From positions 47,492-111,491 of the forward strand of contig NZ_QTTN01000021.1 of assembly GCF_003386535.1 (NCBI RefSeq): a stretch of 64,000 nt of DNA, read 5' to 3'. The position numbers and the translations under genes are program-made. The stretch is from Paenibacillus taihuensis (lineage in GTDB: Bacteria > Bacillota > Bacilli > Paenibacillales > Paenibacillaceae). Below the pieces are notes generated by a model. The model was not told where the DNA came from. It ran no database searches and saw only the letters and a program-made list of their open reading frames with translations. Below, piece after piece: positions 1 to 64,000 of this stretch. Every line of letters begins with the position of its first letter. The first letter of the stretch is position 1.

Positions 1-1576
1 TCTAGCAGATATTTGGGTGGCGAACATTCCCGGCAACATGTGGCTCGAGCATGATGGCTTAACGAACAAGCAGGACTTCGATATGAAGAGCCGGCCATGG
101 TATAAGCCAGCTTTGGAAGCGAACGGGGTGTATTATTCGGATCCATACATCGACCAAGTTAGCGGCAACGTGCTATTCGGTATTTTCTATCCGATCAAGA
201 ATGCCAAGGATGAGGTCGTCGGATTCACGGCCGCTGACATTGCGATGAAGGATATGCCGAAGATCATGCAGAGCTACACGCTCGGCGAGACCGGTTATTC
301 TTTCCTTCTTTCGAAGACGGGCGACATTCTCTACCATCCGGACAAAGACAAGGTTCTGAAGGAAAAGCTCAATGAGAGCAAAGGCGAGATGGGCGAGATC
401 GGGAAGAAAATGGTGGCAGGCGAGTCCGGTCTGCAGTTGATCGACGATAACGGCGTGAAGCGGTACGTCGGCTATGCGACGAGCAAAGAAACCGGCTGGT
501 CCGTCGGTCTAACCATTACGGAGAAAGAAGCGATGGGCGAGTTCAACAGCGTCACGGATTTGACGATAGGCGGTTTTGTAGTGAGCCTGATTGTGCTTGT
601 CCTCATCACATATATCACATTACGCTACATGCTTCGCAACATTCCACAGCTTCTAGCGAAGCTCAAGCTCATTGAGAATGGCGATTTGACGGTTCAGTTC
701 GATCTGAAATCGAAGAATGAGATCGGTCAAATTTCCGAAGGGCTCGCAAGCATGGTGCAGCAAATTTATAAAATGATCTCGACCGTCTCGAGAACTTCAC
801 AAAGTGTCACAATCGGTGCGGCGGAGATATCAGCGACGACAGAGGAAGTTGCCAAAGGCAGCATGAATCAGGCGGTATCGGCGCAGACGGTATCCGAACT
901 TATGAAAATATTAACGGATACGGTGGACGTTGTTGCCGGCAGAGCCCAAGAGGCGGTCGAGCTGACGAAGAAGACGAACCAAGGCGCGCTTACAGGCGGA
1001 GAGTCTGTCCGTACGACGATTCTCAGCATGGAGCGGCTGTCGCAGAAGATGTCGGAGCTCGAGAAGGATTCGACCCGAATTGGAGATATCATTCAAGTTA
1101 TTAACGACATTGCGGAGCAGACGAACTTGCTGGCGCTTAACGCTGCGATTGAGGCGGCGCGTGCTGGCGAGCAGGGAAGAGGCTTCGCGGTCGTAGCGGA
1201 TGAAGTGCGCAAGCTGGCGGAACGCAGCGGCGAAGCGACGAAGCAGATCGTCAGGATTATTACGAGCATGCAGCACAGCACGCAAGAGAGCGTTCGGGCA
1301 GTTGCTGAGACGGCTGCATTGTCCCAGCAAACGGGCGAAGAGCTCGATAACATTGTGCGCATGGTTGGAGAGGTAGCTCGCCAGTCCGAAGAGATCGCAC
1401 GTGCGAGCCGCGGTCAATCTGCTCAATCGATGGAAGTTATGAGAGAGATTGAATCGATTGCAGCTGTTAGCGAAGAATCGGCGGCAGCGGCAGAGCAGAC
1501 GGCAAGCTCGTCCCAATCGCTCACGTCGATTGCGCAAGATTTGACCGATACGGTAACGAAATTTAGGTTGCAATAG
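1..1576 (+). CDS. methyl-accepting chemotaxis protein, 5' end cut by window
   Basis: Transmembrane chemoreceptor that senses extracellular ligands and controls CheA/CheW in the cytoplasm. The frame is already open at base 2, so the real start and first membrane segment lie to the left; the GTG at 17 is only internal. What remains is the end of a dCache-like sensor domain, a membrane segment at about nt 570-635, a HAMP domain and a complete signalling domain. The hairpin tip is canonical ([20 protein letters not shown], then [16 protein letters not shown]) at about nt 1105-1230. The gene ends FRLQ-stop, the usual MCP end without a CheR-tethering pentapeptide. Its partners are not encoded here. 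Family assignment is very secure; ligand unknown. Confidence 0.95.
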
Positions 1577-1605
1577 TGTGGAAGCATAAATGAAGGTGCA
1601 AGCAG

Positions 1606-1637
1606 GGAGTCCGCGATTTCGATCGTGGTCTTTTTGT
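1606..1637 (+). terminator. weak Rho-independent terminator
   Basis: An imperfect stem (gtccgcga pairing with tcgtggtc) is followed by five T residues shortly after the chemoreceptor stop codon. Mismatches make it weaker than most terminators in this window. Confidence 0.4.
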
Positions 1638-1707
1638 GTTATGTTGGATTAATAAAAGATTTAAAGACATTTTACTGCTGGTGTCTGTAAGTGGAGGAGG
1701 AGCAGCG

Positions 1708-3114
1708 ATGCAGAAGAGCATTAATGAAATTGCGGCAATGCCAACCGACGGTGGTGAAGAGGGGACGACAGCTGCTGCTGCGAGAGGGATATCGATCGGC
1801 ATTATTGGCACCGCGCAGCTGGTCGATCGGATACTGAAGGTGCTCAAGGCATTTCCGTCCTTCCGTCCCATTCCGCTCATATATGAGCAGGACGAGGATG
1901 CGCCGCGATTGGCAGAGGAATTGGAGGATTCGGTCGAGGTGCTGCTCGCTTCCGGACCCGTACCATATAATCGGATTCGCGAAGAAGCGAATGTGAAAGT
2001 GGCGCTGCATGTGGTGCCATTGACGGATACGGGCTTCTACCGTGCGTTGTTTCGATTGAAAAATACAGTTGGCGTGGATGCGAAGAAGCTGCTGCGAGTT
2101 TCCATTGACACGCTCAGCAAGCAAATGGTGCAGAAGTCGCTCAGCGAGATTAATGAAACGAACGTTGAAGCCGTTTACTACGACGGTCCTGTCTATGCTT
2201 CGAAGGAGCAGTTGATCGCCTATCATCTGCGGTGCTATGAATCAGGCTCCTGTGATGCGGCTTTGACGGCGGATGAATCGGTGGCACAGGAGCTTGCGGC
2301 GCGCGGAATTCCGATCGAATGGATCATCCCGACGGACGGGAATATTACAGTCGCGCTGGAGCGGGCGCTGCTCTCGACGGAAACACGTCAGAGCCGAGAA
2401 GCTCAGGTCGTCGTCGGGCTTGTCAATCTGGATCAGTTCGAGAAGCGGGTCCATGTGCATACGTCCGAACATGAAGTGCAGAAGCTGAAGCTCGACATCC
2501 ACCGAATGCTGCTCGATTACGTCGAATCGCTCGACGGTTATTTGACGCCGCTTGGCGGGGATGAATATCTGTTCTTCACGACGCGCGGTATATTCGAGCG
2601 GGTCACAGGCGGCTATAAGTCGATTTCGCTGGGCAAAAGCGTCTATCAAAAGTTCGGGCTCTCCCTCAGCATTGGCATGGGCTTCGGCCGTTCAGCGAAC
2701 GAAGCGGGTACGCACGCCCGTATCGCGCTGCGCAAGTCCAAGGAAGCAGGCGGTGACACCTGTTTCATCGTAGGCGAAGACCGAACATTGATCGGTCCGC
2801 TCGCAATGGCAGATCCGCTGGAGTTCGCATTGTCGCTCACTGATGCGGAGCTAATCAAGAAAGCAGAGGACGCCGGCATGACGTCGGGCTACTTGAGCAA
2901 GCTGATGGCACAGGTCGCGCGCACCGGTAAAACGGACTACATGGTGCATGAACTGGCAGCAATTCTAGACATTAGTGTCCGCAGCACACACCGCTTGCTG
3001 CTCCAATGGATGGACCACAGTCTGGTCGCAATCGCCGGCGTGGAGAAGGTGCCGAAAGGCAGACCGCGCCAGATATTCCGGCTCTCGTTCCTGCGGGATA
3101 AGGCGGGGATATAG
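1708..3114 (+). CDS. one-component regulator: sensor domain + GGDEF-like palm domain + winged helix
   Basis: Predicted cytoplasmic regulator of 468 aa; specific family not recognised. The ATG at 1708 is preceded by ggaggagg, so the upstream in-frame extension is probably not translated. Residues ~25-190 form an alpha/beta domain resembling ligand-sensing or PrpR-N-like domains (start ISIGIIGTAQLVDRIL). Residues ~220-370 look like a nucleotidyl-cyclase palm: a beta hairpin carries GGDEY at 283-287, followed by LSLSIGMGFG and an helix rich in conserved residues. Residues ~410-460 form a helix-turn-helix/winged helix (ELAAILDISVRSTHRLLLQW). There is no membrane segment. It stands alone between a receptor gene and a repeat array. 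Whether the palm makes, binds or merely resembles a nucleotide-processing site is inference. Confidence 0.6.
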   Translation: MQKSINEIAAMPTDGGEEGTTAAAARGISIGIIGTAQLVDRILKVLKAFPSFRPIPLIYEQDEDAPRLAEELEDSVEVLLASGPVPYNRIREEANVKVALHVVPLTDTGFYRALFRLKNTVGVDAKKLLRVSIDTLSKQMVQKSLSEINETNVEAVYYDGPVYASKEQLIAYHLRCYESGSCDAALTADESVAQELAARGIPIEWIIPTDGNITVALERALLSTETRQSREAQVVVGLVNLDQFEKRVHVHTSEHEVQKLKLDIHRMLLDYVESLDGYLTPLGGDEYLFFTTRGIFERVTGGYKSISLGKSVYQKFGLSLSIGMGFGRSANEAGTHARIALRKSKEAGGDTCFIVGEDRTLIGPLAMADPLEFALSLTDAELIKKAEDAGMTSGYLSKLMAQVARTGKTDYMVHELAAILDISVRSTHRLLLQWMDHSLVAIAGVEKVPKGRPRQIFRLSFLRDKAGI

Positions 3115-3126
3115 GGGGAGGGGGGG

Positions 3127-3540
3127 CTGAGAGCTTCCATGTGGATCTCTCAGCTGAAAAACGGCGCGAATTTTGTCCTGAGAGATCCGAATGAGGTCTC
3201 TCAGCTCGGCGGGTTGGCGAAGTTATTTCGTTTGAAGTGCTGAGAGATCCAAAACGGAACTCTCAGCTGAGAAATGACGCGAACCTGCTGCTGAGAGCTC
3301 AGAATGAGATCTCTCAGCTCGCCGGGAGAGTGGATGTCGTTGGTTTAGTTGCTGAGAGAGCATAATGATCTCTCAGTCCACTTTTGGCGCGAATTTGATG
3401 GTGAGAGAACGTATATGGTCTCTCGGGATGCCGGACGAGCGAAGGTGGCTGGTTTTAGTTACTGAGAGAGCAAATAGGATCTCTCAGTCGACTTTTAGTG
3501 TAAATCTGATGCTGAAAGAGCGTATTTGATCTCTCAGCTC
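3127..3540. repeat. array of eight ctgagag...ctctcag hairpins with two alternating spacers
   Basis: This gene-free stretch contains eight inverted repeats with arms ctgagag and ctctcag (7-8 bp) and loops of about 11-14 nt, at 3126-3154, 3178-3204, 3239-3267, 3290-3318, 3352-3376, 3402-3424, 3462-3487 and 3511-3538. Start-to-start distances alternate between about 50 and about 61 nt. Short spacers share a core like cgcgaattt; long spacers share ctcgccggg followed by ggttttagtt-like text. The array is thus about four copies of a ~111 bp unit, each with two hairpins. Hairpins 6 and 8 are slightly decayed. No reading frame is conserved. Function unknown. Confidence 0.85.
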
Positions 3541-3586
3541 TCCGGGCGTACGGAGCTGGTTTCTCCGCAGCATCAGCCGCCGATTT

Positions 3587-3611
3587 AAAGACAATTAAAG
3601 GATTTGTCTTT
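3587..3611. promoter_or_regulatory. AT-rich inverted repeat upstream of the dehydrogenase gene
   Basis: aaagacaa (3587-3594) and ttgtcttt (3604-3611) form an 8-bp inverted repeat with a 9-nt loop, about 65 bp before the start at 3676. It could be an operator or a weak terminator closing the repeat array. No T-run beyond the stem supports a strong terminator. Confidence 0.35.
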
Positions 3612-3675
3612 TAATAAACTCCCCTCTAAGATGAAAGTAGATCTTATCACTCATTCATGGAGGGGAGCCCTTAGC

Positions 3676-4692
3676 ATGAGAACGATTGAGGAGTTGGAGG
3701 CAAAGCTGGCCGAACCGTCGGAGGCGCTGATACGGGATGTGAAAGAGATTCAGGGGGACATATTGCTGCTGGGTATCGGCGGGAAAATGGGACCGAGCCT
3801 TGCGCGGCTGCTGCTGAACGCCATTCGCGATGCTGGTGTGGACAAACGCGTGATCGGGGTATCCCGATTCTCGGAGCCGGGCTTGCAAGCACAGCTGGAG
3901 GCGGACGGCGTGGAGACAATCGCGTGCGATCTCTTGAACGAAGAAGCGCTTCATGCGCTGCCCGAAGTACCGAATGTCATCTACATGGCAGGGAACAAGT
4001 TCGGCACGACAGGGAACGAGTCGTTCACATGGGCGATGAACGCGTATCTCCCGGGCCGTGTCGCTGAGAAATACCGCGATTCCCGTATCGTCGTGTTCTC
4101 CTCTGGCAACGTCTACCCGTTCACGCCGGTTGGCTACGGCGGGGCAACCGAGGCCGTGTCGCCGTCACCTGTCGGCGAATATGGTCAATCATGCTTGGGG
4201 CGGGAACGGATATTTGAGCATTTTTCGAAGCGGAATGGGACGCCGATGCTAATCTATCGCCTCAACTACGCGATCGATATGCGTTATGGCGTTCTGCTTG
4301 AGCTGGCACGATCGGTTAAGGCAGGCAAACCGATCAATCTGACGATGGGTTACGCCAACGTCATCTGGCAGGGCGATGCGAACGAGATTGCCATTCGCTC
4401 CTTGCTCGCTTGCGAATCGCCAGCCGCATTCATGAACGTAACCGGGCCGGAGACGGTGTCGGTGCGCTGGGCGGCTGAGGAGTTCGGCAAACGACTCGGC
4501 GTGGAGCCGATATTCGAAGGCACTGAATCTAGCGATGCGCTGCTGAACAATGCGGCGAGATGCCAGCAACGCTTCGGCTATCCTCGCGTTTCGCTGCTGC
4601 AAATGATTGATTGGGCAGCGGAATGGGTGGAAGCTGACGGACCTACGCTCGCTAAGCCAACACACTTCCAGGAGCGAAAGGGGAAGTTCTAA
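3676..4692 (+). CDS. NAD(P)-dependent epimerase/dehydratase family protein (extended SDR)
   Basis: Rossmann-fold SDR-type protein of 338 aa, probably acting on a sugar or sugar acid in the cytoplasm. ATG 3676 is preceded by aggggag at 3661-3667. The N-terminal half has the nucleotide-binding strand ILLLGIGGKMG, a second strand VIGVSRF and an ACDL acid step. The middle contains VVFSSGNVYPF, typical of the family's active-site strand, but where the YxxxK catalytic pair is expected the protein reads EYGQSCLGRE, so the lysine position is Cys. It may therefore bind NAD without the usual catalysis, or use another residue. The DapA-family gene starts 2 nt after its stop, so the two are almost certainly cotranscribed and work on one substrate. 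Confidence 0.75.
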   Translation: MRTIEELEAKLAEPSEALIRDVKEIQGDILLLGIGGKMGPSLARLLLNAIRDAGVDKRVIGVSRFSEPGLQAQLEADGVETIACDLLNEEALHALPEVPNVIYMAGNKFGTTGNESFTWAMNAYLPGRVAEKYRDSRIVVFSSGNVYPFTPVGYGGATEAVSPSPVGEYGQSCLGRERIFEHFSKRNGTPMLIYRLNYAIDMRYGVLLELARSVKAGKPINLTMGYANVIWQGDANEIAIRSLLACESPAAFMNVTGPETVSVRWAAEEFGKRLGVEPIFEGTESSDALLNNAARCQQRFGYPRVSLLQMIDWAAEWVEADGPTLAKPTHFQERKGKF

Positions 4693-4694
4693 CG

Positions 4695-5762
4695 ATGAGT
4701 CAGCGAAAAGCATTGTCCCCCGAGCAGCAGCGCGCACTGCACGATGGTCTCGTTATCCCTGCTCATCCGCTCGCGCTTGATGAACGGCGCCGTCTCGATG
4801 AGCGGCATCAGCGGGCGCTCACTCGTTATTACGTTGCCTCGGGAGCCGGCGGCATTGCGGTAGGCGTCCACTCCACGCAGTTTGAAATTCGCGATTCGTT
4901 GCACAACCTCTACGAGAGAGTGCTGCGGCTCGCATCGGAAGAAGTGGAGCGCGCTGATCTGCAGCGTCCGTTCATTCGCATCGCGGGTATATGCGGCCCT
5001 GCAGCGCAGGCGCTAGCAGAGACGGAAATTGCGGCGTCACTCCATTATGACGCAGGGCTGCTCAGCATGGGCGGGCTCGCGGAGCTGTCCGAGCTCCAGC
5101 TGCTGAAGCGTACGGAGCAAATTGCGGAGCAAATTCCGGTGGTCGGTTTCTATCTTCAGCCCTCGGTAGGCGGCAAAATACTAAGCTATGAGTTCTGGCG
5201 TGCTTTTGCCGATATCCCAAACGTTGCTGCAATCAAGATGGCGCCATTCAACCGGTATCAGACAATCGATGTCGTCCGGGCGGTGTGCGAATCTGAGCGC
5301 AGAGACGAGATCGCCCTCTATACCGGCAACGACGATAACATCGTGAACGATCTGCTGACGCTCTATCGGTTCCAGGTGAACGGACAGACAGTTGAGAAAC
5401 GAATTGTCGGCGGTCTTCTTGGCCATTGGGCCGTGTGGACGAAGCGAGCGGTGGAGCTTCTTGAAGAGATGAAGCAGGTCAGACAGCAGGAGCATATAGC
5501 TGCGAATTGGTTGACAAGAAACATTGAAGTGACCGAGACGAATGCTGCTTTCTTCGATCCGGCGCATCATTTTGCAGGCTGCATTCCGGGAATACATGAA
5601 GTGCTGCGCCGGCAAGGATTGATGCAAGGGATATGGTGCTTGAACCCGCATGAGACGCTTTCGCCAGGACAGCTGGAAGAGATTGACCGGATGTACCTTG
5701 ATTATCCGCATTTGAATGATGACGAGTTCGTAAGAGGGCACCTGCAAGAGTGGCTTTCCTAG
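4695..5762 (+). CDS. dihydrodipicolinate synthase family protein (class I aldolase/lyase)
   Basis: Predicted TIM-barrel Schiff-base lyase of the DapA/NAL superfamily, 355 aa. The Schiff-base lysine is likely in VAAIKMAPFNRYQT; the strand VGFYLQPS and ALYTGNDD match the usual pattern of the barrel C-terminal edge. It is longer than true DapA (~290 aa) and has an extra C-terminal segment with FFDPAHHFAGCIPG, so it is probably not lysine biosynthesis but a keto-acid or sugar-acid aldolase/dehydratase. The ATG overlaps the ribosome binding site region at the end of the dehydrogenase gene (2 nt gap), indicating translational coupling. A strong terminator follows at 5786. Substrate unknown. Confidence 0.8.
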   Translation: MSQRKALSPEQQRALHDGLVIPAHPLALDERRRLDERHQRALTRYYVASGAGGIAVGVHSTQFEIRDSLHNLYERVLRLASEEVERADLQRPFIRIAGICGPAAQALAETEIAASLHYDAGLLSMGGLAELSELQLLKRTEQIAEQIPVVGFYLQPSVGGKILSYEFWRAFADIPNVAAIKMAPFNRYQTIDVVRAVCESERRDEIALYTGNDDNIVNDLLTLYRFQVNGQTVEKRIVGGLLGHWAVWTKRAVELLEEMKQVRQQEHIAANWLTRNIEVTETNAAFFDPAHHFAGCIPGIHEVLRRQGLMQGIWCLNPHETLSPGQLEEIDRMYLDYPHLNDDEFVRGHLQEWLS

Positions 5763-5785
5763 CAGCGTTTAGTAGAGTGAATATA

Positions 5786-5827
5786 CCCGTTAAAATGCGG
5801 TCAAATCCGCCATTTTAGCGGGTTTTT
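5786..5827 (+). terminator. Rho-independent terminator after the dehydrogenase/lyase operon
   Basis: cccgttaaaatgcgg pairs with ccgccattttagcggg across a short loop and is followed by a run of five T residues, 24 bp past the stop codon. Confidence 0.85.
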
Positions 5828-5935
5828 GCTATATATTACCTAATTCAACGCACATATGACATAAATCGACAAAATGCCTTTACATATTCGCCGCTCATTC
5901 AATACAATGGTGGAAAGTGAGGAAACTTCTTTCCT

Positions 5936-8900
5936 ATGAATAAGCAGGGAGGGCGGAGCGAGCAAATGACCAGCCATCGCACGACTGGATTGAAACGAAC
6001 GATTCTACTAGCTCTTTTCGCGCTCATTATGATGTTCATTACGGCAGCACCTTATAGCTGCGCAGCTGAAGCGGCGCCGCTGGCAACGGACCATAAAGTA
6101 CTTATCCTTCATTCGGCGGCACCGGATTATCCGACGACGAAGCTGTTCGCGGATGCGTTCTCAAGCGAACTTAAAGCGCATGCTGATGTGACGATATTTC
6201 AAGATTATTTGGATTTGACCAGATACGGCTCGCGGCCAGGTTATGAAGATACGATTAAGTCGCTTCTTAAGCAGAAGTATGAACATAATCAGCCGGACTT
6301 AATTGCGACGACAAGCTACGCCCTGCTGCCTTTTATGAAGGAATACGGTGAGAGCCTCTTTCCCGGCGTTCCTGTTATTTACACTTATAGCGAATTTGAG
6401 GGAGCCCTTCCGGATGCGATGCCTCCTCATTATTCCGGCGTTATCGGCGACTTCGAACTGTCTGGCACGATCGATCTCATTCTGAAGACGAGACCGCGGA
6501 CAGATAAAATTTATATCGTCATCGGCAGTTCATCTAACGAACAAAGAGCAATTCAAATGGCTAAGGCGGAAACAAGCTTATACAGGAATAAGGTAATGTT
6601 TGAATATATGAATGGCTTGGCGTATCCGCAGGTGCTCGATAAGCTGCGGCGAGCAGTTGGCGAGCATGCGGCAGTCCTGTATGTTTTTCTGTTCAAGGAT
6701 CAGACAGGCAGGTCGTATATTCCCGCCGATGTTGTGAAGCAGATTCTGGATACGGTACATATGCCTGTCTATTCACCTTTCGCCCAATTCATGGGGAACG
6801 GGATTGTCGGCGGGGCGTTGCACAGCTTCACCAATCTTGGCGTGACAGCTGCTCAGCGAGCCGAGATCATTCTCTCAGGGGAACAATCGCAAGAGGTGAA
6901 GACGGTTTTTAGCGAAGCGAATTCAGTCCAGGTCGATTGGAGAACGCTTGCAAATTGGGGCATCAATGAGCGGGAGCTACCGAGAGACATCGAGATTCTA
7001 TATAGAAATCCGACCATGTGGGAGCAGTATCGTTGGTACATTATCGGCGGGATCGCGCTTGCTGTCCTCGAACTTGTGCTCGTTATGGTGCTGCTCCTGA
7101 CAAGGTCGCTTCGCGAGAGGGCGGAAGAAGCGCTTCGGGAACACAAGGATCATCTGGAGGAACTCATCGATGATCGAACGGAAGAGCTGGAGCTGAAGAA
7201 TGTCCAGCTGATTGAAGCCAAGGAGATCGCGGAGAGCGCAAGCCGGGCGAAGGGCGAGTTTCTTGCCAATATGAGCCACGAAATTCGCACGCCGCTGAAC
7301 GCGATCGTCGGTTACAACTATCTGCTGCAGAAGACGGCGTTGTCTGATAAGCAGCTCGATTATGTCGATATGACGATTCAATCGGCGAAAGGCTTGCTGA
7401 CGATCATAAATGACATTCTTGACTTCTCCAAAGTAGAAGCCAAGATGATTGCTCTCGAGTATATTGATTTCGATCTGTACGAGGTGCTGAGCAACATCTC
7501 GAATATGGTCAGCTTCAAGGCTTTTGACAAAGGGCTGCGCATGCGTATCGCAATCGACCACGGCGTGCCGCAAGTGCTGAACGGCGATCCGTTCCGACTG
7601 AATCAAGTGCTGCTCAACCTGGTCAATAACGCGGTCAAATTTACGGAGCATGGTGAAGTTTCAGTCGCCGTCAGCGTACTGGAGCACCAGGCGAAGAAGA
7701 TCAAACTGCAGTTTAAAGTGACCGACACGGGCATCGGCATCTCGCAAGAGAAGCAGCTGCATCTGTTCAAGACATTCTCGCAAGGGGATATGAGCACGAC
7801 CCGCAAGTATGGCGGAACGGGATTAGGGCTTGTCATCAGCAAAAGTCTAGTCGAGCTCATGGGTGGTACGATCATGCTCGAGAGCGAGGTTGGAGCTGGC
7901 AGCTGCTTTACGTTCAGCGCGATGTTCAAGGAAGGCGATTACGATCTATTCAAAGAAATCCGGCAGATGAATTCAACGTTCCTGCGCGTCCTGCTCGTAT
8001 GTGAAGACAAGCAGATGCAGCTTGTCATGAAGCAGCAGCTGGAGCAGTTCCAGTACATTGTCACGATTGCTACTTCTGCGACGGAAGCGTTCGATAGCAT
8101 TCATAAATACGGCAGCTACGATTTGGTTCTTATGGATTGGAAGCTTAAAGACCATGATGGAACCGAAGTATTCAAGCAGATCTACGAAGCATTCCCGTTC
8201 TTGAAGAAGACAATTGCACTTATTAGCGATACGCATAACTATGAATTGCAGCGGCATTTGGACGATACGGATCTGGACAAGGTGCTTCCTTATCCAATTA
8301 GCCAATCGCAGCTGTATAACGAAATTTCTTCGGTTATCAGGCAGAAGCCGATGGCGGTTGCGGGCAGCGCGGTACAAACGGAAGGGATGGAGAAGTTTGC
8401 CATGCTGAACGCCGCGCGTGTATTGCTCGTTGAAGATAACGAGATAAATCAGCATGTCGCGAGGTCGATTCTTGAAGAGACCGGCGTCATGGTCGACATC
8501 GCGGAGAACGGGCTGCAGGCCGTGGAGAAAACAGCAGCGGACCATTTCGATGCGATTCTGATGGATGTGCAAATGCCGATTATGGATGGCTACGAGGCAA
8601 CTCGGAAGATTAGGGAAGCGGAGCATGCTGCGGCAACCGAACACCGCATTCCCATTATTGCAATGACGGCTGACGCGATGAAAGGCGTTCACGATAAAGT
8701 GCTCGAAGCAGGCATGGACGGTTACATTACGAAGCCGTTTGAGCCGATTGAATTGTTCGTTATGCTGCAGAAGCTTATTCTGCAATCGAAGACGGCGGTT
8801 GTGCCAGCTCCGGTACAGCAGCAACTGACTGGCGAAGTACGGCCATTGCCGGACCAGCTTCCAGGGCTGGATATTAGCGGGTTCCTTGAACGTTATCGCA

Positions 8901-9190
8901 TGAAGCCGGAATCGTACCGGCATATTCTAAGCCAGTTCGCGGCGAAATCGACGGGAGCAGTGAAGGACATCGCTGCTGCATTCTCGTGCGGGGATATCGA
9001 TCGAGCGCGGTTCCTGACACACACGTTAAAAGGCGTTGCGGCCAACATTGGCGCAAATCCGCTGCATCAGGCGGCGCTTAGGCTGGAGACAATGATTCAC
9101 GAAGGCAAATATGCGAAGCTTGAGGTTGTACTGGATACGCTAGAGGAACGGCTTAAGGAAGTGCTCGACTCAATCGCAAGTTTGCAGTAA
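5936..9190 (+). CDS. hybrid histidine kinase: ABC-substrate-binding-like sensor, HisKA, HATPase, two receivers, HPt
   Basis: Membrane phosphorelay kinase of 1084 aa. Residues ~22-44 are a signal/anchor segment; ~50-350 an extracellular periplasmic-binding-like domain (ABC substrate-binding type, starts KVLILHSAAPDYPTT); ~365-387 a membrane helix; then a coiled coil. HisKA carries SHEIRTPLNA with the phospho-acceptor at H448. HATPase has NLVNNAVKF, DTGIGIS and GGTGLGLVISK. Receiver 1 (~682-800) keeps the Asp in LVLMDWK but lost the conserved Lys (LPYPIS instead of KP), so it may be weak or regulatory. Receiver 2 (~822-945) is complete (VEDNEINQ, D877, ITKPF). HPt has HTLKG with H1029. An alternative ATG at 5966 also follows a purine-rich ggaggg. 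Output regulator is not adjacent. Confidence 0.92.
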   Translation: MNKQGGRSEQMTSHRTTGLKRTILLALFALIMMFITAAPYSCAAEAAPLATDHKVLILHSAAPDYPTTKLFADAFSSELKAHADVTIFQDYLDLTRYGSRPGYEDTIKSLLKQKYEHNQPDLIATTSYALLPFMKEYGESLFPGVPVIYTYSEFEGALPDAMPPHYSGVIGDFELSGTIDLILKTRPRTDKIYIVIGSSSNEQRAIQMAKAETSLYRNKVMFEYMNGLAYPQVLDKLRRAVGEHAAVLYVFLFKDQTGRSYIPADVVKQILDTVHMPVYSPFAQFMGNGIVGGALHSFTNLGVTAAQRAEIILSGEQSQEVKTVFSEANSVQVDWRTLANWGINERELPRDIEILYRNPTMWEQYRWYIIGGIALAVLELVLVMVLLLTRSLRERAEEALREHKDHLEELIDDRTEELELKNVQLIEAKEIAESASRAKGEFLANMSHEIRTPLNAIVGYNYLLQKTALSDKQLDYVDMTIQSAKGLLTIINDILDFSKVEAKMIALEYIDFDLYEVLSNISNMVSFKAFDKGLRMRIAIDHGVPQVLNGDPFRLNQVLLNLVNNAVKFTEHGEVSVAVSVLEHQAKKIKLQFKVTDTGIGISQEKQLHLFKTFSQGDMSTTRKYGGTGLGLVISKSLVELMGGTIMLESEVGAGSCFTFSAMFKEGDYDLFKEIRQMNSTFLRVLLVCEDKQMQLVMKQQLEQFQYIVTIATSATEAFDSIHKYGSYDLVLMDWKLKDHDGTEVFKQIYEAFPFLKKTIALISDTHNYELQRHLDDTDLDKVLPYPISQSQLYNEISSVIRQKPMAVAGSAVQTEGMEKFAMLNAARVLLVEDNEINQHVARSILEETGVMVDIAENGLQAVEKTAADHFDAILMDVQMPIMDGYEATRKIREAEHAAATEHRIPIIAMTADAMKGVHDKVLEAGMDGYITKPFEPIELFVMLQKLILQSKTAVVPAPVQQQLTGEVRPLPDQLPGLDISGFLERYRMKPESYRHILSQFAAKSTGAVKDIAAAFSCGDIDRARFLTHTLKGVAANIGANPLHQAALRLETMIHEGKYAKLEVVLDTLEERLKEVLDSIASLQ

Positions 9191-9211
9191 AACTCCAATT
9201 GATTGATCGAA

Positions 9212-9266
9212 GAAGGCGGTTTTCCGTTGCTGCTCGTGGCAGCAAATAGCTGGAAAACCGCCTTCC
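9212..9266. terminator. bidirectional terminator between convergent genes
   Basis: gaaggcggttttcc pairs with ggaaaaccgccttc, and an inner ttgctgc/gcagcaa stem closes the loop. It can serve the kinase gene on the plus strand and the MBL gene on the minus strand. Confidence 0.8.
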
Positions 9267-9275
9267 TTATAAGGA

Positions 9276-9989
9276 CTATTTGGTTTGCTCCGTTTGTGGA
9301 GCCGTAACGATCGTTTCCAGATGCGCTTGCAGATCGTCTGTGCAAATACCGCCATGATAGGCGATTACACGATCCAGCTCAAGCGCTTGGAATTTCGTGA
9401 TGGATTGCAGCGCAGTCGTCTGATCAGGTGTAAATGCAGGATTAAACGATTGCAGTACGCCGTCTTGTGCCGTAAGAGCATCGCCGGCTATAAGCGTTTT
9501 GCTCGGGATATGGTACAAGGAAGTGTGATCCGGCGTATGTCCAGGAGAGAAAACAACCTTAATGCCGCCGGCATAAGGCAGTACATCTCCGTCATGCAGC
9601 ACGACATCGACGTGAACCGGTTCGGCGTGAGTCTTGCTTTTCACGAGCGGCACTTTGCCCGACAAGAACGGAACGGCGATTTCATGCGCAAGGATCTGCA
9701 TTTGCTCGCCGAACAAGCGCGCAAGCTCCGGCAAGCTGCCGATATGGTCGCGGTCCTGATGCGTGATGATAATTTTCGTCAGCTTGTCAAACGGGACCGA
9801 AGCTTTCTCGAACGCTGCGCGGATAAGCTCCACTTGGCCGGGAAGACCCGTATCGACAAGAATAACTTCCTGCTCATCCCATAGTACAGTCGGATAGATG
9901 ACGAATGGATTCCCTTGAATGGACATGCTGACTTCGATGGCTTGAATGCCAAAGCTGGATTGCGTCACAATAAACACCGCCTTATTCAT
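9276..9989 (-). CDS. MBL-fold metallohydrolase
   Basis: Cytoplasmic metallo-beta-lactamase-fold hydrolase of about 237 aa. It has the metal motif THQDRDHIG (H-x-D-x-D-H form), the downstream histidine in FSPGHTPDHTS, the aspartate in LIAGDAL, and a late histidine in IAYHGG. The H-x-D-x-D-H spelling is a variant of HxHxDH. Similar proteins are glyoxalase-II-like or lactonase-like; the exact substrate cannot be told. The ATG at 9989 is used here; a GTG lies six codons upstream at 10007. Neither has a convincing Shine-Dalgarno. It is a single gene facing the kinase. Confidence 0.85.
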   Translation of the reverse strand: MNKAVFIVTQSSFGIQAIEVSMSIQGNPFVIYPTVLWDEQEVILVDTGLPGQVELIRAAFEKASVPFDKLTKIIITHQDRDHIGSLPELARLFGEQMQILAHEIAVPFLSGKVPLVKSKTHAEPVHVDVVLHDGDVLPYAGGIKVVFSPGHTPDHTSLYHIPSKTLIAGDALTAQDGVLQSFNPAFTPDQTTALQSITKFQALELDRVIAYHGGICTDDLQAHLETIVTAPQTEQTK

Positions 9990-10076
9990 CAAAGATATAT
10001 ACGACACTATTATTCATCGGAAACTGCCTGATAGCAAGTTTTGGTCGATGGATTCACACAGAAAGGGAGGGTAACA

Positions 10077-10571
10077 TTGGTAAAAGACGTTGCCCTTAGT
10101 CTGTTTCTATTAACCTTCTTCCTAATTCTTTCTAACTCGATTCTTCTATTGGTTTCGCACCGGTACGTAGCTGAATATCCGGAAAAAGCTGATTCTCGGC
10201 GTGGTATGCGGTATTCTGGGCATTCTGCTGCTGTACAACAGGGCCGCGTACAACAGCTTCGTCTTCGATGTGCGGTCGGTTGCGCTGCTGCTTGCCGTTC
10301 CTTTCGGCGGGCTGACCTCGAGCTTAACCGCAACATGCTCGAGGAGTGCACCTCTGATCTCATTCTTATGGACGTGCATATGCCGGAGATGGACGGGATT
10401 GAAGCGACGCATCGAATCCGCGAACGCGCCTGCTATGAGCATGTACCGATCAGAGCGGTCACCGCGAACGTGATGGAGTCGGATCACCTCACCTATTTGG
10501 CAGTGGGCATGAACGGGATTATTACGAAGCCGTACGATGATGATTCAGGTCATAACGGAACAGCTGCATAA
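10077..10571 (+). pseudogene. broken LytS-like membrane hybrid histidine kinase
   Basis: Remnant of a much longer gene. A TTG start at 10077 with aagggaggg at 10063-10071 begins a hydrophobic N-terminus (VKDVALSLFLLTFFLILSNS). At the run of five A near 10182-10186 the reading frame must shift by one base, after which the other frame continues LILGVVCGILGILLLYNR and FDVRSVALLLAVPFGG, which resembles the 5TM-5TMR_LYT domain. Around 10316-10345, between two nearby ctcgag sites, the rest of the membrane domain and the whole kinase are missing, and the original frame resumes with the tail of a receiver domain (LILMDVHMPEMDG ... ITKPYD). So one frameshift plus one large internal deletion are seen. 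Function lost. Confidence 0.8.
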
Positions 10572-10591
10572 AAAAATGCAGTAATAAAAAG

Positions 10592-10637
10592 AGGCTGTCC
10601 AGCATGCATACGATGGAGATGCGGCGGGCAGCCTTTT
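10592..10637 (+). terminator. terminator after the kinase pseudogene
   Basis: aggctgtcc pairs with gggcagcct (one G-U) and is followed by tttt. A smaller hairpin, ctgcat/atgcag around 10563-10580, overlaps the pseudogene stop codon just upstream. Confidence 0.55.
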
Positions 10638-10799
10638 CTTCGCTTTCACCAATAAACTCCTCCTGTCATGGGACGTCAATAAAATCGTGGATTTTTTGTC
10701 AAAAAAATGCGGATTTTGTCGATAAATCTTGATATACTCGTAGCACGGGATGATGGGGAGCCGCATGGCTCATGACAACAGTTGAGGGAAGTGTCCGCG

Positions 10800-12833
10800 A
10801 TGCATTCATTGAAGAGCAAATTTATTCTAATCGCCGTAACCTTAGTTTTGGTTCCGCTTCTCATTACGAATCTATTTCAATACGTCATTGTGACGAGAGA
10901 ATATGCTTCCACGATTGAGGAGAAGAACCAGGCAGTTGCTTCTTCCATAGCCTCCAGCGTGTCGTTCTATATCGACGGGGCATTTGACGTTGTGAGCGAA
11001 ATCGCGGACGAACCTGCAGTAACTTCATTCGATCGGCAAGTGCAGCGCTCGATACTGGAGCGGGCGGTACAGCGGAATCCGGAATTCGATCTGCTCTATA
11101 TCCAAGGCAATGACGGGATGCAGACGGCGCGCTCCGAAGGCGTTGTCGCGAACCGGAAGGACCGATGGTGGTTCAAACAGCTGCAGGCCAGTCAAACGAG
11201 CTTTGTCAGCAAATCCTATTACTCGCTGTTTACGAAACAACCGATCACTTCCATATTCGTTCCGATTGCCGATGGGAAAGGGACGATTATCGGTTCGATC
11301 GGCGCGGATATTCAGATGAATGAGCTGCAGGAGGTTGTCGAGCGCAATTCGTTCGGCAAGGGCAGCTACAGCTTCATTATAGACGGCGAAGGCGTGATCG
11401 TAGCCCACCCGAATAAGCAATATGTACAGGAGATGTACAATCTCAAGCAGCTCACGAAGACGGTTTGGCTGAAAGGCAAGAACGGTCAAGAGCTTACAGA
11501 CGAGCAAGGCAATGAGCTGACAGAGGAGCAATCGATCGACCTTAGCCCAGAGCTGAGCATATTGGCGAAGCGGGCGCTGAAGGGCGAGACGGGAACCGGA
11601 AGCTATGCGGATAGCAGCAAGGAGCGCTTCGTTGCGGCGTTCAAGCCGGTTAAGCTGCCAGGCTCCTCGGAGCGCTGGGCAGTCATTTCGGTGCAGGATG
11701 AGCAGAAGGCGTATGCATTCGTCTACGATATTCAGAAGAAAGTGCTCTGGCTGTCTCTCGTGCTCGCAGTCTCTGCCAGCCTGGCCATCTGGTTCTCATC
11801 TTCACTGCTTATTCACCCGATTCTTGGCCTTGTCCGTTTCATGGAGAAGGCGGCGCACGGAGATCTGACGCATCGCTCGCAGTACAAGTCGAAGGATGAG
11901 ATCGGCCAGCTGACAGCGAGCTACAATGAGATGATGGATCGCATCGGGAGCAGCTTGAAGGATATTAAAGCGGCCTTCTCTCGCGTATTCTCCGCGTCCA
12001 ATGTGCTTGCGGAAACGACGCAGGAGACATCACAATCCGTTACGGAAGTGGCAAATTCGATCATTGAAGTCGCGGAAAGCGCAGATGAGCAATCCAAAAT
12101 GATGCAAGACGGAGTTCAAGTTACCGAGGAGCTGCGTGCCGTGCTCAGACAAGCTTGCGATGGGCTGAAGATGGCTTGTTCGGCTGCTGAGGAGACGGTC
12201 GCCTCCTATGAAGAGAGTGCTGCGGCAGTACAATCGTTCATGGAGCAGCAAGTCTTGCGCCGAGATGCTGATGACGAGGCAGCTGACGCTTTGGGGTCTA
12301 TATCCCGGAAGGCATCGCTTGTACATCATAGGATGAAGGAATTCACAGACCTCGCACATGATGCGGCGCAGGCTGCGCTTGGCGAGGAAGCTGCAGACAC
12401 AGCGCTCCGAAGGGTGGCGGCTCATGCGCTCCATGCCAGTCGCGGTATGCAGGGGCTGGTGGAAGAGATGAATGATGAGCTAAACGAGCTTCAGCGCCGG
12501 ATGCTTGCTGCAAGCGCCGAAGCCTCGGAGCATGCGGAAGCAGCGAATATGCGCAGCAATTTCGAGCAGCTAGCTGCCGGCTTGGAGCCAATCCGCAGCC
12601 AAATGATCAGCGCCTCAGTCAAGCTTGGACAAGCGGGCGACAAGTGCGGGCAGTTGTCTGCTATGATTGCGGGCATCGCCACCGTTTCCCATAGAGCATC
12701 GGATACGGCCAAATCGATCAGCGCTGAAACGCAGCAGCAGGCTGCCGCGATGGACGAAATCAGTCATTTGAGCGATTCTCTGAACAACAGCGCGACGCTC
12801 GTCGCCGAACGAATAAGATCGTTCCGTATTTAG
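10800..12833 (+). CDS. chemoreceptor-like membrane protein lacking the MCP signalling tip
   Basis: Protein of 677 aa with the layout of a chemoreceptor: TM1 (~6-30), dCache sensor, TM2 (~310-335), HAMP (~336-390). ATG 10800 follows tgaggga at 10783-10788. After HAMP come ~280 residues of Ala/Glu-rich coiled coil. Unlike the two true MCPs in this window, it has no [19 protein letters not shown] or [12 protein letters not shown] hairpin tip, so it should not bind CheA/CheW in the usual way. Only end pieces of the MCP fold remain recognisable (TQETSQSVTEVANSI near the start and QQQAAAMDEISHLSDSL near the end). The diguanylate cyclase gene begins 27 bp downstream, suggesting a shared sensory task. 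It could be a decayed MCP or a repurposed one. Confidence 0.8.
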   Translation: MHSLKSKFILIAVTLVLVPLLITNLFQYVIVTREYASTIEEKNQAVASSIASSVSFYIDGAFDVVSEIADEPAVTSFDRQVQRSILERAVQRNPEFDLLYIQGNDGMQTARSEGVVANRKDRWWFKQLQASQTSFVSKSYYSLFTKQPITSIFVPIADGKGTIIGSIGADIQMNELQEVVERNSFGKGSYSFIIDGEGVIVAHPNKQYVQEMYNLKQLTKTVWLKGKNGQELTDEQGNELTEEQSIDLSPELSILAKRALKGETGTGSYADSSKERFVAAFKPVKLPGSSERWAVISVQDEQKAYAFVYDIQKKVLWLSLVLAVSASLAIWFSSSLLIHPILGLVRFMEKAAHGDLTHRSQYKSKDEIGQLTASYNEMMDRIGSSLKDIKAAFSRVFSASNVLAETTQETSQSVTEVANSIIEVAESADEQSKMMQDGVQVTEELRAVLRQACDGLKMACSAAEETVASYEESAAAVQSFMEQQVLRRDADDEAADALGSISRKASLVHHRMKEFTDLAHDAAQAALGEEAADTALRRVAAHALHASRGMQGLVEEMNDELNELQRRMLAASAEASEHAEAANMRSNFEQLAAGLEPIRSQMISASVKLGQAGDKCGQLSAMIAGIATVSHRASDTAKSISAETQQQAAAMDEISHLSDSLNNSATLVAERIRSFRI

Positions 12834-12860
12834 CCGTGCTTGGGGGAGAGGAGGGAGGTC

Positions 12861-14408
12861 ATGAATGGTTTTTCGTTGCGCGGATGGGTCATTTCACTTC
12901 TGATTGGATTCATGGCTATCCTGGTATGCGGTATCATTGCGATCAGCTATTTCGTCTTCTTAAGCCAGCAGGAGCAGAAAGCACTCCAAACGAATGCGGA
13001 GATTGCTAGAAAGCTTGCAGACACGATGGATATCACATTAGCTGAAATGCAGCGCCAATTGAAAGCGATGGCAGCCAGAGTAGCAATCAATGCCGATCAT
13101 ACAAACCGAATTGAGCAGACGTTCTCCTTGCAGGAACAGAGCAATTTCTTCAATTCTGCCGCATACGCCGACGAGAACGGGCACTACGTGGCGAGCTATC
13201 CGAACATAAACATCGTGGGGAAGAAATCGTCCTTGAACGATGGTGCTTATAATTTGAGAGAGCCGTTTATTTCGCCGCCGTTCAGGGCGATAACAGGCAG
13301 GCTGGTCGTCGTCATGTCGGTTCCGGTCGTCAGTGATGACCGGAAGTTCCATGGGAATCTGATCGGCACCATCTATCTGGAGGGAGACAATATTTTCTCC
13401 CGTATGATTGGAGAGCAGAGCGGTGACGCAGATGCTACCTATCGCGTCATCGATAATGACGGGTATTTGCTGTACGATCCCGATCATGACCGTGTCGGGA
13501 CCGATTCCCGGCAAGACAGCATTGCGCATCATTTTCTGGAGGGAGAAAGCGGGAGCGAGCGTGCTGTTCTAGCGGATGGTACGCACACGCTTGCGGGCTA
13601 TGCTTCCATCACATCAACCGGCTGGGGAGTAACGTTGCAAACGCCCGATTCGGCGATCAAAGCATCGGCATTGGCGGGGGCATGGAGGTTGTTCTTATTT
13701 ACCTTGCCTGTGCTCGTCAGCTTGCTTCTGCTTGCTAGATTCATAATTATCAAGCTATTCACCCCGCTCAAACAACTAGCGGCATACTCTTACTCGCTAT
13801 CCGACGATGACGCTGTACTGGATTCCATTCAAACCATTCCAGCTTGGTATACGGAAATTGATCAAGTGAAAAGAACGATTGGTTATTATGCGGCCGCCCT
13901 TGAGCACGAAGTGTCCGAGCTGAAGAAGGAATCATTGACCGATAAGCTGACAGGCCTAGCGAACCGCAGACATATTGATCAAGTGATGCAGCAGTGGGTG
14001 GATCAAGGGAGAGCATTTGCCATCGCGATTCTCGATATTGATCATTTCAAGAAATTCAACGACCAATATGGGCACAGTCTTGGTGACAAAGCACTGCGCC
14101 GCGTTGCGGAAACACTGCAGCATATCGCAAGGGAAGAGGACCTATGTGGTCGTTACGGCGGCGAAGAGTTTATTATATTGCTCCCAGAGGCTGATACGGA
14201 TACGGCGTCCATAGTGCTCGAGCAGCTTCACGCAGCGCTTAAGGAGACTCCAGTTGTTTCCGGCCGGCATGTTACCGTGTCGATCGGAGTTGGCCATTAT
14301 CCGGAGCATGCTCGGACGCCTAAGGCGCTGTATGCGCTCACGGACGCCGCATTGTATCAAGCGAAGCACGAGGGACGTAACCGAACCGTGCAAATTGCCC
14401 AAAACTAA
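12861..14408 (+). CDS. dCache-GGDEF diguanylate cyclase
   Basis: Makes cyclic di-GMP from two GTP at the inner face of the membrane under control of an outside sensor domain. 515 aa; ATG 12861 is preceded by gggagg at 12853-12858, so the upstream TTG is not needed. TM1 ~10-33, extracytoplasmic dCache ~40-270, TM2 ~275-300, then GGDEF domain ~360-515. The active-site loop reads RYGGEEF, a functional form, and the inhibitory site REED sits the canonical five residues before it, so product inhibition is expected. DKLTGLANRR and the ILDIDHFKKFND metal site are intact. Probably one operon with the tip-less chemoreceptor-like gene upstream. Confidence 0.93.
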   Translation: MNGFSLRGWVISLLIGFMAILVCGIIAISYFVFLSQQEQKALQTNAEIARKLADTMDITLAEMQRQLKAMAARVAINADHTNRIEQTFSLQEQSNFFNSAAYADENGHYVASYPNINIVGKKSSLNDGAYNLREPFISPPFRAITGRLVVVMSVPVVSDDRKFHGNLIGTIYLEGDNIFSRMIGEQSGDADATYRVIDNDGYLLYDPDHDRVGTDSRQDSIAHHFLEGESGSERAVLADGTHTLAGYASITSTGWGVTLQTPDSAIKASALAGAWRLFLFTLPVLVSLLLLARFIIIKLFTPLKQLAAYSYSLSDDDAVLDSIQTIPAWYTEIDQVKRTIGYYAAALEHEVSELKKESLTDKLTGLANRRHIDQVMQQWVDQGRAFAIAILDIDHFKKFNDQYGHSLGDKALRRVAETLQHIAREEDLCGRYGGEEFIILLPEADTDTASIVLEQLHAALKETPVVSGRHVTVSIGVGHYPEHARTPKALYALTDAALYQAKHEGRNRTVQIAQN

Positions 14409-14543
14409 CCATCTTTGCTGGATTGGCAGCAGGGTTACTAACAAAAATTTAACGATTAATTGTCAACTTTCTTAACAAGTACCTCCTATACTGAAGCTGA
14501 TCTAACTCTATTTTGAACAGCGTCGAACAACTTGGAGGTTAAA

Positions 14544-15995
14544 ATGGAGCCCACTAGTCATACGTCATTATCCGATTTTGACCATCTCGTTAAGCTAAAT
14601 CTCATGAGAGAGAAAATGATTCAAGGACAACGGCATGTGCTCAAGCTCATTCTGAAGGGCGAGCCGCTGGGGCAAGTTCTTGATCATGTTATAGAAATTG
14701 TAGAGGACCTGATTCCGGGCTGGATCTGTTCCATCATGCTGCTCGACCAAGAGAAGAAGTCGCTGTATGTCATTGCGAACCGCAGCTTGCCGCAGCACTA
14801 TGTGGATGCGGTGAACGGCAGCTTGATCGGAACGGCGGCCGGATCTTGCGGAACGGCGGCATACCGCAACGAAACGGTCATTGTCCACGACATTGCGCAT
14901 CATCCGTACTGGGAGAAGGAGAAGGCAATCCCACTTGCTAATGGGCTGCGTTCTTGCTGGTCCTATCCACTGCGGTCATCGGATCAACAGGTGCATGGGA
15001 CATTCGCGATCTACCAACATGTTACAGCTGCTCCTGGGGAAGTGGATGAGGAAGTCGTCATCACGTTCACGCGTCTCATTGAACTCGTGCTTGAGCAAAC
15101 GAAATTGCGGCTTGAGAACATCCAGAATGAGCAGCGTTACAAATGTTTATTCGAGAACAATACGGATTCGGTGTGCTCATTCAATCTTGGCGGCTACTTT
15201 CTATCTGCGAACCAAGTGATGCTTGATATGCTCGGGTATACGCTAGAAGGCTTGCATTTGAGAACAGGCAGAAGCTTTGTTGTGGATGATGATGCTGCAC
15301 AAGTGGCGAAGATGATTCATGATGCATACGGCGGCAGCTCGGTTAACGGGGATATCCGAATTATGAACCGATTCGGAAGAGTGATACCAATCAATATGAC
15401 CTTGATACCGATTATTGTGAACGAGAAGATTGAAGGCCTCTTCGGCATTGCCAAAGATTTCACCCGAATTTATGAGCAGCAGGCGAAGATTCAGAGGCTT
15501 GCTTATTACGACTTATTGACGGGATTGCCGAATCGGCGCATGCTGATGGAACGTCTGTCCGAAGCGCTGACGGATGCGAGAGCGGCTGAACGTGAACGCA
15601 CCGTGTCGCTTATCTATTTGGATATCGACCATTTCAAGGACGTCAACGATCGTTTCGGTCATCATGTAGGGGATGCGCTGCTGCAGCAGGTAGCGGAGCG
15701 GTTGAACGGTTGTATCGATCAAGATGAAATCGCAGCTCGAATGGGAGGCGATGAATTTACGATTCTTCTATCTGGAGAACATTCGGCAGATCGTGCGGTT
15801 GTGATCTCAGAGGCCGTGCTGAGAGCATTCGAGGAACCGCTTCAGCCCCATGGCGTCGTGCTGACTGTCACGCCGAGCATCGGCATTGCCACTTCACCGC
15901 AAGGCGGTTACGATGTCGATACACTAATACGGAATGCGGATACGGCGATGTACGCGGTCAAAACATCGGGTCGAAGGAATTACCATATCTATTAA
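14544..15995 (+). CDS. GAF-PAS-GGDEF diguanylate cyclase, soluble
   Basis: Cytoplasmic diguanylate cyclase of 483 aa. ATG 14544 is preceded by ggagg at 14534-14538. Residues ~35-190 form a GAF domain (SIMLLDQEKKSLYVIAN, then ETVIVHDIAHHPYW), ~200-320 a PAS domain (FENNTDSVCSFNLGGYFLSAN), ~325-480 the GGDEF domain. The active site RMGGDEF, YYDLLTGLPNRR and YLDIDHFKDVND are intact. The place of the inhibitory RxxD motif reads DQDE, so product inhibition through that site is unlikely. No EAL domain follows. It has its own 135-bp upstream region and a terminator directly after the stop, so it is likely monocistronic. Confidence 0.93.
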   Translation: MEPTSHTSLSDFDHLVKLNLMREKMIQGQRHVLKLILKGEPLGQVLDHVIEIVEDLIPGWICSIMLLDQEKKSLYVIANRSLPQHYVDAVNGSLIGTAAGSCGTAAYRNETVIVHDIAHHPYWEKEKAIPLANGLRSCWSYPLRSSDQQVHGTFAIYQHVTAAPGEVDEEVVITFTRLIELVLEQTKLRLENIQNEQRYKCLFENNTDSVCSFNLGGYFLSANQVMLDMLGYTLEGLHLRTGRSFVVDDDAAQVAKMIHDAYGGSSVNGDIRIMNRFGRVIPINMTLIPIIVNEKIEGLFGIAKDFTRIYEQQAKIQRLAYYDLLTGLPNRRMLMERLSEALTDARAAERERTVSLIYLDIDHFKDVNDRFGHHVGDALLQQVAERLNGCIDQDEIAARMGGDEFTILLSGEHSADRAVVISEAVLRAFEEPLQPHGVVLTVTPSIGIATSPQGGYDVDTLIRNADTAMYAVKTSGRRNYHIY

Positions 15996-16001
15996 AGCAA
16001 G

Positions 16002-16032
16002 TAAAGACCTTCCATTTGGGAGGTCTTTATTC
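16002..16032 (+). terminator. terminator after the GAF-PAS-GGDEF gene
   Basis: taaagacct and aggtcttta form a 9-bp perfect stem with a 10-nt loop, then a T-rich tail. Confidence 0.75.
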
Positions 16033-16193
16033 TATTTGGTAGGTCATAATTCGATTCTCCTTACAATTTCTTCATTCTTCTCTGGAATCCGTTATTCCAT
16101 TTATCTAATAGTTTGCTTACATCGGTTTCGGTACTATCTTAACATTTATCTCCTATTCTTAAGACACGTTGAAGACGAACAGGGGGATATCAG

Positions 16194-18086
16194 TTGAATT
16201 CAGTCCTAGCAAAAGCATCAGATATGTTTACATTCCGCAAGCTCCGCAATCGACTCCTTAGTGTGACGCTGCTCATCGTAATCGTTATTGTAGCGGCGAT
16301 GTCGATCGCACTCTTCCTACCGAACCAATCGCTCTACCACGAGCAGATTAACAAGGAACTCGCACTGACAACGGCAACAATATCGGAGTCGTTCGATCAG
16401 GATTTGAATCGAGAGTTGACCAAGCTCGAGACGATGGCGAGGTTCGCTCAGCAGTTCGGCAATGACGCTTCCCGCCATTTGGAAGCCATTCAAGGACTTG
16501 TCTCGACGAATCCCGAGTTCTCGCAAGGGGCAACGTACTCGCTCGATCTCGAAGGCGCTCATGCGGTGTTGAATAGCGGGAAGCCGCTCGATCTATCTGG
16601 ACGTGCTTACATACCTTTAATGAAGCAGGGCAAGTCTGCGATCGCTTCGCCAGCTTATTCGAAGGTGGATCCGACTTCGATTATCGTTCCGATTGCAGCG
16701 CCGCTGATGAAGGATGGAGCGGCATACGGCTTCTACTCCTCTGCGGTACCGATTGCGGAAGCTACGAAGATCATTCGCGATACGAGGATCGGCGAGACCG
16801 GGTATGCGGCGCTGCTGGATATGAACGGCAACTTCATCTCTTACCCGGATGAATCTTATATTATGAAGAAGAACATATCAGATATCGGAGTTCGTCAGTT
16901 GGCGCAGGCTTATGAGAATGCAAAAACAGGCAAGCCATCGAACTACTCTTTCGAGACAGCGGACGGTGTGAAGTCCATTGGTTATGCCTACGCAACAGAA
17001 ACAGGCTTTGTTGTGATGCTGGCTGTTCCGGAGAAGGAAATGACTGCGCCGATCAGCCGTATGATGTCAACGACGCTGCTTGTTGCCGTCATTGCTTCGA
17101 TCGCTGCGCTGGCGGCCATTATTGTTTTCTCGAATCGGTTGGTCAGACCGATTGTCTATATTACCGATGTCGTGAAGAAGCTGGCTACTGGAGACTTTAG
17201 GCCGCGAATTGCCGTTACGTCCAAGGATGAGCTGGGCACGCTTGCCGGCCATATGAATGAGATGCTGGACGGGTTATCGAGCATGATTGAACAAGTGTCG
17301 CGTGCTGCTGTCAATGTCTCGGCGACAGCGGATCAGATCTCGCTGAGCACCGATGAGGTGGCCAAGGGCAGCGTCGATCAAGCGACGCAGGCGAACAAGA
17401 TGACGGAGCTGTTCGCCAGCCTGGATCAATCGATTAAGGCAGTTGCGCACGGCGCGAAGGAAGCGAAGCAGATTTCTGCCGAGACGGAGTCGATCGCGAT
17501 TGAAGGCACGGACCGCATCAACATGACGCTTAGTCAGATGGATGAAGTAAATCGCCATATGGAGCAGCTGGAGAACGACTCGAAGCAGATCGGCGACATT
17601 ATCTTCGTCATTAACGAGATTGCGGAGCAGACGAATTTGCTTGCGCTGAATGCAGCGATTGAAGCTGCGCGGGCGGGTGAGCAGGGCAGAGGCTTTGCCG
17701 TTGTAGCGGACGAAGTGCGTAAGCTCGCGGAACGCAGCGGCGATGCGACGAAGCAAATTGCGGACATCATCAAGGGTATGCAGAGAAGCGCTGTCAAGAG
17801 TGTTCAAGCTGTGGGCGATAGCGTCGTACAGTTCGCGCAAACACGCGATTCGTTCGGCGAGATTGTGGGCAACGTGAATAAGACAGCGAATAAAGTGGAA
17901 GAGATTTACCGCGAGAGCGAAGGTCAGGCGGAGCGCGCGAACGATGTGATGTATTCCATCAGCTCGGTGGCTGCAATTAGCGAGCAGTCGGCGGCAGCCG
18001 CGGAAGAAACGGCAGCATCGTCGATCGAGCTGTCCTCCATGGCGGGGCGGTTGAACGGATCAGTGGAACATTTCAAGTATAAGTAA
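16194..18086 (+). CDS. methyl-accepting chemotaxis protein
   Basis: Complete chemoreceptor of 630 aa. The TTG at 16194 is favoured because agggggat lies about 7 nt before it; the next ATG (16224) has no such site. TM1 ~20-42, Cache sensor ~45-285, TM2 ~296-318, HAMP ~320-372, signalling domain to the end. The tip is canonical ([36 protein letters not shown]). The C-terminus VEHFKYK lacks a CheR/CheB tether. It is flanked by terminators and stands alone. Ligand class cannot be read from the sequence. Its tip is nearly identical to that of the partial receptor at the left edge, so both may share an array. Confidence 0.95.
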
Positions 18087-18106
18087 GCTTAGCTTGGTTC
18101 AATGAA

Positions 18107-18143
18107 ATAGGCAGCAGGGCTCCATGCACCCGGCTGCCTATTC
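18107..18143. terminator. bidirectional terminator between convergent genes
   Basis: ataggcagc and gctgcctat flank a GC-rich loop with an inner ggg/ccc pair. It lies between the chemoreceptor stop and the kinase stop on the other strand. Confidence 0.75.
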
Positions 18144-18146
18144 TCT

Positions 18147-19229
18147 TTAACCTTCAATAATCGGCAAATAAATGCTAAAGCATGTCCCTTCGCCAACCTT
18201 GCTGCTAACCTCGATTTCCCCGTTCATCCCTTGAATCAGGCTGTAGGCGACCATCATGCCAAGTCCGGTCCCTTTCTCCTTCGTCGTGAAGAACGGTTTG
18301 CCTACACGCTTCAGCATCTCTGCATCCATACCAGTGCCGGTATCGGCAATCTCGATATGCGCGATGCCGTTGGCTGAGCCGGTACACGCAAGCCGCAACT
18401 CCCCGCCGCTCGGCATCGCTTCAATGCCGTTCTTGATCAGGTTGATCAGCGCCTGACGGAACTTCTTGGTGCTGCCGAAGATCTGAATGCCTTGCGCTTC
18501 ATTCAGCAGCTGGAAGCGGATATCTCGGATGGTGGCGTAGGGAATCATCATCTTGGCAATATATTCGAGCTCGTCGTAGAGGAAGAACGGTACCGTTTCA
18601 TCGATAACCGGCTTTGCGAAGCTCAAGTAATCCGTAATGATACCGGCTGCCCGGTCGAGCTCCTCGAGACTGATCTTGATATAATCTTTCTGTTTGTCGG
18701 TCGTTAATCCAGGCGTAGTCATCAGCTGCAGAAATCCCCGCGTAACGGAGAGCGGATTGCGCACTTCGTGGGAGATGCTGGCGGCAAGCTGGCTTACGGT
18801 GGAGAGATGCTCCACACGATTGATGTCATAACTAGAGGGCTCTTCGGCAAAATAAATCGGGAGCGATGATAGTTTCGTGTACGTCGTCAAATAAAAGGTT
18901 AGTGCTTGCGCTGGCTCGGCTTGAGGCACGAGCATGATGCGAAGTGGTGTAGGGGCTTGTCCATTTGCAGGCAGTTTCAAATCGAACAACTGAGCTTCGC
19001 CTAACGAAATCGCTTGCTGAATGTGTTTGTGAAGTACGGGCAAGTCCTCTTCTGCGAATAACGTATGTATGCGGGTACCAAGGAGTGACTGTAAAGGAGG
19101 ACGTGCGAATGCTTGTACGGCAGCGGGATTGGCATAGTCGATGCAAGCTTCCAGATCAGTTGCGAGAATGGCCTCAGGGTGACGGTCGAATAGAATCGGA
19201 TAAAGAAGTGAAGGGCTTCTTGGATTCAT
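18147..19229 (-). CDS. PAS-domain histidine kinase, sporulation-kinase type
   Basis: Soluble sensor kinase of 360 aa. ATG at 19229 follows gaggtgag (complement of 19234-19241). Residues ~8-120 form a PAS domain (HPEAILATDLEACIDYANPA); the HisKA phospho-acceptor is in ASISHEVRNPLSVTRGF, and the HATPase has NLIKNGIEAM, DTGTGMD and GTGLGMMVAYSL. The H-box spelling SHEVRNPLTV-like and the short soluble design match the orphan kinases (KinA-KinE type) that feed phosphate to Spo0F during sporulation initiation, but this is a family inference. No response regulator is adjacent, which fits an orphan kinase. Confidence 0.88.
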   Translation of the reverse strand: MNPRSPSLLYPILFDRHPEAILATDLEACIDYANPAAVQAFARPPLQSLLGTRIHTLFAEEDLPVLHKHIQQAISLGEAQLFDLKLPANGQAPTPLRIMLVPQAEPAQALTFYLTTYTKLSSLPIYFAEEPSSYDINRVEHLSTVSQLAASISHEVRNPLSVTRGFLQLMTTPGLTTDKQKDYIKISLEELDRAAGIITDYLSFAKPVIDETVPFFLYDELEYIAKMMIPYATIRDIRFQLLNEAQGIQIFGSTKKFRQALINLIKNGIEAMPSGGELRLACTGSANGIAHIEIADTGTGMDAEMLKRVGKPFFTTKEKGTGLGMMVAYSLIQGMNGEIEVSSKVGEGTCFSIYLPIIEG

Positions 19230-19331
19230 TTCTCTCACCTCAAGCAATTATTTAGTTGTCTCGTTTGTAAATAACTACCATTATGATAACATATGGCGAG
19301 CTTACCGTGAACTAATTAAGCTGCAGCATCG

Positions 19332-19616
19332 TTATTTGCGCCCGCCGGCGCCTGTGAACAGCTTCTTGACGAACCATACCGGACCTACGAGCAAGTAGAT
19401 CGGATTGGAGAAGAAAGAAGGCTTCTTCCCTTCAAACGCATGGCCGATGAATTGCAGAATCCAGCCGAGTACGAATAGCAGGATCGCCCATTGCCAGCTG
19501 AAGATCAGAACTGGAATGGAGATGACGATCATCGGGATGCCGATCGTATGAGTCAGCTTGTTCATCGGATGCTGGTGATCCTCTTTATATTTTTGCAGAA
19601 ATGATTTTTTAGCCAT
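19332..19616 (-). CDS. Mpo1-like/DUF962 family membrane protein
   Basis: Small membrane protein of 94 aa with two hydrophobic segments (~25-45 and ~48-62, plus a shorter one ~72-88). Family hallmarks are the spaced polar residues: HPMNKLTHTIGIPM near the N-terminus and IGHAFEGKKPSFF after the second helix, giving the H/N/H...H/E/P pattern of DUF962. Yeast Mpo1 of this family is an Fe-dependent dioxygenase for 2-hydroxy fatty acid alpha-oxidation; the same activity here is inference. A gaggggg motif lies 5' of the ATG at slightly long spacing. Monocistronic. Confidence 0.82.
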   Translation of the reverse strand: MAKKSFLQKYKEDHQHPMNKLTHTIGIPMIVISIPVLIFSWQWAILLFVLGWILQFIGHAFEGKKPSFFSNPIYLLVGPVWFVKKLFTGAGGRK

Positions 19617-19760
19617 GCGTGTGTGCCGCCCCCTCTAGGTATCCTCATGCTGCGTATTGCTAACATCAGTATATTCGATAGCTTGCTGGCGCTTTCCTCC
19701 TTCAGCTCCGATATGCTATCGTTATAGCTAATAACAGGAAGAAGGCGAGGCATCAGCGAG

Positions 19761-20420
19761 ATGAAAGTGCTGCTATTCGGAGCAACAGGCATGGTCGGTC
19801 AAAGCGTACTGCGAGAGTGTTTGCTCGATCCGGAGGTGGAGCAGGTGCTTGCCGTCGGCAGAAGCGAGACAAGCAAGTCGGATCCCAAGCTGACCCAGAT
19901 CGTTCATTCGAATTTATTGGATCTATCGGCGATTGAAACGCAGCTATCGGGGTACGATGCCTGCTTATTCTGTCTCGGCGTCTCCTCGGCAGGCATGACA
20001 GAGGAGAAATATCGCGCCATTACATACGATCTGACACTTAGCGTTGCGAATACGTTGGTTCGCTTGAATCCTGGCATGACGTTCATCTATGTCACTGGAA
20101 GCGGGACGGACTCGACGGAGCAGGGACGCAGCATGTGGGCTAGAGTGAAAGGTAAGACGGAGAACGACTTATTGAAGCTGCCCTTCAAGGGAGCGTATAT
20201 GTTTAGACCGGCCGCGATTATACCGAAGCATGGCATCAGGTCGAGGACAGGATGGTACATGCTGCTGTATGCGTTTATTCGGCCCTTCGCTCCGCTGCTC
20301 GAGCGTGCGTTTAAGAGTTCGGTCACGACATCGGATCAGTTAGGGCGCGCGATGTTGAAAGTAGCCAAGCACGGGTATTCGAAGCCGCATATCGAAAGCC
20401 GCGAGATCAATCAAATCTAA
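19761..20420 (+). CDS. NAD(P)H-binding oxidoreductase (atypical SDR)
   Basis: Rossmann-fold protein of 219 aa. The N-terminus has the dinucleotide-binding motif LLFGATGMVG and an arginine after strand 2 (AVGRSE), suggesting NADPH preference. It continues with CLFCLGVSS, FIYVTGSGTD and a region where Tyr is replaced (ARVKGKTEN), so it belongs to the atypical SDR/NAD(P)-binding group rather than classical YxxxK dehydrogenases. The hydrophobic piece WYMLLYAFIRPFAPLLER near residue 165 is common in this group. ATG 19761 is preceded by gaaggcgagg at slightly long spacing. The substrate is unknown; single gene. Confidence 0.8.
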   Translation: MKVLLFGATGMVGQSVLRECLLDPEVEQVLAVGRSETSKSDPKLTQIVHSNLLDLSAIETQLSGYDACLFCLGVSSAGMTEEKYRAITYDLTLSVANTLVRLNPGMTFIYVTGSGTDSTEQGRSMWARVKGKTENDLLKLPFKGAYMFRPAAIIPKHGIRSRTGWYMLLYAFIRPFAPLLERAFKSSVTTSDQLGRAMLKVAKHGYSKPHIESREINQI

Positions 20421-20438
20421 TCGAATCGAATCGAATCG
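20419..20438. repeat. aatcg pentanucleotide repeat
   Basis: Four perfect tandem copies of aatcg start at the stop codon of the oxidoreductase gene. It is a simple-sequence tract that may vary between isolates; being after the stop it should not change the protein. Confidence 0.8.
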
Positions 20439-20457
20439 AGTTCAGTAACAAACGCGC

Positions 20458-20487
20458 AAACGCAGCCGATACCGACTGCGTTTTTTT
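20458..20487 (+). terminator. terminator after the oxidoreductase gene
   Basis: aaacgcag pairs with ctgcgttt and is followed by a run of T residues. Confidence 0.8.
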
Positions 20488-20501
20488 GCATGCATGAAGA
20501 C

Positions 20502-20750
20502 TTAAGACTCGATCTGTCCGTAATCTTTGACCTTTATATGCAGCGATACTTTGATTTTCGTCTTCGGATACACTTGCTCCCAGTTCAGCTGCTTCCACGC
20601 ACTATAACTGCTCATGCTGTTACGCACGGCGATGCCGATCCCGAGCGAATCGGTTCCAAGCTGCTGCAATCGTTCCGCAATGGCTTGCAGCTCAGGCTGC
20701 AGCTGCTGTGTCAGCTGCTGTGTCAGCTTCAGCTGCTTAAGGACAGATTC
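20502..20750 (-). pseudogene. 3' remnant of a Ger(x)C-family germination lipoprotein gene
   Basis: The minus strand encodes about 82 residues ending YGQIES-stop that fit the last part of Ger(x)C proteins: a helix rich in Gln/Leu, then GTDSLGIGIAVRNS, a W-x-Q-LNWEQVYP step and the closing strands KIKVSLHIKVKDYG. Compare the intact Ger(x)C at 41645-42802, which ends with an equivalent helix, W-containing loop and beta strands. The remaining ~300 residues, including signal peptide and lipobox, are absent upstream. A 12-bp unit (cagctgctgtgt) is tandemly repeated inside the Gln-rich part. This is a dead fragment of a former ger operon. Confidence 0.65.
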
Positions 20751-20872
20751 GTGCTGAGGGATTCGGTGAAGGAATCCTGCGGACCGCTTATGACGGTCTC
20801 GGTATGGGCGGGGATTTAGCGATGAATGAGGTCGGAGCATTGCTCGAATGCTTGCATCGTTTGCGTCAGTAA
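20741..20872 (+). pseudogene. possible 3' remnant of an unidentified gene
   Basis: An open stretch of 43 codons on the plus strand, without a start, reads like a real protein C-terminus (GEGILRTAYDGLGMGG ... ALLECLHRLRQ-stop). It begins where the Ger(x)C remnant ends, so the two fragments may have been joined by a deletion. No family is recognised. It could also be chance coding-like sequence. Confidence 0.3.
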
Positions 20873-21031
20873 GCTCGTATCCGCTCGTTCCGGTTTTTAG
20901 CGCATCTCACGATCCACTCCTTCGCTGCCTTAATCTGGATTAGTATGTGCAAAATAGTGCTGCCTGCATTCGTTTGACCTGCCTAAATCGTGGTAAACTA
21001 AGACCAGAATAGAGATTCAAAGGGTGGGAGT

Positions 21032-21829
21032 ATGCGACTATTAAAATTTATGGTACCGCTGGCGATTGCGCTCTGCATCGCGGCGGCAGGGGCAATCTAT
21101 GCTTCGTCGGCCAGCACGTCCAAGGTGAAAGAGATGGACGCGGAATGGGCGTTCACGCAGGCGAATCAGCAGCCGGATAAGCTGCTTATCAGCGTCATTA
21201 ATGAGGCGACGAAGACGCTCGATATCGCGATCTACAGCTTGACAAAGCCGGACATCGTCGATGCGATCAAGCAGGCGAAGAAGCGCGGCGTAGCTGTGCG
21301 GGTTATTACCGACCGGATTCAATCGGGAGGCAAGACGCAAAAGGAAGCGCTCAAGCTGCTCGGCAGCGCCGGCATTCCGCTGAAGATCAACAAGCACAGC
21401 GGCTTGATGCATTTGAAGATGACGATTGTAGACGGGAAAACGGCGACGACAGGCTCGTTCAACTACTCGAAATCGGCGAGCACGGAGAACGATGAGATCC
21501 TCATGGTGCTGCGCAGCGAAGAGGTTGCACAGTCGTTCGCGTCTCAGTTCCAGGAGATGTGGGAAGATACAGGCGCGTTCGAGGCGATTACGCCGATTAT
21601 TGCCGAAGATGCCGTCAAGGTGACGGGAGATGCGGAGTCTGACGAGGAGTCGGCAGTGCCGGCATCGCAGTCACCTAGTAAGTCGTCGTCCGGCGCATCC
21701 GTGACCGTGGCGTACAAGTGCTGCGCCGAAGTCCGCAAGGCGGGCAAAGCGCCGCTGCATAAAGGCGATCCGGGCTACAGCCGGAAGCTCGATGGAGACG
21801 GTGACGGGGTTGCTTGTGAAGTGAAATAA
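21032..21829 (+). CDS. secreted phospholipase-D-fold nuclease with Excalibur domain
   Basis: Probable exported endonuclease of 265 aa. A signal peptide or anchor covers residues 1-28. The PLD-like domain (~40-175) has one HKD-type motif (HLKMTIVDGK, then GSFNYSKSASTEND), as in Nuc-like nucleases that dimerise to build the active site. After a Ser/Ala-rich linker comes a C-terminal Excalibur domain (~225-265) with CCAEVR and DLDGDGVACE-like calcium motif (here DGDGDGVACE), a small extracellular Ca-binding fold. The start is preceded by agggtgggag. Role in DNA uptake, nutrient use or competition is inference. A terminator follows directly. Confidence 0.88.
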   Translation: MRLLKFMVPLAIALCIAAAGAIYASSASTSKVKEMDAEWAFTQANQQPDKLLISVINEATKTLDIAIYSLTKPDIVDAIKQAKKRGVAVRVITDRIQSGGKTQKEALKLLGSAGIPLKINKHSGLMHLKMTIVDGKTATTGSFNYSKSASTENDEILMVLRSEEVAQSFASQFQEMWEDTGAFEAITPIIAEDAVKVTGDAESDEESAVPASQSPSKSSSGASVTVAYKCCAEVRKAGKAPLHKGDPGYSRKLDGDGDGVACEVK

Positions 21830-21834
21830 CGATG

Positions 21835-21866
21835 AAGAGCTCGCGAAATGCGAGCTCTTTTTTCTT
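21835..21866 (+). terminator. terminator after the PLD nuclease gene
   Basis: aagagctcgc and gcgagctctt form a 10-bp perfect stem with a 5-nt loop, followed by a T-run. Confidence 0.9.
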
Positions 21867-21867
21867 T

Positions 21868-21954
21868 TTATCTGGTGATCGTAATACTTCCGCCATGTTC
21901 GCTGCCGTAATTATACGCGATAATCAAGTTGTTCCCCACGAAGAGCGCTTGGCT
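21868..21954 (-). pseudogene. C-terminal fragment of an unidentified gene
   Basis: On the minus strand 28 codons before a stop at 21868-21870 read ALFVGNNLIIAYNYG ... GGSITITR, an alternating beta-strand pattern typical of a secreted beta-rich enzyme's end. An in-frame stop lies directly upstream and no start is available. It is probably the leftover 3' end of a deleted gene; family unknown. Confidence 0.35.
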
Positions 21955-22398
21955 TCAAAGCTGGAACTTCTGCAAAGTTCCGCAGTGCTTGGCACGTGTG
22001 CCGAAGTATGCTGAAGATCAAGCAGCGCCGGGAACTCCAATTATAACGAGGTTCGATTCCTCACTCGCCTGCTAAGCGATCTATGGTGTAGTCAACTTAT
22101 TTCATCAGCATGAGGAACGTTCACGCCCGCTTGCCGGGCACGATGGAGATGAGCTTAGCAGCTCGCGGATACCGATTGGAGCGAGAGTACGCCGCGCAAA
22201 GCTGAAAGTGAAACGAGATTATTGATGAAGCTGCCTGCATTCGGGGCATGCGGCGCACAATCCGAACACTTGCGGCAGCAGCGTGCGCGGAAGCTTCATT
22301 CTTAAGCGCAGCTCCGTTCGTCAACTCTCGCGAGCGTTCCTGGCTTGATGAACCACATGGCCGAAGTATTTATGATCTCGATAGGGAGGTTTTTATAG
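21955..22398. other. gene-free, hairpin-rich intergenic stretch
   Basis: No credible gene is seen. There are local hairpins: ggaactt/aagttcc (21963-21981), ggcac/gtgcc (about 21991-22002) and gcccg/cgggc (22124-22138). The last lies inside a longer-range 9-bp pairing of ctgctaagc (22070-22078) with gcttagcag (22153-22161). The stretch could hold a structured RNA or the leader of the SPFH gene, or may be decayed coding DNA. The ribosome binding site agggagg for the next gene is at about 22383-22389. Confidence 0.4.
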
Positions 22399-23508
22399 AT
22401 GTTCAAAACAATGATGATTCAGAACGACCAGCGCGGCCTGCTCTTCACGAAAGGCAGCTACACGCGTTATTTATTGCCAGGGACATACCGGTTCTCGATC
22501 TTCTCGGACGTAAAGGTGGAAGTGCTCAACGTGACGAAGCCGTTCGAGGTGCCGGGCAAAGATTTGCAGCTGTTCCTGCAGGATGAGCGATTGCGCGATG
22601 CACTTGAAGTGATTGATGTCCGTGACTCAGAGTACGTACTGCTGTACGAGGATGGAAAGTTCGCGAGACTGTGCAAGGCAGGCAAATATGCATTCTGGAA
22701 AGGGATCAAGGAGTACCGGGCAGTGCGAGTAAACTTGCTCGAGCCGGAGCTAGCTGCGGATATTGATCTGTCGATCTTGCCTAAACTCGGTAATATGGTT
22801 GTCCAAGTGTATGATGTCGCTGCAGAGGAAGCTGGCCTGTTGTACTATAACAACCAGCTCGTTCGCCGCCTTGCGCCGGGCAAATACTATTTCTGGCGCG
22901 GTCCGGTTGCTGTTGCGGTGAAGACGATCGATCTGCGCAGGCAGCAGCTGGATATGACGGGGCAAGAAATGCTGACGGAGGACAAAGTACCGCTGCGGCT
23001 GAACTTCGTCTGCCAATACCAAGTAACGGATCCGCTGCAAACGGTACGCATTCGATCGATGGAGGAGCAGATTTATGTAAGCCTGCAGCTCATCTTGCGT
23101 GAGTATGTCGGCACGCTGAAGCTGGATGACCTGCTGCGCATGAAGCATGAAATCGGTGCGTTCGTGCATAATCGTCTCAGTGAGCAGCAAGAGGAATACG
23201 GCGTGCAGTTTCTGTCCGCAGGGGTGAAGGATATTATTTTGCCCGGGGATGTGAAAGACATTCTGAACACGGTGCTCATTGCGGAGAAGCGTGCGCATGC
23301 GAACTTGATTACGCGCAGGGAAGAGACCGCGTCGACACGCAGCCTGCTGAACACCGCGAAGCTGATGGATGAGAACGCGACGCTGATGCGGCTGAAGGAG
23401 CTCGAGTATCTCGAGAAGATCTGCGAGAAGATCGGAACCATCTCACTCACGGGCAGCGGCGGCCTTCTGGAGCAGCTCAATACTTTGCTCAAGCCGAGAA
23501 CGGATTGA
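22399..23508 (+). CDS. SPFH/band 7 domain protein (slipin-like)
   Basis: Protein of 369 aa with an N-terminal segment that contains two similar halves (each with a GxxxxxLxPGxYxF pattern: KGSYTRYLLPGTYRF and LVRRLAPGKYYFW) followed by a band 7 domain (~185-300: DKVPLRLNFVCQYQVTDP ... FVHNRLSEQQEEYGV ... DVKDILN) and a C-terminal coiled coil. There is no obvious membrane helix, so it differs from stomatins that have an N-terminal hairpin. Proteins of this design act as scaffolds in membrane microdomains or protease complexes; the role here is unknown. Start ATG has agggagg 10 nt upstream. No NfeD or protease partner is next to it. Confidence 0.85.
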   Translation: MFKTMMIQNDQRGLLFTKGSYTRYLLPGTYRFSIFSDVKVEVLNVTKPFEVPGKDLQLFLQDERLRDALEVIDVRDSEYVLLYEDGKFARLCKAGKYAFWKGIKEYRAVRVNLLEPELAADIDLSILPKLGNMVVQVYDVAAEEAGLLYYNNQLVRRLAPGKYYFWRGPVAVAVKTIDLRRQQLDMTGQEMLTEDKVPLRLNFVCQYQVTDPLQTVRIRSMEEQIYVSLQLILREYVGTLKLDDLLRMKHEIGAFVHNRLSEQQEEYGVQFLSAGVKDIILPGDVKDILNTVLIAEKRAHANLITRREETASTRSLLNTAKLMDENATLMRLKELEYLEKICEKIGTISLTGSGGLLEQLNTLLKPRTD

Positions 23509-23512
23509 ACGC

Positions 23513-23569
23513 AAAAAAAGGTGGCATGAAGGACGGATACGAATCCGAGTTCCTTGTGCCACCTTTTTT
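23513..23569. terminator. bidirectional terminator
   Basis: aaaaaaaggtggca pairs with tgccaccttttttt-like sequence, with an inner ggat/atcc pairing. It separates the SPFH gene from the convergent TetR gene. Confidence 0.85.
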
Positions 23570-24263
23570 ATGCTGTGCCAAACGTCACTTTGCGAACCAA
23601 ATACTCGATTTTGTCCATCATCTGAGTGTCATTAATCGAAGCGTAAATGTCCGGCTTAAACAGCTGGAGCTTCTTGATCTGATAGTAGTCGCTTATTGCA
23701 CCACGCAGCGTCAAGTTATGCTTCATCAAGTACATCGGGTCGAGCAGATGTCGGAACATAAGCTCGTCCTCAAGAATCAGCAGCGTTGCATTGAGCGGAT
23801 TCAGATAGCCCTCGGCCATTCCGCGCTCATAAAACTTGCGCAGCTTCTCATTCCGCTCGCTGATTGCGACTTCGATGGAAGCCATTAATTGCGGATAGAT
23901 TTCGCGCAGATCTTTGAAGAAAATCTCGGTGCCATAATTGGCGATCAGCAGTGTCTGGCCGAACGTCGATTGGAAGCCTTGAATATAAGCTTCGCTGCTG
24001 CCTTCCGCAAGCGTAGCCTCGGAGCCTGAACCGACGACATACTTCACGAAGAGACTTGTCAGACGCTCTAAGATCTCGTCCCGGGAAGGGAAATATTTGT
24101 ACAACGTCGCCTTCGACAGATCCATCGCCTTGGCAATATCGTCCATGCGCAAATTAGCGATGCCGTTCAACTTAATCGGGTGAAGAAGCTTCGCTGCGTA
24201 TTTATTAAGAATAGATTCATCTGTATACCGGCAAATCGGTGTTTCGCTGCCTGTCGTTTCCAT
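23568..24263 (-). CDS. TetR/AcrR family transcriptional regulator
   Basis: DNA-binding repressor of about 231 aa, transcribed divergently from the MFS exporter at 24437. The HTH (~20-65) reads IANLRMDDIAKAMDLSKATLYKYFPSRDEIL, a classic TetR N-terminus; the rest is a helical ligand domain. ATG 24263 is used; a GTG lies five codons upstream with a weak ribosome binding site. The likely function is to repress the neighbouring exporter and itself until a toxic compound binds. A palindromic operator candidate lies in the shared intergenic region. Confidence 0.9.
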   Translation of the reverse strand: METTGSETPICRYTDESILNKYAAKLLHPIKLNGIANLRMDDIAKAMDLSKATLYKYFPSRDEILERLTSLFVKYVVGSGSEATLAEGSSEAYIQGFQSTFGQTLLIANYGTEIFFKDLREIYPQLMASIEVAISERNEKLRKFYERGMAEGYLNPLNATLLILEDELMFRHLLDPMYLMKHNLTLRGAISDYYQIKKLQLFKPDIYASINDTQMMDKIEYLVRKVTFGTA

Positions 24264-24316
24264 AGCGCTCACACTCACTTTCTTTGTTCACAGTATACAC
24301 AATTAAAAAAAATAAA

Positions 24317-24348
24317 TAAACCATTTGGTCAAACTAAACTAAATTTAG
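24317..24348. promoter_or_regulatory. candidate TetR operator in the divergent region
   Basis: aaaccatttggtcaaac (24318-24334) contains an acca/tggt inverted repeat resembling the TTGACC/GGTCAA halves common among bacillar TetR operators, and ctaaatttag (24339-24348) is a perfect 10-bp palindrome. Position between two divergent starts supports regulation; identity is inference. Confidence 0.4.
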
Positions 24349-24436
24349 CTAAAGCAGTTTACTTTATCTGAGGTTTGATATATGATCATTTTTACATAAG
24401 CCCAACTGGGCAAATAGGATAGGAGTAGATGATCCA

Positions 24437-25894
24437 ATGAGTACAACAACGACGGCCGCTCCGAACATTCGGTTCTGGCCGATTATGATCGCCATCTTCT
24501 TCGGCGCTTTTCTCAGCATTCTGGGCATCAGTACCATTAACGTGGCGCTCACGATTTTTATGCAAGATTTCCATACTTCACTCAGCACCGTTCAGTGGAC
24601 GCTTACCGGCTTTATGCTCTCGCTCGGAACGATAGCGCCGCTAACCGGCTACCTGGGCGACAAGTTCGGTTACAAGAACGTGTACCTGTACGCGATGGTC
24701 GGCTTCGTCGCTTTCTCCTTGCTGTGCGGCTTCGCATGGGACATCAATTCCTTGATCGTCTTCCGTATTCTTCAGGGTCTGTTTACTGGTCTGGTCGTAC
24801 CTGCGACGATGACGATTATTTTCCAAGTTATTCCTAAGGAGCGCCAACCATTCGCAGTAAGTATCTGGGGTTTGTCGGCGATGCTTGCTCCAGCGTTCGG
24901 TCCGACGCTAAGCGGCTGGCTCATTCAGCAGTTCAGCTGGAGATGGCTGTTCTTCATGAATATCCCAATCGGCATTATTGCGATCATTTTCATTATTGCC
25001 ATGATCCCGAGCTACCGCATCGGCTCAGCGAAAAAGCTGGACCTGTGGGGACTCATCACGGTTGTACTTAGCAGCGCATCGCTGCTTGTCGGTCTTAGCC
25101 AGGGCCGCACATGGGGCTGGGATTCCGCGCGCGTTATCGGGCTGTTCGCTTTCGGCGCAGTCATGCTCGTGCTGTTCATTATCCGTGAGCTGATGGCGAA
25201 GGAACCGCTCTTGAATTTGCGCGTATTCGGCAACGCCCGTTTCTCGATTACGCTCGTAGCGAACACGATCATTACGATCAGCTTGTACTCCGGTACGCTG
25301 CTCGTGCCGCTCTTCCTGCAAAATGTTCAGCAAGAAACGCCGATGGACACGGGCTTAATCCTGCTGCCGGCTTCGCTTATTATGGCGCTTGCCATGCCAA
25401 TGGCAGGGAAGCTCTATCCGATTCTCGGACCTCGCTTGATGACGATTGCAGGTCTTGTCCTGATTATCTTCGGCAGCTTCGAGCTGACGCATATGCATAA
25501 TGACAGCTCTCATATGTACATCATCCTGTGGATGTCCATCCGTAACCTTGGCGTATCGTTCGCTGCTGCTGCAACAAGCACGGCGGGTATGGAAGAGATT
25601 CAGCCGACCATGGTCGGCCATGCATCATCTGTTACGAACTGGGTGCGTAACGTCGGCGGTTCGTTCGCCATCGCACTATTCACTTCGCTGCTCGCATCGC
25701 ACACGCTGACGCATGTGGCGGAGCTGACGCAAGAGGGCAAAGAAAGCGCGAAGCTCATCCCGCTGTTCTCCTTCACGTTGAGCGTAAACGATGTATTCAT
25801 GGTCGCTACCTACATTGCAGTTGCCGCGATTCCGTTCACACTGATCGTTGGCAAACGCAAAGCCCGCGCCGTTGCTGAATCGGTAGCCGCATAA
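24437..25894 (+). CDS. MFS exporter, DHA2 (EmrB/QacA-like) family
   Basis: Proton-driven multidrug-type exporter of 485 aa with about 14 predicted membrane helices. DHA2 features are the first-helix region ISTINVALTIFMQDF, motif A (GYLGDKFGYKNVYL) and motif C in helix 5 (APAFGPTLSGWL). The ribosome binding site taggag precedes ATG 24437 by about 11 nt. The divergent TetR gene suggests drug-inducible control. Substrate cannot be predicted. The first helix has STIN where drug exporters often have LDxTIVN, so the membrane-embedded acid is missing. Confidence 0.9.
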   Translation: MSTTTTAAPNIRFWPIMIAIFFGAFLSILGISTINVALTIFMQDFHTSLSTVQWTLTGFMLSLGTIAPLTGYLGDKFGYKNVYLYAMVGFVAFSLLCGFAWDINSLIVFRILQGLFTGLVVPATMTIIFQVIPKERQPFAVSIWGLSAMLAPAFGPTLSGWLIQQFSWRWLFFMNIPIGIIAIIFIIAMIPSYRIGSAKKLDLWGLITVVLSSASLLVGLSQGRTWGWDSARVIGLFAFGAVMLVLFIIRELMAKEPLLNLRVFGNARFSITLVANTIITISLYSGTLLVPLFLQNVQQETPMDTGLILLPASLIMALAMPMAGKLYPILGPRLMTIAGLVLIIFGSFELTHMHNDSSHMYIILWMSIRNLGVSFAAAATSTAGMEEIQPTMVGHASSVTNWVRNVGGSFAIALFTSLLASHTLTHVAELTQEGKESAKLIPLFSFTLSVNDVFMVATYIAVAAIPFTLIVGKRKARAVAESVAA

Positions 25895-25910
25895 GCTGCT
25901 TAATTTGAAC

Positions 25911-25973
25911 AAAAAGCACTCCTGTCGCTGGACTTAGCTTAGTAGCTGAGGACGGCGATATGGAGTGCTTTTT
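25911..25973. terminator. bidirectional terminator
   Basis: aaaaagcactcc pairs with ggagtgcttttt around a long loop with its own tagct/agcta pairing, between convergent MFS and AraC genes. Confidence 0.8.
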
Positions 25974-25986
25974 CTGCGTTTACTTC

Positions 25987-26799
25987 TCATGTACGGGGTT
26001 CATTCTTGTACGCACGTGGACTTACTTGATGCCGCTTACGGAACTGGTTTGCAAAATGGTTATAGTTCTGAAACCCGACGTCGAGCGCAACCTCGGAAGG
26101 ATGACGGTCCGTATGCTCGAGCAGCAGAGCGGCTTGGCGGATGCGCATGTCATTGAGCGTATCGACGATGGATGCCCCGGTCGATTCTTTGAACAGATGC
26201 GACAAGCGAGACGGAGACAAGCCGACTGCTTTCGCCAGCTCTTCGATCCGGATAGGCTCTTGCATGCGGGTCGCGAGCAAATGCTGAATCTCTTCAATGC
26301 GCGGATCAAGCTGCTTGGTCATTCGCTTGGCGAGCAGCAGAATAATGTGACGCATCGTATTCTCGCACAGCTCGTTCCAGTACATGCCGCGCTCAATGGA
26401 GTCGGAGACAAGGCTGCGGAATGCGCGAAAGAACCGCTTGCGCAAGGAATCGCTGTCGATCATATGGACAAGCAGCTTCTCATTTGGCAGCAAATTCGTC
26501 TCCATAATACGGGGGGAGAAGTGGGCCCAGATGAAATGCCACTGGCTCCCGCGGCGCGTCCCGTATTGATGCGGAACACCAGGCTGCATCAATGTAACTT
26601 CACCGGTTTGGCAAAATCGTTCCGCGCCATCGATGATAAAATACCCTTCGCCGCCGAGCGTGTACGTGATCAACCAGTCACTCATGCCTTGCGGACGCTT
26701 GATGACATAGTTGTCCGGATAGTTGAAATGATCAGCAATGACCGTGTTGCCGCCTTGCTCTTTGATGTATGAATACAGTTCGTCGCCCTTGGCATTCAC
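25987..26799 (-). CDS. AraC family transcriptional regulator
   Basis: Regulator of 270 aa with an N-terminal cupin-like effector domain (GGEGYFIIDGAERFCQTGEVTL split by family-typical turns, PGVPHQYG) and a C-terminal double HTH (IEELAKAVGLSPSRLSHLFK and PSEVALDVGFQNYNHFANQF). The GTG at 26797-26799 is the likely start, with aagggag about 9 nt upstream. It is transcribed divergently from the first PhyH-type gene (26959), with 159 bp between the starts, so that gene is the likely target. The ligand is probably a sugar or a related small molecule. Confidence 0.88.
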   Translation of the reverse strand: MNAKGDELYSYIKEQGGNTVIADHFNYPDNYVIKRPQGMSDWLITYTLGGEGYFIIDGAERFCQTGEVTLMQPGVPHQYGTRRGSQWHFIWAHFSPRIMETNLLPNEKLLVHMIDSDSLRKRFFRAFRSLVSDSIERGMYWNELCENTMRHIILLLAKRMTKQLDPRIEEIQHLLATRMQEPIRIEELAKAVGLSPSRLSHLFKESTGASIVDTLNDMRIRQAALLLEHTDRHPSEVALDVGFQNYNHFANQFRKRHQVSPRAYKNEPRT

Positions 26800-26958
26800 C
26801 TTGCAGCACTCCCTTCACGATCGATGCATATAGGCTCATTATAGCAGGATTGTTGTAGTAATCAGCATAATTGTTACTTTTGCAGCACCTGACTGAACTT
26901 TACAATAAAGCTATAAGCCTGGGGGCGAATTTGATGATCAATAGGGGGAAGATGAACG

Positions 26959-27768
26959 ATGACGCAAGCGCTGCGCGTACTGACTGAAGAACAGAAGAAG
27001 CAGTTTGATGCCGACGGTTATTTGATTGTAAAAGGGTTGTTTACGGATCGTGATGTGACTGAAATCGTGGATACGTTCGATAAAATGAGCCATGAGACGA
27101 TTCCGGGTTATTTCGAGCCGAACTTGGATGCTGACGGCGCCGATCCGCTGCAGCGTTACCCGCGCGTGATGCATCCGCACCGCTTCAATGAAACGGCGAA
27201 GAGATATATGCTGCATCAGCCGGTCTTGGAAGTGCTTGCCGATCTGTACGGCGAGGAAGCTTATGCTGCGCAGAGCATGTTCTACTACAAGCCGCCGGGC
27301 TCGAGAGGCCAGGCGCTGCATCAAGACAATTTCTACTTGATGGTGGAGCCGGGCAACTGCATCGCGGCTTGGACAGCGATTGATGCAGCCTACGAGGATA
27401 ATGGCGGCTTGCTCGTTGTGCCGAAGACGAACACGCACGAAATTTCGTGCCCCGATACGGCAGATTCGAAGGAGTCGTTCACGACGCATTATGTGAAGCC
27501 GCCGAAGGACGGCGTTGTAATGCCGGTCATTATGGATAAAGGCGATGTGCTCTTCTTCAACGGCAATCTCATTCACGGCTCGTACCGGAATAAGACGAAG
27601 GATCAGTTCCGCCGCGCATTCATCTGCCATTATGCGAACGCATCCGCAACGAAGATCAGCGAGCATTATAATCCGCTCTACAAAGCGGACGGTACACAAA
27701 TTGTATTGGAAGGCAATCCGGACGGCGGCCCTTGCGGCGTCGAGGTTGGGCCATCCTTCTATCATTAA
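26959..27768 (+). CDS. phytanoyl-CoA dioxygenase (PhyH) family protein
   Basis: Fe(II)/2-oxoglutarate-dependent oxygenase fold, 269 aa, cytoplasmic. The metal triad is visible: H and D in ALHQDNFYL, the distal H in LIHGSYRNK, and the 2-oxoglutarate-binding arginine in QFRRAF. The N-terminal YLIVKGLF segment is typical of the family. ATG follows gggggaag. PhyH family enzymes hydroxylate diverse small molecules (ectoine, halogenation, antibiotic tailoring), so the substrate is open. A second, divergent PhyH gene lies 165 bp downstream behind a terminator. Confidence 0.88.
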   Translation: MTQALRVLTEEQKKQFDADGYLIVKGLFTDRDVTEIVDTFDKMSHETIPGYFEPNLDADGADPLQRYPRVMHPHRFNETAKRYMLHQPVLEVLADLYGEEAYAAQSMFYYKPPGSRGQALHQDNFYLMVEPGNCIAAWTAIDAAYEDNGGLLVVPKTNTHEISCPDTADSKESFTTHYVKPPKDGVVMPVIMDKGDVLFFNGNLIHGSYRNKTKDQFRRAFICHYANASATKISEHYNPLYKADGTQIVLEGNPDGGPCGVEVGPSFYH

Positions 27769-27784
27769 TCGTAGTTGTGATCGG

Positions 27785-27816
27785 AGCCGCAGCCGGCGAG
27801 GGCTGCGGCTTTATTC
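27785..27816 (+). terminator. terminator between the two PhyH genes
   Basis: agccgcagcc pairs with ggctgcggct and is followed by a T-rich tail. The second PhyH gene therefore probably has its own promoter. Confidence 0.7.
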
Positions 27817-27932
27817 TTGGTACCGAAGAAATGCATACTTTATCGGTGAAGAAGAGGAGCGGCCGTGAAGCGTAATAGGGATAATGGGACCATACGAAAT
27901 GAAAGCCAATATCCTAAAGGAGGCTGCTTGCA

Positions 27933-28679
27933 ATGTCTAACATCGCAAACGGTAAATTATCGCAAACCGAGATTGAATTTTATGAGAAGAACGGCTACAC
28001 CCTCTATAAGAATCCGCTGTTCAGCCCAGAGAAACAAGCGGAGCTGACGGATATTTTCGAAGAACAGTGGAGTGTGCTTGGCCGACGTTTGAACAGCGAG
28101 CTCGATACGCCGCACTTCCGCGACGAGCGTCTGCTTAAGTTTCTGCTGAGCGACGAAGTGCTCGATCTCGTGGAGCCGATTATAGGGCCGAACATCGGTC
28201 TATGGTCGTCTCACTTCATCTGCAAGGAGCCGCTGATCGGCAAGCCGACGCCTTGGCATGAAGATTCCGCGTATTGGAAAGGCCGCTTGACTAGCTACGA
28301 CAAAATCGCTACCGTATGGCTCGCGATCGATCGCAGCACGAAGGAAAACGGCTGCATGCGCGTTATTCCTGGAACGCACGGGGGCGGCTTCTCCGACTAC
28401 GAGGATGTCGACACGGACGATGATATTTTCACAATCCAAATTAAAAATAGCGACGATGCGAATGCGGTCTACTTCGAGCTGGAGCCGGGCGAGTGCTCGA
28501 TCCATGATTCACGTATCATTCACGGTGCCACGGCGAACAAGAGCCAGTTCCGCCGGTGCGGCTACACGATGCGCTACTTCTCCACAGAGGCGCGCGTCAT
28601 CCCTGAGAAGAACTCTGGTCACAAAATTTGGCTAGCTCGAGGCAAGGATATCGCGGGAAGTGACTTCGTTAACGTATAA
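27933..28679 (+). CDS. phytanoyl-CoA dioxygenase (PhyH) family protein
   Basis: Second Fe(II)/2-oxoglutarate oxygenase, 248 aa, only distantly similar to its neighbour. Metal ligands are H and D in PWHEDSAYW, distal H in RIIHGATANKS, and the arginine in QFRRCGYTMRY. CMRVIPGTHGGG is the usual family loop. ATG is preceded by aaaggagg at about 27917-27924. The AraC gene begins 40 bp downstream on the same strand, so the two are likely cotranscribed. Related proteins in sporeformers occur beside carbohydrate or secondary-metabolite genes; the actual substrate is unknown. Confidence 0.88.
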   Translation: MSNIANGKLSQTEIEFYEKNGYTLYKNPLFSPEKQAELTDIFEEQWSVLGRRLNSELDTPHFRDERLLKFLLSDEVLDLVEPIIGPNIGLWSSHFICKEPLIGKPTPWHEDSAYWKGRLTSYDKIATVWLAIDRSTKENGCMRVIPGTHGGGFSDYEDVDTDDDIFTIQIKNSDDANAVYFELEPGECSIHDSRIIHGATANKSQFRRCGYTMRYFSTEARVIPEKNSGHKIWLARGKDIAGSDFVNV

Positions 28680-28719
28680 TAAGGGAACGAAATCACAGCA
28701 GCGCGGGGGGAAGCAAGAG

Positions 28720-29568
28720 ATGAGCGTCTATAAAGGGCCGGAACGCTTGACAAATGACCGCTATATGACGCTGTCCGCTCCTTATCGCTTGTTCAAGCAT
28801 TCGGTCGACGGGCTTATCGATACGCATTGGCATGAATTTTTTGAAATGGGTTTCGTGGTGTCCGGATCGGGCACGCACATATTAAACGGAGTGCCGCTGC
28901 GCCTGGAGCGAGGTGCCGTATTCCTGCTCTCGCCTGCGGATTTCCACAGCTTGGAGCCGGATCCGGGCGAGACGCTGCAGCTGTATGATCTGATATTCAA
29001 CGATCATTTCATTCGAGAGCCGCTCATGGAGCTGTTGTTCGATCACCGGACGGAGTATACCCATTGGTATGCGGAGGAGCAGATGGCAGAGCTTTTGCAG
29101 GAGTACGAGCGGATATGGGACGAGTCGATGGACTTGCAGCCGGAGAGTGAAATTCTCATCCAAGGCGCTGTCGAGCGGCTGCTCATTGATCTGTTCCGCA
29201 AAAGCCGTACTGCATCACCGCAGCTGGGCGAGGAAGGCAAGCGGCATCAGATGCTGCAATCGGCAGTGCGCAAAGGGCTGATCTACATTCAGCATCGCTT
29301 CCGCGAGCCGCTGTCGCTTGAGGAGGTCGCATCGTACTGCGGGCTGTCAGCCAATTATTTCAGCGAATGCTTCCGCAAAGGGACAGGCTCCACGTTCCAG
29401 AGCTACCTGCAGGAAGTGCGGCTGCAGTTCGCGCGTTCACTGATCAAGACGACGCAGCTGCCGATTACGGAAATCTGCTTCGCTTCGGGCTTCAACACGC
29501 TCCCGCATTTCGAGCGGGCGTTCAAGAAGCGGTTCCAATTTCCGCCGAGGGAGTATCGGAAGCAGTAA
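28720..29568 (+). CDS. AraC family transcriptional regulator
   Basis: Regulator of 282 aa: cupin sensor (IDTHWHEFFEMGFVVSGSG, PADFHSLEPD) and C-terminal double HTH (SLEEVASYCGLSANYFSECF, PITEICFASGFNTLPHFERA). ATG 28720 follows gggggaag; the longer reading frame upstream overlaps the PhyH gene and is not needed. It follows the second PhyH gene closely and probably controls it or the pair. The sensor histidines HWHEFFE are the typical sugar-sensing cupin type. Confidence 0.88.
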   Translation: MSVYKGPERLTNDRYMTLSAPYRLFKHSVDGLIDTHWHEFFEMGFVVSGSGTHILNGVPLRLERGAVFLLSPADFHSLEPDPGETLQLYDLIFNDHFIREPLMELLFDHRTEYTHWYAEEQMAELLQEYERIWDESMDLQPESEILIQGAVERLLIDLFRKSRTASPQLGEEGKRHQMLQSAVRKGLIYIQHRFREPLSLEEVASYCGLSANYFSECFRKGTGSTFQSYLQEVRLQFARSLIKTTQLPITEICFASGFNTLPHFERAFKKRFQFPPREYRKQ

Positions 29569-29600
29569 TGGGATCGGGATAGTTTGCAGTTTATGAAGAG

Positions 29601-29630
29601 GCCGGACCTTTAGGAGGTTCCGGCTTTTTT
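29601..29630 (+). terminator. terminator after the AraC gene
   Basis: gccggacc pairs with ggttccggc (one bulge), followed by six T residues. Confidence 0.8.
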
Positions 29631-29688
29631 GCTATAGTGGGAAAGAGTATTGTATGATTCGCTCGGAAAAGGAGGAGCTTCGATAAGC

Positions 29689-30537
29689 ATGCGAACGGAA
29701 CAAGAAATGATGAATCTCCTGATCGGTTTTGCCGCGGCTGATGATCGCATTCGATTGGTCACGCTGGAAGGGTCTCGTACGAACCGAAACATACCCCGTG
29801 ACGACTTTCAGGACTATGACATCTCTTATTTTGTAACGGACATGGAGTCCTTTAAGGCGGATGATGCGTGGCTTTATGCTTTTGGCAAACGGATCATGAT
29901 GCAGAAGCCTGAGGATATGGAGCTTTTCCCGCCGGAGCTGGGCAATTGGTTCTCCTACTTGATGCTGTTTGAGGATGGGACGAAAGTGGATTTGACGCTC
30001 ATTCCGCTCGAAGAGGTGGAGGAGTATTTTGAGAAAAGTGACGGTTTAGTCCAACTGCTGCTCGATAAGGACTCACGAGTCAAAGATGAATCAACCGCGA
30101 GTGACCGTCAATATTGGATCAAAAAGCCGACCGCACGAGAGTTCGATGACTGCTGCAACGAATTCTGGATGGTGTCCACCTATGTGGTTAAGGGGCTCGC
30201 GAGACGGGAAATTCTATTTGCGATCGATCATCTGCACCAGATCGCGCGACCTAATTTATTGCGAATGATGGCTTGGTCAATCGGCGAAGAGAGAGGCTAT
30301 ACCTTCAGCATCGGGAAAAACTACAAGTTCATAGATCGATACCTCCCAGAAGAAGACTGGGACAAACTGCTCTCGACCTTCTCGCAAAATGGATATCCGG
30401 AGATGTGGCAGTCACTGTTCACGTGCTATCAGTTGTTCAGAAAATACGCCAAGGCCGTATCGGACAGCTTCGGATATTCCTATCCAGATTACGACAGAGC
30501 CATCACCGAGTATACAGAGCGAATACGCTTCTTCTAG
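29689..30537 (+). CDS. aadK: aminoglycoside 6-adenylyltransferase (AadK-type)
   Basis: Transfers AMP from ATP to the 6-hydroxyl of streptomycin, giving resistance. The 282-aa product closely follows B. subtilis AadK throughout (RIRLVTLEGSRTNRN, MMQKPEDMELFPPELGNWFS, REFDDCCNEFWMVSTYVVKG). The nucleotidyltransferase motif is GSRTNRN followed by DYDISYFV with the two metal-binding Asp. ATG 29689 is preceded by aaaggagga; an upstream TTG is unlikely. As in B. subtilis it appears to be a resident chromosomal gene: no mobile element is next to it and codon use matches its neighbours. Confidence 0.92.
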   Translation: MRTEQEMMNLLIGFAAADDRIRLVTLEGSRTNRNIPRDDFQDYDISYFVTDMESFKADDAWLYAFGKRIMMQKPEDMELFPPELGNWFSYLMLFEDGTKVDLTLIPLEEVEEYFEKSDGLVQLLLDKDSRVKDESTASDRQYWIKKPTAREFDDCCNEFWMVSTYVVKGLARREILFAIDHLHQIARPNLLRMMAWSIGEERGYTFSIGKNYKFIDRYLPEEDWDKLLSTFSQNGYPEMWQSLFTCYQLFRKYAKAVSDSFGYSYPDYDRAITEYTERIRFF

Positions 30538-30562
30538 TGCATGTTAAACATGCAACACGAAC

Positions 30563-30597
30563 AACCCTGCGGTTATACGAAACCGAAGGGTTTTTTG
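30563..30597. terminator. terminator after aadK
   Basis: aaccctgcggtt pairs with aaccgaagggtt (one mismatch) and is followed by six T residues. It may also serve the convergent DUF3231 gene. Confidence 0.8.
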
Positions 30598-30621
30598 TCG
30601 CTTTTATCGTTCTTATCGCTA

Positions 30622-31707
30622 TTATTTCTTAGCTGCCAGTGCATCGCGATCAGCTGCTTGCGGCGGCTGCTCCAGCCATTCATGCTCAATCAGGATATTA
30701 GCGCCGTCCTCGACATAATCGCCGACTTGAATAAGGAAGCGTGCGTATTTGGCCGCAATATCATGTCTTGCGCTCATGGACAGGGCATTGCCGTATGTTC
30801 TGATCCGCATCGTGAACATGTCGAGCTTGTGAAACAGCATCAACTTATCCGAGAAGGGAGAAGTCGTGGAGGTCGTCACAAAATGGTCTATGATCGGCGG
30901 CGCAGCCAGATTCTCCTTCTCAAGGAACCGGGTGAACTGGGCATGGTGCTTCTCCGCTATCTCTTTTCCCCGCAAGAAATACGCCTTGGCCTGCTCTGAG
31001 TTGGCAACTTGGCTGAATGCAATGAGAACAGCTTTGCTCGTCGCCGTATTCTCGATATTATCGTACAAATGCGTGATTTCCATCGCTTGAAGCGGCCTTA
31101 CATCCCCGAAGAAGCCGTTTAAATAGCTTTGCTTCTGGATAAATTCGGCCCGTTCCGGATAGGGGGTATAAGGCGGCTTCGCCATTAATCCCTTTGCGAT
31201 CAATCCTTCGTTGACCAGGTTCATCAGCTCGAGCGTTTGCGTCACACATTGGGTGAAGAATGTGCGTACATCGGATCTTGAAACTAGCGGCACCGCGATG
31301 GAGTACATGCTTAATCCGGCTTTACCCACATATTTGAGATAATGCAGGTAAAACTCATCCGCGAACAAGCGCGGAGCGCTTTTAACGAGATCTGCCTCCG
31401 TAAAACCGATGGGGACCGGGAATTCCTCCTTCATCAGGATATCTTTGGTCGTCTGGCTGAACTGATTGGATACGTTATGCGCTTGTGTAAGAATGTCCTT
31501 GATGATGGGATCTTCAACATGCAGAAGCATATGGGTCAGCACGCAATGCGCCATCGTGTTCCCTAGATATGTGGCCCAAAGCTTTCCTTGTTCGGCTGCC
31601 GTCAACGCCTGTCCGATATCACTTGATGGGGTGACTTCCGTCGACGACCGGGCGTTGTCGATTGGCCTAGTGACTTCAACCGCCGCAGTCGGTTTGATGA
31701 ATTTCAT
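30622..31707 (-). CDS. DUF3231 family protein
   Basis: Helical protein of 361 aa made of two similar ~170-residue halves, as typical for DUF3231. Half one has LWATYLGNTMAHCVLTHMLLH and ILMKEEFPVPIGF; half two has ITHLYDNIENTATSKAVLIAF and FLEKENLAAPPIIDHFVT. Both resemble ferritin-like four-helix bundles in layout, and some relatives are spore or coat associated. No membrane segment or signal peptide. The start is preceded by gaggtgag. Molecular function is not known; spore association is inference from family occurrence in sporeformers. Confidence 0.8.
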   Translation of the reverse strand: MKFIKPTAAVEVTRPIDNARSSTEVTPSSDIGQALTAAEQGKLWATYLGNTMAHCVLTHMLLHVEDPIIKDILTQAHNVSNQFSQTTKDILMKEEFPVPIGFTEADLVKSAPRLFADEFYLHYLKYVGKAGLSMYSIAVPLVSRSDVRTFFTQCVTQTLELMNLVNEGLIAKGLMAKPPYTPYPERAEFIQKQSYLNGFFGDVRPLQAMEITHLYDNIENTATSKAVLIAFSQVANSEQAKAYFLRGKEIAEKHHAQFTRFLEKENLAAPPIIDHFVTTSTTSPFSDKLMLFHKLDMFTMRIRTYGNALSMSARHDIAAKYARFLIQVGDYVEDGANILIEHEWLEQPPQAADRDALAAKK

Positions 31708-31865
31708 TGGTTGACCTCACCTCGGTAATTTTTCCATTAATATAACCTATCGCAGGTTTTCAATTCCAAATGCGAAATGGCAGCAAAATCGCATTTTATC
31801 TATGGAATCGGTATACTAATAGAAAAGATAGATTTGCAGATTTGCAAACACTTGGGGGAGGATGT

Positions 31866-32999
31866 ATGGCTGCTCGATTGATCATGATTTTGACGATTTA
31901 TACAGGGCTGCAGATTTATATTGGCTGGCATCTGGACTTGTTCATTAAGGAGACTGGCGGGCATGTGGCGAGCGCCGTGTTCTGGCCGGTATTTGCACTC
32001 GTAACATTCTCGTATTTATTCGCCATGCTGCTTCGCAAAGCACTGCCTAAGCCGGTAACCACGCTTTTCAAATGGATCGGCTCGTATTGGATCGGTCTCA
32101 TGCAGTACAGCGTGCTGCTGCTGCCAGTTGCGGATTTGGCAGTTTGGGGGCTGCGCGCAGCTTCGGTTTCGCGACCGGACTCGATCCTAATTACAGGCTG
32201 GGCAGTCATTGCCGCACTTGTGCTTATTATGGCACGAGGTTCGCGCAACGCATGGAGCCCGGTTGTACGGGAATTTGAAGTGACGATTCCGAAGTCCGCA
32301 GGCAGCTTGAAGGAGCTGCATATCGCTGTCGCTTCGGATCTGCATCTTGGCATGACAGTCGGACGGAAGCATCTGCAGCGGCTCGTGGATGGAGTTAATG
32401 CGTTGAAGCCAGACATCGTACTGCTGGCAGGGGACGTGCTCGATGATGCCGTTGAACCATTCATTCGGCATAACTACGGACAGCTGCTCGGACAGATCAA
32501 GTCGAAGTTCGGCACCTATGCGGTGCTTGGCAACCACGAATATTATGGCGGCGGTATCGAACGTTACCTTCCGGCGATGGAGAAGGTTGGCATTCCGGTT
32601 ATGCTTGACGAGCATGTACGGATCGCAGACAGTTTCTATCTCATTGGCCGCAAAGATAAGACGGATCATGCCCGTAAAAATGCAGCCGCGTTAGTCGAAG
32701 GCCTGGACAAATCGCTGCCGCTCATTGTTATGGACCATCAGCCGAGTGCGATCCGTGAGATTGCGGATGCAGGTGTCGATCTGTCCGTTCACGGCCATAC
32801 GCATCGCGGCCAGATGGCGCCGAACCATCTCGTGACGCGCCGCATCTTCGAGCTTGATTACGGGTACAAGCACATCGCAGATCGGCTGCACGCATTCGTT
32901 TCTTCCGGGTTCGGTACTTGGGGACCGCCGATTCGGCTTGGCAGCCGAAGCGAAATTTTGTCGATCACCGTTAAGTTTGCCAGCCATAACAACAAATAG
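31866..32999 (+). CDS. membrane-anchored metallophosphoesterase (YaeI-like)
   Basis: Calcineurin-like phosphoesterase of 377 aa. ATG 31866 is preceded by gggggagg, ruling out the longer in-frame extension. Four N-terminal membrane helices (~4-22, ~35-55, ~72-95, ~105-125) are followed by the catalytic domain with all metal motifs: VASDLHLG, LLAGDVLDD, LGNHEYYGG, and VHGHTHRGQ. Relatives of this type hydrolyse phosphodiester bonds in lipid headgroups or act as general phosphodiesterases; UDP-diacylglucosamine hydrolase activity is not implied. Monocistronic; the next gene starts 74 bp away. Confidence 0.9.
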   Translation: MAARLIMILTIYTGLQIYIGWHLDLFIKETGGHVASAVFWPVFALVTFSYLFAMLLRKALPKPVTTLFKWIGSYWIGLMQYSVLLLPVADLAVWGLRAASVSRPDSILITGWAVIAALVLIMARGSRNAWSPVVREFEVTIPKSAGSLKELHIAVASDLHLGMTVGRKHLQRLVDGVNALKPDIVLLAGDVLDDAVEPFIRHNYGQLLGQIKSKFGTYAVLGNHEYYGGGIERYLPAMEKVGIPVMLDEHVRIADSFYLIGRKDKTDHARKNAAALVEGLDKSLPLIVMDHQPSAIREIADAGVDLSVHGHTHRGQMAPNHLVTRRIFELDYGYKHIADRLHAFVSSGFGTWGPPIRLGSRSEILSITVKFASHNNK

Positions 33000-33073
33000 C
33001 TGTTGGTCGCGTCTCTTATCCATCGTATAATCAAATAATATAGCTTTCTATTATGATAGAGTAGGAGCCCGAT

Positions 33074-35404
33074 ATGGACCTAGAACTCATACCATCGATA
33101 CCCGCGCCGCCTGCGCGCGGCAGTGTGTGGAAGAGAATAGCGCAGCGGCTCCTTGACCGGGGCAAGGCTTCGCTTGCGTTCGATAATGCCGTATGGAAAG
33201 CGGCAATTGCCGGCGTATGGCTGATCTGCAATGCCGTGCTGATCATTGCTGCGCTAGGCATGCCTACTGGTCTTGGCATTCTGGTCGATTGTGCCATTGC
33301 CGTGATGCTGTGCACGATACTGATGGGAGCGGCATCGCTCGTTATCGCATATATTCTTGCTCTATGTTATATCCCGATTCCGCGTCTCACCGCGGGAGCG
33401 AGTTTGTTTACAGGGTACGTCATCTGGTATATCTGCAACAAAACGGATCTTGGAGACCCGTTGACGCTCATACTAGCTGCCAGCATCACTGGAATTGGGT
33501 TGATCGGCGGACTCGTCATGGGCTTGCTGCTGCACCGCCGCGTTCATGTCGCGGTCAAGCTCACGCTTATAGCCGCAGTGGCAGCGAGCGTCATCAGCTT
33601 CCGCTACTGGCCGATCAATGAGCCGGATGCGGTTCCGGCAAGCACCGGCGAAACAGTGGTAGAAGAGGCGCAGATTCCAGCGCTCCTCGCGGATGATCCT
33701 GCAGAGCCCGGCCTATACCGGGTAAAGAACTTCACTTATGGCAGCGGCGACGATTCCCGCCGCGATGAATACGGCAAAGATGCAGCGCTCATCTCGGAGC
33801 CTGTCGATGCTTCCGCATATATTTCGCGGTGGAAGTGGCTGCGCTCCTTGTTCTGGGGCTTTGACGAGAACGCTCTTCCGATTAACGGCCGCGTCTGGAT
33901 GCCGGAAGGCGACGGGAAATTCCCGCTCGTGCTCATGGTGCACGGCAATCACCTGATGGAGCAGTTCTCCGACGAAGGCTACGAGTATCTCGGCGAGCTG
34001 TTGGCAAGCCGTGGCTTCATCGCTGTCTCCGTCGATGAGAATTTCTTGAACTATTCGTATTGGGGGAATATCCCGAACAACGATATGAAAGTGCGGGCAT
34101 GGATGCTGCTGAAGCATTTGCAGCAGATTGCCAAGTATAACGAACAGGCGGGAACGCCGTTCTATCACGCGGTTGATCTGCAGCAGGTCGCGCTAATAGG
34201 CCATTCGCGCGGCGGTCAGGCTGTTGCAATGGCAGCTGATCCGTCCAAGTGGTTCGCGAACGACAAGTCGCTGGCTAGCTTGAACAGCGATGGCGTCAAG
34301 ATTCAAGCGGTCATCGCGATCGCGCCGACCGATAATGTGGTCGACAAGACGCAGGCGCAGCTGAAAGACACCTATTACTTGTCCCTGCAAGGCGCAAGCG
34401 ACGGTGATGTTGATACATTCAATGGCGAGCGGCAATATATCCGCTCGACGTTCTCTGCTGGCTCGGACCGTTTCAAGTCCACGCTCTATATCGGCGAAGC
34501 GAACCACAGCCGGTTCAATACGGAGTGGGGGACAATGGACGACAGCTTGCCGGGCGGGTTATTCCTGCGCCGGGCAGGCATGATGGATGCCGATGATCAG
34601 CGTGAAGTCGCAAAAGTATATGTGTCGGCGTTCCTTGAAGATGCGCTGCTTGGCAAGAAGGAGTATACGCCGCTGTTCGCCGACTATCGGACAGGCGCCG
34701 CATGGCTGCCGCAAGCGACCTATATGAACCGTTACGAAGACGGCAGTTTCTTGCCGCTTGCTCGGAGCGAAGAGGACTATGACAAAGCGACCGAGAACAG
34801 CGGTGTTACTGCAAGTGCCGACAAGCTGCTTTGGACGGAGGAAGCGGCGAAAGACCGCGACGGGAAGGACAAAGGCACACGCGGCGCGGTGCTGCAATGG
34901 AAGCAAGGCGATGGCAGCTACACGTTGAAGCTGCCTGAGACAATGACTGCGAAGCTGGAGCAACAGGATGCTTCGGCATCGGCAGCTGCGCCGGCAGCGA
35001 AGCAGCTCACATTCGCCATGACGAATCTGTCGAAGGATTTGGCAGTGGACGCGAATGGTGCGGCGGCTCCGCTTCCGAACATTGACGTCGAGCTTACGAG
35101 CAGCAATGGAGCTGCAGTGAGGCTGCCGCTTGCGCAGTTCAAGGCGGTTCAGCCGCTGCCTTACACGACATTTACCCGCTTCCCGTGGACGGAAAAAACG
35201 ATAAAGGACGGCAAGTATAAGGTTCCCTCCGAAGCCGTGTTTCAGACGTTTAGTTTGCCGTTTGCGCAGTTCCAGGCAAAGAACGCTGACTTCAACCCGA
35301 GCGAGCTGACTCGCGTGACGTTCTACTTCATCAGCGACCGGGGGAAAGTGATGCTGGATGACATCGGAATTAGCACCGTCATCAGTGCCGCAGCCCAAAC
35401 TTAA
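33074..35404 (+). CDS. large membrane alpha/beta hydrolase
   Basis: Protein of 776 aa. Residues ~35-180 hold about five membrane helices; the rest should face outside or lie on the membrane. The hydrolase core (~270-520) starts with LVLMVHGNHLMEQF (oxyanion region) and has the nucleophile elbow IGHSRGGQ; FIGEANHSRFNTEW-like text (YIGEANHSRFN) supplies the likely catalytic His. A C-terminal beta-rich region (~600-776) resembles carbohydrate-binding or jelly-roll modules. The ATG follows taggag. The combination of N-terminal membrane block plus hydrolase plus C-terminal beta domain is unusual; substrate unknown, possibly lipid or polymer esters. Confidence 0.75.
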   Translation: MDLELIPSIPAPPARGSVWKRIAQRLLDRGKASLAFDNAVWKAAIAGVWLICNAVLIIAALGMPTGLGILVDCAIAVMLCTILMGAASLVIAYILALCYIPIPRLTAGASLFTGYVIWYICNKTDLGDPLTLILAASITGIGLIGGLVMGLLLHRRVHVAVKLTLIAAVAASVISFRYWPINEPDAVPASTGETVVEEAQIPALLADDPAEPGLYRVKNFTYGSGDDSRRDEYGKDAALISEPVDASAYISRWKWLRSLFWGFDENALPINGRVWMPEGDGKFPLVLMVHGNHLMEQFSDEGYEYLGELLASRGFIAVSVDENFLNYSYWGNIPNNDMKVRAWMLLKHLQQIAKYNEQAGTPFYHAVDLQQVALIGHSRGGQAVAMAADPSKWFANDKSLASLNSDGVKIQAVIAIAPTDNVVDKTQAQLKDTYYLSLQGASDGDVDTFNGERQYIRSTFSAGSDRFKSTLYIGEANHSRFNTEWGTMDDSLPGGLFLRRAGMMDADDQREVAKVYVSAFLEDALLGKKEYTPLFADYRTGAAWLPQATYMNRYEDGSFLPLARSEEDYDKATENSGVTASADKLLWTEEAAKDRDGKDKGTRGAVLQWKQGDGSYTLKLPETMTAKLEQQDASASAAAPAAKQLTFAMTNLSKDLAVDANGAAAPLPNIDVELTSSNGAAVRLPLAQFKAVQPLPYTTFTRFPWTEKTIKDGKYKVPSEAVFQTFSLPFAQFQAKNADFNPSELTRVTFYFISDRGKVMLDDIGISTVISAAAQT

Positions 35405-35414
35405 GTAGCAACAG

Positions 35415-35472
35415 AAAAACACCGCAGCACTCGCGCTTGTCCATTCAAGCGCGAGTATATGCGGTGTTTTTA
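35415..35472. terminator. strong terminator
   Basis: aaaaacaccgc pairs with gcggtgttttt, with an inner actcgcgcttg/caagcgcgagt stem of 11 bp. Works in both directions. Confidence 0.9.
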
Positions 35473-35602
35473 TCATAATCTAGCTCGACAATAACTGTCG
35501 TCTGAGCGGCTATTTCCCGAATAGAGCGGCCTTTGAAATTGTAACGGTTATGACGGCGGCTATTTGAAGAGACGTGGCCGAAGTGGAGGGACGGTTATTA
35601 GG

Positions 35603-36625
35603 CTATACGTCAAGCCGCTTCACAGACCGCCTTACAATAAGCTCCGGCGGCAGGACAACCTTCTTCCAAACGGTCTTATCCGGCACTTCCCGCTCCCCGA
35701 TCCGGTCAATAAGAAGCTGCATCCCGAGGTAACCGAACTGATACGCTTGCTGAGCCGCCACGGTGATGAACGGGTCCATCTCCGAGTAAAGTCCGAAGTC
35801 ATCGAAGCAGACGACCGAAATATCTTCGGGAATGCGCAGCCCCCGCGCCCGCAGCAGCTTAATGATAACAACGGCGAGTACATTGTTACCCGACATAATC
35901 GCGGTTGGAGGAGGATCCATCGCAGCAATCCACTGCTCCATCGCATCCACGTCCAGCTCCGGCCCGAAGCTGGTTTCATGCACATACCGTTCATCGAACG
36001 GCAGATCATTCAGCTTCATCGCTTCCTGAAAGCCCGCAAGCCGAAGGCGCGCGCTGCTGATAGACGCCGAGCCGTTCACAAGCGCGATGAGCCGGTGCCC
36101 TTGCTCGACCAGATATTCGACTAATCGGCGCGCACCGTCCCGGCTGTCGCCGAGCACGATATCGCAAGAGATGCCCGGCACTTCGCGGTCGAGCAGCACG
36201 AATGGAACGCCATGCTTGCGCAGCTGTTCCAGATGAGGATGCGAAGGATCGCCGGCCGGCGCAAGGAGCGCGCCGTCAACACGGGTGGTGAGTATCGTGT
36301 TGATGTACTCGCCTTCTTTCTCCACGCTCTCGTCGCTGTTGCCGAAGAGGAGCCGATAGCCGTTCTTCCGCGCAGCATCCTCGGCACCGCGGGTAAGAGT
36401 CGTATAGAAAGGGTTCATGATATCCGTAATAAGCAGAAACAAAATACGTGTCTGCTGAAGCACGAGACTGCGCGCCATCTGGTTAGGCACATAGCCGAGC
36501 TCATCCATCACTTTCTTCACTTTGATACGCGTTTTCTCGCTGATCTTGCCGGTGTTATTGATAACTCTAGAAACGGTCATAGCCGATACATTCGCTTTGG
36601 CTGCGATATCGTAGATGGTCACCAT
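35603..36625 (-). CDS. LacI family transcriptional regulator
   Basis: Repressor of 340 aa transcribed divergently from fucI. N-terminal HTH TIYDIAAKANVSAMTVSRVI with hinge helix NQMARSLV, then a periplasmic-binding-like effector domain (FLLITDIMNPFYTTLTRGAE, ALLAPAGDPS, ISVVCFDDFGLYSEMDP). The gene shares a 133-bp promoter region with fucI, where a matching near-palindrome gttatcggtaac overlaps the presumed fucI promoter. It most likely represses fucI-fucU until the sugar or its derivative is present; this is inferred from position. Confidence 0.92.
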   Translation of the reverse strand: MVTIYDIAAKANVSAMTVSRVINNTGKISEKTRIKVKKVMDELGYVPNQMARSLVLQQTRILFLLITDIMNPFYTTLTRGAEDAARKNGYRLLFGNSDESVEKEGEYINTILTTRVDGALLAPAGDPSHPHLEQLRKHGVPFVLLDREVPGISCDIVLGDSRDGARRLVEYLVEQGHRLIALVNGSASISSARLRLAGFQEAMKLNDLPFDERYVHETSFGPELDVDAMEQWIAAMDPPPTAIMSGNNVLAVVIIKLLRARGLRIPEDISVVCFDDFGLYSEMDPFITVAAQQAYQFGYLGMQLLIDRIGEREVPDKTVWKKVVLPPELIVRRSVKRLDV

Positions 36626-36678
36626 AGTTTAAGCTCCCCTTAGAACTAATCATGCATTTATATTACATAACCTTTTGA

Positions 36679-36722
36679 TTGACAGCAAGCGGTATCATTG
36701 TTATTTTAGAGTTATCGGTAAC
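36679..36722 (+). promoter_or_regulatory. fucI promoter with LacI-type operator
   Basis: A sigma-A promoter is visible: TTGACA (36679-36684), 17-nt spacer, TATTTT (36702-36707). Immediately downstream lies gttatcggtaac (36711-36722), a near-palindrome with central CG typical of LacI-family operators, placed to block transcription start. Confidence 0.65.
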
Positions 36723-36758
36723 ATTTTATAACCATCATTCATTTGGAGGGATTCGTTC

Positions 36759-38549
36759 GTGGCAGATATTAGCACTCGTTATCAATCCGCATTCCCTAAG
36801 ATTGGCATTCGTCCTGCAATTGACGGCAGGCGTAAGGGCATCCGTGAATCACTTGAAGAGCAAACAATGGAGATGGCAAAGTCGGTAGCGCGACTGTTCG
36901 CTGAAAACTTGCGCTATCCGAACGGCGAACCTGTTGAATGCGTTATCGCAGATACTTGCATCGGCGGCGTAGCCGAGGCAGCTGCTTGCGGCGAGAAGTT
37001 CTCGCGCGAAGGTGTAGGCGTTTCCATTACGGTAACGCCATGCTGGTGTTACGGAACAGAAACGATCGATATGGATCCGTCGATTCCGAAGGCGGTATGG
37101 GGCTTTAACGGCACGGAGCGTCCGGGCGCGGTTTATCTGGCGGCTGTATTGTCCGGTTATGCGCAGAAGGGCTTGCCTGCATTCGGCATCTACGGCAACG
37201 AGGTGCAAGACAGCGGCGATACTACGATCCCAAATGATGTTCGAGATAAATTGCTTGGCTTTGCCCGCGCTGGTCTAGTTGTTGCTCTTATGAAAGGCAA
37301 GACGTATCTGTCGATGGGCTCGGTGTCCATGGGGATCGCCGGTTCCATCGTGAATGACGCGTTCTTCCAAGAGTACCTCGGTATGCGTACGGATTACATT
37401 GACATGTCCGAGTTCGTTCGCCGGATGGATCAAGGCATCTACGATCCGGCCGAGTACGAGCGCGCGCTGTCATGGGTGAAGGAGAACTGCGTTGAAGGTC
37501 CGGACAACAACCCGCCGGCGATTCAATCGACGCGCGAGCAGAAGGATAAAGACTGGGAGACAGTTGTCAAGATGACGCTCATCGCGCGCGACCTCATGAT
37601 CGGCAACCCGCGCCTCGACGAGATGGGCTACGGCGAAGAAGCGCTTGGCCGCAATGCGATCGCTTCGGGCTTCCAAGGACAACGCGCATGGACGGATCAT
37701 TTCCCGAACGGCGACTTCCTCGAAGCCATGCTGAACTCTTCCTTCGACTGGAACGGCATTCGTGCACCTTATATCGTTGCGACAGAGAACGATAGCTTGA
37801 ACGGCGCCGTCATGCTGCTGGGCAACCTGCTCACGAACACAGCTCAAATCTTCGCAGACGTGCGTACGTTCTGGAGCCCGGATTCCGTAGAACGCGTAAC
37901 GGGCCACCGCTTGAGCGGTCATGCGGAGAACGGCGTCCTGCACTTGATCAACTCCGGTCCGGCAACGCTTGACGGAACGGGCCAACAAGAGCGTGACGGC
38001 CAGCCTGTGATGAAGCCGTTCTGGGAGATCAGCGAAGAAGAGGCGAAGAAGTGTCTCGACGCAACTTCGTGGCGCCCAGGTTCCCTCGAATACTTCCGCG
38101 GGGGCGGCTATTCCTCCGACTATCTGACACGCGGCGGCATGCCGATGACGATGTCGCGGATCAATCTCGTGAAGGGTATCGGTCCTGTGCTCCAAATCGC
38201 CGAAGGTTATTCGGTCGACCTGCCGGAGGATGTGCATGATACGCTCGATAAGCGGACGGATCCGACTTGGCCGACAACTTGGTTCGCACCGCGTCTGACA
38301 GGAAGCGGCGCATTCCGTACGGTATATGATGTTATGGATAACTGGGGCGCGAACCATGGCTCGATCAGCTACGGCCATATCGGCGCCGATCTGATTACGC
38401 TAGCTTCGATGCTGCGCATCCCCGTGAATATGCACAACGTGCCTGCGGAGAATATCTTCCGTCCGCGCGCATGGAGCCTGTTCGGTACGGACAATACGGA
38501 GAGCGCGGATTACCGGGCATGCGGCAACTTCGGCCCGCTCTACAAGTAA
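36759..38549 (+). CDS. fucI: L-fucose isomerase
   Basis: Converts L-fucose to L-fuculose (also D-arabinose to D-ribulose) in the cytoplasm. The 596-aa sequence tracks E. coli FucI along its length: [53 protein letters not shown]. The Mn ligands are visible as E in [11 protein letters not shown] in FADVRTFW and H in [10 protein letters not shown] (E337/D361/H528 of E. coli). The start is preceded by ttggaggg. Cotranscribed with fucU 29 bp downstream and controlled by the divergent LacI regulator. No fuculokinase, aldolase or transporter is in this window. Confidence 0.96.
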
Positions 38550-38578
38550 TCGGGTAGCATATTAGGAGGATATCAACT

Positions 38579-39007
38579 ATGCTAATTGGCATACCTAAAC
38601 TGCTTTCCCCGGACTTGCTCAAGCTTCTAATGGAAATGGGCCACGGCGACGAGATCGTCCTCGCGGACTCGAACTTCCCTGCTGCAAGTCATGCCGAGCG
38701 GCTCATTCGCTGCGACGGGCATGAAATTCCGGCGCTGCTGGAAGCGATTCTGCAGCTGATGCCGCTTGACCAATACGTCGACAAGCCGGCTGCGCTCATG
38801 CAGGTCGTTCCTGGCGATACGGTAGCGACACCAGTCTGGGAGGTCTACGGCCGTATCATTGGAGAACGTGCAGGACTAGAAGCGCCGTTCGATATGGTGG
38901 AGCGGTTCGACTTCTACGATCGTGCCCGCAAAGCGTACGCGATAATAGCAACGAGCGAGACAGAGCGTTATGCGAATATTATTCTGAAGAAAGGCTGTGT
39001 CTTGTAA
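38579..39007 (+). CDS. fucU: L-fucose mutarotase (RbsD/FucU family)
   Basis: Interconverts alpha and beta pyranose forms of fucose so that the isomerase receives its preferred anomer. 142 aa, normal family length, with the diagnostic start LLSPDLLKLLMEMGHGDEIV (catalytic His), DSNFPA, and the late segment RKAYAIIATSETERYANIIL with the Tyr typical of FucU. The ribosome binding site aggagg lies before ATG 38579. It completes a two-gene operon with fucI; a strong terminator follows. Confidence 0.93.
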   Translation: MLIGIPKLLSPDLLKLLMEMGHGDEIVLADSNFPAASHAERLIRCDGHEIPALLEAILQLMPLDQYVDKPAALMQVVPGDTVATPVWEVYGRIIGERAGLEAPFDMVERFDFYDRARKAYAIIATSETERYANIILKKGCVL

Positions 39008-39034
39008 CTTCTGAAACGCAGCCCATTCCTTTCA

Positions 39035-39079
39035 AAACCGGTCTCTTCGAGCCTACTGCTCGGAGAGTCCGGTTTTTTT
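39035..39079 (+). terminator. terminator after fucU
   Basis: aaaaccgg pairs with ccggtttt, with an inner cgagc/gctcg stem, and seven T residues follow. Confidence 0.9.
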
Positions 39080-39130
39080 ATGCGTCTTTTGGTAAAACTA
39101 TGCCGAAATGGAAAGGAGGACGCATGCCAG

Positions 39131-40273
39131 ATGAAAGTGAAATCGCTCGAGCTCGGCTTCTGGCCGGTCTTTATGATGCTGACGCTGTCGGTTGGCTTAT
39201 CCGCGCATGTGCTTGTCCTTCCGACGGTGCTGGAGGTGAGCGGCAGAGACTCATGGATGTGCGGCCTCATCGGGTTTGCCATTGTCCTCCCCTGGACGGC
39301 GATCTTCGTCACGGGGACGATGAAACGAACGAAGCAGATCAACCTGCGGGAATGGCTGCGCACAAGAGTGTCTCCTTTCGGCGCGTGGCTTATTATTATA
39401 CCGGTCATCATCGTGCTGCTCCATTCGAGCTTCCAAACCTTTATTGAAACGGTCGCATGGACCTCTTCCACATACCTTCCGGATACGCCGCTGCTTGTCA
39501 TCATGCTCAGCCTGTTGCTGCTTACCGGTTTTGCGGTATATAGCGGACTGAGAGCGATCGCCTATATGTCCTGCCTGCTTCTTCCGGCAGTTGTCGTGCT
39601 TGGCGATTTTGTCATGAGCGCCAACATGCCTTACAAGAACTACAGCTTGCTGCTTCCGATGCTCGAGGGCGGGTGGACGCCGGCGCTGCACGGCTCCTTG
39701 TATGCGATCAGCTGCTTGATGGAGTTAGCGGCGCTGTTATTTATTCAACATCATTTGAAGGGGCGAATTAAGCATTGGCAAATGGTGCTTCAACTTGCCT
39801 TTATTACCATGCTCATGTTAGGGCCGACCATCGGTGCCCTTACGGAGTTCGGGCCAGCGGAGGCTGATAAGCTGCTCTTCCCGGCGTTCGCCCAGTGGCG
39901 GCTCGTGACGATTGGCAAATATATCGAGCATGTTGATTTTTTTGCCATTTACCAATGGCTTTCGGGAGCTTTCGTGCGCGTATCGTTAGGTATAGTGATA
40001 ACCTTGGAGCTTCTCCAGATCCGCAAGCCGCTGCACAAAGCGATTTTCATCCTGGTCATTTGCATCGTTTATATGGTCTTAGCTACGCTGCTGCTTACTT
40101 CGGTCAATGCTTCCGAAACCGCTATTCGATACGTGTTTGCCATTGATATATGCGTGTTTGGTTTAATAACGACTCTGATATGGATGTTATCGTTTAAAGG
40201 CGTTCCGAAGGAGGGCGGTGCCGATGAGAATCAGAAGCCAAAGCAAGAGGACGGAGCAATCAATAACTTATGA
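39131..40273 (+). CDS. spore germination permease, GerAB (GRKB) family
   Basis: B subunit of a nutrient-germinant receptor in the inner spore membrane; APC-superfamily fold that is expected to bind the germinant. 380 aa, about ten helices, beginning LELGFWPVFMMLTLSVGLSA and containing the family feature TYLPDTPLLVIML after helix 3. ATG 39131 follows aaaggagga at slightly long spacing. The end overlaps the A gene start at 40224 by 50 nt. Operon order is B-A-C. The specific germinant cannot be inferred from the sequence. Confidence 0.9.
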   Translation: MKVKSLELGFWPVFMMLTLSVGLSAHVLVLPTVLEVSGRDSWMCGLIGFAIVLPWTAIFVTGTMKRTKQINLREWLRTRVSPFGAWLIIIPVIIVLLHSSFQTFIETVAWTSSTYLPDTPLLVIMLSLLLLTGFAVYSGLRAIAYMSCLLLPAVVVLGDFVMSANMPYKNYSLLLPMLEGGWTPALHGSLYAISCLMELAALLFIQHHLKGRIKHWQMVLQLAFITMLMLGPTIGALTEFGPAEADKLLFPAFAQWRLVTIGKYIEHVDFFAIYQWLSGAFVRVSLGIVITLELLQIRKPLHKAIFILVICIVYMVLATLLLTSVNASETAIRYVFAIDICVFGLITTLIWMLSFKGVPKEGGADENQKPKQEDGAINNL

Positions 40274-41648
40274 ATGGCTGCTGGATGCGGTGAGGCCATG
40301 CGGCGACGTCGAGGTACACTCGCTATCCTATGAGCTTGAAGACAGGATGGATCGCGAGCAGATCGAAGTCCTGTATTGCACCAACATGGTGGATACCCAA
40401 CTTATGCAGAAGCTGCTGCATCCAGAAGGTCTTGGCGTTCGAATCGATCCGGAGCAAAGTCCGTTTATTCAAAGCCTTGATCCCGGAGTCGAAGGCAAAC
40501 AGCTGTTCAATCAGCTGTTCGCAGGCTACATCATCGTTTGGAAACCGTCGAACGGGCAATTCTACGCAATGGATTGCACGCAGCCGCCGAGCCGAAGTCC
40601 GGAAGAATCGACGCTGGAGCTGTCGATCAAAGGGCCACGCGACGGGTTCGTTGAGGAAATCGATACGAATTTGGCGTTAATCCGAAAACGGCTGCGCACG
40701 CCGAAGATGCATGCCGAATGGTTTACGGTCGGTTCGGAATCGCAGACGAGGCTGTGCCTAATCTCCGTGGATGGCGTTACTTCGCCGGCTGTGCTGGAGG
40801 AAGCGAGACGCCGCATCCGGGGCGTCGATATTGCGGTGCTTCATGGCGCGGGCGAGCTCGAGGACATCATTGCCGATAAAACGATCTTGCTTGTGCCGCT
40901 GATCGATTATATCGGACGGCCGGATGCCGTCATTCAATCGATTATGAATGGAAGATTCGCCATTCTCGTGGACGGCTCGCCTGCCGCCTTAATCGCGCCG
41001 GTCAACGTATCTCTATTGGTCAAATCCCCGGAGGATGCTTATCAACCCTACTATTTTGTCGTCTTCGAGCGGACTTTGCGCTTGATTAGCTTCTTCTTGG
41101 CCGGCATTCTGCCCGGCTTCTATTTGGGGCTGCTGGCCTTCAATAGCGATCAGCTTCCATTTGCGCTGTTAGCCACCGTAACGATGAACCGGATTGGTCT
41201 GCCGTTCAGCCCCCAAATGGAGCTTATTTTGATGATGCTGATGTTTGAGATCTTCCGCGAAGCCGGCGTTCGTTTGCCGCGGGCGGTCGGCCAGACGGTA
41301 ACCGTCGTAGGCGGCCTGATTGTCGGCGACGCTGCCATTCGGGCAGGGTTGACATCGGCGACGATGCTGGTCGTTACTGCGGTAACGGCGGTATCTACGT
41401 TCACGCTCGTGAACCAGTCGCTTAACGGTTCCGTTACCGTCATTCGGTTCTATATGATGATCGCATCATCCTTCCTGGGGCTGTTCGGCTTCTTTATCTC
41501 GCTGTTCTCCGTCATGCTCTATTTATGCACGCTGGAGTCGTTCGGGATGCCTTACCTGAAGCCGCTCGCTCCGTTCGAGTTCAAGAAGATGCTAACCGCG
41601 GTATGGCAGCTGCCGTGGAAATATCGCGCAAAGCGGAACCTGCCGTGA
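40224..41648 (+). CDS. spore germination protein, GerAA family
   Basis: A subunit of the germinant receptor, 474 aa. An N-terminal soluble domain (~1-280, two lobes; DREQIEVLYCTNMVD, IKGPRDGFVEEIDTNLALIR) is followed by 4-6 membrane helices (FLAGILPGFYLGLLAF onward) with the family signature EIFREAGVRLPRAVGQTVTVV. KGPRDGFVE and REAGVRLP are hallmarks of all GerAA proteins. ATG 40224 has aaggaggg at 40207-40214. It overlaps both neighbours, a sign of tight translational coupling within the receptor operon. Confidence 0.95.
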   Translation: MRIRSQSKRTEQSITYEWLLDAVRPCGDVEVHSLSYELEDRMDREQIEVLYCTNMVDTQLMQKLLHPEGLGVRIDPEQSPFIQSLDPGVEGKQLFNQLFAGYIIVWKPSNGQFYAMDCTQPPSRSPEESTLELSIKGPRDGFVEEIDTNLALIRKRLRTPKMHAEWFTVGSESQTRLCLISVDGVTSPAVLEEARRRIRGVDIAVLHGAGELEDIIADKTILLVPLIDYIGRPDAVIQSIMNGRFAILVDGSPAALIAPVNVSLLVKSPEDAYQPYYFVVFERTLRLISFFLAGILPGFYLGLLAFNSDQLPFALLATVTMNRIGLPFSPQMELILMMLMFEIFREAGVRLPRAVGQTVTVVGGLIVGDAAIRAGLTSATMLVVTAVTAVSTFTLVNQSLNGSVTVIRFYMMIASSFLGLFGFFISLFSVMLYLCTLESFGMPYLKPLAPFEFKKMLTAVWQLPWKYRAKRNLP

Positions 41649-42802
41649 GGGCGAGCCGCCGGGAGCTTCTTCTGCTGCTTACGCTAGTCCTGTCAAGCGT
41701 ATTATTGAGCGGCTGCAAGGGGCGAGCGGACACAAGCGATCTAAGCGCGCAAGCGTTCGTGAAGGCGATGGGCATCGATTACGAGAAAGGGCAATATGTC
41801 GTTACGGTTCAACTGATGGACTTCTCCGCAATCGCGAAGACGGAAACGCCGAAATCCCAGAAGCCCAGCGTCTGGATCGGCATTGGGCGCGGCAAAAGCA
41901 TCAGCGAAGCGAATAAGCAAATCGCGGTGACGACTCAAAGCCGGCTTAATTTCGACCAGCTGAGCGTGGTCATCGTTCGGGAGCCCGCCATGGATAAGAT
42001 GGCCCAAATTCTCGACGCCGTAAACCGGGTTCGCGTCACCAGGTATACCTCATGGATTTATGGCACACGAGATGATCTGAGTGATATCTTCACCGCAAGC
42101 GCTTTTTTCGAGCTGTCGCAAACGTACAGCTACATTTATAATCCCCTTACACTCGAGAAACAGAACAGCTCCGTACCTCCGTTGACGATGCAGAAATTCG
42201 TTACGGCTTTCAATGAAAAGGCGATGACCGCGCTGCTGCCGAGCGTATCCGTGTCGAGCAAAGTATGGCGGGAGAACAAACGGCCGATCATGGTTCAGGA
42301 GCTGGATGGCGTGTTTGCCTTTAAACTGAAGCGCAAGCCGGTATACCTGCCGCTGAAGCAGGTGATCGGAGTACGGTGGTCGAAAAATCCGCTCTATCAT
42401 GCGCAGTACACGGTCCAGGCAGAGGGCCATCAGGATGCGGCAAGCGTCTGGATTACGTACTCGAAGGTAAAGAAGAAAGAAGTGAAAACGTCAAAAGGCG
42501 GACCGAAGTTCGTGCTTCACGTGAAGGCGTACGGCGATTTGATCGAGATTGGCGGAAATTTGACGGTGGCCGAAATTGAAAGCAAGGTGCGCAAGCTGAT
42601 CGAGGACGAAATCATGCTCGCCTATACTTCGGGCATTCGAAAGCATATAGATTTGTTTAATTTGGAAGAAATTATGTACCGATATCATTTGGGAGAGTGG
42701 AAGAAAACAGCGCGAAACGGGGACTGGCATCCTGGCGAAAATGATCTGAAGGTGGAACTGTCCTTTGGTATTCGGCGAGCAGGCGTGTTCGAGATGCAGT
42801 AA
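41645..42802 (+). CDS. Ger(x)C family germination lipoprotein
   Basis: C subunit of the germinant receptor, attached to the outer face of the inner spore membrane. The GTG at 41645 overlaps the A gene stop codon (GTGA), the usual coupling in these operons, and gives a perfect lipoprotein signal: MRASRRELLLLLTLVLS-SVLLSGC with the Cys at residue 24. Longer in-frame starts (41603 or 41525) lack a ribosome binding site. Family blocks: FVKAMGIDYEKGQYVVTVQL, KSISEANK, RLNFDQLSVVIV and the C-terminal strand FGIRRAG. 385 aa, normal length. Confidence 0.92.
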   Translation: MRASRRELLLLLTLVLSSVLLSGCKGRADTSDLSAQAFVKAMGIDYEKGQYVVTVQLMDFSAIAKTETPKSQKPSVWIGIGRGKSISEANKQIAVTTQSRLNFDQLSVVIVREPAMDKMAQILDAVNRVRVTRYTSWIYGTRDDLSDIFTASAFFELSQTYSYIYNPLTLEKQNSSVPPLTMQKFVTAFNEKAMTALLPSVSVSSKVWRENKRPIMVQELDGVFAFKLKRKPVYLPLKQVIGVRWSKNPLYHAQYTVQAEGHQDAASVWITYSKVKKKEVKTSKGGPKFVLHVKAYGDLIEIGGNLTVAEIESKVRKLIEDEIMLAYTSGIRKHIDLFNLEEIMYRYHLGEWKKTARNGDWHPGENDLKVELSFGIRRAGVFEMQ

Positions 42803-42958
42803 CCAAAACAGACATCCTACATTTCTCCATATGACTGCGTCAAGCGTCCATATTGATGATGGTTAAATCCTCCTATACTTGAAGACGACAAGCGTGTTTT
42901 ATTCGTTTTGAACACGATGATTTAGAGTCGTTTTATCCATAAGGAGGATGTATTCAGG

Positions 42959-45154
42959 ATGCCGATCATGTTCGATGCCGAAACGGGGCTCTTTCATCTG
43001 CAAACCCGCAATATGAGCTATATTTTTCAAGTGCTGCACGGTTATCCGGCACATCTATACTGGGGACGCAAAATTAGCGAGCCTAGCAATCCGGCTCGTC
43101 TGCTGCAGCGCATTGAGCGTTCTTCGTTCTGTCCGAATCCGGTTCCGGGGGACCGGACTATCTCGCTGGATACGCTGCCGCAGGAATATCCAGGCTACGG
43201 TTCCAGCGACCTGCGCAATCCGGCCTATGCGGTCGGACTGCCGAATGGAACGACTGTAACAGAGCTGCAGTATGAATCCCATGCAATTGTACAAGGGAAG
43301 CCTGCGCTTGAAGGGCTGCCGGCTGTGTATGCGGAGCAGGAGTCCGAGGCGCAGACGCTCATTATTACATTAGCGGACAAGCTTGCTGGGCTAACAGTTG
43401 AGCTTTCCTATACGGTATTTGAAGCCTTCGATGCGGTCATTCGCTCCGCGCGTATTACGAATACAAGCAGTGATGTCGTGCAGCTGACGCGGGCGCTTAG
43501 CGCTAGTGTGGATCTTCCGCATGACCGCTTCGACATGCTGCAGCTATCCGGCGCGTGGGCTCGCGAGCGGTATGTCCATAAGCGCGCGCTAACGCCGGGC
43601 TTGCAGGCGATCGAGAGCCGCCGCGGCTCTAGCAGCCATATGAACAATCCGTTCTTCGCGCTGCTGTCCGAAGGCGCAACCGAAGATCACGGAGATGTGT
43701 ACGGCTTCAGTCTTGTGTATAGCGGAAGTTTCTCCGCAGGCGTTGAAGTGGATCAGTTCCATACGTCGCGCGCTTTTATTGGGATCAATCCGTTCGATTT
43801 CTCTTGGCGTCTTGAAGCAGGCGAGTCGTTCCAGACGCCGGAGACGGTTATGGTGTACTCGGGTAACGGTCTCGGCGCGATGTCGCGCACGTATCACGAG
43901 CTGTACCGGACACGCCTGTGTCGCGGTGCGTTCCGCGATGCGGTCCGGCCGATTCTGGTCAACAACTGGGAAGCAACGTACTTCAATTTTAACGCGGACA
44001 AAATCGAATCGATTGCCAAAGCTGGAAGCGAACTAGGTATCGAGCTCTTCGTGCTTGACGACGGCTGGTTCGGTCGCCGGGACAGCGACAACTCCTCGCT
44101 GGGAGACTGGGTCGTCGACGCGAAGAAGCTGCCGCGCGGCCTTGAAGATCTAGCGGAGCGGGTGCGCAGTCACGGCCTCGAATTCGGCTTATGGTTCGAG
44201 CCGGAGATGGTGTCGCCGGACAGCGATTTGTACCGCGCGCATCCGGACTGGTGCTTGCACGTGCCTGGCCGCCGCCGCTCGGAAGGCCGCCAGCAGTTGA
44301 TCCTTGATCTTTCCCGCACCGATGTGCAGGATTATATTATTGAAGCCGTGAGCTCGGTGCTGCGAAGCGCGCCGATTACGTATGTGAAGTGGGACATGAA
44401 TCGGAATATGTCGGAGATCGGCTCGGCACTGCTGCCGCCGGAGCGGCAGCGGGAAACGGCGCACCGTTATATGCTCGGTCTCTATCGCGTGCTGGAGCAG
44501 ATTACTTCTGCATTCCCGCAGGTATTGTTCGAGAGCTGCTCAGGCGGCGGCGGACGGTTCGATCCCGGCATGCTCTATTACATGCCGCAGACGTGGACGA
44601 GCGACAACTCCGACGCGATTAGCCGGCTGCGCATTCAGTACGGCACGAGCATCGTCTATCCGATCAGCACGATGGGCGCGCACGTTTCCGCTGTGCCGAA
44701 CCACCAGGTTGGCCGCAATACCCCGCTTAAGACGCGCGGTGATGTAGCGATGTCCGGCAACTTCGGCTACGAGCTGGATTTGACGGTGTTTACGGATGAG
44801 GAGAAGGAAGAGGTCAAACGCCAGGTTGCGCTTGTCAAAGAAGTGCGCGAGCTTGTCCAATACGGCTCGTTCTACCGGCTGCTCAGCCCGTTCGAGGGCA
44901 ATGAAACGGCTTGGATGTTCGTTTCGCCGGATCAACGTGAAGCGCTCGTCGTGCATGTGGCTGTACTAAGCGAGGCGAATCCACCGCTTAGCCGCTTGAA
45001 GTTGAAGGGACTTAGTGCTGATCTGAGCTACGAATGGCTAGGCACAGGTGAAGTCGTCGGCGGGGACGAGCTGATGTTTGCCGGTATTGTGAAGCCGCTG
45101 CCGCATGGCGATTACTTCAGCTCGGTGTTCCGTTTTGTCGCGGTCGAGAGCTAA
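42959..45154 (+). CDS. GH36 alpha-galactosidase
   Basis: Cytoplasmic alpha-galactosidase of 731 aa, hydrolysing raffinose-family sugars or melibiose. N-terminal beta-supersandwich (~1-330), then a TIM barrel with the substrate loop VLDDGWFGRRDSDNSSLGDW, nucleophile D in VKWDMNR, ESCSGGGGRFDPG and the acid/base D in TWTSDNSDAISR. These are the exact GH36 group I signatures. The start is preceded by aaggagga. It stands alone; no transporter or regulator is adjacent. A second, unrelated alpha-galactosidase of family GH4 lies at 55138. Confidence 0.95.
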   Translation: MPIMFDAETGLFHLQTRNMSYIFQVLHGYPAHLYWGRKISEPSNPARLLQRIERSSFCPNPVPGDRTISLDTLPQEYPGYGSSDLRNPAYAVGLPNGTTVTELQYESHAIVQGKPALEGLPAVYAEQESEAQTLIITLADKLAGLTVELSYTVFEAFDAVIRSARITNTSSDVVQLTRALSASVDLPHDRFDMLQLSGAWARERYVHKRALTPGLQAIESRRGSSSHMNNPFFALLSEGATEDHGDVYGFSLVYSGSFSAGVEVDQFHTSRAFIGINPFDFSWRLEAGESFQTPETVMVYSGNGLGAMSRTYHELYRTRLCRGAFRDAVRPILVNNWEATYFNFNADKIESIAKAGSELGIELFVLDDGWFGRRDSDNSSLGDWVVDAKKLPRGLEDLAERVRSHGLEFGLWFEPEMVSPDSDLYRAHPDWCLHVPGRRRSEGRQQLILDLSRTDVQDYIIEAVSSVLRSAPITYVKWDMNRNMSEIGSALLPPERQRETAHRYMLGLYRVLEQITSAFPQVLFESCSGGGGRFDPGMLYYMPQTWTSDNSDAISRLRIQYGTSIVYPISTMGAHVSAVPNHQVGRNTPLKTRGDVAMSGNFGYELDLTVFTDEEKEEVKRQVALVKEVRELVQYGSFYRLLSPFEGNETAWMFVSPDQREALVVHVAVLSEANPPLSRLKLKGLSADLSYEWLGTGEVVGGDELMFAGIVKPLPHGDYFSSVFRFVAVES

Positions 45155-45251
45155 AGCAGAGCCTGCCTATCTTGTACACCTAAAGGGACAACCCACATTT
45201 CTCCCGCATATGATGTAGTGCAGTTGCATCTAGAAGGGAGGGGTGTCGATC

Positions 45252-45659
45252 GTGCCACACACCGTCGTTTGCAGTATTACCGCTGTGCTCGGATCGCTGC
45301 TCACGTTCTCCTTTGGTATGTGGCCGGAGTCATTGACATTACTCATCGTGGCAATGGGCGTAGACTACGCTACCGGCGTTACAGCCGCGGTAAAGGAGAA
45401 AGGACTAAACAGCGAAGTTGGGTCTTGGGGATTGGCGAAGAAAGGCATTATGCTGCTTGTTATCCTGCTTGCTCACCGGATTGATATTATGCTTGAGCTT
45501 AACAACGTTGCCATGGGCGGAGCCATTTATTTTTATTTAGCGAATGAGCTTATCTCCATTACGGAGAACTTGGGTCGGATCGGCGTTCCAATGCCGGATC
45601 GGCTACGTCAACTTATCGAGGTATTGAAAGATAAAGGCAAAGATAAGGATAAGAAGTAA
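45252..45659 (+). CDS. holin-like protein (phage_holin_4_1/TcdE type)
   Basis: Small membrane protein of 135 aa with two to three helices (~5-25, ~27-45, ~60-105) and a charged tail ending KGKDKDKK. The core VDYATGVTAAVKEKGLNSEVG and GLAKKGIMLLVILLAHRID is the hallmark of the TcdE/UtxA/phi-29-type toxin-secretion holin family (phage_holin_4). GTG 45252 sits about 10 nt after aagggagg; GTG 45243 is another option. No endolysin, phage structural gene or toxin gene is nearby, so this is an orphan, possibly a remnant of a phage or a spore/peptidoglycan-related holin. Confidence 0.8.
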   Translation: MPHTVVCSITAVLGSLLTFSFGMWPESLTLLIVAMGVDYATGVTAAVKEKGLNSEVGSWGLAKKGIMLLVILLAHRIDIMLELNNVAMGGAIYFYLANELISITENLGRIGVPMPDRLRQLIEVLKDKGKDKDKK

Positions 45660-45821
45660 CTTTACGCGTATAGCACTCTTCAATTGGGGTCATCCTTTTT
45701 TAGGATGGCCCGTTTTTCTTTTCCTCTCTCGTGTACAACCCCTGCCGGTTGCATCGTGAAGATGGCACTGTTATAATAAGAACAAATGTTCTTATCGTGC
45801 AAAGGCTTGGAGGGGTTACAT

Positions 45822-46199
45822 GTGGCTGTGGAGATGAATCAAGCAACGCCGCCCGTTCAAATCGGCAAGGAACTGGAGCTTGTGAAGCGCTATGTGCTGC
45901 TAGGCGTCGTAAGTCAAATTCTCGATCATGATATTCGCATCGTTGGAGCGGCAGCGACGAAGCTGCCTCGCTTGTATGAGTCGATGATGCGCGGGCTGCA
46001 GGATCGCGTGCTGTTGGAGCTTGCCGCGATACGCAGGCAGTTTCGGGCATGCAATATCAACCTGTATCAGGAGAAGCGTACGACGGAAGGGCTGACGGCT
46101 TCCTATAGCTGTATGGGCTATCAGCACCATTTCTCAATGCCTTGGACGTTTGTGAAAGCGGAGGCGGAACGGCTGCTTCGGAACTATTTGGCAAAGTAG
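45822..46199 (+). CDS. conserved hypothetical protein
   Basis: Soluble protein of about 125 aa; family not recognised. The GTG at 45822 has ggagggg 7 nt upstream, whereas the ATG at 45786 has no site. It begins VAVEMNQATPPVQIGKELEL and is mostly helical with a basic centre (DRVLLELAAIRRQFRACNIN) and a C-terminal segment GYQHHFSMPWTFVKAEAERL. No signal peptide, membrane segment or metal motif beyond the HH pair. It lies between the holin-like gene and the cupredoxin gene with its own upstream region. Confidence 0.65.
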   Translation: MAVEMNQATPPVQIGKELELVKRYVLLGVVSQILDHDIRIVGAAATKLPRLYESMMRGLQDRVLLELAAIRRQFRACNINLYQEKRTTEGLTASYSCMGYQHHFSMPWTFVKAEAERLLRNYLAK

Positions 46200-46324
46200 A
46201 CGTTCATCGTTTTGTCAAAAAGGTGAAAAAAGTTTAATTGCCGACACAGTTTAAGGTTGAGAAGAACGGACGATCTTATGTAATATAAGGAGTAGACATT
46301 TGATGAAAAGGGGAGCAAGAAGCA

Positions 46325-46708
46325 ATGCATAAGTGGATCATGTTCATCGTTTTCGCAGCGGCTTCGATTTTGGGCGTTGTTTTGCTGACGACACAGCTTC
46401 CGGGCAAGCCGGTAGACGAGGCAGCATCTTTGCCGCCGGGCGTTACTCTAATGAAGGTGGAAGCGTCCGCCGATTTCGTCTTTGACAAGAAGGAATACAA
46501 AGTGAAGAAAGGCGATAAAGTGAAGCTGAAGCTCGTTAACAAGAGCGGCGTTCACGGCCTTGCAATTCCTGATCTCGGTATCGATCTTCAAGGCGACAAG
46601 ATGGAGCAAGACGTTACATTCGATAAGCCAGGCAAATATGAGATGCACTGTGCCGTTATGTGCGGAACAGGCCATCAAGATATGAAAGCCGTTCTGATTG
46701 TTGAATAA
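46325..46708 (+). CDS. membrane-anchored cupredoxin with a CuA-type site
   Basis: Secreted/anchored electron-transfer protein of 127 aa. One N-terminal membrane helix (~4-22) is followed by a cupredoxin fold with a CuA-like binuclear copper motif: His in SGVHGLAIPDL and C-x3-C-x3-H-x2-M in HCAVMCGTGHQDM. It is like the soluble part of cytochrome c oxidase subunit II (CSEICG..H..M), but without the two-helix membrane hairpin and without the usual Glu between the cysteines (Val here). No other oxidase subunits are encoded nearby. ATG is preceded by ggggagc. Confidence 0.85.
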   Translation: MHKWIMFIVFAAASILGVVLLTTQLPGKPVDEAASLPPGVTLMKVEASADFVFDKKEYKVKKGDKVKLKLVNKSGVHGLAIPDLGIDLQGDKMEQDVTFDKPGKYEMHCAVMCGTGHQDMKAVLIVE

Positions 46709-46713
46709 GGATG

Positions 46714-46745
46714 AAAAGGAGCCGGGATGCGGCTCCTTTTTTTGC
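46714..46745 (+). terminator. terminator after the cupredoxin gene
   Basis: aaaaggagcc pairs with ggctcctttt followed by T residues. Confidence 0.9.
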
Positions 46746-46800
46746 AGGCATTGCTTACCACTCTTTTGGCATATGGGCTCGGTTGTCGGTTGAACGGTTG

Positions 46801-47058
46801 TTAATCGTAGGAACGGCGTCTGCCGCGTGTTCGTGCAATTATTTGGTCGCAGATGTAACCAAGCAGCGCGTAGCTGGCGATGGTCAGGATGTACATGAAG
46901 TAGACATTCACATTATGAATGTCCATAATCATATCCGCGAACCAAGCTGGCACGCTGAACATGAAGAAGACGAAATTATGCGGATCGTACCCTGTGGAGT
47001 TATAGAGGCATAACAGGAGTCCGATCAGCGAGGCTGCAATGGTAACGGGATATCGCAT
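46801..47058 (-). CDS. small membrane protein, hypothetical
   Basis: Predicted integral membrane protein of 85 aa. ATG 47058 is preceded by aaaggtg. It begins RYPVTIAASLIGLLLCLYNS (helix), then HNFVFFMFSVPAWFADMIMD (helix), VNVYFMYILTIASYALLGYI (helix), and ends in an Arg-rich tail (RTRGRRRSYD). Family not recognised. It points away from the Dabb gene, sharing a short divergent region, and no partner can be inferred. Confidence 0.6.
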   Translation of the reverse strand: MRYPVTIAASLIGLLLCLYNSTGYDPHNFVFFMFSVPAWFADMIMDIHNVNVYFMYILTIASYALLGYICDQIIARTRGRRRSYD

Positions 47059-47168
47059 ACGATGCACACACCTTTGCTGGAAGATTGCCGAATGACGGCA
47101 CCTTGGGTTATTATGTGACAAAAGGATGTTTCTCAAACCATTACATTGACGAGGGAGCGGTTCGAGTT

Positions 47169-47456
47169 ATGATTACGCATATCGTTTTGTTCAAGTTGAA
47201 GGATGGCAGCCCGGAGAGCGTTGCGCGCACGGTTCAAGTGCTGAAGAATATGGAGGGCAAGATCGATGAGCTGCTCTCGATTGAAGTAGGTACAGATGTG
47301 CTTCATTCCGAGCGTTCTTATCATATTGCACTCATTACGAAATTTGAATCGATGGAAACGCTTGGCGCTTATCAGGTGCATCCTGTACATAAAGAAGTTA
47401 TCGCACATATGACTGAAGTTCGCGAAGCTTCCGTGAGCGTAGACTTCGAATCGTAG
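47169..47456 (+). CDS. Dabb family (stress-responsive alpha/beta barrel) protein
   Basis: Small cytoplasmic protein of 95 aa with the Dabb fold: HIVLFKLKDGSPESV at the start, then GKIDELLSIEVGTDV and HIALITKFESMETLGAYQVH, HPVHKEV, the conserved His block. Members form dimeric ferredoxin-like barrels, some with heme-degrading or cyclase activity; the exact role is not predictable. ATG 47169 is preceded by gagggag at longish spacing. Confidence 0.85.
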   Translation: MITHIVLFKLKDGSPESVARTVQVLKNMEGKIDELLSIEVGTDVLHSERSYHIALITKFESMETLGAYQVHPVHKEVIAHMTEVREASVSVDFES

Positions 47457-47472
47457 TAAAGGACGGCTAACA

Positions 47473-47586
47473 ATGGGTGACGTATTTGAAATGATGACTT
47501 ATCTGATCGTTGTTATTATCAGTGCGATTGTGATGACCTTGTGGCTCAAGCGCAAAGCACGCAAGAATAAGACAAAACGGTCATAA
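47473..47586 (+). CDS. 37-residue single-helix membrane protein
   Basis: Short ORF starting MGDVFEMMTYLIVVIIS, with one hydrophobic helix (residues ~8-24) and a strongly basic end (LKRKARKNKTKRS). ATG 47473 follows aaggacgg at normal spacing. It fits tightly between the Dabb gene and the DUF86 gene (16 and 28 nt gaps), consistent with an operon. Short basic single-pass proteins are common but unnamed in bacilli. Reading frame, start signal and hydrophobic profile make it credible. Confidence 0.6.
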   Translation: MGDVFEMMTYLIVVIISAIVMTLWLKRKARKNKTKRS

Positions 47587-47614
47587 GCATAAGCAGAACA
47601 GGAGATTTTGCAGT

Positions 47615-48040
47615 ATGTATTATGTAAATCGTGAACAGTTGAATGTACGCTTGCAGGTCATTCCTGAAGTTGTTGAAGCGCTCGTGCTGCTGCAGCAAAG
47701 CTGGGACGGCAGTCTGCTGCAAGGGCTTGCGCAGGAGCGGGCGATCCATCTGGCCATCGAAGCCGTAACCGACATCGGCAGCTATCTGATCGATGGCTTC
47801 ATTATGCGGGATGCGAGCAGCTACGAGGATATCGTTACCATTATTGCAGGTGAAGACGTATTCCCGGCGGAGCTGCAGGAGTCGCTGCTCGAGCTTGTTC
47901 GTCTGCGCAAGCCGCTCGTGCAGGATTATTTCGAGTGGACGCGAGGCGAGCTGCATCCGATGACGGCTGTGCTTCCGAAGACGTTAGCCTCGTTCAAGTC
48001 TGCCGTCGAATCGTATTTGGTACGGGAGCTCGGGAAGTAA
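47615..48040 (+). CDS. DUF86/HepT-like protein with a changed active motif
   Basis: Helical protein of 141 aa of the DUF86 (YutE/HepT) family: QERAIHLAIEAVTDIGSYLID and ASSYEDIVTIIAGEDVFP are family blocks. In HepT RNase toxins the C-terminal motif is R-x4-6-H-x-Y; here the matching site reads RKPLVQDYFEW, with Gln in place of His, so RNase/AMPylation-related toxin function is doubtful. There is no adjacent MNT antitoxin. The start follows aggag. It resembles B. subtilis YutE, a non-toxin member. Operon with the two genes upstream is likely. Confidence 0.8.
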   Translation: MYYVNREQLNVRLQVIPEVVEALVLLQQSWDGSLLQGLAQERAIHLAIEAVTDIGSYLIDGFIMRDASSYEDIVTIIAGEDVFPAELQESLLELVRLRKPLVQDYFEWTRGELHPMTAVLPKTLASFKSAVESYLVRELGK

Positions 48041-48135
48041 GCTCTAGCGGAATCTGCACTTTCGTCGATTTACGAAACGGTCAAAATGCGTTACATTTGT
48101 GGGTAGAGGCTGGAACGATTAAGGTGGTGATTGGG

Positions 48136-48813
48136 ATGGAACAGGATGGAACGCCGTTTTTGCAGAAGGAGCAGGCATTCCGGCAGGAAGGCTCGACACG
48201 GCAGACCGTGCTTTTTCTGCTGAAGACGAACGGACAGATGAATGCAGGCGAGCTGGCCAAGCAGCTGCAAATTACGGAAATGGCTGTGCGGCGGCATTTG
48301 AGCACGCTGGAGCGTGACGGGCTTATCGTACCGACCGTTGTTCGCCAAGCGATGGGCAGACCGACACATATGTTCAGTCTGACTGATCAAGCCGAGCTCT
48401 TGTTCCCGAAGAACTACCACGTACTTGCACTCGACTTTCTGGAAGAGCTGGAGGACGACCCGGAGACGGCGCTTATCGTTGACCGGTTGTTTGAAGGCCG
48501 CAAACGGAAGCTCATTGACCGGTACGCGTATCGTATGGAAGGCAAGACGCTGGAGCAGAAAGTAAATGAGCTTGCAGCGATTCAGAACGACGGCGGCTAC
48601 ATGGTGCAGGTCGAGACGGACGGCAATGGGATTATGCTGCATGAGTACAATTGTCCGATTGCCCAGGTGGCGAATCGTTATCAGCAAGCTTGCGGCTGCG
48701 AGCTGGCGTTGTTTCAGCAGCTGCTCGGCACGGACGTTGAACGGACGGAGTGCTTGGCAAAGGGCGGGGGCAAGTGCAGCTATCGGATCGGAGAGGCGGG
48801 GGCTGTCCTTTAG
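48136..48813 (+). CDS. ArsR/DeoR-type HTH regulator with C-terminal cysteine cluster
   Basis: Regulator of 226 aa. ATG 48136 follows aaggtggtga. N-terminal winged helix (~14-75): RQTVLFLLKTNGQMNAGELA and MAVRRHLSTLERDGLI. The C-terminal half has a Cys pattern (NCPIAQV, CGCELALFQQ, ECLAKGGGKCSY; C-x12-C-G-C-x17-C-x7-C) like the iron-sulfur-binding regulators of the SufR type. It may sense iron-sulfur or redox status, inferred from this pattern. No suf genes are adjacent. A terminator overlaps its stop. Confidence 0.82.
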   Translation: MEQDGTPFLQKEQAFRQEGSTRQTVLFLLKTNGQMNAGELAKQLQITEMAVRRHLSTLERDGLIVPTVVRQAMGRPTHMFSLTDQAELLFPKNYHVLALDFLEELEDDPETALIVDRLFEGRKRKLIDRYAYRMEGKTLEQKVNELAAIQNDGGYMVQVETDGNGIMLHEYNCPIAQVANRYQQACGCELALFQQLLGTDVERTECLAKGGGKCSYRIGEAGAVL

Positions 48814-48828
48814 AGGACGGCCTTTTTG
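48801..48828 (+). terminator. terminator overlapping the regulator stop
   Basis: ggctgtcct pairs with aggacggcc (one G-U), followed by ttttt; the tag stop codon is in the loop. Confidence 0.7.
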
Positions 48829-48916
48829 TTTTGGGAAAAATGAGAAAACATTGAAAGCCTCGAAACACCTCGAAAACCACTCCCGCTTCGCAGTCGAATG
48901 TTCTTTCGATCGCTGT

Positions 48917-49160
48917 TGTATTTGGATTCCATTGAACAATATAGAATGTGGTTGGAATCCAAATACAAAGGCGCAAATGATTTAGCCTTGGTTAGACCAC
49001 GCAAATCATTTCGCCTAGGCGACCGCTAGCGCTTATCCAGAATCATTCGACTGCTTCTCTCCTGTTTTTCGACCGGCGCGAAGCAAAGGACAGCCCCCTT
49101 TGGGGGTAACAGAGCCGACCTTGGCTTACCTTAAGGTCGACTATCCAGCAAGCTGGATAG
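48917..49160. repeat. cluster of five hairpins in a gene-free stretch
   Basis: Five inverted repeats follow each other: tgtatttggattcca (48917-48931) with its exact complement (48953-48967); aggcgcaaatgattt (48969-48983) with aaatcatttcgcct (49003-49016, one missing base); ccccc/ggggg (49094-49106); gacctt/aaggtc (49117-49138); ctatccagc/gctggatag (49141-49160). No gene is seen between 48829 and 49175. They may be miniature elements, a structured RNA or phage/IS debris. Confidence 0.65.
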
Positions 49161-49185
49161 GAAACTGGCTATAATGGATTTTTCT

Positions 49186-50422
49186 ACGCCTGTTGATTTA
49201 CCAGTATCTAGGTTACGGAAAAGTGAGATGGTTCACCAAATAGACTATCCATTCGGGTGGCAATGCAGCAAAGCTGATGAGTCGGTCAAACTCTGCAAAA
49301 GATAACCGTGCACTTGGGTGGACCTGGCTATTTCCTTGCATGTACACGAACTGAAGTAGCACGTACACAATCAATGCGGTGTACAACTGACCATATACAG
49401 CGTTCGGTGTCCTTCCAAATAGCGTAGGCACATTCAAATGCTGTTTAATCCACCGGAAAAACACTTCAATTTGCCAGCGTTGTCGGTAGATTTCAGCAAT
49501 CCGCTCCGCAGAAGGACGGTGTAAATTGGTCGCTAGAATAACGGGATTCCCGTTTGGATCTTTCAACTTCACGACCCGAAATCGGTTTCGGGTCAAGGTC
49601 GTTTTCGATCCAATCTGGCAAGTCAAATCCTGCTCAATCGTATGTTTGTAAGGACGTTTTCGTTGACGATAAACAGGCTGATGCAACACCGTGTTGTTCT
49701 TCAGCCGGATGACAAAATATTGCGGCTGTTCTTGCTCCATGTAAGCATCGAACTGTTTGTGTTTCCCATATGCGCGGTCCGCAACCAGAATGAAATTCGA
49801 GTCTGTCACCGCACTGCACTTGGTTGAATCGTGCTGTTTGCCCGTCGATTCCGTGACGCGGTGGAGTTCACCGGTCTCCGTCAACAGAGATACGTGAAGC
49901 TTAATGCCCGACTTCTCGCCTTTGACGGATGGTGCCCATGGTAACCGATTATGCCCGGCAGAGATCGTAGTTGAATCGACCGCAAGCAGCTCCTTCGGAA
50001 TTCGAAGGCGTCTGCGAGTGGGGCGATTGCATTTTTCAATTAGCAGGTGCAGCAGTTGCTTAAAAACGCCGAATGGAACGTCTTTCGCTTTCTTAGAGAT
50101 CGTGGAATGATCCACTTTAGACAAACCACAGGCAGCCATTCGCTTTTCTCCGTCCCGGTAGCCATCCCACTGTTGAAGCGCAGCTTCAGCTAGAAAGACA
50201 AAGAGTTCGTAGACAGTAAACTTTCTCGCTGTATCGACATAATTGGCTTGCTGCAACAAGATTTGTAGTTCTTCTTTTGGAATGATGGATTGCAGAATAG
50301 GCGCTAACATTGTACGATGTTTCATGAGACCGTCTCACCTTCCGTAGAGTTTGTAGGGGTACAAACACTATACAGAATTGAGCGGTCTTTTTGCTACCAT
50401 TTTTTAGCTAATCAACAGGCGT
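49186..50422 (-). mobile_element. complete IS4-family insertion sequence with target-site duplication
   Basis: A 1237-bp element. The left end acgcctgttgatt (49186-49198) is repeated inverted at the right end (50410-50422), a 13-bp perfect inverted repeat. The host duplication ggatttttc is present just outside both ends (49176-49184 and 50423-50431; the tenth base differs, t versus c). One intact transposase gene fills it. Perfect ends, TSD and an open transposase point to a recent insertion. Confidence 0.9.
49213..50325 (-). CDS. IS4-family DDE transposase
   Basis: Transposase of 370 aa that cuts and pastes the surrounding element. The catalytic acids are visible: D in LAVDSTTI, D in LVADRAYG, and E in the IS4 signature YRQRWQIEVFFRWIKQHL (Y-x2-R-x3-E-x6-K). 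N-terminal HTH-like residues precede the catalytic core (KVDHSTISKKAKDV). The ATG is preceded by ggaaggtgag. No frameshift or stop, so it looks active. It runs 27 bp from the left end repeat and 85 bp from the right. Confidence 0.95.
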   Translation of the reverse strand: MKHRTMLAPILQSIIPKEELQILLQQANYVDTARKFTVYELFVFLAEAALQQWDGYRDGEKRMAACGLSKVDHSTISKKAKDVPFGVFKQLLHLLIEKCNRPTRRRLRIPKELLAVDSTTISAGHNRLPWAPSVKGEKSGIKLHVSLLTETGELHRVTESTGKQHDSTKCSAVTDSNFILVADRAYGKHKQFDAYMEQEQPQYFVIRLKNNTVLHQPVYRQRKRPYKHTIEQDLTCQIGSKTTLTRNRFRVVKLKDPNGNPVILATNLHRPSAERIAEIYRQRWQIEVFFRWIKQHLNVPTLFGRTPNAVYGQLYTALIVYVLLQFVYMQGNSQVHPSARLSFAEFDRLISFAALPPEWIVYLVNHLTFP

Positions 50423-50606
50423 GGATTTTTCCACTCATTTTCGCCGAAATCGCCCCTTTTTCGATGCTATGTAGGATAAATCCACTCATTTCTTGTTAAA
50501 ACAGTCGCATTTCGCACAAATCACCAAAAATGAGTGGATAATTCCAACATAGGCCAAGCAGAGAGCGAAAATGGACATTCTAGAGTGGATTTTTCCAATA
50601 TAGAGT
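50423..50606. repeat. four copies of a ~25-bp motif around atccactcatttt
   Basis: The motif has the approximate form TATRTTGGAAAAATCCACTCATTTT. Plus-orientation copies lie at the insertion site (before insertion of the IS it would have been tataatggatttttccactc; now split by the IS) and at about 50468-50492. Inverted copies lie at about 50526-50551 and 50581-50603. The order is two forward, two reverse. The short stem TGGA/TCCA is part of each copy. Region 50443-50640 holds no gene. Function unknown. Confidence 0.65.
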
Positions 50607-50643
50607 CAAGTGAGCGGCGGGGCAACTGTACCGCAACAGCATG

Positions 50644-50676
50644 GGCTAATGCCATACGGGCATTAGCCTATTTTTT
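50644..50676. terminator. orphan terminator
   Basis: ggctaatgcc pairs with gggcattagcc and eight T residues follow. No gene ends immediately upstream on the plus strand, so it may end an unseen transcript from the repeat region. Confidence 0.75.
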
Positions 50677-50773
50677 TTCGGAACGCTGTGTCAAGCCAAG
50701 CCCATGCTGGGTATTATGACAGTAAGAAAATGGGCATTTGCCCTAGGGGGCATGGTGAAGGAGGTGCCATTCG

Positions 50774-51259
50774 ATGGATTCGATTTGGCTTGAGGCGATT
50801 GCGGTGGCGGCTTTTGTGGCGCTAGTTGCTGGGATTTTGCTTTGGCTGCGGGCGGCGGACCGGAAGCTGGCGAAGCTGCTCACGGCTGCGGAGGCCATGG
50901 AACGCCATACGGCGGAAGCCAAAGAGCAGGTATGCGAGCTGCTTGATCCGATGACAGCGTCGATGCGCAATGTGCAAAAACAGCTGGAAGGTGTGTCCCG
51001 GCTATCGGATGCGACGCGCCGCATTGGCGATTCCGCTAACCAGCTGTCACTTACGGTGAGCCGGCTGACTGCTGAGTTGAATGAAACGGTTGAGCGGCAT
51101 GCTGCGAAATCCGGCGATAAGCTGAGGCACCAAATTACAGATGCAATGGACTGGGCAGAGGTAGGCTATTCGGTATGGCAATTTTGGCAAACGAAGCGAA
51201 AAGAAAACCGCACTTCTGCATGCTCAGGACCTGACCTAGGGCAGGATACTACTATCTAA
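50774..51259 (+). CDS. ytxG: DUF948 protein (YtxG-like)
   Basis: Membrane-anchored protein of 161 aa: one N-terminal helix (~6-26, AIAVAAFVALVAGILLWL) and a long Ala/Glu-rich helix of coiled-coil type (to ~110), the DUF948 layout. Start follows gaaggaggtgcc. The YtxH-type gene begins 20 bp downstream, as in the ytxG-ytxH stress operon of B. subtilis, so the same cotranscription is likely. A general-stress role is by analogy with the B. subtilis operon. Confidence 0.8.
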   Translation: MDSIWLEAIAVAAFVALVAGILLWLRAADRKLAKLLTAAEAMERHTAEAKEQVCELLDPMTASMRNVQKQLEGVSRLSDATRRIGDSANQLSLTVSRLTAELNETVERHAAKSGDKLRHQITDAMDWAEVGYSVWQFWQTKRKENRTSACSGPDLGQDTTI

Positions 51260-51279
51260 CTTTAAAGGAGCGTATTGAA

Positions 51280-51702
51280 ATGGCAAAGAAAAGTGGAGCA
51301 AAAAGTTTCGTATATGGCGCGATTGCAGGAGGCGTAATCGGTTCCGTAACAGCACTGCTGTTTGCACCGAAAGCTGGACGCGAGCTGCGTAAGGACATCT
51401 CTGACGGCACGCAGGTGGTATCCGAGCATACAGTACGCATCGCGTCCCAAGTGGGCGAAAGCACAACGAAAATTGCGAAACAAGTAGGCAGCGGCGTATC
51501 GACAGCTGCGATTAAAGCAAAAGACGGCGCAATCCATGTCATCGACAGCGTGCGCGGCTGGCGTTCCGGCAGCGACGACATTGATTTGGTCGAAGAAGCG
51601 CAAGACGTTGAGCTGTCGCAAGAAATTGGCGCTGAAGCTGCAGAAGATAAAGCAGAAGAAATTGCATCCGAGCGCCAAGAAGAGCTGCAAACCATCGGCT
51701 AA
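51280..51702 (+). CDS. ytxH: YtxH domain protein
   Basis: Small membrane-associated protein of 140 aa with the YtxH signature near the N-terminus: FVYGAIAGGVIGSVTALLFAPKAGRELR (written here in two parts, FVYGAIAGGVIGSVTALLF and APKAGRELR). It continues as an amphipathic helical region and an acidic tail (EEAQDVELSQEIG, EDKAEEIASERQEE). Start follows aaaggag. Second gene of the ytxG-ytxH pair; a perfect terminator follows. Confidence 0.88.
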   Translation: MAKKSGAKSFVYGAIAGGVIGSVTALLFAPKAGRELRKDISDGTQVVSEHTVRIASQVGESTTKIAKQVGSGVSTAAIKAKDGAIHVIDSVRGWRSGSDDIDLVEEAQDVELSQEIGAEAAEDKAEEIASERQEELQTIG

Positions 51703-51723
51703 TCGGCGATTGGTTCAGAACAT

Positions 51724-51768
51724 GTGAAAAAGGCTTCGCCGATCAGTTATCGGCGAAGCCTTTTTCAC
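51724..51768. terminator. bidirectional terminator with a 20-bp perfect stem
   Basis: gtgaaaaaggcttcgccgat (51724-51743) is exactly complementary to 51749-51768 with a 5-nt loop; T-runs are on both strands. It separates ytxH from the convergent MFS gene. Confidence 0.95.
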
Positions 51769-53412
51769 TTAATGCGAGCCAGCGGTTTCCAAAGCCGCTT
51801 CCTTCTTCTCTTCCTTGGAGCGCTGTGTCAGCTTCACTTTGCCGATCAGCAGTGCCAGCAGCGCGCCTACGACGATGAATACGAGCGCGTATAGGAAGAC
51901 GCTGTGCAAGGAGTCGACAAGCGTTGACTTGAGCACCGGAACCATCGTCTCGACGGCTTCCTTAGGCAGCTGCTTGAGCGCATCTGGATTCAACAGCGAA
52001 TTGTACAGGCCATGCGGATCGGTATGGATCATATCGATAATTTTGGTTTTGAAATTCGCCATTTGATCCGGCATCTTCGTAATAATCGGCGTCAGCTTCG
52101 TATCGAGCTCGCTGCCCGACACATGGTTCATAATGGCGCCGAGGATCGTAATGCCGAACGTACCGCCGATGGAGCGGAAGAACTGGGCGGAGGATGTGAC
52201 GACGCCGAGCTCCTCGCGTTTGAAGCTCTCCTGAAGAACCAGGGTCAGCAGCGGCATAACGAGACCGATGCCGAAGCCCATAACGACCATATAGGAAGAA
52301 GCGAGCACCCGTGTTGTATCCTGGCTCATGGTGGAGAGCAAGTAAAAGCTCACTGCAGCGATCAGCATGCCGGTGACCATTTGCCGGCGTGGTCCAATTT
52401 TGTAGACGATTTGACCGCCGACGATGCTGGCAAGAATCAGTGCGATCATCATTGGCATCATGACGGTACCCGATGCGGTGGCACTAGTACCGATAATGCC
52501 TTGCATGAACAGTGGAACGAATACGACCGCGCCGAACATGCCAAGGCTTAGGAAGAAGCCGACGCCGTTAACGGTCGAGAAGATCCGATTCTTAAACAAT
52601 TGAACCGGCAGGATGGGTTCGCTTGTTCTGGCTTCAATTCGGACAAAAGCAAACAATGAAACGATCGCGAGAACGAACAAACCGATAATTTGCCAAGATG
52701 TCCATGCGTAGTCTTTGCCGCCGAACGATAGTGCGAGCAGCAGGCTGACAACGCCGACAATCATTGTAACGATACCTGCGTAGTCGATCTTAGGCTTGCC
52801 AACCGCCCGATGCTTCGGAAGACCGCGGATAATAAAGACGAGAGCGATCAAGCCGACAGGCAAGTTGATGTAGAACACCCAATTCCAATTCCAGTTATCG
52901 ACGATGAATCCGCCGATTTGCGGTCCGATAACGGAAGAGAGGCCGAAGATACCGCCGAATACCCCTTGCCATTTGGCACGCTGCTTACCTGTGAACAAGT
53001 CGCCGATAATAATCATCGCCATTGGCATCATGACGCCGCCGCCGATCCCTTGGATACCGCGGTAAATAATAAGCTGTTCCATGGAGGTTGAAATGCCGCA
53101 AAGCGCGGAACCGATGATAAATATGATAATGCCCGTTACATAAATTAGCTTCCGTCCGAACATATCGGCAAGCTTACCGGCGATCGGAACGACAGTAGTC
53201 GAGGTGAGCATGTAGGCTGTCGTTACCCATGTTAGCAAGCTTAGTCCGCCGAGCTCGCCGATAATCTTCGGCATGGCCGTACCAACGATGGTATTGTCGA
53301 GCGCTGCGAACAGCATCGCAATGATGAGACCCGTGATGAGCATGCCGCGATGCTTGAAGGCTGCCTGAGATTCCTTCACTTCCACTGATGTAGCAGCGGC
53401 TTGTTGAGACAT
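51769..53412 (-). CDS. MFS multidrug exporter, DHA2 family
   Basis: 14-helix proton-coupled drug exporter of 547 aa. DHA2 hallmarks are motif D1 in helix 1 (FAALDNTIVGTAMPKI), motif A (GKLADMFGRKLIYVTG) and motif C (GLSSVIGPQIGG). There is a long extracellular loop before the last helix (~455-500), as in QacA/EmrB-like pumps. The start is 6 nt after the MarR gene stop with ggagtg, so it is the second gene of a MarR-MFS operon. The MarR protein probably controls it. Substrate not predictable. Confidence 0.92.
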   Translation of the reverse strand: MSQQAAATSVEVKESQAAFKHRGMLITGLIIAMLFAALDNTIVGTAMPKIIGELGGLSLLTWVTTAYMLTSTTVVPIAGKLADMFGRKLIYVTGIIIFIIGSALCGISTSMEQLIIYRGIQGIGGGVMMPMAMIIIGDLFTGKQRAKWQGVFGGIFGLSSVIGPQIGGFIVDNWNWNWVFYINLPVGLIALVFIIRGLPKHRAVGKPKIDYAGIVTMIVGVVSLLLALSFGGKDYAWTSWQIIGLFVLAIVSLFAFVRIEARTSEPILPVQLFKNRIFSTVNGVGFFLSLGMFGAVVFVPLFMQGIIGTSATASGTVMMPMMIALILASIVGGQIVYKIGPRRQMVTGMLIAAVSFYLLSTMSQDTTRVLASSYMVVMGFGIGLVMPLLTLVLQESFKREELGVVTSSAQFFRSIGGTFGITILGAIMNHVSGSELDTKLTPIITKMPDQMANFKTKIIDMIHTDPHGLYNSLLNPDALKQLPKEAVETMVPVLKSTLVDSLHSVFLYALVFIVVGALLALLIGKVKLTQRSKEEKKEAALETAGSH

Positions 53413-53418
53413 TAAGTA

Positions 53419-53883
53419 TCACTCCTTGTGTGGTGGATTCTGGCTGATCTGGTCGTTTAACTTCACAGCTGCGGCAGCGATATATTCAAAGGATTGCACG
53501 AAGCGATCGATTTCACTCTCGCCGAGCTGCTGAAGAAGCTGGTCGAGAATACTCGTATAATTCGTCCGCACCTTCGCGAGCGCTTCCGTACCTCTGTCCG
53601 TCAGCTGAAGCAGCGTCACCCGGCGGTCATTCGCATCGGGAATCCGCGAGACGAACCCGTTCTGTACGAGCCGGTCGAGCATAACCGTAATCGCGCTTGG
53701 CTTCACTTCCATCTGATCGGCGAGCATGGAGGAGGTAGCGCGCTTCTCATCAGCAATGAGTTTCATTAAGAAGCACTGCGGTCCCGTCAATCCATCTTCG
53801 AAGCTGTGGCTGACCATCGCTCCGATCTTCCGGTTCGTTGTCGTGATTGCTTTCTGGAATCGTTCGGCATAGCTGCTAGTCAT
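53419..53883 (-). CDS. MarR family transcriptional regulator
   Basis: Winged-helix repressor of 154 aa with DNA-binding region ATSSMLADQMEVKPSAITVM and the wing PDANDRRVTLLQLTDRG, diagnostic for MarR. ATG 53883 is chosen because aaaggag lies 9 nt upstream; the ATG at 53892 directly abuts that site and is unlikely. Followed by the MFS exporter after 6 nt, a common self-regulated efflux operon. A 13-bp palindrome upstream of the gene could be its operator. Confidence 0.93.
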   Translation of the reverse strand: MTSSYAERFQKAITTTNRKIGAMVSHSFEDGLTGPQCFLMKLIADEKRATSSMLADQMEVKPSAITVMLDRLVQNGFVSRIPDANDRRVTLLQLTDRGTEALAKVRTNYTSILDQLLQQLGESEIDRFVQSFEYIAAAAVKLNDQISQNPPHKE

Positions 53884-53915
53884 TGGACGCATCTCCTTTC
53901 GCGAATAATGATTTC

Positions 53916-53928
53916 ACTATTTAATAGT
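53916..53928. promoter_or_regulatory. candidate MarR operator
   Basis: actatttaatagt is a perfect 13-bp palindrome 33 bp upstream of the MarR start, in an AT-rich stretch, the size and place expected for autoregulation by a MarR dimer. Confidence 0.45.
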
Positions 53929-54072
53929 TAAACAATTTAAGTAAATGATAAAAAAGAACAGCTCATCTGTCAAGAGCCGTCGATTGGAAGCGTGTGAACG
54001 TGCTGAAGCAACATGAGGCGGGGCTCCGCCGTCGTTATTTTGCCCATGTTCATAATAAAAGCGGAGCGGGAC

Positions 54073-54957
54073 TTATTGGCTGTGCGCCTGCAGTCGGTAT
54101 TCGGAGGGCGATAGGCCGAATGTTTTGCGGAATTGCTTGGAGAAGTAGAGCGCATCGGAATAACCGACAGATGAAGCGACTTGGTCGATGGACAGGTGAA
54201 TCTCGCCGTTCAACAGTTCTTTGGCACGCTCCATCCGCACTTTCAGCAGAAACTGCATGGGGGAGATACCCGTCACCTGCTTGAACATTTTGGAGAGATG
54301 GGTTCGATGGTAGCCCAGACTGCGCGCGAGATCTTCAATAGAAATCTGCTGTGCATATTGATAAGAAAGCCAGCGGACGGCCTGCTTGATTTGACGTTCA
54401 ATATCCGGAATTATCGCAAGCGAGTTGAAGGCCAACTTCCCGGCATTGTGTTGACCAAGCTCCTTCAGTAACACGCGAAGCAGACCTTCGGCCTCCAGAT
54501 CGGCTAACTCGGGAAAAGGCGTCTGTTCAAACGTACCCCGAATTTTGCGGTACAGAGACACTAGCGAACGGATGTCATCTGCATGGACGATCGGATTCGC
54601 AGGTGTAATACCGAGGCTGAGCAGCAGATGATCGGCAATATGACCCTTAAAGGCAACCCACATATAATGCCAAGGATCGGCGTCATCGGGGATATAGGTG
54701 AACAGCTCGTCCGGAAAAATAACGAATGTATCGCCCTTCGCGCACATAAAGCGCTGCCCGCTGATCTCGAACATGCCGCGTCCGGAAATCACGGTATGAA
54801 TCAGATAATAGTTATGTACAGCGGGACCGTTCGTAAGCCCAGGCATCGGCTTGCCTTCGCCCGCAAACATGACCGACAGCTCGCCTTGAGCAGGCTGCGT
54901 ATTGTTGACGACGGAGAACTTGTAGTGGTCGGACGTGCGAGCGTTAAGTTTGCTCAT
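54073..54957 (-). CDS. AraC family regulator, likely control of melA
   Basis: Regulator of 294 aa of the MsmR/RafR-like AraC type: cupin sensor (HNYYLIHTVISGRGMFEISG, WHYMWVAFKG) and a double HTH (ISIEDLARSLGYHRTHLSKM, SIDQVASSVGYSDALYFSKQ). Start follows gcgagg. It is divergent from melA with 180 bp between starts; two direct copies of ctacaaat lie there. By family, it probably activates melA in the presence of alpha-galactosides. Confidence 0.9.
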   Translation of the reverse strand: MSKLNARTSDHYKFSVVNNTQPAQGELSVMFAGEGKPMPGLTNGPAVHNYYLIHTVISGRGMFEISGQRFMCAKGDTFVIFPDELFTYIPDDADPWHYMWVAFKGHIADHLLLSLGITPANPIVHADDIRSLVSLYRKIRGTFEQTPFPELADLEAEGLLRVLLKELGQHNAGKLAFNSLAIIPDIERQIKQAVRWLSYQYAQQISIEDLARSLGYHRTHLSKMFKQVTGISPMQFLLKVRMERAKELLNGEIHLSIDQVASSVGYSDALYFSKQFRKTFGLSPSEYRLQAHSQ

Positions 54958-54990
54958 CGCAGAAGAAGCCTCGCTTTCATTACCAGTTTG

Positions 54991-55022
54991 CTACAAATAG
55001 TGTAGTTCAAAAAACTACAAAT
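54991..55022. promoter_or_regulatory. direct repeats, candidate AraC-type binding site upstream of melA
   Basis: ctacaaat occurs at 54991-54998 and 55015-55022 in the same orientation, 24 bp apart, with tgtagtt/aactaca as an inverted pair in between. Tandem spacing near two DNA turns is typical for AraC activators. Confidence 0.5.
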
Positions 55023-55137
55023 GTACATATAAAACATGCATTATATCCTACTCAAACCGTTCATTTATGGCGTATAGTAAGCATTAGGAGAAGACATTAA
55101 TCCGCTTACAATGCGAAACTATTTTGGGAGGATCATC

Positions 55138-56436
55138 ATGCCGAAAATTACGTTTATTGGTGCAGGAAGCACAGTTTTTGCGAAGAATGTTCTAGGTGAC
55201 GTACTACATACGCCAGCACTTCAAGGTTTCGAGATCGCGCTTTTCGATATTAACCCGGAGCGTCTTGCCGACTCTGAAACCATGCTCAATCATATTAAGA
55301 ACACATGCGGAAGCACATGCACGATCACAGCTTACTCCGACCGCAAGGAAGCGCTTCGCGGCGCGAAATACGTGGTCAACGCGATCCAAGTTGGCGGCTA
55401 CGACCCTTGTACAATCACTGATTTCGAAATCCCGAAGAAGTACGGTCTGCGTCAAACCATTGCGGACACAGTCGGCATCGGCGGTATCTTCCGTAACTTA
55501 CGGACAATCCCGGTCATGCTTGATTTTGCCAAAGATATGCAAGAGGTTTGTCCGGATGCGTTGTTCCTGAACTACACGAACCCGATGGCGGTTCTAACAA
55601 ACGTTATGAACACTCACGGCGGCATCCAAACGGTCGGTCTCTGCCACAGCGTTCAAGTGTGCGTCGATCATCTGTTCCATGATCTGGGTATGGAAACAAC
55701 TGGCGTGAAGTCGAAGATCGCCGGTATCAACCATATGGCATGGCTGCTTGAAGTAAGCAAGGATGGCGTTGACCTCTATCCAGAGATCAAGCGCCGCGCT
55801 CGTGAGAGACAGAAAGATAAGCACCATGACATGGTGCGTTACGAGATGATGCTGAACTTCGGTTACTACATTACGGAGTCGTCCGAGCACAACGCCGAGT
55901 ACCACCCGTACTTCATCAAGAAGAACTACCCGGAGCTGATCGAGCGCTTCAACATTCCGCTGGATGAGTATCCGCGCCGCTGCATCGAGCAAATCGACAA
56001 CTGGAAGAAGCTGAAGGCTGAGCTTGTTAACAATCCGGAGCTGCAGCACAAGCGTACGCATGAATATGCATCGTATATCTTCGAAGCGATCGAGTCGAAC
56101 GTACCGTTCAAGATTGGCGGCAACGTGATGAATACAGGCCTTATCACCAACCTGCCGAAAGAAGCTTGCGTCGAAGTATCGTGTCTCGTGGACCGTAACG
56201 GCGTAACGCCGACGTTCGTAGGCGATCTGCCGCCGCAATGCGCAGCGCTGAACCGCACGAACATCAACACGCAGCTGCTCACGATCGAAGCGGCAATTAC
56301 TGGCAAGCGCGAGCATATCTATCATGCTGCAATGCTTGATCCGCATACTAGCGCCGAGCTGTCGATGGACGACATCAGAGCAATGTGCGACGACTTGATC
56401 GAAGCGCATGGCGACTGGCTTCCAGCTTACAAGTAA
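55138..56436 (+). CDS. melA: GH4 alpha-galactosidase (melibiase)
   Basis: NAD- and Mn-dependent alpha-galactosidase of glycoside hydrolase family 4, 432 aa, the same length as B. subtilis MelA and very similar throughout. N-terminal Rossmann motif KITFIGAGSTVFAKNVLGD; metal/catalytic blocks NYTNPMA, GLCHSVQ (Cys-His), AGINHMAWLL and SSEHNAEYHPYF. ATG 55138 follows ttgggagg; an upstream in-frame ATG at 55111 is unlikely. Activity is on cytoplasmic melibiose or other alpha-galactosides. Controlled by the divergent AraC regulator; no transporter is adjacent. Confidence 0.95.
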   Translation: MPKITFIGAGSTVFAKNVLGDVLHTPALQGFEIALFDINPERLADSETMLNHIKNTCGSTCTITAYSDRKEALRGAKYVVNAIQVGGYDPCTITDFEIPKKYGLRQTIADTVGIGGIFRNLRTIPVMLDFAKDMQEVCPDALFLNYTNPMAVLTNVMNTHGGIQTVGLCHSVQVCVDHLFHDLGMETTGVKSKIAGINHMAWLLEVSKDGVDLYPEIKRRARERQKDKHHDMVRYEMMLNFGYYITESSEHNAEYHPYFIKKNYPELIERFNIPLDEYPRRCIEQIDNWKKLKAELVNNPELQHKRTHEYASYIFEAIESNVPFKIGGNVMNTGLITNLPKEACVEVSCLVDRNGVTPTFVGDLPPQCAALNRTNINTQLLTIEAAITGKREHIYHAAMLDPHTSAELSMDDIRAMCDDLIEAHGDWLPAYK

Positions 56437-56450
56437 GCTTTAATGAGAAT

Positions 56451-56508
56451 ACCGCCTAAGCTACCCTGCTGCCCCGTTGCAGTAGCGCTGCTTAGGCGGT
56501 TTTTTTAT
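56451..56508 (+). terminator. terminator after melA
   Basis: accgcctaagc pairs with gcttaggcggt, then seven T residues. Confidence 0.9.
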
Positions 56509-56658
56509 TGGCATGGCTGTTTTCTAAGAGTGGATCCGCGGCTGTCTTGGAGGGGGACTTTGTTGAACCTTGTCCTATTTTGCGCTAAGATGTAGGTACC
56601 TTTTAACAAGAGCATTCATATTCTATTGAAGTCCTGCCAAAACGTTCAAGAAAGCGGT

Positions 56659-57474
56659 GTGTCTGTGCAACAACCGATCGCAATTTTGGATTCTGGCGTA
56701 GGCGGTTTAACAGTCGTCAAGGAAGTTATGCGCCAGCTTCCCCGGGAAAAAATCATGTATTTCGGCGATACTGCACGTACTCCGTACGGTCCGCGGCCCG
56801 CTGAAGAGGTGACTCGGTTTACTAGGCAAATCGTTGAGTATTTGATCCAATACCGTCCCAAAATGATAGTCATTGCCTGCAATACAGCTACAGCCGTCGC
56901 GCTTGAAGATATTCGCTCCCGCGTTGCAATTCCCGTTGTCGGCGTTATTCATCCTGGTGCCCGTGCGGCGAACGGCCGAACGCAGACCGGCATGGTTGGC
57001 GTCATCGGCACGGAGGGTACGGTCCGAAGCGGAGCTTACGAGCAAGCGCTTAAGCAATTATCGCCATCCACACAAGTATATAGTCTGGCATGTCCGCGTT
57101 TCGTGCCGCTGGTAGAGCGGGGCAATTTCCGTTCGAAGGAAACGTTCGATGTCGTGGAATCCTCCTTGCAGCCGCTGAAAGAACGCGCCATTGACACCCT
57201 CATCCTAGGCTGTACGCATTATCCATTCCTCTCGGAGACGATCGCGAGCGTAATGGGCAAGGATGTAGCGCTCATCAGCTCGGCAGATGAGACGGCCAGA
57301 GAGATTAGTACGATCCTGCATGATCGCAACCGATTGACACGGGAAGGGGAGCTGCCTGTGCATCAATTCTTCTGCAGCGGAGATCCCCGGATGTTTCGGA
57401 TGATCGCCCAGGAATGGCTGGGTGAGCAGATTGAACTTACACCTGTCGTGTGGCAGGTTCCGAAGATCGTATAA
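56659..57474 (+). CDS. murI: glutamate racemase
   Basis: Makes D-glutamate for peptidoglycan. About 271 aa with the paired catalytic cysteines in VIACNTATA and ILGCTHYPF, and the start block IAILDSGVGGLTVV. Other family strings: YFGDTARTPYGPR and VVGVIHPGA. The start is taken as GTG 56659 (an in-frame GTG at 56665 and a TTG at 56626 also exist; the ribosome binding site is weak everywhere). Monocistronic, ending in a terminator. Confidence 0.93.
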   Translation: MSVQQPIAILDSGVGGLTVVKEVMRQLPREKIMYFGDTARTPYGPRPAEEVTRFTRQIVEYLIQYRPKMIVIACNTATAVALEDIRSRVAIPVVGVIHPGARAANGRTQTGMVGVIGTEGTVRSGAYEQALKQLSPSTQVYSLACPRFVPLVERGNFRSKETFDVVESSLQPLKERAIDTLILGCTHYPFLSETIASVMGKDVALISSADETAREISTILHDRNRLTREGELPVHQFFCSGDPRMFRMIAQEWLGEQIELTPVVWQVPKIV

Positions 57475-57495
57475 CGCGATTATATGTCTTTAGGC

Positions 57496-57537
57496 AGCCG
57501 TCGTTCTTATCCCAGGATGAGAGCGGCGGCTCTTTTT
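57496..57537 (+). terminator. terminator after murI
   Basis: agccgtcgttct pairs with agagcggcggct (two G-U/mismatch positions) followed by ttttt. Confidence 0.75.
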
Positions 57538-57604
57538 GCGTTTGCTCGGGAGTGTCATGCAGCAGGCTTGAGCGGCATAGCATGTGACTAGAAAGGGTGA
57601 TCAC

Positions 57605-58810
57605 ATGCTACCTTATATCGTCCAGAAAGGCGACACATTGCTGCGCATTGCTCGTACCTATCATGTGAATGCGGCTTCCCTCTTGGCTGCGAATCCTGGC
57701 ATAGCCGCGGATGAACCGTTGGTGCCAGGGCTGCTGCTGCACGTGCCGGCTCAGCATTATTTTACGTATCGGGTACAGTCCGGCGATACGCTGCTGCGTA
57801 TTGCTGCCCGGTTCGCTGTGACGACTTATGCGCTGAAGGCTGCGAACCACCCGCAAGATTTGAAACCGCTTCAAGAAGGGCAGCTGCTGACCATTCCGAA
57901 TACGGGGAATACTCGCGTCGTCGATGCAAGGGCCGAATATGGCCAGCGCGAGCTGCAAAGTAATATCGAGCTGCTGCTCGAGGCCTATCCGTTCTTGCAG
58001 AGTTATTCAATTGGCCATAGCGTGATGGGGAAACCGATTGCTGCGCTTCGTCTTGGGGACGGGCCGGTGAAGGTGCATATGAATGCAGGCATGCATGCGA
58101 ATGAATGGATTACGGCGCCGCTGCTCATGACATTCATTGAAGATCTATGCAAGGCAGCGGCCGCAGGCGAGAAGCTGTGCGGTGTCGAGGTGAGAGCACT
58201 GCTGCGGCGGGTATCGTTATGGGCTGTTCCGCTCGTTAATCCCGATGGCGCCGAGCTCGTGCAGGAGGGACTTTCGCGGGAGCATCCATTCTATAATGAG
58301 CTGCTGCAGTGGAACAATGGCTCTCACCGGTTCCAGAAGTGGAAGGCAAATGTGCGCGGCGTCGATCTGAACGATCAGTTCCCCGCATTCTGGGAGCAGG
58401 AAGCCGAGCGGCGCGATGTGCCAGGTCCCGGACCGCGCGACTATACAGGAGAGAAGCCGCTGTCGGAACCAGAGGCGCAGGCGATTGCCGCGCTGACGCA
58501 GGAGCAGCAATTCGACCTTGTCGTGGCGCTGCACACGCAGGGGCAAGAAATTTATTGGAACTATCGCGGCTACGAGCCTCCAGAGGCGGAAGCGATCGCG
58601 GTGAAGCTGGGCAAAGCAAGCGGCTACAAGCCGATTAAGCTGACCGGCAGCGACGCCGGTTACAAGGATTGGTTCATCCTGCATTATCGCAAGCCTGGCT
58701 TTACGATTGAGGTTGGTTATGGCGTGAATCCACTTCCGGTCGCTTCGTTCCCGGAGCTGTATGATGAAGTGCGTCCGCTTCTGATCGCGGCGTTGGAGGC
58801 TGCCCTCTAG
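57605..58810 (+). CDS. LysM-M14 gamma-D-glutamyl-L-diamino acid endopeptidase (ENP1-like)
   Basis: Peptidoglycan hydrolase of 401 aa that would cut the gamma-D-Glu to diaminopimelate bond in spore or vegetative wall peptides. Two LysM modules (~3-45 PYIVQKGDTLLRIARTYHVN, ~52-95 YRVQSGDTLLRIAARFAVT) precede an M14 carboxypeptidase domain with zinc ligands H and E in GMHANEW, His in VALHTQGQEIYW, and the catalytic Glu in FTIEVGYG. The layout equals endopeptidase I of Lysinibacillus sphaericus. No signal peptide is seen, as in that enzyme, so release may occur in the mother cell. ATG 57605 follows aaagggtg. Confidence 0.9.
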   Translation: MLPYIVQKGDTLLRIARTYHVNAASLLAANPGIAADEPLVPGLLLHVPAQHYFTYRVQSGDTLLRIAARFAVTTYALKAANHPQDLKPLQEGQLLTIPNTGNTRVVDARAEYGQRELQSNIELLLEAYPFLQSYSIGHSVMGKPIAALRLGDGPVKVHMNAGMHANEWITAPLLMTFIEDLCKAAAAGEKLCGVEVRALLRRVSLWAVPLVNPDGAELVQEGLSREHPFYNELLQWNNGSHRFQKWKANVRGVDLNDQFPAFWEQEAERRDVPGPGPRDYTGEKPLSEPEAQAIAALTQEQQFDLVVALHTQGQEIYWNYRGYEPPEAEAIAVKLGKASGYKPIKLTGSDAGYKDWFILHYRKPGFTIEVGYGVNPLPVASFPELYDEVRPLLIAALEAAL

Positions 58811-58850
58811 CTTGTGCTATAATGAGCGCAAGTAGAAGGAGGGCTGCATC

Positions 58851-59090
58851 ATGCGCAAGCTGCTGTCGCTTCGCCACTGGCGGGCGGTGTTTGTCCGGAT
58901 CTTCCGTTTGCTCGCTGCAAAGGAAGTTCGGCTGATAGACAAGCTTCTCTATGTCGTTCCTGTGCTGCTGTACTGGGTATTGCCCGATGTGATGCCGTTC
59001 ATGCCGATTGACGACATCGCGGTTACGATGATTGCGGCAGAGTGGTACACCCGTTATATGGAGCGCAAATACAGCGAGCATTTGAAATAA
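58851..59090 (+). CDS. YkvA/DUF1232 family small membrane protein
   Basis: 79-aa protein with one or two hydrophobic helices (~27-45 and ~58-68) and the DUF1232 core LPDVMPFMPIDDIAV, in which the P-x(1-2)-DD block is the family signature. RBS gaaggaggg. Function of the family is unknown. It follows the endopeptidase gene by 41 bp and may be cotranscribed. Confidence 0.82.
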   Translation: MRKLLSLRHWRAVFVRIFRLLAAKEVRLIDKLLYVVPVLLYWVLPDVMPFMPIDDIAVTMIAAEWYTRYMERKYSEHLK

Positions 59091-59222
59091 GGTGCTGACA
59101 GCGGTTGAACAATGCGCCGCGTTTCTTTACAATAGAGAGATGATGGTTAGACGAGTCGTGCCTTGGCGCTGCTTGCTGAAGCGGGCAATCCGAGGCATCA
59201 TCCATAAGGAGATGAATGGACA

Positions 59223-59525
59223 ATGAGTGTCAAAATCACACGCAATGCCGCGAAGGTGCTTCGTGAAGAGATCGATAAGCCAGAGAACGAAGGCAAGTTT
59301 CTGCGCGTATTTATAACGCATTCGCACGGCGACCATGCCCACTACGGCATGCAAATGGACGAGCCTACCGATAAAGACGAAGTCTTCGAGACGGATAAAG
59401 ACATTAAAGTCATTATTGAGAAGGGTGTAGAACTGCTGGACGGCGTCAGAATTGACTATTTCTATGTGCCTGAAGAAGGCTTCATGATTTCTAACCCGAC
59501 CAAAGGCAACCACGGCGATCATTAA
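59223..59525 (+). CDS. HesB/IscA-like fold protein without cysteines
   Basis: 100-aa protein whose start (VKITRNAAKVLREEI) and middle match the HesB/IscA A-type carrier fold (FIT-x-SHGDHAHYG, GVELLDGVRIDYFYVP). A-type carriers bind [Fe-S] by three cysteines; this protein has none, and the place of the C-terminal CxC reads KGNHGDH. It carries a His-rich patch (HSHGDHAH) instead. It may bind another metal. RBS aaggag before ATG 59223. The next gene starts 24 bp after its stop, a likely operon with the cysteine-containing DUF1450 gene. Confidence 0.7.
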   Translation: MSVKITRNAAKVLREEIDKPENEGKFLRVFITHSHGDHAHYGMQMDEPTDKDEVFETDKDIKVIIEKGVELLDGVRIDYFYVPEEGFMISNPTKGNHGDH

Positions 59526-59549
59526 TTTGTAACGGTTAGGGAGAGAGTC

Positions 59550-59777
59550 ATGTCAAACGATATTCGCATTTGCGACAAATGCAAACATATCAAAGTGAAA
59601 ACGATGGTGCCGAAGCTGGAGCAGATGGCGCCTGACACGGAGATCAAAGTGGCGTGCAAGTCTTATTGCGGCCCGTGCTCGCGTTTCGCTTTCATCTTCA
59701 TCAACGGCCGCTACATCACAGCGCCGACTGAGGACGAAGTCATCGAGAAGGCAAGCAAGTATGTGAAGAAGAAATAG
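59550..59777 (+). CDS. DUF1450 family small cysteine-rich protein
   Basis: 75-aa cytoplasmic protein with C-x2-C-K-H at the start (ICDKCKHI) and CKSYCGPCSRFAFIFINGRY, the pattern of DUF1450 (YuzB-like). Its five cysteines suggest metal or Fe-S binding; function unknown. RBS gggagag. Cotranscription with the HesB-like gene is likely from the 24-bp gap. Confidence 0.85.
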   Translation: MSNDIRICDKCKHIKVKTMVPKLEQMAPDTEIKVACKSYCGPCSRFAFIFINGRYITAPTEDEVIEKASKYVKKK

Positions 59778-59808
59778 ACGCGTAAGTGAAAAGAGAAAGA
59801 GAAAGAGA

Positions 59809-59867
59809 AAGAGACTAACCTGCCTGGTCATCCGAAGGGATGATGGGCGGAGCTAGTCTCTTTTTTT
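59809..59867. terminator. terminator with adjacent gaaaga tandem repeat
   Basis: agagactaac...tcatcc pairs with ggatga...gctagtctct, followed by seven T residues. About four tandem copies of gaaaga lie directly before it (59791-59812). Confidence 0.85.
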
Positions 59868-59885
59868 GTTGCGCGGTTTAGACGG

Positions 59886-61889
59886 CTAATGCAGCTGAAG
59901 CACAAGGTTATATTCAACGACAAGGTCGGAAGCTTCCAGCTCTTTGCGCGCTTCCTGAGCACCGGTGTGGCAGACACTCTGGTCGGTTAGCTGCGCATGC
60001 TTCGTTCCGGTAGCCCCCGTACCCGTGATCGAGTAGCATTTGCTATGCTCAGGCAGTCCGTCTTCGGCTGGCAGGTAGAGTACGCTGCCGTCCGTATAAG
60101 CGCCGCTTCGGAACACCACTTTCTTATCTGCTCTCGGTGGAGCGGCTGTAATAAGCGGTGTGCCGATCATGACTTTGTCACTGCTTGCAATGCCGAGCAG
60201 GTGTAGAATCGTTGGCGTTATGTCGAGCTGCCCGCCAGGCTGCTCATAGGTTCCGGCACGGGCATCGTCCGGTAAATGAACGATCAACGGTACCCCTTTG
60301 AGAATGCGGAAACGCTCGGTTTCATCCAAGGACTGGCCAAGCAAGGACTCGAACGGCTTCCAATCCGAGATCGAATTGTCGTGATCCCCATAGAAGAGGA
60401 AGATCGACTTGTCCCATAGTCCCGCCTGCTTCAACGCATCTATCATCGTGCCAAGCGATGCATCGACATAGTGAACCGCTTCAAGATAATCGCCGAACAT
60501 CGTCCCTTTGAACTGCTTCGTATCCAGCGTCTGCGCGGATTGCGGCAGCTTGTAAGGATGATGGCTCGATAGCGAGATCATGAAAGAGTAGAAGGGCTCC
60601 TTCTCTTGCGTCATCTTCTGCACGGACTGCTGGAAGAAGGACTTGTCTCCGAGCGACCAGCCGATCGGCTCGTTCATCGTGAAATCTTTCTTGCTGTAAA
60701 ATTTCTCATACCCCAGCTGATCATACATCATGTTGCGATTCCAGAAGCCACCGTCATACGCATGGAATGCGGCTGCGGTATATCCGTTGTCTCTCAGTGT
60801 TTGCGGCATGCTGTCATACTGATGCTGTGCATACCGGATAAACACGGAGCCAGTCGGCAACGGCTGCAGGGATACATTGGCCGCCAGATCGGCATCGGAC
60901 GTGCGTCCTTGCGCAGTCTGGTGGTAGAAGTTTGGAAAATAAAGCGATGACTCCAGCAGCTTATTCATATTCGGTGTAATTGGGACGCCGCCGATGGAGC
61001 TGTTGATGACGAAGTTTTGGAACGCCTCGAGCTGAATCATAATGACGTTCTTGCCTTTGTACTTGCCGAATAATGCGTCGGACTCCAGTTGCCCCCGCAC
61101 TTCGCCCCGAGTCTGGAACCACTGCTTGGCCTCGGTTTCTTGCTCGGCGGTAACGGTGCTGTTATGCAGCCAATGCTCATTCGCATAACGGTACAGGTCG
61201 TAGCCGTGAAAGCCGAGAACGCCGGTAACGTTATACAGCGACAGGTTCCACCAGTTGCCTGTGAACAGTTCAGCTGCCCATGTTTGTTTAGCCTTATGGA
61301 CAGGTACATAAACGAGCATGAAGCCGATTAAGAAGACAATTATCGATGCTGCGAGTCTTCGAAGTGCAATCGTCATCCAGCGCGGTTTGTTGAACGACAA
61401 CTCTGCGGAGCGGGTGCGATTTCTGCGTGCTCGTATGATTGTGTAGATGAAGAGTGGCAGGAGCAGCAGCCAGTCGGCGAAGAACCACAGATCTCTTGGG
61501 CTTAATAGTGAATCGATGCTCTCTCCAAGAGCGCCAACTTGCCCGGCTTGCATGAGCACAGGGACGGTTATTAGATCCTGGAAGTAGCGAAAATAGATCA
61601 GATCCGCGTATACGATTGCTGTCAGCAGCACATCGAGTATGATGAGGGCGAGTAGCCGTCCGCGAGCTGGCAGCCACAGCGTCCAGAAGGAAATGACGAT
61701 TAATGTGCCGGCTGCGGTCATCCAGTCATCGCGAACCATTGCCATGTTTGGGACATGGATAATGCGGTCGAACAAGTTCAGCTTCAGGAGCATGATGGCG
61801 ACGAACAGGATGAAGTCCAGCCGTTGAAGTAGAGCAATGAGAAAAAACGGCGCCTGCCGGCGCCGCGAATAGTGAAATGGTACAGCCAT
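59886..61889 (-). CDS. LTA synthase family membrane sulfatase-fold protein
   Basis: Makes or modifies lipoteichoic-acid-type glycerol-phosphate polymers at the outer membrane face; 667 aa. Five N-terminal membrane helices (~15-190) are followed by an extracellular alkaline-phosphatase-fold domain: KNVIMIQLEAFQNFV (metal Glu), the catalytic Thr in QGRTSDAD, SHHPYKLP and FYGDHDNS (metal D/H). These match LtaS. The start is ATG 61889 with agagagg; the longer frame reaches into the neighbouring gene and is not used. Primary LtaS versus a paralog cannot be decided. Confidence 0.92.
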   Translation of the reverse strand: MAVPFHYSRRRQAPFFLIALLQRLDFILFVAIMLLKLNLFDRIIHVPNMAMVRDDWMTAAGTLIVISFWTLWLPARGRLLALIILDVLLTAIVYADLIYFRYFQDLITVPVLMQAGQVGALGESIDSLLSPRDLWFFADWLLLLPLFIYTIIRARRNRTRSAELSFNKPRWMTIALRRLAASIIVFLIGFMLVYVPVHKAKQTWAAELFTGNWWNLSLYNVTGVLGFHGYDLYRYANEHWLHNSTVTAEQETEAKQWFQTRGEVRGQLESDALFGKYKGKNVIMIQLEAFQNFVINSSIGGVPITPNMNKLLESSLYFPNFYHQTAQGRTSDADLAANVSLQPLPTGSVFIRYAQHQYDSMPQTLRDNGYTAAAFHAYDGGFWNRNMMYDQLGYEKFYSKKDFTMNEPIGWSLGDKSFFQQSVQKMTQEKEPFYSFMISLSSHHPYKLPQSAQTLDTKQFKGTMFGDYLEAVHYVDASLGTMIDALKQAGLWDKSIFLFYGDHDNSISDWKPFESLLGQSLDETERFRILKGVPLIVHLPDDARAGTYEQPGGQLDITPTILHLLGIASSDKVMIGTPLITAAPPRADKKVVFRSGAYTDGSVLYLPAEDGLPEHSKCYSITGTGATGTKHAQLTDQSVCHTGAQEARKELEASDLVVEYNLVLQLH

Positions 61890-61911
61890 TTTCGTGTAAT
61901 CCTCTCTTACG

Positions 61912-63060
61912 TTATTCTGATTTCTTATGTGGAGGCATCGGGCCAAAGAATTGATAGTACGTACATTCAATCCGACCGTTGAACAGCTTCCGTTTCTTGT
62001 CCGCTTTTCGTCCAATCGTATCCTCGAACGTCCGGGACTGCGTTAATGCGAACATCGACCAGTTCGGCAGATACAGTGCGCTTAAGCCGAGCTGGCGGAT
62101 CGCTTTCTCCGCATCGTCCTCGTCACCGAGACGAGCACCGTACGGCGGGTTGGTAATGATGCAGCCGTAGTCGCCTTCGGGCTTAATACGGGAAACCGCC
62201 ATCTGCTGCAGCTTAATATCTTTGGCGAATCCGGCCTTCTTCACTGCGGCTGCGGCAATCTCGAGCGCTTGCGGATCGATGTCCGAGCCGGTAATGTGAA
62301 GCGGAATATGATCTGTTACGGAGTCAAAAGCTTCCTCCCGCGCGCGTTCCCACAGCTCCTCCGGCACCATCGGCCAGCTCTCGCTGTTGAATGTGCGGCG
62401 CAGTCCAGGCGCGATGTTCCAGCCGATCATCGCTGCCTCGATCGGAATCGTACCCGATCCGCAGAACGGATCGTAGAGCGGGCGCTCCGGGCGCCATCTG
62501 CTGAGCAGCACCATTGCTGCTGCCATCGTTTCCTTGAGCGGTGCTTCCGTAACGAGCTTGCGGTAGCCGCGCTTGTGAAGCCCCGGTCCAGTCGTATCGA
62601 GCGTTATCATGGCGATGTCGTTCAGCAGCCATACTTCGATAACGAAGCGCATGCCATTGTCTTCGTGGAACCATTCGGTCCCGTAGGCAGACTTCATTTT
62701 CTCAACGACGGCTTTCTTCACGATACTTTGGCATGCTGGCACGCTCGATAGCTGGGACTTATGGGAGCGTCCCTCAACCGGAAACTCAGCGTCTTCGGGA
62801 ATCCAGTCCGGCCAGTTGATCGCTTTGGTCCCTTCGAATAGTTCTTCAAATGTAGTGGCAGGGAACTCCGCCATCTTAATGAGTACACGATCCGAAGTGC
62901 GCAGCCACAAGTTAGCGCGGCAAATATCTTCAGGACCGCCGGTAAAAATAACGCGGCCATTCTCTACTTTCTGATCGTGGTAACCAAGATCCTTCAATTC
63001 CCGTGCGACGACCGCTTCAAGCCCCATTGGAGCAGTTGCGATCAGCTGCAGTTTTTCCAT
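61912..63060 (-). CDS. THUMP-domain class I SAM-dependent RNA methyltransferase
   Basis: Probable 23S rRNA guanine-N2 methyltransferase (YpsC/RlmL-N type), 382 aa. N-terminal ferredoxin-like/THUMP region (~1-160, start LIATAPMGLEAVVARELK), then a Rossmann methyltransferase with PFCGSGTIPIEAAM, GSDIDPQALEIA, and the N2-methyltransferase motif ITNPPYGARL. The Asn-Pro-Pro-Tyr motif marks N-methylation of exocyclic amino groups. Stop lies 22 bp before the start of the LtaS-like gene, suggesting cotranscription. Confidence 0.92.
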   Translation of the reverse strand: MEKLQLIATAPMGLEAVVARELKDLGYHDQKVENGRVIFTGGPEDICRANLWLRTSDRVLIKMAEFPATTFEELFEGTKAINWPDWIPEDAEFPVEGRSHKSQLSSVPACQSIVKKAVVEKMKSAYGTEWFHEDNGMRFVIEVWLLNDIAMITLDTTGPGLHKRGYRKLVTEAPLKETMAAAMVLLSRWRPERPLYDPFCGSGTIPIEAAMIGWNIAPGLRRTFNSESWPMVPEELWERAREEAFDSVTDHIPLHITGSDIDPQALEIAAAAVKKAGFAKDIKLQQMAVSRIKPEGDYGCIITNPPYGARLGDEDDAEKAIRQLGLSALYLPNWSMFALTQSRTFEDTIGRKADKKRKLFNGRIECTYYQFFGPMPPHKKSE

Positions 63061-63237
63061 TATATCTCACTCCGCCTTCACGACTCTGGTTGTGTCTAGT
63101 CTATAAAAATCATACAATCGATTATGGAATCAAATCTTGTGCTCATCAATAAAGATTCGTTTCTGTACAAGTATAGGACATCTAAGGGAATAATTACAAA
63201 CATTACATGAGACAAACGTCGAAAGGAGCAGGAGAAC

Positions 63238-63864
63238 ATGTCTACGGAACAGTATGTAGAGCGGCTGCTTGGGGAAGATGCGGATTTGGAGCGCGTCCAT
63301 CAGACGATCCGCGAAAAAGGAATGCCGGAGATTTCCATCGCTTCGGGTTACGGTCGTCTGTTGACCATGCTTGTCCGCATGTCGGGCGCGCGCAATGTAC
63401 TGGAGATTGGCGCGCTTGGCGGATACAGCGGGATCTGCTTGGCAAGAGGACTGACTGACGGCGGACGTGTTACATCATTAGAACTGCTGCAGGATTATGC
63501 AGATGTGGCGCGAGGCAGCTTGGAATCGGCAGGCCTGGGCGACCGTGTTGAGTACCGCGTTGGCGATGCGAAGGAGAGCTTGGCTGTGCTGGCTGAAGAG
63601 GGCCGCAAGTTCGACTTCTTCTTCATCGATGCGGATAAAGAGAGCTACCCGCTCTACTTGGAATGGGCGATCAAGCTCGCGAATCCAGGTGCAGTCATCA
63701 CAGGCGATAACGCGCTGCTGCACGGCAGAACGATCGATCCCGACAAGAACGGCCCGTCGGTGCTCGCGATGCGCCAGTTCAACGAGTCGATGGTGAGCGA
63801 CGAGCGCCTCATCGGCACACTGCTGCCGGCTTACGACGGCTTGGCGGTTGCGGTTGTGAAGTAG
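63238..63864 (+). CDS. SAM-dependent O-methyltransferase (YrrM/catechol OMT family)
   Basis: Cytoplasmic class I methyltransferase of 208 aa: NVLEIGALGGYSGICLARG (SAM motif I), TSLELLQDYADVARG, YRVGDAKESL, and FFIDADKESYPLYL with the metal-binding Asp and ITGDNALLHG. It is the CCoAOMT-like/YrrM group, needing a divalent cation. RBS aaaggagcagg about 11 nt upstream. Natural substrate unknown; some relatives methylate small catechols, others tRNA hydroxyuridine. Confidence 0.9.
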   Translation: MSTEQYVERLLGEDADLERVHQTIREKGMPEISIASGYGRLLTMLVRMSGARNVLEIGALGGYSGICLARGLTDGGRVTSLELLQDYADVARGSLESAGLGDRVEYRVGDAKESLAVLAEEGRKFDFFFIDADKESYPLYLEWAIKLANPGAVITGDNALLHGRTIDPDKNGPSVLAMRQFNESMVSDERLIGTLLPAYDGLAVAVVK

Positions 63865-63880
63865 ATCTTGGTTTGGTTAG

Positions 63881-63910
63881 AGAGAGGCGCATGGTGGTGC
63901 GCCTCTTTTT
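63881..63910 (+). terminator. terminator after the O-methyltransferase gene
   Basis: agaggcgca pairs with tgcgcctct, followed by five T residues. A presumed group II intron starts 4 nt later. Confidence 0.9.
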
Positions 63911-63913
63911 GTT

Positions 63914-64000
63914 GTGTGCCACGCATGGCGATTAACTAGGCGGTGAAAGTCCGCTGTGGGGGCTTGTAGTTGCCAACCACTAGCCAAGAGCAAGGGTGTC
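63914..64000 (+). mobile_element. 5' end of a probable group II intron (cut by window end)
   Basis: The sequence after the terminator starts GTGTG, the group II 5'-splice consensus, and continues with features of a bacterial domain I: ggcggtgaaagtccgct, then ctagccaagagcaagggtgtc. These phrases are typical of group II intron 5' regions, and insertion right after a terminator stem is the habit of the class C type. Only 87 nt are visible; the ribozyme and reverse transcriptase would lie to the right. Confidence 0.6.

Follow-up and report, generated by a model that had tools for sequence, protein, structure and literature searches.

The palindrome array at positions 3127–3537 of the window (the whole 64,000-nucleotide stretch of Paenibacillus taihuensis DNA analysed here) is read, with a probability of roughly one half, as one copy of a genome-wide, BIME-like family, whose members are likely to be duplex-DNA sites for a putative palindrome-binding, DNA-bending protein and likely to spread by inserting and then duplicating in tandem. 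This reading draws on the many copies, their near-fixed spacing, a 10.2-bp period of the A/T blocks, orthologous sites that differ in whether they carry an array, copy number that varies, and arm letters that change between genomes with palindromy kept.

The array contains eight palindromes of 25–27 nt. Both arms match CTGAGAG/CTCTCAG exactly in six of them, namely palindromes 1–4, each 27 nt long (3127–3153, 3178–3204, 3240–3266 and 3291–3317), palindrome 5 (25 nt; 3352–3376) and palindrome 7 (26 nt; 3462–3487); palindromes 6 (26 nt; 3401–3426) and 8 (26 nt; 3512–3537) match at 12 and 13 of 14 arm letters, respectively. From 100 shuffles of the window, 0.00 occurrences of the exact-arm pattern were expected. 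The intervening short spacers (24 nt; 3154–3177, 3267–3290, 3377–3400 and 3488–3511) and long spacers (35, 34 and 35 nt; 3205–3239, 3318–3351 and 3427–3461) follow one another in the strict alternation 24, 35, 24, 34, 24, 35, 24 nt, which places palindrome starts 49–51 and 61–62 bp apart. A tail at 3538–3572 resembles, by eye, a fourth spacer of the long class, and no palindrome follows it. The preliminary description of eight ctgagag/ctctcag hairpins in two alternating spacings is thereby borne out, with six exact and two near-exact copies and gaps of 24 versus 34–35 nt.

The four copies of a two-hairpin unit of about 111 bp that were described earlier are also present, in the order hairpin, short spacer, hairpin, long spacer and with lengths of 110–113 bp, but they really pair as two plus two: units 1 and 2 show 78% similarity across 88 nt, and units 3 and 4 show 74% across 82 nt. 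The spacer words reported as conserved are so only in part, the exact word cgcgaattt occurring in two of the four short spacers. The array shares with CRISPR its 27-nt palindromic repeats, 24-nt gaps and even steps; unlike CRISPR spacers, its gaps recur within the array and fall into two classes, and the arrays are dispersed over the genome; the earlier view that this is not CRISPR stands. As single-stranded DNA, the window array folds far better than its shuffles (z = −8.7 for the plus strand and −7.1 for the minus strand; none of 100 shuffles equalled it on one strand or the other). Its strand is mixed under the search model R1, which favours the plus strand for doublets 1 and 2 (67.1 and 71.0 bits), with the third doublet appearing only on the minus strand among the matches listed (56.4 bits).

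Exact pairs of arms occur 141 times in the 6.79-Mb P. taihuensis genome, compared with two occurrences of the reversed pattern, used as a control. In total, 61 loci were collected, comprising the window, 20 found by blastn with the window array, 20 selected on one exact hairpin and 20 by model R1; they resolve into 65 arrays with 347 hairpins and 2–11 palindromes each. The genome thus contains at least 65 such arrays, and the single occurrence of the unit that had been named as lowering its novelty did not hold. Model R1 itself contains a 24-nt gap, and the 20 single-hairpin loci were picked without a spacing criterion; at these loci, gaps shorter than 400 nt numbered 101, and 80 of them measured 23–25 or 34–36 nt (24 nt, 38 times; 35 nt, 22 times). 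Across all 61 loci, 277 of 321 such gaps fell into the same two classes. The corresponding fractions of 97% in P. taihuensis and 95% in Paenibacillus sp. OV219 hold only within the definition of an array by gaps of 20–39 nt. OV219 carries at least 61 arrays with 345 hairpins, counted at 53 loci. The two spacer classes alternate inside arrays in 200 of 217 steps in P. taihuensis and in 213 of 223 in OV219. Slots whose palindrome is unrecognisable although both neighbours are good are rare, at about 2% (6 versus 285 adjacent pairs in P. taihuensis; 5 versus 290 in OV219).

Within 27-nt palindromes, arm positions 3–7 are 97–100% constant, although the search, with its threshold set at 11 of 14 arm letters, inflates this figure. 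Within an array the spacers are similar in sequence; between arrays they differ, and it is spacer length that holds. One strand carries A-rich columns: A makes up 90% of position 7 in short spacers and 75% of position 7 in long ones. The A/T skew is 0.28 in the spacers versus 0.004 in flanking DNA, although array orientation was set by A over T and the spacer skew is partly built in. Half-sites facing the short and the long spacer differ (TGC, 24 versus 3), as in head-to-head pairs, yet the A-rich columns run the same way through the unit.

Covariation within hairpins, measured in 35 doublets, exceeded that of shuffles and of slid controls, but it largely reflects two sequence types, and pairing across spacers was nearly as good on some measures. 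Pairing across spacers rather than within hairpins was itself considered and rejected: the identity of inner half-sites over two letters was 0.36 within the hairpin, 0.40 across the short spacer and 0.31 across the long spacer, versus 0.32 for random halves of the same locus, so that neither arrangement stands out. At arm pair 2/26, the most variable, G.T and A.C mismatches numbered 18 and 19 in 27-nt hairpins and 14 and 13 in 26-nt hairpins; as the two kinds are equally common, there is no sign of one strand folded as RNA. Positions 8–9 are frequently unpaired with positions 19–20. When one palindrome was taken from each of 12 genomes, 97.6% of arm cells paired and five of seven arm pairs had changed on both sides, which 0 of 500 shuffles reached; the pairing figure is inflated, as these palindromes were selected as good examples. 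The earlier suggestion of selection on structure, made from hairpins kept despite loop changes, holds in part: conservation does extend beyond the loop letters, with arms and spacer lengths maintained and paired changes between genomes preserving palindromy. For an RNA fold as the target of selection there is no support, given the equal mismatches, the unpaired positions 8–9/19–20 and an array strand independent of gene direction.

The spacings correspond to about five and six turns of a helix of 10.2–10.3 bp, from which it appears that neighbouring palindromes would face the same side of the DNA. Over the 113-bp unit, A+T content peaks near positions 14.5, 34.5, 44.5, 65, 85.5, 95 and 105. 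The best period of the A/T blocks in P. taihuensis is 10.2 bp, at the coarse resolution that a 113-bp unit allows, and the observed power was never equalled in 5000 permutations of the spacer columns. Cyclic-shift controls gave P = 0.011 for A and P = 0.0014 for A+T, the control with A only being weak. In the OV219 arrays, weighted per array, the period was again 10.2 bp (0 of 5000 permutations and 4 of 5000 cyclic shifts), and the two results are not independent, as the genomes share ancestry. Because the phase of helical turns matters only in a duplex, duplex DNA is inferred to be what is read. Relaxed DNA has about 10.5 bp per turn, and a period of 10.2 bp lies below that value, so that the phased A/T blocks would curve the DNA with a left-handed sense.

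A search of the genus with R1, in which counts per genome refer to the best 150 candidates, recovered the family in 11 of 22 genomes, at high copy in six, and found none in the other 11. Under stricter filters, 16 of 245 Paenibacillaceae genomes drawn evenly matched at 1e-5, in 4 of 19 genera. Two other genera carry altered arms with the short step of 51–52 bp kept. In one of them, the arms are CTGTAAG..CTTACAG at locus L249 (step 51 bp), CGTTAGTCGA..TCGACTATCG at L252 (52 bp) and TGTAAGACGG..CCGCCTTACA at L253 (51 bp); in the other, represented by L251, they read CCGTAAG or CTGCAAG (51 bp). Only the short step was seen in these two genera. A third genus (L254) has copies 51 and 62 apart, then 41, and inside the genus Paenibacillus locus L255 carries CTGTAAGACC with a step of 113–114. 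The arms and steps given here come from six (L249 and L251–L255) of the nine loci L249–L257 that were retrieved.

Near-fixed distances are kept though letters differ, which suggests that the arrays are likely docking or bending sites for a putative chromosome protein. It is proposed that a putative dimeric protein would bind each palindrome; palindromy kept through changed letters fits such a protein co-evolving with its site. Neighbouring dimers would touch, their palindromes sharing one helix face, and the phased A/T blocks would curve the array DNA left-handed. The near-fixed length could stem from copying instead of selection. A broader proposal, rather doubtful at present, is that the arrays are positioned DNA across the Paenibacillaceae, with palindromes at five and six turns, nucleosome-like 10.2-bp phasing and a left-handed wrap on the putative protein along the direction of replication, the letters being re-coded from genus to genus together with the protein.

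Array strand is linked to replication in one complete genome. In G001, the A-rich strand is the leading strand in 43 of 49 arrays of clear strand (Fisher p = 7e-8) and in 51 of 64 arrays overall. A clear strand required R1 scores at least 20 bits apart, and the better strand is the A-rich one by construction of R1; the count used 143 of 144 match rows, and the omitted row alters no call. The dnaA gene lies at 0.79 Mb, and the GC skew flips near dnaA and near 4.1 Mb; the boundaries of 0.8 and 4.3 Mb were set after inspection of the data, and both skew samples and dnaA agree with them. In a second complete genome, G005, 16 of 24 clear arrays lie on the leading strand (p = 0.08; 18 of 31 overall; 120 rows), which is not significant, and agreement was found for 11 of 12 arrays with three or more model matches, a subset chosen afterwards. 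The leading strand was favoured by A over T in 10 of 13 arrays of the OV219 contig, one of the three exceptions being a tie and one a near tie, and by local GC skew in 28 of 38 arrays of P. taihuensis. The link is strong in one complete genome and is not shown as general. Because the A-rich strand is the leading strand in G001, the prediction is that the arrays act, or insert, in coordination with replication.

Two relatives carry the same two genes as the window locus and no array between them. The left neighbour (1636–3114, plus strand) has a GGDEF-like domain just below the Pfam cut-off, the right neighbour (3676–4692, plus strand) belongs to the NAD-dependent epimerase family, and both lie outside the element. 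Identity of the left gene to that of the window is 85% in OV219 (L096) and 76% in P. montanisoli (L097). Alignment with these empty sites places the inserted segment at 3114–3581; it consists of a G-rich start, the four units and the long-spacer-like tail. Since both relatives lack the array, an insertion of about 468 bp on the window's own lineage is the simplest reading. The insert is edged on the plus strand by GATATA (3108–3113) and GATTTA (3582–3587), where both relatives have a single GATTTA. This possible 6-bp target duplication, a single case with one mismatch between its copies, may point to a cut-and-insert enzyme, which was not found.

Turnover is also seen at other loci. In 1.2 Mb of OV219, both flanks were found for 7 of the 61 P. 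taihuensis loci, four occupied and three not, and only that of the window is a clean empty site. When flanks were compared with the 53 OV219 array loci, both matched for 17 of the 61. At these 17 shared sites, spacer relatedness exceeded the 95% level of unrelated pairs in 5 of 13 comparisons for long spacers and 5 of 17 for short spacers, and the best-matching spacers of orthologous arrays were 0.26–0.79 identical. Copy number differs between orthologous arrays. Tandem growth of arrays may proceed through replication slippage or unequal exchange.

The arrays lie mostly between genes. By rough calling, 25 of 44 overlap no open reading frame (ORF) of at least 100 amino acids, and the other 19 overlap 17 ORFs, 16 of which have no Pfam match; in the remaining one (L076), the domains end before the array. 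Among 22 arrays with at least three hairpins, two neighbours and no overlap, nine lie between convergent and two between divergent genes, and six and five are in line relative to the A-rich strand, so that array strand is unlinked to the direction of neighbouring genes. A partner gene was sought among 102 of the 109 ORFs flanking arrays in P. taihuensis, and no common family was found, the commonest, ABC_tran, occurring in five. Carriage by phages or plasmids was rejected: the exact pattern had no match in viral contigs, and the window array had no blastn match to phages or in plasmids.

The best-known REP and BIME elements linked to RAYT are those of proteobacteria. The preliminary description knew of no named family with this layout; the layout is in fact that of Escherichia coli BIME-2, in which palindromes at regular spacing and of alternating orientation make up units repeated in tandem (PMC2817692). 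Both families form dispersed, mostly extragenic clusters of regularly spaced palindromes in tandem paired units, as seen here in 65 P. taihuensis arrays of 2–11 palindromes with 200 of 217 steps alternating. Unlike BIME-2, the present family has another sequence, two near-fixed spacer lengths and a 10.2-bp phase, and belongs to the Paenibacillaceae. Position tables revealed no conserved word adjoining the palindromes that corresponds to the GTAG tag of BIME-2. E. coli BIME-2 contains more gyrase cleavage sites than expected, and the gyrase motif has a GC period of 10.75 bp (PMC6379681). As in that wrapping motif, alternation of A/T and G/C follows the helix for over 100 bp, but the best period in the Paenibacillus arrays is 10.2 bp, subject to the coarse resolution of a 113-bp unit. 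Since tests for the GTAG tag, a RAYT gene and the gyrase period were all negative, the family is classed as working like BIME and not as BIME. REPINs and their RAYT enzymes provide a further comparison: both systems show palindrome doublets with a variable middle, in many copies and missing at some orthologous sites, but duplex phasing is a feature of the Paenibacillus family, and RAYT-driven REPs were rejected, as the P. taihuensis genome (99.99% complete) has no match to the IS200/RAYT-type transposase Y1_Tnp (PF01797), whereas the control search was positive in 5 of 14 genomes, including E. coli. CGTC-tagged REPs, reported as palindromic repeats without a dedicated transposase (PMC3733652), are similar in this respect; no conserved CGTC tag was seen beside the Paenibacillus palindromes in the position tables. 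REP-like sequences in Bacillus subtilis are listed by one tool paper (PMC12306157). Titles and the beginnings of abstracts in the open-licence PMC literature yielded no fitting paper or name for the family.

Among other explanations, a REPIN-like selfish element is possible, if on the unlikely side. A single-stranded hairpin on the lagging-strand template would be read by a putative nuclease or transposase, the geometry would be a need of the copying machine, and the host would gain no function. The empty site at the window locus and the turnover at orthologous sites are consistent with this, as is the strand bias in G001, where the A-rich strand, being the leading strand, has the sequence of the lagging-strand template; the IS200/IS605 enzymes and TnpAREP use a single strand of this type (PMC6006769). 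However, neither Y1_Tnp nor a GTAG tag was found, and phasing at 10.2 bp serves no purpose in single-stranded DNA. The possible 6-bp duplication at the lone empty site is also unlike IS200-type insertion, which is not known to make one. Unlikely too is that the arrays are neutral relics of an old repeat family, homogenised within arrays by slippage and gene conversion and now neither functional nor mobile. Such relics would explain why spacers are alike within arrays and different between them, and why copy number varies at orthologous sites, but orthologous spacers have diverged to 0.26–0.79 identity with arms still recognisable, lost palindromes account for only about 2% of slots, and the 51–52-bp step recurs in other genera.

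It is improbable that the arrays are transcribed, as 3′ untranslated regions or non-coding RNA, with hairpins serving to protect or terminate the transcript. Strong folding, covariation and the scarcity of arrays between divergent genes (2 of 22) would suit such a structured RNA, whereas the lack of preference for G.U over A.C, a strand independent of gene direction (six and five of 22 in line) and the absence of Rfam matches at gathering score in the 64-kb window argue against it. Core sites of a tyrosine recombinase, with two 11-bp arms round an oriented 5-bp centre serving excision and amplification, are very improbable: the size of 27 bp and the orientation of the A/T centre resemble those of Xer and lox sites, and copy number does differ between orthologous arrays, but inner arm letters and centres vary among the hairpins of one array. 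A Gram-positive family of rigid helical geometry, for which no RAYT-type transposase was found in the tested genome and whose letters change although the geometry stays, would distinguish the necessary features (spacing and palindromy) from the accidental one (sequence). One genome alone offers about 65 natural sites at which to test how bacteria shape their chromosome, and the dependence of strand bias on replication can be tested directly.

Other repeats were observed near the arrays. A second palindrome type of 26 nt (GAGAGGG..TTTT..CCCTCTC or its complement, with 24–25-nt gaps) forms short arrays beside the main type at five P. taihuensis loci (L060, L063, L074, L078 and L079). In G005, another array adjoins a palindrome array from about position 2626 of locus L242, whose step, by eye, is about 50 nt and whose unit, containing GTACGAAANATCGTACAAAAGAGCCGG, is also hairpin-like, and two copies of a different repeat, GCGGAATAGCCGCTCTCGCGCTCGGAAAACAGGC, lie just ahead of a long palindrome array at 7141–7360 of locus L240. 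Elsewhere in the window, three related short palindromic words (ccactcattt..aaatgagtgg, gagtggatttttccaatatag) lie a few tens of bases apart at 50467–50620, possibly a second, unrelated palindrome array, and a 33-nt inverted repeat at 51711–51781, 82% complementary with a 5-nt loop, is possibly a terminator.
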